Shown: positions 1 to 29,548 of the stretch, one piece after another | Layout of the letters: each line of letters begins with the position of its first letter | How positions within the stretch are numbered: the first letter of the stretch is position 1 | IMG/VR virus record: IMGVR_UViG_3300001683_000037 | Span: 1-29,548 of that record | From: a virus | Strand: one strand, 5' to 3' | Length of the DNA stretch: 29,548 nucleotides | Notes under the pieces: model-generated | The model's input: the letters and a program-made list of their open reading frames with translations, nothing else | What the model was told of the DNA's origin: nothing | The model's database searches: none | Program-made: the position numbers and the translations under genes

Positions 1-1242
1 TTAATAAAATTTAGTCATGGATCTTCTATAAAAGCAATTCCAACATCAGAAGATGCAGGAAGGTCTGAAGCACTCTCTCTTTTAATTGTTGACGAGGCTG
101 CTTTTGTTAGAAATTTTGATACAATCTGGACTGGCCTGTATCCTACGATTTCAACTGGTGGTCGTGTTATAGTATTATCTACTCCTAACGGAGTCGGCGG
201 ACAGTATTATACTCTTTACACGGAAGCAGAAGCAGGATTGAATCAATTTAAAGCAATAAAGTTACCTTGGGAGGTTCATCCAGAAAGAGACAGTGAATGG
301 TTTGAGTTAACGACAAAAAATCTATCTGACAGGCAGATATCCCAGGAGTTCCTCTGTGACTTCGCATCTTCAGGCGAAACCTTTCTATCAAGCAGAGATA
401 TAGAGTGGCTTAGAAGCTGTACAAGACCCCCTATTGATAGGTCAGGGCGTGATATGAATGTGTGGATATGGAAATATCCACTTTCTGAGCACACATATAT
501 AATGACTGCAGATGTCTCAAGAGGTGATTCAAAAGATTTTTCAACATTTCACATAGTTGATGTTGGAGAAGGCGAGTGTGTTGCAGAATATAAAGGAAAG
601 ATTCCGCCAGATAGATTTGCAGAACTTCTGCATGAATTTGGAACAAATTACAATAATGCTCTTTTATGTCCAGAAAATAACAGCTATGGGTATGCAACAG
701 TTTTAAAACTAATAGAGCTAAAATATCCGAACCTATACTATAAGAAAAGAAAGGGAATTTATATTGGCGGATATGTTCCTCCAACTGACAAATCTATTGC
801 TGGGTTTACAACAACAGGAAAGACAAGGAATCTTATTTTAACAAAGCTTGAAGAAATTTTAAGAAATAAGCAGATTATGATATATTCTACAAGATTTTAC
901 GAGGAAACTAAGACTTTTAGTTGGAAAGGTGCAAAAGCACAGGCCATGAAAGGATATAATGATGATCTAGTAATGAGCTTTGCTATAGCAATGTGGTTAT
1001 ATGACGGATCTTCAGATCATAGTGTAAATTCAAAAGTTTTAAATGAAGAAATGCTTAAGGCTATGAAAATGACAAGAAATTCGTATGATGATATGCCTGG
1101 TGCAATACTTGAAGGAAGGCCACACAGCTCAACAACTAGAGATCCCAAGACTCAACCAGATGATTTTAGAAAGAAATCGCTGTCTCCAGGGTGGAATACG
1201 AAGCAGAAGATGTTGTCGGAATGGGACTGGCTAATAAAATAA
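1..1242 (+). CDS. 17: Terminase large subunit, gp17-like (5' end outside window)
   Basis: This is the DNA-packaging motor ATPase and headful nuclease. The frame is open from base 1, so the start codon and Walker A lie upstream; 413 residues are visible. A Walker B segment (LLIVDEAAF, residues 28-35, D31/E32) is followed by the ATPase coupling motif STPNG at 60-64. The C-terminal half shows the RNase H-like nuclease signature: TADVSRGDSKDFS with D171, an acidic ENNSYG with E225, and GYNDDLVMS with D321/D322. These match in order and spacing the catalytic acids of T4 gp17. The first in-frame start-like codon inside the window (TTG at 238) falls between the ATPase and nuclease domains and is not the true start. 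The portal gene follows 25 bp downstream, as expected for a packaging module. Confidence 0.96.
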   Translation, partial: LIKFSHGSSIKAIPTSEDAGRSEALSLLIVDEAAFVRNFDTIWTGLYPTISTGGRVIVLSTPNGVGGQYYTLYTEAEAGLNQFKAIKLPWEVHPERDSEWFELTTKNLSDRQISQEFLCDFASSGETFLSSRDIEWLRSCTRPPIDRSGRDMNVWIWKYPLSEHTYIMTADVSRGDSKDFSTFHIVDVGEGECVAEYKGKIPPDRFAELLHEFGTNYNNALLCPENNSYGYATVLKLIELKYPNLYYKKRKGIYIGGYVPPTDKSIAGFTTTGKTRNLILTKLEEILRNKQIMIYSTRFYEETKTFSWKGAKAQAMKGYNDDLVMSFAIAMWLYDGSSDHSVNSKVLNEEMLKAMKMTRNSYDDMPGAILEGRPHSSTTRDPKTQPDDFRKKSLSPGWNTKQKMLSEWDWLIK

Positions 1243-1267
1243 ATACAGTACAAGAGGTTAGATAAGA

Positions 1268-3289
1268 ATGGCTGCAAACAATGGTGAAGGACTATTTAGA
1301 AAACTTACAAAGTTATTTAGAAGTGGTCCTGTAATAAAAAGACGGGTTAGAGACTTTGAGGCATCTCAGAAATCTACATCTGCGTTTGAGCTTTTTAGAA
1401 AGAATCAGAGCAACGTCTACAATACAGCAATGAGTGCGTATGGCACGTATGATAGAATGGCAAGATATTCAGATTTCTCTGAGATGGAATACACTCCTGA
1501 AATAAGCTCTGCACTTGATATATACGCTGAAGAGACAGTTGCAGCTGATGAGAGAGGTAATGTTCTTCATGTATATTCTGAAAACCCCTCTATAGAGAAA
1601 ATTTTATCTGAGTTGTTTTATGACACTATAAATGTAGAGTTTAATTTAACTGCTTGGGCAAGAAATTTGTGCAAGTATGGCGACTTCTTTCTTTTTAATG
1701 ATGTGTCTCCTGAACATGGTGTTATGAGTGCATATCCCATACCAGTAAACGAGATTGAGCGAGAAGAGGGTTTTGATCCTATGGATCCTTCTGCTGTAAG
1801 ATACAGATGGGTAACTCAAGGAAACCAAGTTCTTGAAAACTGGCAAGTATGTCATATGAGAGTTCTAGGAAACGATGCATTTCTTCCGTACGGATCTTCT
1901 GTCCTGGAAGCAGCAAGAAGAATTTGGAGACAGTTAATTCTTGTCGAAGATGCAATGCTAGTATATAGGGTCGTTAGGTCTCCAGAGAGAAGAGTTTTTT
2001 ATGTAGATGTTGGAAATGTACCACCTGAAGATATAGCAAACTATATGGAGCAGGTACAATCAACGCTTAAAAAAGCACAAATAGTTGATAAAAACACGGG
2101 TAGGGTAGATTTAAGATATAATCCCCTTAGTGTAGATGAAGATTACTATTTGCCAGTTAGAGGCTCAGAGTCAGGAACAAAGATAGATACGCTAGCAGGA
2201 GGTGCAAATGCAACTGCAATAGAAGATGTTGAGTATATTCAAAAGAAGCTATTTGCAGCTCTTAAAATTCCAAAAGCATATCTTGGATATGATGAAGGGC
2301 TCGGAGCTAAGGCAACATTATCTCAGGAAGATATAAGATTCTCTAGAACGATTGCAAGAATACAGAGGACTGTTGTATCTGAGCTTAATAAGATGGCAAT
2401 AATTCATCTATACTGCAACGGATTTGAAGGTGAGGATCTTCTAGATTTCTCCTTACAGTTGTCAAATCCCTCTACAATAGCTCAACAGCAAAAGCTAGAA
2501 TTGTATAGGACTAGATTTGAAATAGCAACATCAGCAATGGGTGTCGAGGGTCTTGTTAGTAAAGACTGGATTAGAAAAACTTTATTTAATATGACTGATG
2601 ATGATATAGACACGATTGGTCAAGAAAGAATCGAAGATAAGATCGAAGATCTTAAAGTTGAATCTACAAAGCTTCCCGGACCAGATATGGGGGAGGATGA
2701 TTTAGGCTCAGAAATGGAAATACCGCCAGGAGATACTGGTCTTGAGACATCGGGAGATAATAGAAACTCTGTTGGACTGGGACTAATATCTGGGTCAGAA
2801 TTGTCAATAACTGATGATGATGCTCCAATAAAAGCCCAGAGCAACGTTGACAGATACACAAGCATTTTAAATGAAGACATTTCAGATGAAGACATTTCAG
2901 ATGAAGACGATCAAGAAAGTGAAAGTGACGAAAGCGAAGAGACACCAGCTGAGAAGGAAGTCAAGTGGAATTCACCGCGGAGAAGAAGAGGAGAGCCGAA
3001 TGTTGATCATCTAGGTCTTGTAACGCATAGTAATAAACCGTCTGACTCTATAAATAATCCAGATGGAATGAAGCTCAAAAAGCAGCAAGATAGAAGTGCA
3101 GCAAAAGATGATGTAAATCCTCTTAGAGGAATAAAGCTATCTGAGTATGATAACTTTATAGAAGGATTTATTGATAGAAAACTAGATCATCAAACAAGAA
3201 TGACAGCTCAGATAAAATCTACAATAAAGGCACTTGGATTAAAAAAGAATATTCAAAATAAAATTATCTTAGAGAGTGATGAGATATAA
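1268..3289 (+). CDS. 20: Portal vertex protein, gp20-like
   Basis: This is the dodecameric portal through which DNA is packaged and to which the neck attaches. The 673-aa product carries the gp20 pattern: an N-terminal EYTPEISSALDIYAEE segment near residues 75-90, and VVRSPERRVFYVDVGNVPP near 235-255, which is very close to the equivalent T4 gp20 stretch. T4 gp20 is about 520 aa. The excess is mainly a C-terminal extension from about residue 470 that is acidic and probably disordered, with a 15-bp tandem repeat encoding SDEDI units at 2873-2908. It ends in a basic helical tail. An AGAGG sequence lies about 10 nt before the ATG. The gene sits directly behind the terminase and ahead of the protease and scaffold, the expected head-module context. 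Confidence 0.95.
   Translation: MAANNGEGLFRKLTKLFRSGPVIKRRVRDFEASQKSTSAFELFRKNQSNVYNTAMSAYGTYDRMARYSDFSEMEYTPEISSALDIYAEETVAADERGNVLHVYSENPSIEKILSELFYDTINVEFNLTAWARNLCKYGDFFLFNDVSPEHGVMSAYPIPVNEIEREEGFDPMDPSAVRYRWVTQGNQVLENWQVCHMRVLGNDAFLPYGSSVLEAARRIWRQLILVEDAMLVYRVVRSPERRVFYVDVGNVPPEDIANYMEQVQSTLKKAQIVDKNTGRVDLRYNPLSVDEDYYLPVRGSESGTKIDTLAGGANATAIEDVEYIQKKLFAALKIPKAYLGYDEGLGAKATLSQEDIRFSRTIARIQRTVVSELNKMAIIHLYCNGFEGEDLLDFSLQLSNPSTIAQQQKLELYRTRFEIATSAMGVEGLVSKDWIRKTLFNMTDDDIDTIGQERIEDKIEDLKVESTKLPGPDMGEDDLGSEMEIPPGDTGLETSGDNRNSVGLGLISGSELSITDDDAPIKAQSNVDRYTSILNEDISDEDISDEDDQESESDESEETPAEKEVKWNSPRRRRGEPNVDHLGLVTHSNKPSDSINNPDGMKLKKQQDRSAAKDDVNPLRGIKLSEYDNFIEGFIDRKLDHQTRMTAQIKSTIKALGLKKNIQNKIILESDEI
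2873..2908 (+). repeat. Short in-frame tandem repeat in portal C-terminus
   Basis: Two exact copies of a 15-bp unit (GAAGACATTTCAGAT at 2873-2887 and 2888-2902) are followed by a partial third copy. The array encodes repeated acidic SDEDI units in the predicted disordered tail of the portal. The unit length preserves the reading frame, which suggests slippage expansion tolerated in a linker. Confidence 0.85.
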
Positions 3290-3366
3290 TTCGTATGATA
3301 ACATATTTAATGAGTATAGGTACTAAAGACTCTGCAGCATTCAATCTACAGGGAAAGGACATATAA

Positions 3367-4224
3367 ATGGCAAAATCTCACAATAAAAAAAGAAATGTAG
3401 GGATTATTTACGAGCTTCTTCTTAGGAATATATCAGGTGCACTAATAAGAAATGACAGGAAATCTGCACAAAAAGCACTTGATATTATTGAAAATAGATT
3501 TGCAAAATCTACAGAGATTTATAAAGAATTTAGACTCTTTAATGCATTAGCAAAGTCAACTGTGAGTGATACGTCAGTTGCCGCAGCTATACTGACTGAA
3601 GCAAAACAAGCAGCAAGAAGATGTGATGCTAATATTTTAAATAGTGAAAAGTCTTTACTCATAAAAGATATAAATTACAATCTAGGAGATGATAAATTTT
3701 ATCATAGAAGAATTCCTGAATACAAGACTTATGCAACTATTCAAACTCTTTTAAATGAATGGCGACTTAAAGATCTATCTAACTTATCAAAAACAATACA
3801 ATTTGAATCAAAGGTCGCAGAATGGCTTCTTAATAAAGATAAGAATGATGCTATCTTGGGAGAAAGTGATATTAAAAATACAGATGTTGATTCTCTTGTT
3901 GTAAAAATTATGTCTGAGAAGCTTAGTAAAAAGTATAGTGGCCAGCTGGGTGATTTACAGAAGCATGTATTGAATGAGTATGTATTTTCACTAACAGAGG
4001 ATAAGGATGACAGAATAAGAGATGTTCTTTGTAATATTAAAGATTCGACCATTGCAGATCTTGAAAATCTAAAGTCATCGACAGATAATAGCACTATTCT
4101 TGAAAAGATAGATATAGTTAAGAAAAAAATTACCAGAGAGAATCTAGAAAAAATAGATGATGAATCAATATCAAGATTTTTAGTTTTAATAAATCTTAAA
4201 AGAGAAATAAGTGAGGTATTATGA
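3367..4224 (+). CDS. Conserved-looking head-module protein of unknown function (285 aa)
   Basis: I do not recognise this family. The 285-aa product is basic at the N-terminus (KSHNKKRN) and appears almost entirely helical, with no transmembrane segment or signal peptide and no cysteine pattern beyond one isolated Cys. It lies between portal and protease, where T4 carries the small prohead core genes 67 and 68, so a core, portal-associated or internal head role is a positional inference only. Its 3' end overlaps the protease start by 4 nt (ATGA at 4221-4224), so the two are probably translationally coupled. A 77-bp gap separates it from the portal, enough for a weak promoter or processing site. 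The ATG follows an AGGGAAAGGA stretch that supplies a ribosome binding site. Confidence 0.85.
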   Translation: MAKSHNKKRNVGIIYELLLRNISGALIRNDRKSAQKALDIIENRFAKSTEIYKEFRLFNALAKSTVSDTSVAAAILTEAKQAARRCDANILNSEKSLLIKDINYNLGDDKFYHRRIPEYKTYATIQTLLNEWRLKDLSNLSKTIQFESKVAEWLLNKDKNDAILGESDIKNTDVDSLVVKIMSEKLSKKYSGQLGDLQKHVLNEYVFSLTEDKDDRIRDVLCNIKDSTIADLENLKSSTDNSTILEKIDIVKKKITRENLEKIDDESISRFLVLINLKREISEVL

Positions 4225-4823
4225 GTAATAATTTAAAGCTTCTAACAGAATGGACCCCGCTTTCAGTTAACAAGAGAACGATCAAAGAGTCTATGGGTGT
4301 GAATGGGGGAAGGATTGTCCTTAGCGGAGTTTTGCAAAAATGTGACACCTTAAACCAGAATGGAAGAATTTATCCAAGATCAATACTTGAAAGAGAAATA
4401 ATCAACTATCAGAAGTTTATCAGGGAAAGAAGAGCTCTTGGAGAATGCGATCACCCAGACAGTTCAGTAGTTGAACTTAAGAATGTTTCACATCTTGTAA
4501 CTTCGGCCAAGGTTGAAGGAGATGATGTGATAGGAACAATTGAAATTCTTAATACACCAAATGGAAATATTCTTAAGAATCTTATTGAGGCAGGAGTTAC
4601 ACTTGGAATATCTTCAAGAGGTGTTGGATCAACTAGATCTGAGGGGAATTCTCAAATAGTTCAAGAAGACTTTCAATTAATATGTTTCGATATGGTTAGT
4701 GAGCCTTCAACACCTGGAGCATTTATGCTTAGAGAAGGAAAAATCTCTAAGAGCGATCTTGATAGACATTTTACCAACACTGACAAGATTGATAGAATTT
4801 TTAATGATATACTTAAATGGTGA
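4221..4823 (+). CDS. 21: Prohead core protease, gp21-like (peptidase S77 type)
   Basis: This is the maturation protease that is packed inside the prohead and cleaves scaffold, capsid and other head proteins before DNA entry. The 200-aa product (T4 gp21 is 212 aa) keeps the family layout: a small beta barrel with NQNGRIYPRSILEREI near residues 45-60, ALGECDHPD near 72-80 with the likely catalytic His78, and GVTLGISSRGVGS near 125-137 with the likely nucleophile in the Ser131/Ser132 pair. This His then SSRG pattern is typical of herpesvirus-fold phage proteases. It starts inside the stop of the preceding gene (ATGA overlap). The next gene begins 3 nt after its stop, so expression is tightly coupled in the operon. 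Confidence 0.93.
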   Translation: MSNNLKLLTEWTPLSVNKRTIKESMGVNGGRIVLSGVLQKCDTLNQNGRIYPRSILEREIINYQKFIRERRALGECDHPDSSVVELKNVSHLVTSAKVEGDDVIGTIEILNTPNGNILKNLIEAGVTLGISSRGVGSTRSEGNSQIVQEDFQLICFDMVSEPSTPGAFMLREGKISKSDLDRHFTNTDKIDRIFNDILKW

Positions 4824-4826
4824 AAC

Positions 4827-5327
4827 TTGTCAAGTCAGAAATTTACAAAATCGCATCTTAAGTCACTTGTAAAAGAGTGTCTTTTAGAAATTTTGCATGA
4901 GGGTGCAGGATCTGCAGATATCTCTCAAGATACGAGAATGATGTCAGAGGGGACAGATTCTATTAGGCCAGCACAGAGAAGACATACAGAAAGGCCAAAT
5001 AGAAGAGGTTCATCTTTAGATAATGTTTCCTGGAAAAGAAATGAAGATAAAGTAAAAAATACGAATTTTTCTAATACAGTAAAGCATCTAACTAGTCAGA
5101 TAACGTCAGATCCTGTCTTATCAGATATATTTGCTGACACTGCAATGACTACTCTTCAAGAGCAAGTTGGTGCAGAGAGGCAAGGTCCTGCTGGAATGTC
5201 TCTTCCTACGTCAGCTGCAGGTGACAAAGCAGCACGTATAGTAAACTCTTCTACACCAGAAGAACTTTTTTCAGAATCTGCTGGAAACTGGGCAGCGCTA
5301 GCATTCGGCGCCGATTCCCCTAAGTGA
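4827..5327 (+). CDS. Small head-module protein, unknown function (166 aa)
   Basis: The start is a TTG placed 3 nt after the protease stop, so translation probably depends on coupling. The 166-aa product begins with an amphipathic segment (QKFTKSHLKSLVKECLLEI), then a polar, arginine-rich disordered stretch near residues 40-75, then a helical C-terminal half that includes IFADTAMTTLQEQ and ends in NWAALAFGADSPK. The N-terminal segment matches in pattern the start of the 79-aa protein at 5401, which suggests a shared targeting or core-binding element. The position between protease and scaffold suggests an internal head or core protein, but this is not demonstrated. No enzymatic motif is visible. 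Confidence 0.8.
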   Translation: MSSQKFTKSHLKSLVKECLLEILHEGAGSADISQDTRMMSEGTDSIRPAQRRHTERPNRRGSSLDNVSWKRNEDKVKNTNFSNTVKHLTSQITSDPVLSDIFADTAMTTLQEQVGAERQGPAGMSLPTSAAGDKAARIVNSSTPEELFSESAGNWAALAFGADSPK

Positions 5328-5341
5328 TAATAAAAAGATCT

Positions 5342-5350
5342 TGTTATAAT
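5342..5350 (+). promoter_or_regulatory. Candidate late promoter (TGTTATAAT)
   Basis: An AT-rich box in the 73-bp gap upstream of the 79-aa gene. It resembles the AGTTATA boxes found ahead of the sheath genes, the tape measure gene and the 10552 gene, and also the T4 late promoter core TATAAATA. It lies about 50 nt before the ATG, with a good AAGGAGG binding site in between. Confidence 0.35.
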
Positions 5351-5400
5351 AAGAAAACTTCTTTGGTTTTAAATAGTTAGTTATGACAAGGAGGCTTTAA

Positions 5401-5640
5401 ATGAGTCAAAAACTTACAGTCAGCAGACTTAGAGAAATTATAAATGAAGAAAAGAAAAATCTAAAAGACACTACCACCACTAAAACAGTTGAAGATGCGT
5501 GGTCTGGCGGTGATAATCTTGTTAATCAAATTGACTTTATTAAAAAACTAGGAATAAAAGAGGCCAGGCTTAGGAAAAGAGCAAGAGGCATCGCTAAAGC
5601 TAGAATGGCATTAAAGAAACAAATACTTAAAAATATTTAA
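5401..5640 (+). CDS. Small basic head-module protein (79 aa)
   Basis: A short lysine/arginine-rich, largely helical product. A strong ribosome binding site (AAGGAGG) lies just upstream of the ATG. The N-terminus reads MSQKLTVSRLREIINEEKKN, parallel to the start of the 166-aa protein at 4827 (QK, T, S, L, then hydrophobic pair and E). The C-terminal third (KKLGIKEARLRKRARGIAKARM, residues about 48-70) is strongly basic and could contact nucleic acid or an acidic core protein. Its small size and site before the scaffold resemble the prohead core proteins of T4 (gp67/gp68), but there is no sequence basis for naming it. Confidence 0.8.
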   Translation: MSQKLTVSRLREIINEEKKNLKDTTTTKTVEDAWSGGDNLVNQIDFIKKLGIKEARLRKRARGIAKARMALKKQILKNI

Positions 5641-5654
5641 GGAGGAGAATTTAA

Positions 5655-6146
5655 ATGGCTGAACAACCACAAACAATTGTAGAGGTACCACCACCATCAG
5701 AAAGTCCGCTTGGATCTAGAAATGAGATAAATCTGCAAGCAATGTTTGGTGCTTCTCCAATATATACAGGCGATCTTACAGACGATGAGAGAAAGTTTAC
5801 TTTTCAAGGCGATGCTCTTGACGGAGTTGTTACGAGTGGCTTTGGATTAAACAGTTTTAATAGGGATTTTTCAGAAAATGATCCTCCAAATCTAGAAGAT
5901 GTTGTGACCGGCGGCGGCGGTCTTCCAGCAACTCCCTATGTTCCAAATCCAACATCACCCGGACCAGGAAGTACTTTTGCCGGCGATCAAGCACCTTTTA
6001 CAGGAGTGATTCCGGAAAGCTCTCCGGAGTTCGGATCTGGTCTCGGGGGAACCACTTCACCTAGCGTAACTAGTGCTGAGATAGAAAAGCAGACGTTGGG
6101 ATCCTATATTTCAGGTAGATCATATGCTGGGTCAGACGGAACCTGA
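5655..6146 (+). CDS. Pro/Gly-rich low-complexity protein, unknown function (163 aa)
   Basis: The 163-aa product is rich in Pro, Gly, Ser and Thr, with acidic patches, and is predicted to be disordered over most of its length, for example the TGGGGLPATPYVPNPTSPGP stretch near residues 88-107. No fold or motif is recognised. The start is well supported by AAGGAGGAG about 6 nt before the ATG, 14 nt after the preceding stop. It sits in the block of small genes between protease and scaffold, and a minor head component is the most that can be inferred. Several L-x-E/I-x-E tripeptides could be protease sites, but such short motifs are weak evidence. Confidence 0.78.
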   Translation: MAEQPQTIVEVPPPSESPLGSRNEINLQAMFGASPIYTGDLTDDERKFTFQGDALDGVVTSGFGLNSFNRDFSENDPPNLEDVVTGGGGLPATPYVPNPTSPGPGSTFAGDQAPFTGVIPESSPEFGSGLGGTTSPSVTSAEIEKQTLGSYISGRSYAGSDGT

Positions 6147-6149
6147 TAA

Positions 6150-6815
6150 TTGACAAAACTCTACTATAATCCCGCATCAGCAAATGCAGACCAAAGAAAA
6201 GGTCACGGCTATGGAAAGTCGCAAAAAATTCCAAGCTTTGGAACCGGTGTAGGGTCAATGACAGCAATGGGGTCATCAAAGACGGGAATATACGTAGAGC
6301 CAAACGAGAATGACGTTGATATAGACTTTGATGAAGACTTTGGATTTGATGAAGATTCAGAGATGGATGCTTTTATAAATAAAATAAATGGAAAAACAAT
6401 AGTTGCTGATCCCGCATTTTGGCCAAGAGCTGATAGATCATCTCTCGGACAGTCAGGAAACAGTTCAGCTCCTGCAGCTTTGGCTTTGACAGAGATGTTA
6501 CCAACTGCTAGGAAGGGAATGGTACCGTTTAGCAATAAGACTCTTTATCCCGGAGGATTCTCTGGTCCTCCACTAGGTTCTGGCGGCGCTAATCAAGCAT
6601 TTAGAACAACTGGAAACTTCAAGCGAACAGGAACTCAATACGGGTCTTCAAGGGCTCCTATGCCATTGCCAATGGAAGACGACGATCCTGAAATTTTAAG
6701 ATTTATAGACATAGTAGGAATGTCTCCAGATGAGAGATCAATGATTCGTCAAAAAATTAAGATTTTAAAAATTCTCAATAGAATAGACGAGATTGATAAA
6801 GAGAGTGAATTTTAA
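6150..6815 (+). CDS. Head-module protein of unknown function (221 aa)
   Basis: The frame starts with TTG 3 nt after the preceding stop (TGATAATTG), the same arrangement as at 4827, and lacks a strong ribosome binding site, so coupled translation is likely. The 221-aa product has a basic Gly/Ser-rich N-terminus, an acidic segment near residues 50-75 (DVDIDFDEDFGFDEDSEMD), a Pro/Gly-rich central linker and a helical charged C-terminus (DERSMIRQKIKILKILNRIDEIDKE, about residues 193-217) that could form a coiled coil. I do not recognise the family. Its place directly before the scaffold gene suggests a prohead core or head-associated role. Confidence 0.75.
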   Translation: MTKLYYNPASANADQRKGHGYGKSQKIPSFGTGVGSMTAMGSSKTGIYVEPNENDVDIDFDEDFGFDEDSEMDAFINKINGKTIVADPAFWPRADRSSLGQSGNSSAPAALALTEMLPTARKGMVPFSNKTLYPGGFSGPPLGSGGANQAFRTTGNFKRTGTQYGSSRAPMPLPMEDDDPEILRFIDIVGMSPDERSMIRQKIKILKILNRIDEIDKESEF

Positions 6816-6851
6816 TCTTTTACCTAATAATTAATCTTATGAGGTCGAGTA

Positions 6852-8351
6852 ATGTCAAAGACAATATATGATGAAGCAATAGCTGATGCAAAAATGCTCA
6901 GAGCAACTGCTGAGCAAAATGCAAAAAATGCTATAATTGAAGCTGTGACTCCTAGAATTAGGGAATTCATTGAAGAGCAACTAATAGGTGGGAAAAGCAC
7001 AGCCGAAGACGACGATGATGTTTTTGAAAGTGTTATTGCTGAGTCCTTTCTTAAGTCAGATTACAAAAATAACGAATCAGTTGTACTTGATGAGGCTGCA
7101 CTTGAGAAATTGCTTAGTGTTTTTGGATCTTCAAACATTTCCAAAAACTCAAAGCCTGCTATAAAAGATGCAATGATTAGCTCAATAGGATCACTAAATG
7201 AGACTCAAAGGTCAGATTTGCTGAATGTTGCAAATAAACTTAAAGAAAATGTTGATCTTTTTGAAAATTCAGTAATAAATAATGATATAGGTGTCAAACA
7301 GGAGAACGCTGGGATGTCAAAAAATAAAAGTGGAGATATTTTGTATGAAGTTGATCTTAACGCTTTATCAGAGATGATCGGCGATGAAGACATGGAAGAA
7401 GATGTTTCATTTTCAGAAGATGAAATGTTTGAGGCTGACTCAGATGATGAAAAGCAAGAGCTAAGTGAAATGCTTAGATCTTTAGGCCTTTTAAACGAAG
7501 ACGTTCTCGAGATTAATCTCGGTGATGATGTCGAACTCACAGATGATATTATCGATGCTCTTTCTCGTGCATCTATCACTGTAGAGCGAGATCTTGAGCC
7601 AGATGAGCTTGACGTTGACATTGAAGTCGATGAAGAGGAAGTTGTTGGCGATGAAGAGATCTCTGCTGAAGAAGACATCGATGCCACTGCTCTTGATGAA
7701 GTTATCGATATCGATGAAAGAGTTTTAGCAACAGAGCTAGCGAGATTGAGAAAGCAAATCTCAGAAGCAAAAGAGCTAGCAAAGCTTAAAGGAATTAAGG
7801 ACGCCAAAGAGGCAAGCTGGGGCGGAAAAGGCAACAGCAAGGCCGGACTTAAGGGCGCATATGGAGGCACTGGAGGCGGAAAGTCAGGTGTCGTAGGTTC
7901 ATTCGGTGGTGGAAAGGCAAGTGGTGACCCGCTAAAGGTTACGCTTAATAAACTTTCTGAGACCGTGAAAAATGAGAGGCGCAAGAATCGATCTCTCTCT
8001 AAAAAGCTCAAAGAATACAGAAGTGCAGTTGAAACACTTCGTGAGCAACTAACAGATCTTAATCTGTTTAATGCAAAATTGCTTTATGTTAATAAGCTCA
8101 TGCAGAACAAGGATGTGACTACTGGCCAGAAAAAGTCAATAGTTGAGTCAATTGATAATGCAAAGAGTCTTAGAGAGGTGAAGCTACTTTATAAGAGTCT
8201 TACACAGTCTGCTTCGACAGGTAATGAAAGGCTAAGCGAATCTAGAACAAGGCGCGCACTTGGATCATCCTCTAGAACGACCAGAAGAAGCTCTTCTGGA
8301 AAAGCTACTGATGAGGTTAATCGATGGGCAGTTCTTGCTGGAATCAAATAA
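6852..8351 (+). CDS. 22: Prohead core scaffolding protein, gp22-like
   Basis: The internal scaffold around which the capsid shell assembles; it is later degraded by the gp21 protease. It is called from position (between protease and major capsid gene) and composition: highly charged, helical, with acidic blocks (about residues 170-280), a coiled-coil stretch (LATELARLRKQISEAKELAKL, about 290-310), a Gly/Lys-rich insert (about 322-358), and a second helical region (about 365-450) including LNLFNAKLLYVNKLMQ and LREVKLLYKSL. The C-terminus is Arg/Ser-rich. At 499 aa it is nearly twice T4 gp22 (269 aa), in line with the oversized capsid proteins here. Many L-x-E/I-x-E sites fit destruction by the protease. 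Codon choice shifts towards C-ending codons from about 7500 onward, nearer to the capsid gene. Confidence 0.85.
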   Translation: MSKTIYDEAIADAKMLRATAEQNAKNAIIEAVTPRIREFIEEQLIGGKSTAEDDDDVFESVIAESFLKSDYKNNESVVLDEAALEKLLSVFGSSNISKNSKPAIKDAMISSIGSLNETQRSDLLNVANKLKENVDLFENSVINNDIGVKQENAGMSKNKSGDILYEVDLNALSEMIGDEDMEEDVSFSEDEMFEADSDDEKQELSEMLRSLGLLNEDVLEINLGDDVELTDDIIDALSRASITVERDLEPDELDVDIEVDEEEVVGDEEISAEEDIDATALDEVIDIDERVLATELARLRKQISEAKELAKLKGIKDAKEASWGGKGNSKAGLKGAYGGTGGGKSGVVGSFGGGKASGDPLKVTLNKLSETVKNERRKNRSLSKKLKEYRSAVETLREQLTDLNLFNAKLLYVNKLMQNKDVTTGQKKSIVESIDNAKSLREVKLLYKSLTQSASTGNERLSESRTRRALGSSSRTTRRSSSGKATDEVNRWAVLAGIK

Positions 8352-8363
8352 TTCAACTGCACA

Positions 8364-8371
8364 TGTAAATA
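8364..8371 (+). promoter_or_regulatory. Weak candidate late promoter before capsid gene (TGTAAATA)
   Basis: The octamer differs by one base from the T4 late promoter core TATAAATA and ends 18 nt before the capsid ATG, with AAAGGAG in between. It could boost capsid expression within the operon. The match is short and the region is AT-rich, so this is tentative. Confidence 0.25.
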
Positions 8372-8389
8372 CATTAAAGGAGTAAACAC

Positions 8390-10384
8390 ATGGCTAAGTC
8401 ATTTACACTAAATCAGCTTACTGAGGGAATCCGCGATCGTAACGTGGGCGCCGAAGGACGTAGGCTAGTCGAGAAGTGGACCAGAACAGGTCTTCTTCGC
8501 GGTCTCAATGATCAGAAGAGAGAGACAATGTCTCGTCTTCTTGAGAATCAGGCTGCACAGCTACTTCGAGAGCAGAACAGCATCTCAACAGGAGGAGCAA
8601 GCGGAACATCATCTGGTGACATCCGTGGTTTCACAAACATCGCATTCCCAATCGTTCGCAGGGTTTTCGGCGGATTAATAGCCAATGAGCTAGTTTCAAT
8701 TCAGCCAATGAGTCTTCCATCTGGACTTCTCTTCTACCTTGATTACACATATGGATCAAATGTCGGTGGTGATGCTAGCACATCAACAGGTGCAGCTGGA
8801 TCGCTTGACTCTGAGCAGTATTCTCAGGGGAGTTCAATCTACAACCTTCCAACTGGTAAGGGCATTCGCTCGGGTTCTCTAGCAATCGGTGGTCAGTATG
8901 ACCTTGTTGGCGCAGGATACACGAGAGTTCACTCAACAGCAGCTGGCACAACCTGGCAGCTACTTGGATCTGGATCCTTCTTAGGATCTGAACAAACTCT
9001 TCAGACAGGTGTCACAGCTCTATGTCACGCAACAGGCACAGACGGAAAACTTCTACAGTTTGACCCACAGATCACCACTCTAATTGAGGATGATCCTGGA
9101 AGAAGTGGAACTGGTCGTTTTCAGTTTATGTTTTGGGATGTTACAAATATGCCCTCTGACATGGATCTAACAGCAGTTAGAGAGATTGGTCTCTATACGC
9201 AGGGTGCTTCTGGCGGCTCTAGCCCACTTGCTTCCTCAAGTCCAGGACTTCAGGAGATCGGTGTTGGCGCTAACAACAAGGCAGGAAAAGATCTTCAGGG
9301 CGGTAAGGGACTACTTAATGTTAGGCGTCTCAACCAGCTTGGAACGTTTGTCAACAGCAAGTTTACACCTAATCCACTTGTTACGCAAAATACTGCAAAT
9401 GCAGCTCTTCTAACTGTTGTTACTGGTACGTATCCACTAATGCTTGGTGGAACAGGTATTGATACACGTGCTGCTGCTGCAGACAATAACGTCACGGGAT
9501 CTTATGTTGTCGGTGCGACTCTTAATGTAGGTAGTGATGGTGATACTCTTACCATTCCAACCTTTGAGTCTGATTTCGCAACTTCTCCATCAATTGTCAT
9601 CCCAGAGATCGATATCAAGATCGAGTCAATCGCTGTAACAGCTCAGACACGTAAGCTCCGCGCTCGCTGGTCACCAGAGCTCGCACAGGATCTTAACGCT
9701 TACCACAGCCTCGACGCTGAGGTTGAGCTCACTCAGATCCTCTCTGAGCAGATTGCACTTGAGATCGATAGAGAGATTCTCTCTGACCTTCTCACAGAGG
9801 CTAACGGTGCTAACTACTACTGGTCAAGAATGCCTGGTAAGTTCGTTAATAAGACGAATGGTACAGCTCAGAATAAGGCTTCTTCACTTGCAGCTGGCCC
9901 AACCTTCACAGGTACGGTCCGCGAGTGGTATGAGACGCTTGTTGAGACAATCATCGATGTTGCTAATGAGATTCACAGAAAGACCCTTCGCGGCTCTGCT
10001 AACTTCGTTGTAACTTCACCTGATGTCGCTACAATCTTTGAGGCATCTGTGCTCTATAAGCCAAATTATAGCCTTGATGGTCAGGGACAGGTTGGTCAGC
10101 CGTTCTCACTCGGTGCAGCTCCAATCGGTTCTCTTAGCAATCGCTTCACAGTCTACAAGGATCCTTACTTCCCAAGGAACAAGATCCTCGTCGGTTACAA
10201 GGGTGGTAGCTATCTTGAGACAGGTTACGTCTACGCTCCGTACGTACCACTTATCGTCACACCAACAATCTTCGCTCCCGAAGACTTCACGCCTCGTAAG
10301 GGCGTGATGACTCGATACGGAAAGAAGATGGTTCGTTCTGACTTCTACGGTACAGTTACGGTCATGGATCTTAACGTCATCTAA
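8390..10384 (+). CDS. 23: Major capsid protein, gp23-like
   Basis: This is the main shell protein. The 664-aa product (T4 gp23 precursor is 521 aa) has the conserved early block NIAFPIVRRVFGGLIANELVSIQPM (about residues 83-107) followed by GLLFYLDYTYGSN, which matches the T4 gp23 segment around its 'VGRVFPNLIAHQLVGVQP' region. An N-terminal helical propeptide is likely. An L-x-E site at LRE61 (also LLE52) is placed close to where T4 gp21 cuts gp23 (after residue 65). An insertion at about residues 215-400 (Gly/Ser/Thr-rich) accounts for the extra length. Codon use differs from its neighbours, with more CGT/CGC arginine and CTC/CTT leucine, as expected for the most highly expressed gene. AAAGGAG lies upstream of the ATG, and a strong terminator follows. 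Confidence 0.96.
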   Translation: MAKSFTLNQLTEGIRDRNVGAEGRRLVEKWTRTGLLRGLNDQKRETMSRLLENQAAQLLREQNSISTGGASGTSSGDIRGFTNIAFPIVRRVFGGLIANELVSIQPMSLPSGLLFYLDYTYGSNVGGDASTSTGAAGSLDSEQYSQGSSIYNLPTGKGIRSGSLAIGGQYDLVGAGYTRVHSTAAGTTWQLLGSGSFLGSEQTLQTGVTALCHATGTDGKLLQFDPQITTLIEDDPGRSGTGRFQFMFWDVTNMPSDMDLTAVREIGLYTQGASGGSSPLASSSPGLQEIGVGANNKAGKDLQGGKGLLNVRRLNQLGTFVNSKFTPNPLVTQNTANAALLTVVTGTYPLMLGGTGIDTRAAAADNNVTGSYVVGATLNVGSDGDTLTIPTFESDFATSPSIVIPEIDIKIESIAVTAQTRKLRARWSPELAQDLNAYHSLDAEVELTQILSEQIALEIDREILSDLLTEANGANYYWSRMPGKFVNKTNGTAQNKASSLAAGPTFTGTVREWYETLVETIIDVANEIHRKTLRGSANFVVTSPDVATIFEASVLYKPNYSLDGQGQVGQPFSLGAAPIGSLSNRFTVYKDPYFPRNKILVGYKGGSYLETGYVYAPYVPLIVTPTIFAPEDFTPRKGVMTRYGKKMVRSDFYGTVTVMDLNVI

Positions 10385-10408
10385 CCCTAAGGGTTGTTGA
10401 TATAAACT

Positions 10409-10438
10409 GGGGCGGCCTTAACTGGCCGCCCCTTTTTT
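10409..10438 (+). terminator. Rho-independent terminator after major capsid gene
   Basis: A perfect 9-bp GC stem (GGGGCGGCC at 10409-10417, GGCCGCCCC at 10424-10432) with a 6-nt loop is followed directly by six T. It lies 25 nt after the capsid stop. Confidence 0.96.
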
Positions 10439-10447
10439 GTTTGTCAC

Positions 10448-10456
10448 AGTTATAAG
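10448..10456 (+). promoter_or_regulatory. Candidate late promoter for the 10552 gene (AGTTATAAG)
   Basis: The box starts 10 nt after the T-tract of the capsid terminator and resembles the AGTTATA boxes at 15648, 18923 and 23763. Because the terminator isolates the downstream gene, a promoter is needed in this gap. A second candidate, TATAAT at 10495-10500, lies closer to the gene. Confidence 0.45.
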
Positions 10457-10486
10457 TGTCATTTTGCTGCCTATATATTGGTAGGC

Positions 10487-10551
10487 CCGATTCATATAAT
10501 CAGCCGACCCCGCCGGCGAATCGGAATCTTGCGGACAAAAGGAGAAAGATT
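10487..10551 (+). promoter_or_regulatory. Structured 5' leader: nested hairpin and RBS-presenting hairpin
   Basis: The leader holds an inverted repeat CCGATTC (10487-10493) / GAATCGG (10518-10524) that encloses a second GCCG/CGGC pair (10503-10506, 10514-10517). Immediately after comes AATCTT (10525-10530) / AAGATT (10546-10551), whose 15-nt loop contains the GGAG ribosome binding site just before the ATG. The structures may protect the transcript or tune translation of an abundant small protein. Pairing was read by eye; energies were not computed. Confidence 0.5.
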
Positions 10552-10977
10552 ATGCCAAAAGTAACAATTGATAATTCAAGAGGGCTCGTCCAAGAGGGCG
10601 GCTCAGGGCTAGTGGTTAAATCTAGCGCAACTTTTAACAATTTGGTTTTAACCGCAGAGTCAGTGACTGCAGCTGGAGCTGCTAGCGTCACAGTTCCAGT
10701 AACACTGACAACGTCGGACGGAGACACAATGGCAGTTACACTCGCTGATGGATCCACCGAAGGCCAGATGAAATACTTTGTTGAGCTTCACGCGACCAAT
10801 GCTACATCAATAACACCAGCCTCGACGTGTGGTGGCTGGTCTGTTGCTACTTTGACAAACGCAGGTGAAAATGTCACAATGGTGTGGACAGCCTCTGGAT
10901 GGGCTCTTATTGGTCGATCGGGTGGCGCAACTCAGTCCTCTGCTACAGCTGTAGCTGGACAACCTATTATTGGTTAA
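10552..10977 (+). CDS. Small beta-rich protein, possible capsid decoration/virion surface protein (141 aa)
   Basis: The ATG at 10552 is chosen because AAAGGAG lies 7 nt upstream. An in-frame GTG at 10456 would add 32 residues that read through the hairpin leader and has no ribosome binding site. The 141-aa product is rich in Val, Thr, Ala, Ser and Gly with alternating hydrophobic residues, which suggests a beta structure, and ends with ENVTMVWTASGWALIGRSGG followed by an Ala/Ser-rich tail. No membrane segment is present. It has its own promoter region and its own terminator directly behind the major capsid gene, as expected for an abundant virion protein. A capsid decoration or head-fibre role is an inference from composition and context, as no family is firmly recognised. 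Confidence 0.8.
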   Translation: MPKVTIDNSRGLVQEGGSGLVVKSSATFNNLVLTAESVTAAGAASVTVPVTLTTSDGDTMAVTLADGSTEGQMKYFVELHATNATSITPASTCGGWSVATLTNAGENVTMVWTASGWALIGRSGGATQSSATAVAGQPIIG

Positions 10978-11023
10978 TATTTTATAGGTTGACAAATATC
11001 TTTTAGATATAATAGCAATTATT

Positions 11024-11053
11024 CGGGGCGCCTTAAAAAGGGCGCCCCGTTTC
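11024..11053 (+). terminator. Rho-independent terminator after the 10552 gene
   Basis: A perfect 9-bp GC stem (CGGGGCGCC at 11024-11032, GGCGCCCCG at 11041-11049) with an 8-nt loop TTAAAAAG is followed by TTTCTATTT. The loop begins with the same TTAA as the capsid terminator. Confidence 0.92.
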
Positions 11054-11099
11054 TATTTACATGTGTTCGTAATATTTATTATAATGATGGGTACTTTTA

Positions 11100-12395
11100 A
11101 TGCCAAGCACAGTTAGAAGATCTTTTTTTTATACAGACACTAAGAAAACAGGAGCTAGTAAGAAAATGGCAGATGATTTTTATAAAGAAGCAGCGCAAGA
11201 GACTCTAAAGGCTGCTGTTAGAGAAAAACTTGCTTCACAACAGCAGTCTCAAAAAGAAGAGCAGCCTCAATCAGAGCCTGTTCAGCCTGAGATTCAGGCT
11301 GTTGTAGAGGTTGCTTTAAGCTCCCAGACAGAAAATACAATAGTTGATGAAGATGAAGATAGCTTTGATGATTTTGACTTTGTTGAGGCATACGATGATT
11401 CACCGGCAGCAGTTGATGCACAGATGCTTCCAGACAATAGAGCTAGAAGTGCAATTAATTGTGCATTTATTGGTGTTGGCGGCGGCGGTGGAAAGATGGC
11501 AAAGGCATTTCTTGATCTTGGATTTACAAAGACAGTCCTTATAAACACCACAGTGAAGGATCAACCTGAGGGTGTGTCATCTGAGCACTTTCTACTTCTG
11601 CCAGGAGCTGATGGTGTAGGGAAGGATATAACGCTCGGAAAAAGAGTCCTCATAGACAACAGTGCTATGGTAGAGGATATGCTTAGAACAAGAATCGGAA
11701 AGGTTGACTGGATATTTGTTCTAGCTGGCGGTGGAGGCGGCACGGGCAGCGCGTGTAAGATACTTAACGATACCCTGGTCCGTCATCTTAAGTCTGTAGG
11801 GGGTAACGGTGATATTGTATATATTATTACAAAGCCATCATCCCAGGAGCTTCTGAATCCCACCATATCAGCAAATTTTGAGTCTTTGCACGATGATGTA
11901 AGGCTTACTCCGCACATACTTTTAGACAATGAGAGACAGCTCAAGCTTCTAAGGGGAAAGGTTGGAATTTTAAATCTATACCCGACAGCAAATAAGAATT
12001 TTGCAAAACTTCTATGGAATGTTTTTAAGCTAGCATCAGAAAATTCTCCAATTCAATCATTTGACTCTAAAGATCTTGAGAGATGCTTATCAACACCAGG
12101 CAGAATGGTAGTAGGAAGCACAGTTGCCAGAGATGTTACAAAGCAAGACTTGGGATCTATTTTATATCAGGGTTGTATTAGGTCATCACCATGTCCCGCT
12201 CCACCAGGTAGATCAAAAGCAGGAGTTATGCTTCTTATTGCAACTTCTGCTATGGCTTCAGATCCGTCTGTTAGTAAAAAGCTAGAGGCTTCATTTTCAT
12301 ATCTAGGGGGAAGAACTGACACTCTTTTCACTGGCGTTTATATTAAAGAGAGAATCCCAGGGCTAATAGCTATCACTGTTATTGGCGGAATTTGA
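11100..12395 (+). CDS. FtsZ/tubulin-superfamily GTPase
   Basis: A full-length FtsZ-type protein of 431 aa. T1: FIGVGGGGGK (123-132). T2: LINTT (148-152), with Thr where FtsZ has Asp. T3: LPGADGVGKD (167-176). T4, the tubulin signature loop: AGGGGGTGSA (209-218). T5: ITKP (243-246). T6: LLDNERQL (274-281), then AN at 297-298. T7 synergy loop: SFDSKDLE (320-327), keeping the two acidic positions (D322, D325) that support GTP hydrolysis in FtsZ NxDxxD. The C-terminal activation domain is present, ending in ITVIGGI like the end of the FtsZ globular domain, with no C-terminal tail. Residues 1-115 form an acidic, Gln-rich extension. The start may instead be ATG 11166 (GGAG 11 nt upstream). By family it should bind GTP and polymerise; its role in this phage is unknown. 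It lies between capsid and neck genes. Confidence 0.93.
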   Translation: MPSTVRRSFFYTDTKKTGASKKMADDFYKEAAQETLKAAVREKLASQQQSQKEEQPQSEPVQPEIQAVVEVALSSQTENTIVDEDEDSFDDFDFVEAYDDSPAAVDAQMLPDNRARSAINCAFIGVGGGGGKMAKAFLDLGFTKTVLINTTVKDQPEGVSSEHFLLLPGADGVGKDITLGKRVLIDNSAMVEDMLRTRIGKVDWIFVLAGGGGGTGSACKILNDTLVRHLKSVGGNGDIVYIITKPSSQELLNPTISANFESLHDDVRLTPHILLDNERQLKLLRGKVGILNLYPTANKNFAKLLWNVFKLASENSPIQSFDSKDLERCLSTPGRMVVGSTVARDVTKQDLGSILYQGCIRSSPCPAPPGRSKAGVMLLIATSAMASDPSVSKKLEASFSYLGGRTDTLFTGVYIKERIPGLIAITVIGGI

Positions 12396-12413
12396 AAAAA
12401 AATATTTTATAAC

Positions 12414-12476
12414 TTATTGAATTAAAACACGCTGATATAATTTGCCACAAAGAGATATAGATATCTAATTCAATAA
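12414..12476 (+). repeat. Inverted repeat in gap after the tubulin-like gene
   Basis: Perfect 11-bp arms, TTATTGAATTA (12414-12424) and TAATTCAATAA (12466-12476), flank a 41-nt AT-rich spacer that itself contains GATATAGATATC. No T-tract follows, so it is not a canonical terminator. It could be an operator, a protein-binding site or a weak RNA stem ahead of the neck genes. Confidence 0.55.
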
Positions 12477-12552
12477 TCTAATTTAAATCTTGTCGTATTG
12501 CTTAATATTTATCATTAGAGCAAGAGTGTTCAATACGTCAGGAGATTGATTC

Positions 12553-13734
12553 GTGGCAACATTTTCAAATACTACAAATCCTACTCCGTATGGATTTTTC
12601 GACTCAGAGTCAAATTTCCAAACAGAGGCTAATAATATTGTTACATTTGTTAAAAGAAAGCTAGGCGATGATGTTCTAAGTGTTGAATTAACAAAGAAGC
12701 AGATATGGTCATCTTTAGAAGAGGCAACTCTAGAGTTTAGCTCGATATTAAATCAATATCAGGCAAAATCGCAGCTATCTCAATTCTTAGGGCAATCAAC
12801 CACAGGGTCTGATGGCGCAATGTCTGGATCAGAGGGAATGTACCCAAGGGAAAATCTTGAGTATCTTACAAGATTTGCTGAGCCGTATGCTGAAAATGCT
12901 GGAGTTGGAGGATCTTATAACATGATGTCTGGCTCTATTCAACTAAAGCAAGGCCAGCAAGATTATGATATTTACAGCTCTCTTAAAGATGCAAGCGAGA
13001 ATCTTATATTCTCTTCAAGTTTAAATCCCTTAAGGACAAAGTTACAAATAAGCGAGATTTTTCACTTTAATCCGCAAGCAGCATATAGATTTTTTGATAC
13101 TACATCTGCAATAAATTATCTAAATAATGAATTTTCATTTGAATCTTTTACACCAGAGACTATATTTTATGTTTTGCCTGTTTTTGAAGATATTCTTAGG
13201 GCAGGACAGTTAGATCTATCAAATAGAGTTAGAAGATCAAACTACTCATACAAAGTTGTAGGAACAAAAGTAAGAATATACCCAAAACCAACGCAAGATA
13301 ATCCTCAAAAACTTTTTATGAGGGTTAAATTTTTTCCAAACCCTCTTAGTCCGTCATTTCAAGATGATACAATAAAGGGAGTATCAAATTTATCTGATAT
13401 TCCGTTTGGAAATTTAGAATACAATAATATAAACAGCATTGGAAGACAATGGATAAGGCAGTATACAACTGCTGTGTCTACCGAGCTGCTTGGTAGAATT
13501 AGATCAAAATTTGGAAACATACCAATCCCAGGATCAGATCTTACATTAAACGGCACAGATCTTGTTACTCAAGGAAGAGAAGATCAGACAAATCTAAAAA
13601 CTCAGCTTAAGGAGATGCTAGAGACTATGACATATGATAAGCTTATGGAGACTGCAGCAACAAGAGCTGAGTTTATAAATAAGCAACTTAAATACGTTCC
13701 AATGCCAAATGGCTTAGCAATCTTTATGGGATAA
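12553..13734 (+). CDS. 13: Neck protein, gp13-like
   Basis: A head-completion/neck protein that closes the filled head below the portal and receives the tail. The start is a GTG with CAGGAG 9 nt upstream. The 393-aa product (T4 gp13 is 309 aa) shows helical N-terminal features (FVKRKLGDDVLSVELTKKQIWSSLEEA, about residues 33-59), a beta-rich centre and a conserved-looking end, WIRQYTTAVSTELLGRIRSKF (about 296-316) followed by IPIPGSDLTLNGTDL. The call rests on this pattern and on being first in a 13-14-15 series. A 157-bp AT-rich gap upstream separates it from the tubulin-like gene and probably carries a promoter. Confidence 0.85.
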   Translation: MATFSNTTNPTPYGFFDSESNFQTEANNIVTFVKRKLGDDVLSVELTKKQIWSSLEEATLEFSSILNQYQAKSQLSQFLGQSTTGSDGAMSGSEGMYPRENLEYLTRFAEPYAENAGVGGSYNMMSGSIQLKQGQQDYDIYSSLKDASENLIFSSSLNPLRTKLQISEIFHFNPQAAYRFFDTTSAINYLNNEFSFESFTPETIFYVLPVFEDILRAGQLDLSNRVRRSNYSYKVVGTKVRIYPKPTQDNPQKLFMRVKFFPNPLSPSFQDDTIKGVSNLSDIPFGNLEYNNINSIGRQWIRQYTTAVSTELLGRIRSKFGNIPIPGSDLTLNGTDLVTQGREDQTNLKTQLKEMLETMTYDKLMETAATRAEFINKQLKYVPMPNGLAIFMG

Positions 13735-13737
13735 ATT

Positions 13738-14406
13738 ATGGCAAGAATTTTTATAACACCGAGAGAGATAAATTTTATAAATGACATAGCAAAGGAAGTT
13801 GTTAAAGACGTTATTGGTCAAAAAATATATTATTTCCCAATATCAGAAATAAAATCAAAAATTCATGACATCTACGAAGAATCCTCTCATAAGATATTTG
13901 ACAATCCAATTGAAATAGATGCACTTGTCAAATATGCACCCCAAGAGATTAGAGCAAATACATTTGGAAGCGAGGAATACTACACTATTGAAGTGTATGT
14001 GCAAGAGAGAGACATGCTTGATAAAGGCATTCAAATTCTAGAAGGAGATTTTTTTAGCTATGGCGAGGTATTTTTTGAAGTTATAACTGCGCCTGATTCA
14101 AATACTATTTATGGTCAAGTTGAGCATAAGGGTTTTATGACTATAACTGGAAAACAGGCACGTCTCGGACAGTTCAAATCTCATACGTTTGGCCCCACTG
14201 ACGAACAGTACAGTGATAAAGATGCAGTTCAAGATACTTTTGTTCAACAGAGAGGATTTTCGAGAAACGAACAAGGAGAGACGGGCGACATAAGGGCACT
14301 TCAAAAAAATGGAGTTCTTACAGAGCCTATAACAGGTCCAGATCAAGTTTCACAAAAGGGTGATCCGGAAGGCGTAGGATCTGCATTTTACGGGGATGAT
14401 ACGTGA
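13738..14406 (+). CDS. 14: Neck protein, gp14-like
   Basis: Partner of gp13 in the neck. The 222-aa product (T4 gp14 is 256 aa) starts 3 nt after the gp13 stop. It contains an FGSEEYYTIEVYVQERDMLDKG segment (about residues 79-100) and a beta-rich GDFFSYGEVFFEVI stretch, then a polar C-terminal tail rich in Gly, Gln and Asp. Its stop codon overlaps the next start (TGATG at 14404-14408), so gp14 and gp15 are translationally coupled. The assignment comes mostly from position between gp13 and gp15 plus the general residue pattern. Confidence 0.82.
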   Translation: MARIFITPREINFINDIAKEVVKDVIGQKIYYFPISEIKSKIHDIYEESSHKIFDNPIEIDALVKYAPQEIRANTFGSEEYYTIEVYVQERDMLDKGIQILEGDFFSYGEVFFEVITAPDSNTIYGQVEHKGFMTITGKQARLGQFKSHTFGPTDEQYSDKDAVQDTFVQQRGFSRNEQGETGDIRALQKNGVLTEPITGPDQVSQKGDPEGVGSAFYGDDT

Positions 14407-15614
14407 TGGCTAGAAAGATAGATTCGGGATACGAGGGAATCGTCCCAGATGATTTTTCAATATCTCCAGCTGGAATAGAGCAGATGGATAGAGCTCTATT
14501 TGAGCTCTTTGATAAAAGGCTTGCATTTCAAGTTAAGATAAAAGAGCAATCAACAAAAGTGCCAGTTGTATTCTCTACTGGTGAAAGATTTGCACTAACT
14601 AGAAGAAAGTCGCCTATTAGAGATAGAAATAATGCGCTAATACTTCCGATAATTTCAATACACAGAAAAAATATTGATACATCTCCAGGACAAAGCGGAT
14701 ACGGAACTCCCATATCTTTTAGAAATCAGCAAAATTATACAATAAGAAAAAGACTTGACAAAAGAGATAGAAACTATCAGAAGATAGTTAATAAGCTAGG
14801 CCTAAAGAATCAGTACAATGCTGCCTCAAGGGCAAATTTTTTAAAAAATGATGTATTTCCAGGAAATGTAGCGCATCCTGGAAGACTAGCCACTAGAAGA
14901 AACGGAATGAATTTAACACTTCTTGACGATCCTGCTGGGACGTTTCTTAGAGATGATATTGGAGATAATATATTTGAAATAATTACTTTGCCTTACCCCA
15001 AGTTTTTAACAGCAACATACGAAGTGACATTTTGGACGCAGTATATGACTCAAATGAATCAGATTGTTGAAACAATGATGTCGCAATATGACGGACAAAA
15101 TTACGGGTTTGAAATAGAGTCTAAGTCAGGGTACAAGTATGTAGGATATATAAAATCTCCTTTTGCAAATGCTGATAACTTTACAGATTTCTCACAAGAA
15201 GAGAGAGTGATAAAATATACCTTCAGCATAGATGTACCGGGATTTTTGCTAGGAACAGATAATCCAGGAATGCCCTCACCAATAAGAAAATTCTACTCTG
15301 CTCCTCAGGTTGAGTTTGGATATATCCAGTCGAGTACACAAGTTGTAAAAAAAGACAAATCACCTGATGGTGACGGAAATCCAAATAATTTCATACTATC
15401 TGATGTTGAAAATCTAGAAGTAGATGGTGAAACTAGCGGTATGCGAGGACAGGGAAGCGAAAGATTGGTTGATACAGTTATTGATCCGTTTACAGGTGAG
15501 AAAACTACGAGACTTGTTAGAGTTATAACAAGAAATCAAAGATCTGGAGAGACAGTGGCTAGCTCTAGGGTAACAGTCAATTTAGAGACAACTTTGGACA
15601 CTATTAGCGATTAA
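14406..15614 (+). CDS. 15: Tail completion / sheath stabiliser protein, gp15-like
   Basis: The terminator ring that caps the tail tube and sheath and joins the tail to the neck. ATG 14406 overlaps the gp14 stop by one base; an in-frame GTG at 14403 is an alternative. The 402-aa product is longer than T4 gp15 (272 aa). Its core resembles gp15: FEIITLPYPKFLTATYEVTFWTQYMTQMNQIVE (about residues 195-227), followed by GFEIESKSGYKYVGYI. The C-terminal third is polar and looks like an added, flexible extension. A 7-bp hairpin (15600-15606 with 15612-15618) spans the stop codon, but no T-tract follows it. Confidence 0.85.
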   Translation: MARKIDSGYEGIVPDDFSISPAGIEQMDRALFELFDKRLAFQVKIKEQSTKVPVVFSTGERFALTRRKSPIRDRNNALILPIISIHRKNIDTSPGQSGYGTPISFRNQQNYTIRKRLDKRDRNYQKIVNKLGLKNQYNAASRANFLKNDVFPGNVAHPGRLATRRNGMNLTLLDDPAGTFLRDDIGDNIFEIITLPYPKFLTATYEVTFWTQYMTQMNQIVETMMSQYDGQNYGFEIESKSGYKYVGYIKSPFANADNFTDFSQEERVIKYTFSIDVPGFLLGTDNPGMPSPIRKFYSAPQVEFGYIQSSTQVVKKDKSPDGDGNPNNFILSDVENLEVDGETSGMRGQGSERLVDTVIDPFTGEKTTRLVRVITRNQRSGETVASSRVTVNLETTLDTISD

Positions 15615-15647
15615 TAGTGATTTGTGATATTTGAGTAATTAAGCGAT

Positions 15648-15657
15648 AGTTATAACT
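15648..15657 (+). promoter_or_regulatory. Candidate late promoter for first sheath gene (AGTTATAACT)
   Basis: A perfect 10-bp palindrome containing the recurrent AGTTATA box, 29 nt before the sheath ATG and upstream of its AACAGGAG ribosome binding site. The following sheath gene and the tape measure gene have a similar ATAGTTATA box at similar distance. Confidence 0.45.
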
Positions 15658-15686
15658 GTAGAAAGTCGTAACAGGAGATTCATTAA

Positions 15687-18600
15687 ATGGCCGAACAGAC
15701 ATTTAAATCACCCGGTTTTTTTGAGAATGAAATCGATCTCTCACAAAGAGAGACAGAGATTATTGGAGTACCAGCGGGTGTCGTAGGAACAGCTAGGATG
15801 GGTCCAGCATTTGTACCCGTAACAGTCGGATCATTTGCTGATTTCGAGAGAAGATTTGGTACACTAGATTCAAAATATTTTGGTCCCTATGCAGTTAGAG
15901 AATTTTTAAAGCACCAGACTGCGCTTACTTATGTTAGAGTATTGGGTGCAGGAGCAAATGAAACAGCTACAGACATTGCAAATACTCGCTCTGGCGGAAT
16001 CGTTAAGTCAGCAGGTTTTAAAGTAATAGGAACAGAAGCAACTGAAACACCCAGCTCTTTTGGAAGATATAAAGGGTGCACTCAGTTTATAGTTGCAAGA
16101 CACGTTGTGTCATCATCACAGGAGAGATACGGGTATCCGATATTTAGAGATAACAGAAGCTATGATCTAAATAATACACTAGATGACAATGTGTTTCTTG
16201 TAAGGGGAATGTTATTTACATCAACTGGATCAAGATTTGAAATACTTGACTATGCAACAGCTAGCTATGCACTAACAGCATCTATTCAGTCAGATCTTGC
16301 TAAGCCAAATAGCGATGGATTATTTAAGCTAGTTCTTTCATCGTCTGCTGGATCTGCTTTCTCAACTGGCGACGGATTCGCTGGTATTAGAATATACACG
16401 GCATCACTTAATCCAGTCTCTGATGCATACATTGGGAATATTCTCAATACAGACCCAGAGAGATTTGGAGTTGAACAACATCTTCTATATGCAGACTTTC
16501 CTGTTGAGAACGAGCTGGCTTCTGTTGATACTGGGCCAGGAGATTGTCCTCCTATTGCTCTTGTCTCTGGATCGTCAAATTCATCTCAATCATCTGGTGT
16601 CTCAAGTATATCTTTCCTTGATGCTTTCGGAAGGTTTGATACAAGATATAGTGCAGCAAGAACATCAGCATTTATATCACAGCCATATGGAAGAAAAGAG
16701 TTTGATCTCTTCCACTTTGAGTGTATATCTGATGGTGCTGTTGCAAATCAGAAATATAAGATATCAATTAGAGATGTCAAGAAGTCAACAAGTCCAACAG
16801 ATTTATATGGAACATTCACAGTCCAGGTTAGAAATTTTGATGACACAGATACAAACATACAGGTCGTGGAGCAATACTCTCAGTGTACTCTAAACCCACT
16901 TGACGATGACTACGTTGCAAAGAAGATAGGCGACTACAAGGCATACTTTAACTTCGATGCAGAGCAGGTGTCAGAAAGAAGAATGATGGTATCAGGAAAA
17001 TATCCTAATGTCTCTTCTAAGATAAGAATTATTATGAATAACTCTGTTGAAAGTGGAGATGCCCCGAAAGACGCATTACCGTTTGGGTTTAGAGGATTCC
17101 CATCACTTAAGACAAATGACACACTTACAGATCACACAACTGGATCTTCAGCTGATAGATCTACAGAGGGGACTTCTGGCCCAGCAAGAAGGTTAACGCT
17201 AGTATCAGGATCAGCTGAGGGTGCTGGCGCAGGACCTATGCGTGAGCTATGGCCACCACTCTTTAAGAATGCTGCAGCAAGACTTACTGGGTCTATAGTT
17301 CCGCCTCTTCCGCTAAGATTCAAAGTGACAAGAGGCGATGTAAGTACAGCTGGAGGATTTAGAGGTCACAGTGGTGATGACGAGCGAGTTGATGGAAGAT
17401 ACTATTGGGGATGTAAATTTACAAGACTTCCAAGGACCGCGTCTCTTTCAAATGCAGTGCTTAACTCAAATGTGTCTTCTGAGATAAATCCCCTTATCAG
17501 GTCATACACAAAATTACTTGGTATCCAAAAGCTTGATCAGGCTGTAACAGGAGCCGGAGCAGATCAGTTTAATGATAATAAGTTCACTCTTGCAAGAGTT
17601 GCTCTTCCAAACTATATTGCAAACGACTCATCTGGAAACCCAAGCTTAGACAAGACTGCAAATACAAATTTGACGGGATCTGCGAAAGAGCATGTGCTAG
17701 ATACTGCTTATATTAGAGATGCTGATCCGAATGCATCTAACTACACAGTTGTAGATCCTGAAAGCGGTGGATCAAGAATGACATTTGCTTCACTCGCTGC
17801 ATTGACATCATCTGTTTATTTTAATAGATTCTCTACTTATGCAAAATTCACAAACTTAATGTACGGTGGATTTGACGGTGTCAACATTCTAAACAAAGAC
17901 ATGGCCAGGATGAATGACAGGTCAACGTCTTCAGATACAGGCGGGATCGCAGCAAATTCTCAACCTGATATTGGCCTTAATATCACTACTGCTACTGGCA
18001 ACGATTTCGGAAGCGGAAAGTTAAATTCAAATGTTGCATCATATAGAATAGGCGCAACAATTATAACAGACCCAATGGTATCCAGAGTAAATGTCATAAC
18101 AATACCAGGAATAAGGGACTCAGCTGTTACAGACTTTGTATTCGATAAGCTCTCTGTTTACTCCAAGGGATTCTATGTAGTTGATATACCATCATATGAT
18201 GCAAGCGGTGTAAGGCTCTTTGGTGATAGCGGAGATCCCTCTATTGATGTCGGTCAAACTTATGAACAGTTTGACTCCAGGGCAGTAGATAATAATTACT
18301 CTGCAACATATTTTCCTGATGTTACAATAGAGGATCCGATTAATAATGAAAGGGTTCAAGTTCCATCATCTATTGCAGTTATTGGAGCTTTAGCATATAA
18401 TGATAGTGTTGCATATCCATGGTTTGCACCTGCAGGATTTAATAGAGCTGCTCTAGACTTTGTTACAAATGTCAAGGTAAGGCTTAATCAGGCAGATAGA
18501 GATAATCTTTATGAGGCAAGAATAAATCCGATAGCAACATTCCCTAGAGCGGGATTTGTAATATTTGGACAAAAAACGCTACAGCTATCTAGAAGTGCTC

Positions 18601-18917
18601 TAGATAGAGTTAATGTTAGAAGAATGCTTCTCGAGATTAAGCGACTTATTTCAAACGTCGCAAACAAAATAGTATTTGAGCAAAACACGCCTCAAACTAG
18701 ATCAAGATTTGTATCTCAAGTGACACCTCTTCTTGCCACAGTTCAGGCTCAACAAGGCGTTGATCAATTTAAAGTAGTTATGGATTCAAGCAATAACACG
18801 CAGGAAGATATTGAAAATAATGTCTTAAATGGAAGAATCGTAGTTGTTCCAACTCGTGCAGTTGAATTCGTAGCAATAGACTTTATAATAACAAATGCTG
18901 GCGTTAGCTTTGAATAG
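15687..18917 (+). CDS. 18: Contractile tail sheath protein, gp18-like, copy 1
   Basis: This forms the contractile outer tail sheath. The 1076-aa product is far longer than T4 gp18 (659 aa). The N-terminus is typical of sheath proteins: GFFENEIDLS, then VPAGVVGTARMGPAFVPVTVGSFADFERRFG (about residues 27-57). The C-terminal core is also typical: YPWFAPAGFNRAAL near residues 911-924, a region of INPIATFPRAGFVIFGQKTL near 947-966, then DRVNVRRMLLEIKR and VEFVAIDFIITNAG at the end. The middle holds extra Ser/Thr/Gly-rich domains that would project from the sheath. The gene is paired with a full-length paralogue downstream. Confidence 0.96.
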   Translation: MAEQTFKSPGFFENEIDLSQRETEIIGVPAGVVGTARMGPAFVPVTVGSFADFERRFGTLDSKYFGPYAVREFLKHQTALTYVRVLGAGANETATDIANTRSGGIVKSAGFKVIGTEATETPSSFGRYKGCTQFIVARHVVSSSQERYGYPIFRDNRSYDLNNTLDDNVFLVRGMLFTSTGSRFEILDYATASYALTASIQSDLAKPNSDGLFKLVLSSSAGSAFSTGDGFAGIRIYTASLNPVSDAYIGNILNTDPERFGVEQHLLYADFPVENELASVDTGPGDCPPIALVSGSSNSSQSSGVSSISFLDAFGRFDTRYSAARTSAFISQPYGRKEFDLFHFECISDGAVANQKYKISIRDVKKSTSPTDLYGTFTVQVRNFDDTDTNIQVVEQYSQCTLNPLDDDYVAKKIGDYKAYFNFDAEQVSERRMMVSGKYPNVSSKIRIIMNNSVESGDAPKDALPFGFRGFPSLKTNDTLTDHTTGSSADRSTEGTSGPARRLTLVSGSAEGAGAGPMRELWPPLFKNAAARLTGSIVPPLPLRFKVTRGDVSTAGGFRGHSGDDERVDGRYYWGCKFTRLPRTASLSNAVLNSNVSSEINPLIRSYTKLLGIQKLDQAVTGAGADQFNDNKFTLARVALPNYIANDSSGNPSLDKTANTNLTGSAKEHVLDTAYIRDADPNASNYTVVDPESGGSRMTFASLAALTSSVYFNRFSTYAKFTNLMYGGFDGVNILNKDMARMNDRSTSSDTGGIAANSQPDIGLNITTATGNDFGSGKLNSNVASYRIGATIITDPMVSRVNVITIPGIRDSAVTDFVFDKLSVYSKGFYVVDIPSYDASGVRLFGDSGDPSIDVGQTYEQFDSRAVDNNYSATYFPDVTIEDPINNERVQVPSSIAVIGALAYNDSVAYPWFAPAGFNRAALDFVTNVKVRLNQADRDNLYEARINPIATFPRAGFVIFGQKTLQLSRSALDRVNVRRMLLEIKRLISNVANKIVFEQNTPQTRSRFVSQVTPLLATVQAQQGVDQFKVVMDSSNNTQEDIENNVLNGRIVVVPTRAVEFVAIDFIITNAGVSFE

Positions 18918-18922
18918 AGAAT

Positions 18923-18931
18923 AGTTATAAA
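18923..18931 (+). promoter_or_regulatory. Candidate late promoter for second sheath gene (AGTTATAAA)
   Basis: The ATAGTTATAAACG sequence lies in the 37-bp gap between the two sheath genes, 23 nt before the second ATG and upstream of TTGGAG. It closely matches the boxes at 15648 and 23763. Confidence 0.45.
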
Positions 18932-18954
18932 CGTGAATTGGAGATTATTAATAA

Positions 18955-21900
18955 ATGGCTGAAATAACCTATAGTAGCGCAGGCGTTTACACAAATGAGA
19001 TTGACCTGTCTCAGCCCAGGGCTGTAACTCCCACAGGGACACCAGCAGGCGTAATTGGAACTGCAGATAGGGGACCAGCGTTTGTCCCTATAACAGTTGG
19101 AAATTATCAATCTTTTGTTGCAGCATTTGGAAGTGCAGATGGTTCAAAATTTGGACCTCTTGCAGTCAATCAGTTTCTTAAGAATGCTCAGGCTTTAACT
19201 TACGTTAGAGCTCTAGGCATTGGAGATGGAAAGCAGAGAAGCTCTACAACTGGACAGGTCACATGGTCTGGATTTGTTGTTGGAAACCAGCAGGTAAAAG
19301 ATAATGGGCTTATTGGAACTAATCCTTATGGAACAGTAGGCGGAGGTCCACTCGGAAGAACACACTTCCTTGGATGCTTTATGTCTGAGTCTGCAGGAAG
19401 CACAATATTTAGTGAAGCTGGAATTACACTCAACATTAGTGGAGCAGTTCCGATTATTAGAGGTGTTTTGATGGCACCATCTGGTGTTATTCCAACACTA
19501 TCTGGAAACTTTGTGGCAAAGGGAAGTGAGAGCCCAAGTAGTACAACTACAGCAATGCTAACTGTTGCCAATGCAAAGGGTGGCCTGACAGGATCAGTTG
19601 ATCTTGCAACTCAGCAGTTTGTTCTACTTCTAAATGGTCATAAGTCAACAGGGGAATTCCCTAATGTTCTAACTTGTTCGTTCGAGACAACAAGCGGCCA
19701 ATACTTTAGTCACGTGCTTAATACTGATCCACTTAAGATTCAAGAGGCAGGCCACCTTCTCTATTCACATTATAATATAGATACAAGCCTTGCAGTCGTA
19801 ACTGGCTCTGGAATTTTAAGTGCATCATTAAACTTCACAGCAGGAAAAGACGGAGGAACAGTCTCTACGTTTGAACCTGTCGCGTTTATTACAACATCGT
19901 CTATATCTAGAGACTCATCTGACACGTATGTTCCTAACTATGAAAATTTCAGAGAGAGGTTTAAAACACCAGCTACTCCATACTTCACATCACAGGTGTA
20001 CGGTGCATCAGCATACAATTTGTTTAGGGTCCACTCTGTTGATGACGGAGCGTATGCAAATACACTATTTAAGATCACTATATCAAATCTAAAACCAGCA
20101 TCAACAGATGACGGTTATGGAACATTCTCTTTAACAGTTAGGGACTTTAATGATAATGACTATGAAAAGACGCCTCTAGAGACTTATAACGGATTGTCTC
20201 TTGATCCAGGAAGTGATAGGTATATTGGAAGAATGATAGGTGATCAAAGGGCATACTTTGATTTTGATCAGGCATCTTCAGCGCAAAAACTTGTTCTTGC
20301 AGGAGACTTTCCTGTAAGGTCAAATTATGTTAGAGTTGAGCTTGGAGATCAATTAAAGAATGGAAACGTTCCAAACACAGCTCTCCCGGTAGGGTTTAGA
20401 GGTCTTAGCCACCTTGTCACATCGGGTACAAATCCCCTAACAAGCCCAACAACAGGATATTATTATACCGACGGAGGAGAGAAAATTAATTATCTCCAGC
20501 CTGGTTTAACAACTGATATCTTAAAGAGAGCTGTGCAACCACCTGTTACGTTTAGAAGAAATGTTGCGGTGGGTGAAGGAATTAACAAAAAGTCAAGAGC
20601 TGGCCTCGGCTGGGGCGTTCAGTTTGAGACAATTACAAGTCTAGCGACACCCAATGCGCTTAAACCAAATGATCCCACAATAGTCAGCTTAGCAAAATTC
20701 TTCCCAGGTTTTCACCCAACAAGCTTCAACTTCTCAGTTGGAAATAATGAAGGAACTGCAGACTCTCAGGGGACAGTTCTAGATTGTGATACGTTTAATA
20801 ACAATATTTTCTCTCTTGAGAGGGTAAAAGTTAGAACGGGATCTGTCATGTACGGAGGAGTAACTGTTGCAGATATAGATCATTGGGCATCAGCATCTTA
20901 TGTAAGGAAGGGATCAATAACAGCCGATGAAACTGCAAAAACTAGAGCATTCAAAGTGGATGACTTAAAGGCGCAGGGAAATAGGGCGTATCTATCGTTC
21001 ACAACAATAGCTCAGGGCGGATTTAACGGTCTAGATATCTTAAATAAAGATAAGTCAAGACTTCTTAATGCTTCCGCAAAGAGAGAGATGGATGATGTAA
21101 CAAATCAGGGAGGAACTTCCGGTCCTACAGTTTCAGCATACAGGAAAGCAGTTGACATAATGGGGACAAAGTCAGAGGTTGAAATCAACCTTCTTGCAAT
21201 TCCCGGATTAAGACACACATCTGTTACAAACTATGCGATGGATTCAGTTGAGAGTAGATTTGACTCAATGTATATTATGGACATAGAGGAGAGAGATGAG
21301 CTAGACTCAGTTGTTACATCTTCTGTGGGTGCAAACGTTAACGTAACAAACACAGTCAATGCATTCCTTGGAAGGGCTTTAAATACTTCATTCGCGGCAG
21401 CATACTTTCCAGATGTCGTCATTCAGGAGCCAACAAATCTTACAAATGTAAGAGTACCTCCATCAACAGTTGTTCTAGGGGCCTTTGCACAGAATGATGC
21501 CATTGGATATCCCTGGTTTGCACCGGCAGGTTTCTCTAGAGGATCACTTTCAAGTGTTCAGCAAACATCTCTGATGTTTAACAAGCAAAATCTTGATGAC
21601 ATATATGACGCTGACATCAATCCTATCACAGAGCCTGTCCCGGGAGCTGGAATCATGGTCTGGGGTCAGAAAACTCTTCTCTCTAACGCATCAGCACTTG
21701 ATAGGGTCAATGTTAGAAGGCTTCTAATATACATTAGAAGAAGGGTAAGAGATGTTTCAAGGCAAATGCTATTTGAACCAAACAGGCAAGAAACTCTAGA
21801 TAAGTTTACGTCCCTTGTTCAGCCAATACTTCAGACAATTCAAGAGAGAAGCGGTGTTGATAGGTACAAAGTTATAATTGATGCTACGACAACAACACAG

Positions 21901-22020
21901 ACAGATGTAGAGAATAACACGCTACGTGGAAAGATATTCATACAGCCTACAAGAACAGCAGAGTTTGTTGCTCTTGACTTCGTTGTCACTAATGCTGGTG
22001 ATGGATTTGCAAATGCTTAA
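18955..22020 (+). CDS. 18: Contractile tail sheath protein, gp18-like, copy 2
   Basis: A second sheath protein of 1021 aa, a paralogue of copy 1 along its whole length. The N-terminus (NEIDLSQ, then PAGVIGTADRGPAFVPITVG) is nearly the same as copy 1. The middle shares the YGTFSLTVRDFNDND, IGDQRAYFDFD and ALPVGFRGL stretches. The C-terminal half shares YPWFAPAGFSRGSL, WGQKTL, DRVNVRRLLIYIRRR and EFVALDFVVTNAG. Clear divergence elsewhere shows the duplication is old. The tail tube gene follows 46 nt later, giving the usual sheath-tube order. Whether both proteins are in the same sheath cannot be told from sequence. Confidence 0.96.
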   Translation: MAEITYSSAGVYTNEIDLSQPRAVTPTGTPAGVIGTADRGPAFVPITVGNYQSFVAAFGSADGSKFGPLAVNQFLKNAQALTYVRALGIGDGKQRSSTTGQVTWSGFVVGNQQVKDNGLIGTNPYGTVGGGPLGRTHFLGCFMSESAGSTIFSEAGITLNISGAVPIIRGVLMAPSGVIPTLSGNFVAKGSESPSSTTTAMLTVANAKGGLTGSVDLATQQFVLLLNGHKSTGEFPNVLTCSFETTSGQYFSHVLNTDPLKIQEAGHLLYSHYNIDTSLAVVTGSGILSASLNFTAGKDGGTVSTFEPVAFITTSSISRDSSDTYVPNYENFRERFKTPATPYFTSQVYGASAYNLFRVHSVDDGAYANTLFKITISNLKPASTDDGYGTFSLTVRDFNDNDYEKTPLETYNGLSLDPGSDRYIGRMIGDQRAYFDFDQASSAQKLVLAGDFPVRSNYVRVELGDQLKNGNVPNTALPVGFRGLSHLVTSGTNPLTSPTTGYYYTDGGEKINYLQPGLTTDILKRAVQPPVTFRRNVAVGEGINKKSRAGLGWGVQFETITSLATPNALKPNDPTIVSLAKFFPGFHPTSFNFSVGNNEGTADSQGTVLDCDTFNNNIFSLERVKVRTGSVMYGGVTVADIDHWASASYVRKGSITADETAKTRAFKVDDLKAQGNRAYLSFTTIAQGGFNGLDILNKDKSRLLNASAKREMDDVTNQGGTSGPTVSAYRKAVDIMGTKSEVEINLLAIPGLRHTSVTNYAMDSVESRFDSMYIMDIEERDELDSVVTSSVGANVNVTNTVNAFLGRALNTSFAAAYFPDVVIQEPTNLTNVRVPPSTVVLGAFAQNDAIGYPWFAPAGFSRGSLSSVQQTSLMFNKQNLDDIYDADINPITEPVPGAGIMVWGQKTLLSNASALDRVNVRRLLIYIRRRVRDVSRQMLFEPNRQETLDKFTSLVQPILQTIQERSGVDRYKVIIDATTTTQTDVENNTLRGKIFIQPTRTAEFVALDFVVTNAGDGFANA

Positions 22021-22066
22021 GATAAAAAATTCACCAGCAGTATATTTAATTTTAGGAGAAATTTAA

Positions 22067-22558
22067 ATGGCTACGACACTTTCAGTCACAGACATGCTTC
22101 CAAACAAATTCGAGCCCAAAAGAAAATTTAGATGGGTTTTTGCGCTGGAAGGCGTTGACTCATTTTTGATGAAGACAGCTAATAGACCAAGTATCACTAT
22201 TGATGAGAAGGAGATCCCTTTTATTAATGCTAAACGGTATGTTGCTGGCAGACTCACTTTTGGAGATCTATCTTTAACACTATACGATCCGATAGCACCG
22301 TCTGGATCACAGCAGGTGATGGAATGGATTAGAACTCACTACGAGTCAGTCTCAGGTAGAGCTGGATATGCAGATTTCTATAAGAGAGACATACAAATTA
22401 AACTTCTAGATCCAATTGGAACTGTTGTTGAGCTTTGGGATATAAAGGGAGCATTTATAAAAACTGCTAACTTTAATGAACTCACTTATGATGACAATAG
22501 CGCTCCAGTTGAGATAGCTTTGACGCTAAGATATGACAACGCTGTTCTACAGTACTGA
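22067..22558 (+). CDS. 19: Tail tube protein, gp19-like
   Basis: Stacked hexamers of this protein form the inner tail tube through which DNA passes. The product is 163 aa, exactly the length of T4 gp19. It shows the tube pattern: an N-terminal NKFEPKRKFRWVFALEGVDSF segment, ITIDEKEIPFINAKRYVAGRLTFGDLSLTLYDP (about residues 43-75), a central helix-forming WIRTHYESVSG and a terminal beta strand VEIALTLRYDNAVLQY. A TTTTAGGAGAAA site sits just before the ATG. The gene closes the sheath-tube unit and is followed by a strong terminator. Confidence 0.96.
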   Translation: MATTLSVTDMLPNKFEPKRKFRWVFALEGVDSFLMKTANRPSITIDEKEIPFINAKRYVAGRLTFGDLSLTLYDPIAPSGSQQVMEWIRTHYESVSGRAGYADFYKRDIQIKLLDPIGTVVELWDIKGAFIKTANFNELTYDDNSAPVEIALTLRYDNAVLQY

Positions 22559-22582
22559 CATATAGAGACACTAATATTAATT

Positions 22583-22613
22583 TGGCAGGTGGTTTACATC
22601 ACCTGCCATTTTT
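22583..22613 (+). terminator. Rho-independent terminator after tail tube gene
   Basis: A perfect stem GGCAGGTG (22584-22591) / CACCTGCC (22600-22607), extended by one T-A pair, with an 8-nt loop GTTTACAT and a following run of five T. It separates the sheath-tube unit from the chaperone and tape measure unit. Confidence 0.93.
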
Positions 22614-22667
22614 GTTAACATTAATTGCAACACCTATTATCTTTAATAATAGAGTTTTGGAGTGAAT

Positions 22668-23489
22668 TTGTCTAATATTCATGGTTCAATACCAACGCAA
22701 AATGTAATGAAAGATGAGTTTGGCTGGGAGATTCCAGTTGAGATGGTACCCGTACCATCAGAGGGAAAAGTATACCCAGAGGGCACATCTCTTCATAATA
22801 GGAAAACAATAAAGATTAAAGCTATGACAGCAAGAGAAGAAGACATATTATCTTCTCAGGCTCTTATAAAAGAGGGAACTGTAGTAAGTCATCTTATTGA
22901 ATCGTGTGTTCTTGATAAATCTATCAACATAAAGGATATGCTCCTGGGAGATAGAAATGCTCTAATGGTCTCTATAAGGATCACAGGGTATGGCGCAGGA
23001 TACTCTGCAAATGCTGCATGTCCAGAGTGTGCATCAAGAAACTCATATGACTTCAATCTTTCAGAGCTTGAGATCAAGCCTCTAGATATCGAACCAGTAA
23101 CACCAGGTGAAAATGTATTTTCATATACACTCCCTGTGACAAAGAAAGAGGTTCACTTTAAATTTATGACAGGAGGAGATGAGCAGGATAGAACTAAAAC
23201 TCTTGAGAGAAAGAGAAAGGCTTTTCCTGGAATAAAGATTGAAGACAATGTTACATCAAGATTAGATCAGGTAATATTGTCTATTGATGGCATAGCTGAC
23301 AAAAACAAGATATCACAATTTGTTAGAGGTATGCCTGCTCTTGACTCTAGAAACTTAAGAAACTATATCAACGATCATGAGCCTGGGATTGACATGTCGA
23401 CATGGATGAAGTGTTTAAATTGCGGCGAAACTTCAAGCATATCTCTCCCGATGGGAACCAATTTTTTTTGGCCCAGTCTGCAGAGATAA
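22668..23489 (+). CDS. 26: Tail assembly chaperone / baseplate hub protein, gp26-like
   Basis: A member of the T4 gp26-like family, which in many phages serves as the tail assembly chaperone next to the tape measure gene. TTG 22668 is preferred over GTG 22662 because the only GGAG (22659-22662) lies 5 nt before the TTG and overlaps the GTG. The 273-aa product has the family signature: AREEDILSSQALIKEGTVVSHLIESC (about residues 56-80), GDRNALMVSIRITGYGAGY (95-112), and two CxxC pairs (C118/C121 and C249/C252) that probably bind zinc. The frame ends in NFFWPSLQR at a TAA, but a downstream +1 frame, open from 23419, carries a convincing continuation (see the next entries). Tail assembly chaperones are often made in short and frameshifted forms. 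Confidence 0.87.
   Translation: MSNIHGSIPTQNVMKDEFGWEIPVEMVPVPSEGKVYPEGTSLHNRKTIKIKAMTAREEDILSSQALIKEGTVVSHLIESCVLDKSINIKDMLLGDRNALMVSIRITGYGAGYSANAACPECASRNSYDFNLSELEIKPLDIEPVTPGENVFSYTLPVTKKEVHFKFMTGGDEQDRTKTLERKRKAFPGIKIEDNVTSRLDQVILSIDGIADKNKISQFVRGMPALDSRNLRNYINDHEPGIDMSTWMKCLNCGETSSISLPMGTNFFWPSLQR
23460..23489 (+). other. Candidate programmed +1 (or -2) frameshift site
   Basis: Within the overlap of the two frames (23419-23489) lie a run of eight T (23462-23469) and, just after it, TGG CCC AGT TAA-proximal codons. A +1 slip with proline tRNA moving from CCC (23472-23474) to CCA would give FFWP joined to VCRDKERFLEES, keeping the peptide sensible across the joint. A slip on the T run would also reach the new frame. 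A single-base homopolymer error in the assembly would look the same. Confidence 0.55.
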
Positions 23490-23535
23490 AGAGCGATTCC
23501 TCGAGGAGTCATTTCTCCTTCAATATCACCTAAAG

Positions 23536-23745
23536 ATGTCCTATAGTGACACTAGATCAATGCCTATACGATATAGGCGATGGTTTCTTGATAGGCTTGT
23601 AGAAGAGATCAAGTCGTCAAATGAGAATAGGAAAAGTGCAACAGAAAGGTCAGGCCCCAGAGAGATTCCGATAAATCAGATGATGGAGAATATTCACAAC
23701 GAGGCCACAGCACCAAAGAACACGTCACCTAAGAAGTTTAAGTGA
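23536..23745 (+). CDS. Out-of-frame extension of the chaperone gene (gp51 position), 69 aa from first ATG
   Basis: Read from the first ATG this is 69 aa, but that ATG has no ribosome binding site (pyrimidine-rich CTCCTTCAATATCACC lies before it). The frame is open back to 23419 and encodes RDKERFLEESFLLQYHLK directly upstream of MSYSDTRSMPIRYRRWFLDRL. That whole stretch reads as one charged helical domain, so it is probably the C-terminal part of a frameshifted gp26-like product of about 358 aa. In T4, gene 51 follows gene 26, so this segment occupies the gp51 position. The tail end is polar and basic (TSPKKFK). Independent translation at low level cannot be excluded. Confidence 0.75.
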   Translation: MSYSDTRSMPIRYRRWFLDRLVEEIKSSNENRKSATERSGPREIPINQMMENIHNEATAPKNTSPKKFK

Positions 23746-23762
23746 ACCCTTTGCTTGTGAAT

Positions 23763-23771
23763 AGTTATATC
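23763..23771 (+). promoter_or_regulatory. Candidate late promoter for tape measure gene (AGTTATATC)
   Basis: The sequence GAATAGTTATATCTAAGG lies 15 nt before the tape measure ATG and matches the GAGAATAGTTATAAACG upstream of the second sheath gene. The leader would be very short, with AAGGGTGAG as the ribosome binding site. Confidence 0.4.
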
Positions 23772-23786
23772 TAAGGGTGAGATTCA

Positions 23787-26417
23787 ATGGCCAATGATAA
23801 CAACGAACTGCTATCTCAGCAGAGAATAATAATAGCTGATATTAATAATCTCTACAAGCAGATAAACGATAATCTCCTGCGCCAACAGGCAAATCAAGAG
23901 ATGATTGCGAAGGGGGGCATTGCCAATTCAGATGATGCAAAAGCTCGATTAGAACAGCTTAGAGCTGACCTTGGATCAACAGCCCAGGTTGCTGCTTTTA
24001 CAGAGGAAGAGATTAGGAACGCCGCATCGGCCGGCCGTGATTTGGGTCCAACAATCGGCGCTGGAGCTGGAGAAGCAGTAGACGGTTTAACAACTGTTGG
24101 TGAAGTCGCAGGGGGATTGACTCAAACAATTTTGCAGGTGAAAAAGGGCTGGGACTCAGCTCTTAAGCTGATAGCAGAAAACGCAGAGAGCTCTCTTAGG
24201 AGATCATACTCAAAGATACAGGATTATTTTGGAGGAATAACTCTTGGTGCTATGAATAGCACAGACGGCACGATTGTGGCCGGAAATCAGATGGCTGGAG
24301 CATTTCAAAAGGTTGCAAAAGAGATTGACCTAGCAGGGTATAGCTTTGCAACCTTTGGCGAAACTGGCAGGACAGCCACATTCCCTCTTCAGGCAGCACT
24401 CGGATCAACCGAAGAGATTATGGCTACGTTTAATCAACTGGTTATTCAAGATGGTCTAATAAACGGCATGTCAATGGCCGAGCTTGCAATGTCATCAGCT
24501 GGTGAAGAGTCAATAAAGCAGATGAGAACTGTCTCGCTTGCTCTTGGATTAAACGCAGAAGAGACCTCAACATTTGTCAGTAGGCAGATAAGTCTTACGG
24601 GTAAGGCAGGGACAGACATGCTTGCTGAGGCTGCGCTATCTGCAAAGGCTGTGGCAAAGATCGTAGGATCATCTGCAAAGGTGATTGGAAAGAGTATGCA
24701 GGCCATAATTGCTGACACTGAGAGATTTGGAAATGTCACAGTTGATGAGGCAGCAAGAATAAGTGGAACACTGGCAGAGCTAGGTATAGACTATGAAGAC
24801 TTAGGTGGAATGGTCAACAAGTACATGTCGTTCGAGGGTGCAGTTGACAGTATATCAGCACTAACTACAGTGTTTGGAGTTCAGCTTGACTCTATGGAGA
24901 TGATGAGGCTTGCTAACACAGATCAGGAGGGATTCCTTAGAAAGATGCGTGAACAGTTCATAATGACTGGAAAATCTGTTGACGACATGAATCTTGCAGA
25001 GAAGAGACTAATAAAATCCCAGCTAGGCCTTAAAGACATAGAGTCTGTTGAGAGACTTTTCGACCCTGGGAGAGCTCTTACGTCGCTAGAGGAGCTCACA
25101 CAGGCAACTGCTGATATGGCACCAGAGGATGCATCAGAGAGAACTAAAAAGCTATTTGAAGAGATGGGAGATGAGATGCTATCTCTCGCTAATCTCACGG
25201 AGTTCTCTACAAAAGAGATGCAGACATTTTTTCAAGAGGGTCTCACAGCTCCTCTACGTGAGGCTAAGATAGCTCTTGAGCAGCTCACAGCCAAAAAAGC
25301 CGGCGCAGGAATGGAACTGGGTGCACCTGCTCTGGAAGCGGGTCAGGCTCAAGCTGTATCGATGCAGGAATCTTTCGTCGAGTCAATGCCAAAGGCTATA
25401 GCATCTGTAGAGACTCTTATCGCAAGTATGACAGAGGGGTTTACAGCGGTAGTAGAGCTCTTGAAGGGGCCTCCTGCCCTCCTCAACTCAAGCGATAGCG
25501 CCTGGGATATAACATTTAGAGACAGGGCACCTAAGTCTATTGGAAAGACCACAGAGGCACTTCTTACTATGACAAAAGAGATGAAATCATCATTTGAGGG
25601 TATCACAGAGGGCCCTCTAGATGGTTTTCTCAAAGCGCTTGGTGACGGAATCCCCGAATCTATGGCGATAGCTTCAGGCGAGATGGCAAAATTTGCTAGC
25701 ATGTCAGATGAAGAGCTCAAAGAGCTTATGAAGGATACAGATGGTATGGGCCAGAAGCTTGCAAAACAGCTAGGGTTCTTGCAGCAGAGAGGCGGAAAGC
25801 TAACAGAGAGTGCACTAAAAGAGCTTGCAGCATCTATAGGTTTCACAGGAGATGACTGGAAGGACAAGATGGATACCATCATGAGTACTCAGGCAGATGA
25901 GGCCGGTGCTGCTCAGGCTCTCCAGGGCGATGCTGTCACGACTATGCTCCAGGCATATAAGGATATGGGTGTCACCATGGACGACATGGGTGGCGCTGAT
26001 GGTGAGTGGGCAAAGGCGTACGCAGCAGAGTACAGTCTTAGCCCCGAAGAGCTAACTCAGGCTTTATCTGGTGAAGCAGACATAGGGTCTATTGTGAGGG
26101 GATCTCTTGATGAGGCTAATGTTGCTGCAGCAGAAGCAAAAGCTGAAGAGAAGTCTAGGACTGAGAGGCTTCGAGAGGAATATGAAGCAGAGTCTGGAGC
26201 AACAGAGGGCTCAGGGCGCGAGCAAAGCGCTAATATTCGCAGAAATACAAAAGCAATAAATGATCTTGCAACGGCTGTAGGGCTTCTAAAGGACTCTATG
26301 TCAGACAGGCCCATAGTTATTAATCTTGCAGGTCAGCCAATAACAGATTATATAGTTGACTCTTATAAGGGAAGAACTTCAACATCTGGAAACACTTTGG
26401 CGCTAGAGCCACAATGA
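23787..26417 (+). CDS. 29: Tail tape measure protein
   Basis: This sets tail length and passes down the tube. The 876-aa product follows the chaperone gene, as tape measure genes do in most long-tailed phages. It is helical and Ala/Glu/Met-rich throughout: a coiled-coil N-terminus (QQRIIIADINNLYKQINDNLLRQQ, residues about 10-33), a central region with FGVQLDSMEMMRLANTDQEGFLRKMREQFIMTGK (about 360-393), and a C-terminal PIVINLAGQPITDYIVDSY segment of the kind that often ends tape measures. No clear transmembrane pair is seen by eye. At about 0.15 nm per residue it would correspond to a tail near 130 nm, longer than that of T4 (gp29 is 590 aa). The gene symbol is by functional analogy to T4 gene 29. 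Confidence 0.9.
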   Translation: MANDNNELLSQQRIIIADINNLYKQINDNLLRQQANQEMIAKGGIANSDDAKARLEQLRADLGSTAQVAAFTEEEIRNAASAGRDLGPTIGAGAGEAVDGLTTVGEVAGGLTQTILQVKKGWDSALKLIAENAESSLRRSYSKIQDYFGGITLGAMNSTDGTIVAGNQMAGAFQKVAKEIDLAGYSFATFGETGRTATFPLQAALGSTEEIMATFNQLVIQDGLINGMSMAELAMSSAGEESIKQMRTVSLALGLNAEETSTFVSRQISLTGKAGTDMLAEAALSAKAVAKIVGSSAKVIGKSMQAIIADTERFGNVTVDEAARISGTLAELGIDYEDLGGMVNKYMSFEGAVDSISALTTVFGVQLDSMEMMRLANTDQEGFLRKMREQFIMTGKSVDDMNLAEKRLIKSQLGLKDIESVERLFDPGRALTSLEELTQATADMAPEDASERTKKLFEEMGDEMLSLANLTEFSTKEMQTFFQEGLTAPLREAKIALEQLTAKKAGAGMELGAPALEAGQAQAVSMQESFVESMPKAIASVETLIASMTEGFTAVVELLKGPPALLNSSDSAWDITFRDRAPKSIGKTTEALLTMTKEMKSSFEGITEGPLDGFLKALGDGIPESMAIASGEMAKFASMSDEELKELMKDTDGMGQKLAKQLGFLQQRGGKLTESALKELAASIGFTGDDWKDKMDTIMSTQADEAGAAQALQGDAVTTMLQAYKDMGVTMDDMGGADGEWAKAYAAEYSLSPEELTQALSGEADIGSIVRGSLDEANVAAAEAKAEEKSRTERLREEYEAESGATEGSGREQSANIRRNTKAINDLATAVGLLKDSMSDRPIVINLAGQPITDYIVDSYKGRTSTSGNTLALEPQ

Positions 26418-26433
26418 TTGTAAGGAGCACTAC

Positions 26434-26667
26434 TTGTCACTAACTGATAAAATACTTAATGATAGAATATTTAAAAGCTTAAGTGAGGGAATGTCTGAAA
26501 GCGATAAGGCTAATCTTGAGAAAAGCATAAGAGAGATGCTATCTCCTGCAGAAGATTTTTATTATAAGATACTTGATATGGGATCTACAGAGGAGGGAGT
26601 TGAAAAGCTCTCAGATGCCATAAAGCCAGTTATAGCACCTACGGATTTTGAAGATGTCAAGAAATAA
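26434..26667 (+). CDS. Small tail-region protein of unknown function (77 aa)
   Basis: The start is TTG with TAAGGAG 7 nt upstream, 16 nt after the tape measure stop. The 77-aa product is acidic and helical (LNDRIFKSLSEGMSESDKANLEKSIREML), with no recognised motif. Its 3' end overlaps the next gene by 14 nt (the next ATG is 26654), so the two are likely coupled. It may be a small baseplate or tail assembly protein, by position only. Confidence 0.75.
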   Translation: MSLTDKILNDRIFKSLSEGMSESDKANLEKSIREMLSPAEDFYYKILDMGSTEEGVEKLSDAIKPVIAPTDFEDVKK

Positions 26668-29548
26668 ATTAAAAGATTTTTTAAGTCAAAAGTATGGTGC
26701 GAATGCTCCGAATATGATCTCACTAGTGTCAGACACAGAGGACAGCGGCCGAACAGACAGACTTGATTATGGAGATGACCTTGGGGTAGAGCCTGGCACG
26801 GGCGATGAGTTACTCTCACTTCAAAGTCCAGAGGAGCCTGGCGGCCTTCTTGGGGATTTTGTAAAGTATATTGTAGACCTTTCAAATCATGATCATCCGG
26901 GAAATCAATTTATCCTAGAGGGAGGCAACACCATTGCAGTACAGTCAGATAGAGGTGACTCTCTTGATGTATCCTATGATGGAGTTGTTAAAACTTACGT
27001 AGAGGCTGTAGACGGAGTTCTTGGCCAAAAAGAGAAGAGCACGCTTGGAAGTGTGATGTCTTCGTATTCTCAAAGTGGGTACCTCGAAGGACTAAATCTC
27101 TCAGACCTAAAGACTGGATATGGTGAGATTCCATTTGGTGATGATGTCCCTGATGAAGAAGTGTATGAGATGAATGGTAACACAATGCTATCTACGATAG
27201 CAGGTGAGGATCTTAGTAACACAAACAAAGTTCGAGACAACTTTCGTGGAAAAGATAACACTACAGAGTCTGTCATTGAAGAGGCAGTTGAGAATATGCT
27301 TGTTGCAAACAGCAGGTTTAGAGGTGTGGGTGGCGATAGGTTTAGCTCTTTTGTCGATCCAGATTCGAAATTCGCTTCTGAGTTCGAAGGAGCAGACACG
27401 AGCACAACATCAGCAGGCACTTTAACATCTCAAAATCTATTTGGAGAGTATGTTAGAAATCCTAAAAATACCGGATCTGATGCAAATGCCATGGCCATCG
27501 ATCAGCTAAAGACAGTCGCAGCATCTATGATGTTAAAGGCAGCAGGGTGGGACTCCTCTGACACTCCGGGAAATAGTATTGATCCTGGAGAGTTCTCTGC
27601 TAGCGAGGAGTCTGTTCCAAACACAGATAAGATTGATTTTGATAACCTTAGGGCGAGAGATGCATACGGCGCGCCCGAGACTGACTCTGGTGACTCTCCA
27701 AGGGCAGGGAGGGGGGAAACCATATCTTATGAGGGAGGGTTCTCGTACGGGGTTATGAACACTCCTGATACACCATTCTCTGATAGTGGTTCACACACTA
27801 TTATGACAGCTCACGCTGCTGCAGCAATTATAGCAATGCTTGAGATAGCTCTTGAGACGTTTAGTGTAGTCACAGACAGTGGGACATTTGATCTCACAAA
27901 GGGTCCGTATATTCCTGGTCATGCAAGAATAATAGGCAGGACAACAACGTTTGAAGCATTTAGAAATCTCATTCTAGTTCCGACTGAGCATAAGTATAGT
28001 GACTGTGTTGTTCAGGGCTTTCTGGTAATGTTTAATAGGGATATTGAGGACACAAAGCCAGATGATGGAGAGCCAGGCAGGGATGCAGCTGGTTATCAGG
28101 GTGTTCAGGAGTCTCCTGGTTTCTGGCTTGCAGTTTGTAGAAAGATAATTAGAGCATTTACAGATTTTAGTGCAACTGTCTCTGAGGACGCTCAGAGCTA
28201 TGTCTCAACTCCAAGCTCGACAGCTTTGTGGTCGAACTTATTTGAAATAATGGCTGGAAATGGAATATTGAGAATACTTAATGTTGCAGCACAGATAGGT
28301 GATAGGTATCTTGTGTCAAATGGTGGAAAGATAAAAGGCGCCGCCAGCGGCGGATACGGCGGCGTATCTCCAGATGTAGCAACATGGAGCGTTGATTCTC
28401 TACCAGATGGAGCTGGAACAAGAGTTTCAAAAAGTAGATCTCAAAGTGGACAGACAGCTTTGTCTCTAGCATGGAGAGGAAGCACAGCACCGTCAATATT
28501 CTCAATTCCAAAGAATGTCATATTTGCTGCATTTGAGATGGGGACTCTTGGGTATGGCACAAACCCTGCAAAGGGAATGCTAGGCTCACAGCTAATTGAG
28601 AAGACTTATGTAGATGTCTGGTCTGGTGCTGACTCTGAAGAGAATGTGTTTGGAATATCCAATGCTCCTAGAATACCAACTGCTCTAATAGAGCAGATTG
28701 AGAACAAGTTCGATGCAGAGTATGTTCCGTTTTACTTCCACGATATTAGAACAAATGAGATAGTTGGATTTCACGCATTTCTTGACGGATTGACTGATAG
28801 GATATCGCCTAAATTCACATCAGTTGGAGGGTATGGAAGAATAGAACCTGTTAAGATATACAAAGAGACAACAAGGTCGCTTAGCTTCTCTTTCTACGCA
28901 GTTGCAACATCTAAAGAAGACTTTGATGAGATGTGGTTCAAGATTAACAAGCTCACAACTATGGCATACCCATCATGGACAGGGGGATCCACACTTAGCG
29001 CAAATGAGGGTAAGTCAATATTTAAACAACCGTTTAGCCAGGTTTTAGGAGCTTCACCACTAATCAGGCTGAGAATCGGTGATGTCATTAAAAGCAACTA
29101 CTCAAGATTTAATCTCGCTAGAATATTTGGAATAGGTGAGGATGGAATAGTTCCGGAGGCACCAGAGGATGCTGGGTGGTTGGGTGCACAGTCACTAACT
29201 GCTAATGCGTTTAGTAGATCTCTAACATCAATTCAGTTTGAGACAGTGTTTGCAGCTCTGTATGGGTCACCGGTTAGCTTTCTATCTCTCTTAGGTGATA
29301 TGAACTCTGGCCTTGAGAGAGCAGCGACATCTTTGCTGATGAATACTCTTGGATTTACAAATCCTCTCGGAGTCGGGTTTATTATGAAAAATCTTCTTAG
29401 CCCTGATGTTGTTGGTAATGCCATACCAAGCAATCGAACTCTTATCGGCGGTATGGAGGCTAAGGCGGGTAGACTTAAAGGGACCTCAAGCGGCGGAGAA
29501 GAGTGGGGATATAAGGAGGGAGACTATCCATATCTTAAGGCATCTGTC
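26654..29548 (+). CDS. Large baseplate/tail protein, incomplete at 3' end
   Basis: I read this frame through by hand: it starts at ATG 26654, inside the end of the previous gene, and stays open for 965 codons to the end of the window. The first half is acidic and polar, with many Asp/Ser/Gly stretches. From about residue 685 it becomes more structured: FDAEYVPFYFHDIRTNEIVG, FHAFLDGLTDRISPKF, YGRIEPVKIYKETTRSLSFSFYAVA, then KINKLTTMAYPSW. This pattern resembles proteins that cap or initiate the tail tube at the baseplate (T4 gp48/gp54 type, or LysM-type hub proteins), which fits a place after the tape measure. The identification is tentative. The size already exceeds any of those T4 proteins, so an extra N-terminal domain or fusion is likely. 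Confidence 0.85.
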   Translation, partial: MSRNKLKDFLSQKYGANAPNMISLVSDTEDSGRTDRLDYGDDLGVEPGTGDELLSLQSPEEPGGLLGDFVKYIVDLSNHDHPGNQFILEGGNTIAVQSDRGDSLDVSYDGVVKTYVEAVDGVLGQKEKSTLGSVMSSYSQSGYLEGLNLSDLKTGYGEIPFGDDVPDEEVYEMNGNTMLSTIAGEDLSNTNKVRDNFRGKDNTTESVIEEAVENMLVANSRFRGVGGDRFSSFVDPDSKFASEFEGADTSTTSAGTLTSQNLFGEYVRNPKNTGSDANAMAIDQLKTVAASMMLKAAGWDSSDTPGNSIDPGEFSASEESVPNTDKIDFDNLRARDAYGAPETDSGDSPRAGRGETISYEGGFSYGVMNTPDTPFSDSGSHTIMTAHAAAAIIAMLEIALETFSVVTDSGTFDLTKGPYIPGHARIIGRTTTFEAFRNLILVPTEHKYSDCVVQGFLVMFNRDIEDTKPDDGEPGRDAAGYQGVQESPGFWLAVCRKIIRAFTDFSATVSEDAQSYVSTPSSTALWSNLFEIMAGNGILRILNVAAQIGDRYLVSNGGKIKGAASGGYGGVSPDVATWSVDSLPDGAGTRVSKSRSQSGQTALSLAWRGSTAPSIFSIPKNVIFAAFEMGTLGYGTNPAKGMLGSQLIEKTYVDVWSGADSEENVFGISNAPRIPTALIEQIENKFDAEYVPFYFHDIRTNEIVGFHAFLDGLTDRISPKFTSVGGYGRIEPVKIYKETTRSLSFSFYAVATSKEDFDEMWFKINKLTTMAYPSWTGGSTLSANEGKSIFKQPFSQVLGASPLIRLRIGDVIKSNYSRFNLARIFGIGEDGIVPEAPEDAGWLGAQSLTANAFSRSLTSIQFETVFAALYGSPVSFLSLLGDMNSGLERAATSLLMNTLGFTNPLGVGFIMKNLLSPDVVGNAIPSNRTLIGGMEAKAGRLKGTSSGGEEWGYKEGDYPYLKASV

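Follow-up and report, generated by a model that had tools for sequence, protein, structure and literature searches.

TUB, the gene described here, encodes a protein that is, by its predicted fold and its nucleotide-binding loops, a GTPase of the tubulin/FtsZ superfamily. The best explanation of its features is that it is the first representative of a family distinct from FtsZ, CetZ, TubZ and PhuZ, that is, a new family within a known superfamily, with an architecture and a context that are new as well. TUB lies in a 29.5-kb virus record (the window, meaning the whole stretch of DNA that was analysed) and is surrounded there by a T4-like head and tail gene cluster. As a full explanation we tentatively favour a family of late cytomotive tubulins of marine T4-like phages, jumbo phages included, a reading that we regard as plausible.

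Results and discussion

Identity and predicted fold of TUB

The TUB reading frame (11100-12395, + strand) is intact from ATG to TGA and encodes 431 amino acids; its annotation as a phage tubulin-superfamily GTPase gene draws on the ORF, Pfam, a phmmer search of the PDB, alignment, AF2 modelling and VIA. Residues 122-247 matched the Pfam Tubulin family at E = 1.3e-4, short of the curated cut-off, and the same family was matched by all members of the first TUB alignment (10/10). The best phmmer match in the PDB was archaeal CetZ 3zid (E = 1e-7), with numerous FtsZ entries next. The AF2 model, computed with 61 relatives as input, exhibited a two-domain tubulin fold with a pLDDT of about 97 over residues 111-431, and a second model, of a short family member, gave the tubulin fold at pLDDT 91. 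VIA alignment of the TUB model with CetZ, TubZ and FtsZ yielded Z scores of 27-32 over 266-308 residues. The top rows were tied between CetZ2 4b45 (Z 31.9, 2.5 Å, 290 residues) and TubZ 4ei7 (Z 31.9, 2.4 Å, 308 residues), while 3zid reached Z 30.6 and FtsZ Z 27-29; Foldseek likewise returned 3zid as the top match. The structure check proposed in an earlier note on this DNA thus gave the two-domain fold, with matches to CetZ, TubZ and FtsZ.

That note had also described a complete tubulin-superfamily GTPase. Indeed, the intact frame contains all motifs T1-T7 in the order listed there: T1 IGVGGGGGK (residues 124-132, with GVGGGGGK at 125-132; 11469..11495, +), T2 NTTxKD (149-154), T3 GADGVGK (169-175), T4 AGGGGGTGS (209-217, with GGGGGTGS at 210-217; 11724..11750, +), T5 TKPxxQE (244-250), T6 DNERQ (276-280) and the catalytic T7 loop PIQSFDSKDLE (317-327, with QSFDSKDL at 319-326; 12048..12080, +). 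In the alignment of 61 TUB sequences, the positions of the GTP-binding loops T1-T6 and of the acidic T7 loop are invariant or nearly so. D322, K324 and D325 of T7 are invariant, so that both T7 acids, which the note had seen in the single sequence, are kept throughout the 61 relatives; the unusual lysines K132 (T1), K153 (T2) and K324 (T7) are invariant, too. In tubulins, the T7 acids work in trans across the protofilament interface. A core dN/dS of about 0.02 (range 0.014-0.07, pairs with unsaturated dS) indicates that this part of the protein is under strong purifying selection.

N-terminal linker and C-terminus

Residues 1-89 (11100..11366, +) constitute an N-terminal linker that is mostly predicted to be disordered and is under relaxed constraint. 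The AF2 pLDDT is mostly below 50, with a helix at residues 21-49 as the exception, and the N-terminal dN/dS amounts to 0.13-0.56 (pairs with finite dS) versus 0.01-0.07 in the core. This extension evolves fast and ranges from 32 to 172 residues across the 61 TUB sequences. It carries an acidic-aromatic motif, DDFDFVEAYD (residues 90-99; 11367..11396, +), with the consensus D-D/E-F-D/G-F-V/I-x-x-Y in the alignment of 61, where F92 and F94 are invariant and Y98 is present in 59/61 sequences. In the model of the short member the motif was of low confidence and undocked. We infer that DDFDFVExYD may be a partner-binding peptide, a counterpart of the FtsZ C-terminal peptide at the other end of the chain. 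A role as a head-targeting tag was rejected, since essentially none of the other protein families of the TUB loci shares a signature of this type.

The C-terminal activation domain (residues 335-431; 12102..12392, +) was delimited from the AF2 model and the alignment. The chain stops two residues past the last strand in the window protein and 1-8 residues past it in all 61 sequences, and TUB therefore has neither a PhuZ/TubZ-type tail at its C-terminus nor the linker-peptide of FtsZ. In place of that tail, TUB has the N-terminal linker and its motif.

Family extent and phylogeny

A profile-guided scan of IMG/VR revealed that at least 288 stretches encode TUB relatives. Large records of up to 293 kb were tested as well, and each of them contained exactly one PF00091 match (22/22). 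No TUB was detected among 50,697 phage records, and bacterial and archaeal genome contigs yielded only four relatives, all in MAGs, which we take for phage contigs binned with these MAGs. The carriers form a large, apparently undescribed group of marine phages, some of them with giant genomes. The phage tubulins PhuZ and TubZ are already known (PMC7950403), and tubulin has been described as a mark of the Chimalliviridae with scattered exceptions (PMC11835377) and, among marine jumbo phages, as unique to the PhiKZ-like group (PMC9123017). A description of the TUB family was not found in the literature searched, outside of which many subscription papers lie.

Profile scores were highest for TubZ-like proteins of Bacillota plasmids (42-74 bits) and gp138 of phage G (55 bits); FtsZ (14-36), CetZ (21-32) and PhuZ (at most 20) all scored below these. 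In phylogenetic trees, TUB formed one long-stemmed clade, supported at 96/93 with PhuZ in the tree and at 100/99 without it. The tree without PhuZ placed TUB and the TubZ-like proteins on one side (99/94), with long-branched TubZ rows and TUB as a clade of its own; a sister grouping of TUB and FtsZ was still allowed (AU p = 0.115). FtsZ formed one clade excluding TUB (100/99), as did CetZ (98/86, partial CetZ sequences only). PhuZ was also a single clade (100/100), which TUB adjoined at 88/83, a placement that carries a long-branch warning. Against the NCBI FtsZ equivalog TIGR00065, TUB scored 24 bits, where the cut-off is 295. A plain FtsZ was rejected on the basis of the tree, the missing C-terminal linker and peptide, and this score. 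The architecture had earlier been called FtsZ-like rather than PhuZ-like, which is only partly right: a PhuZ-type tail is indeed missing, but profile scores and tree lie nearer to the TubZ-like proteins and phage G gp138.

Phage G gp138, annotated as 'putative FtsZ-like cell division protein', and the plasmid TubZ-like proteins thus combine the top profile scores with a grouping with TUB when PhuZ is left out of the tree, and their T7 loops (FDKNDL, LDSMDL) resemble that of TUB. However, identity to TUB is at most about 25%, and these proteins carry C-terminal extensions, whereas TUB has the N-terminal linker and motif. The neighbours of gp138 are nucleotide-metabolism genes, not virion genes. 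PhuZ of the nucleus-forming jumbo phages (Chimalliviridae) is likewise a phage-encoded tubulin of a lytic phage and a presumed intracellular organiser, although its similarity to TUB is weak (phrog_4733, E = 6e-4). PhuZ goes with chimallin, which was not found in 16 large TUB records, and the acidic C-terminal knuckle/tail missing from the 61 TUB sequences has been described as critical for PhuZ polymerisation (PMC3678025). TubZ of phage c-st (compared via the PDB only) and of pBtoxis/pXO1-type plasmids, which serves type III partition, shares the fold (VIA Z 28-32), but neither its C-terminal tail nor an iteron array or TubR was recognised for TUB. FtsZ has the fold, all GTP-binding loops and the T7 acids in common with TUB (Z about 27-29); its C-terminal linker and peptide are missing from TUB, which falls outside the FtsZ clade. 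Archaeal CetZ, the top Foldseek match (3zid), likewise has a T2 without the FtsZ Asp, yet it scored below TubZ-like proteins in the profile comparison (21-32 bits) and sits on its own branch. The best viral structural match, A0A6J5RW92 of an uncultured Caudovirales phage in BFVD ('FtsZ Cell division GTPase'; Foldseek E = 2e-22), is merely 17% identical to TUB.

Genomic setting

The cluster in the window comprises a terminase piece, portal gp20, protease gp21, gp23, a gp13-like adaptor, two sheaths, tube and hub. As stated in the earlier note, TUB is sited between capsid and neck genes, namely a gp23-like major capsid protein gene (664 aa; 8390..10384, +; phrog_138, E = 7e-76) and a gp13-like head-tail adaptor (neck) gene (12553..13734, +; phrog_211, E = 1e-12). 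A small gene upstream of TUB (141 aa from an internal ATG; 10552..10977, +) is without family match and occurs in TUB-lacking relatives as well. The best PHROG stretch of the gp23-like protein covers residues 395-646 only, and a long variable insertion may precede it. The two divergent tail sheath genes stand in tandem (15687-18917, 1076 aa; 18955-22020, 1021 aa); both relatives and the 293-kb genome retain the pair, which perhaps forms a mixed or two-zone sheath. Searches for tRNAs, Rfam families and PADLOC systems gave no match.

A misassembled host fragment, considered beforehand as a circumstance that would undermine the finding, was excluded because the gp23-TUB-gp13 junction was found in many independent contigs, identical proteins came from four assemblies, and cellular genome contigs yielded just the four MAG relatives. 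Among named phages, Microcystis phage Mel-JY01, the Flavobacterium immuto phages and Rhodothermus RM378 come closest by portal comparison, and all of them are without TUB; Mel-JY01 and immuto have a PhoH gene in the capsid-neck slot. A family-B DNA polymerase, which would have pointed to replication akin to that of phiKZ or T4, was absent from seven large records. The jumbo phage DnaK did not single out a host phylum, as its best identities, 63% and 62%, were in the phyla of the Flavobacteriales MAG and the Halobacteriovorax MAG, respectively. In the 293-kb TUB record (G005), three further genes, judged by eye from the starts of their sequences, seem to encode a GroEL (254782-256401), a DnaK (281033-282907, with 60-63% bacterial matches) and a DnaE-type polymerase (221666-225265); a family-B polymerase was not detected there. 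Two gp23-like capsid genes, encoding 632 and 629 aa, stand in tandem in the same record and have identical beginnings (176269-180150; L125-L126).

Accessory distribution and mobility

The earlier note had proposed looking for the gene in the same slot in other phages. Of 77 TUB loci, the window among them, 33 carry it in the gp23-gp13 slot, 11 have it between the portal and protease genes, and 11 beside a PhoH-PIN gene, with other positions in the remaining ones; the gene occurs in at least four genomic settings. In jumbo relatives a PIN-PhoH protein is encoded a few genes downstream of TUB (L044 11551-12840). Linkage to head genes is not universal, since jumbo relatives such as the 293-kb genome have TUB about 100 kb away from the structural block. 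On the gene tree, the location of TUB changes at least seven times.

Slots between gp23 and gp13 were also collected via a gp13 scan, irrespective of TUB. TUB was present in 17 of these loci and missing from 29, with gaps as small as 238 bp, and the gp13 tree required about nine changes of TUB state, at least three of them forced by starred branches. No copy was found elsewhere in 19 TUB-lacking records (fragments of 15-115 kb), and no tubulin in the whole records of Mel-JY01, immuto, RM378, LR756508 and LR756511. TUB-lacking slots hold sulfotransferase-like and other small genes. The sulfotransferase-like genes (PF03567) recur in the slot (e.g., L157 6007-6765, L163 4742-5632), which looks like a cassette site. 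The closest relative, with 91% identity, carries directly upstream of its intact gene a truncated N-terminus from another TUB allele (L140 6094-6414, equal to L002 9938-10258); this remnant is a trace of allele exchange. Since close relatives lack the gene, its settings vary and an allele remnant is present, the comparison indirectly shows TUB to be an accessory, exchanged gene that is not essential for assembly. Absence from the slot in close relatives and a different site in jumbo genomes also make it unlikely that TUB is an essential assembly scaffold or a virion component; the earlier note had contemplated assembly scaffolding and a place in the virion.

Expression signals

A strong intrinsic terminator with an 11 bp stem followed by a T-rich stretch (11024..11049, +) parts TUB from the upstream gene, and a further terminator lies downstream of gp23 (10409..10432, +). 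The late-promoter-like motif AATATTTAT has two exact matches in the window, one 29 nt before the TUB start codon (11071..11079, +) and one 49 nt before the gp13-like gene (12504..12512, +). Similar promoter-like motifs precede tail sheath A (ATAGTTAT; 15646..15653, +), tail sheath B (AATAGTTAT; 18920..18928, +) and the 876-aa gene (AATAGTTAT; 23760..23768, +). A sigma70-like TTTACA-18-TATAAT (11056..11085, +) overlaps the motif at TUB, and the region holds about as many such sites as expected by chance. The wider pattern ATANTTAT has six plus-strand matches in the window, five of which lie 26-48 nt ahead of TUB, gp13, both sheath genes and the 876-aa gene.

As ATANTTAT was chosen post hoc from the window, it was tested on other loci. 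There it was found upstream of TUB in 23/69, of gp13 in 19/33 and of sheath genes in 17/44 cases, compared with 50/726 for other ORFs and 3% for random stretches. Enrichment at TUB was significant (Fisher p = 2e-9), but the figure of 23/69 is only partly independent, as the pattern was picked after TUB upstream regions had already been read; the gp13 and sheath figures are independent of this choice. About two thirds of the TUB genes are without an exact match, the portal-protease class had none (0/10), and essentially none preceded gp23, portal or protease in other loci. Throughout the 293-kb relative, 23/33 matches were intergenic versus 5/23 for the reverse complement, and many were located 24-49 nt before genes, portal and sheath among them. 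The pattern differs from the T4 consensus TATAAATA. The exact T4 late promoter was itself tried and rejected, as it gave 63 matches (at most one mismatch) versus 45 expected, few of them at gene starts. Judged from these sequence patterns, ATANTTAT is probably a late promoter of this phage clade, and its occurrence before TUB, neck and sheath genes alike suggests late expression of TUB, as the earlier note had supposed from gene order.

Putative function and alternative explanations

In the favoured reading as a late cytomotive tubulin, TUB would bind and hydrolyse GTP at subunit interfaces and form dynamic filaments, as the fold and the invariant residues suggest, and would be made alongside neck and tail proteins, to judge from the common promoter-like motif. 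The DDFDFVExYD peptide on its flexible linker would bind a phage or host partner. The filaments may then move maturing heads or replicated DNA, or hold them in position, and raise the yield, in a PhuZ-like manner. Such a system would do without both a chimallin nucleus and TubR/tubC partition. Chimallin (phrog_4795) gave no match in 16 large, possibly incomplete TUB records and the four MAG genomes, with phiKZ as a positive control; a PhuZ-type nucleus is therefore unlikely. No iteron or tubC-like array was found at 10978-11110 or 12390-12560, where one pair of 11-mers was the only repeat, and no small DNA-binding match of the TubR type was recognised among recurrent TUB neighbours, as judged without a TubR profile. 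The lack of an array and of a recognised adaptor argues against type III partition. The patchy presence of TUB indirectly points to a fitness gene rather than an assembly-essential one, and also suits a host-takeover gene.

The latter leads to a role in antagonising host division, by which TUB would co-assemble with or poison host FtsZ, or keep the cell undivided for more progeny before lysis. A tubulin core whose longitudinal interface resembles that of FtsZ, together with the lack of a C-terminal tail, would fit this role, as would the accessory, horizontally exchanged spread typical of host-interaction genes; FtsZ was present in 41/41 sampled genomes of the Bacteroidota, a possible host phylum. 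Nevertheless, we consider this role unlikely. The motif before TUB resembles a late promoter, not an early one, and an enzyme-dead mimic would be enough as a poison, yet all catalytic residues are invariant. Late timing and kept catalysis thus argue against a simple FtsZ poison, and co-assembly is made less likely by a TUB-FtsZ structural identity of only about 17-20%.

We give still less credence to a TubZ-like maintenance tubulin that segregates phage DNA in a carrier or pseudolysogenic state. The top profile scores of plasmid TubZ-like proteins and gp138, together with the 99/94 grouping with TubZ in the tree without PhuZ, speak for it, but TUB has no iteron/tubC-like array next to it, no recurrent small DNA-binding neighbour that was recognised, no TubZ-type C-terminal tail, and a promoter motif of the late type. 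It is equally improbable that TUB is a virion or internal head protein that travels with the DNA, or that it acts transiently in head assembly. Its location, in one group in the gp23-gp13 slot and in another between the portal and protease genes, would suit such a role, but close relatives do without TUB although their head and neck genes are the same, the 293-kb genome has the gene far from its structural block, and the N-terminal signature of TUB is essentially unshared with other locus proteins. Finally, the long stem branch and the unusual invariant K132 (T1), K153 (T2) and K324 (T7) could reflect a GTP-dependent protein that uses the tubulin scaffold without polymerising, as an enzyme, sensor or counter-defence factor. 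The invariance of both T7 acids, trans-acting in tubulins, and the lack of a PADLOC match leave this with little probability. The cytomotive reading may be taken further, to a fifth kind of prokaryotic cytomotive tubulin that is phage-only, uses an N-terminal peptide as its anchor in place of a tail at the C-terminus, moves or arranges capsids late in ordinary T4-like infections that lack a nucleus, and is passed as a cassette among marine phages; in this extended form we hold it to be rather doubtful.

Conclusions

Of the known phage tubulins, PhuZ is bound up with the chimallin nucleus and TubZ with plasmid-like partition. The TUB family is common in marine phages, including those with jumbo genomes, and is strongly conserved. 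Since close relatives differ in the presence of TUB, they offer a natural comparison with and without the gene, given a cultured host. If the proposed function is true, TUB would operate in phages without a detected nucleus protein, and phage intracellular cytoskeletons would extend beyond nucleus biology.
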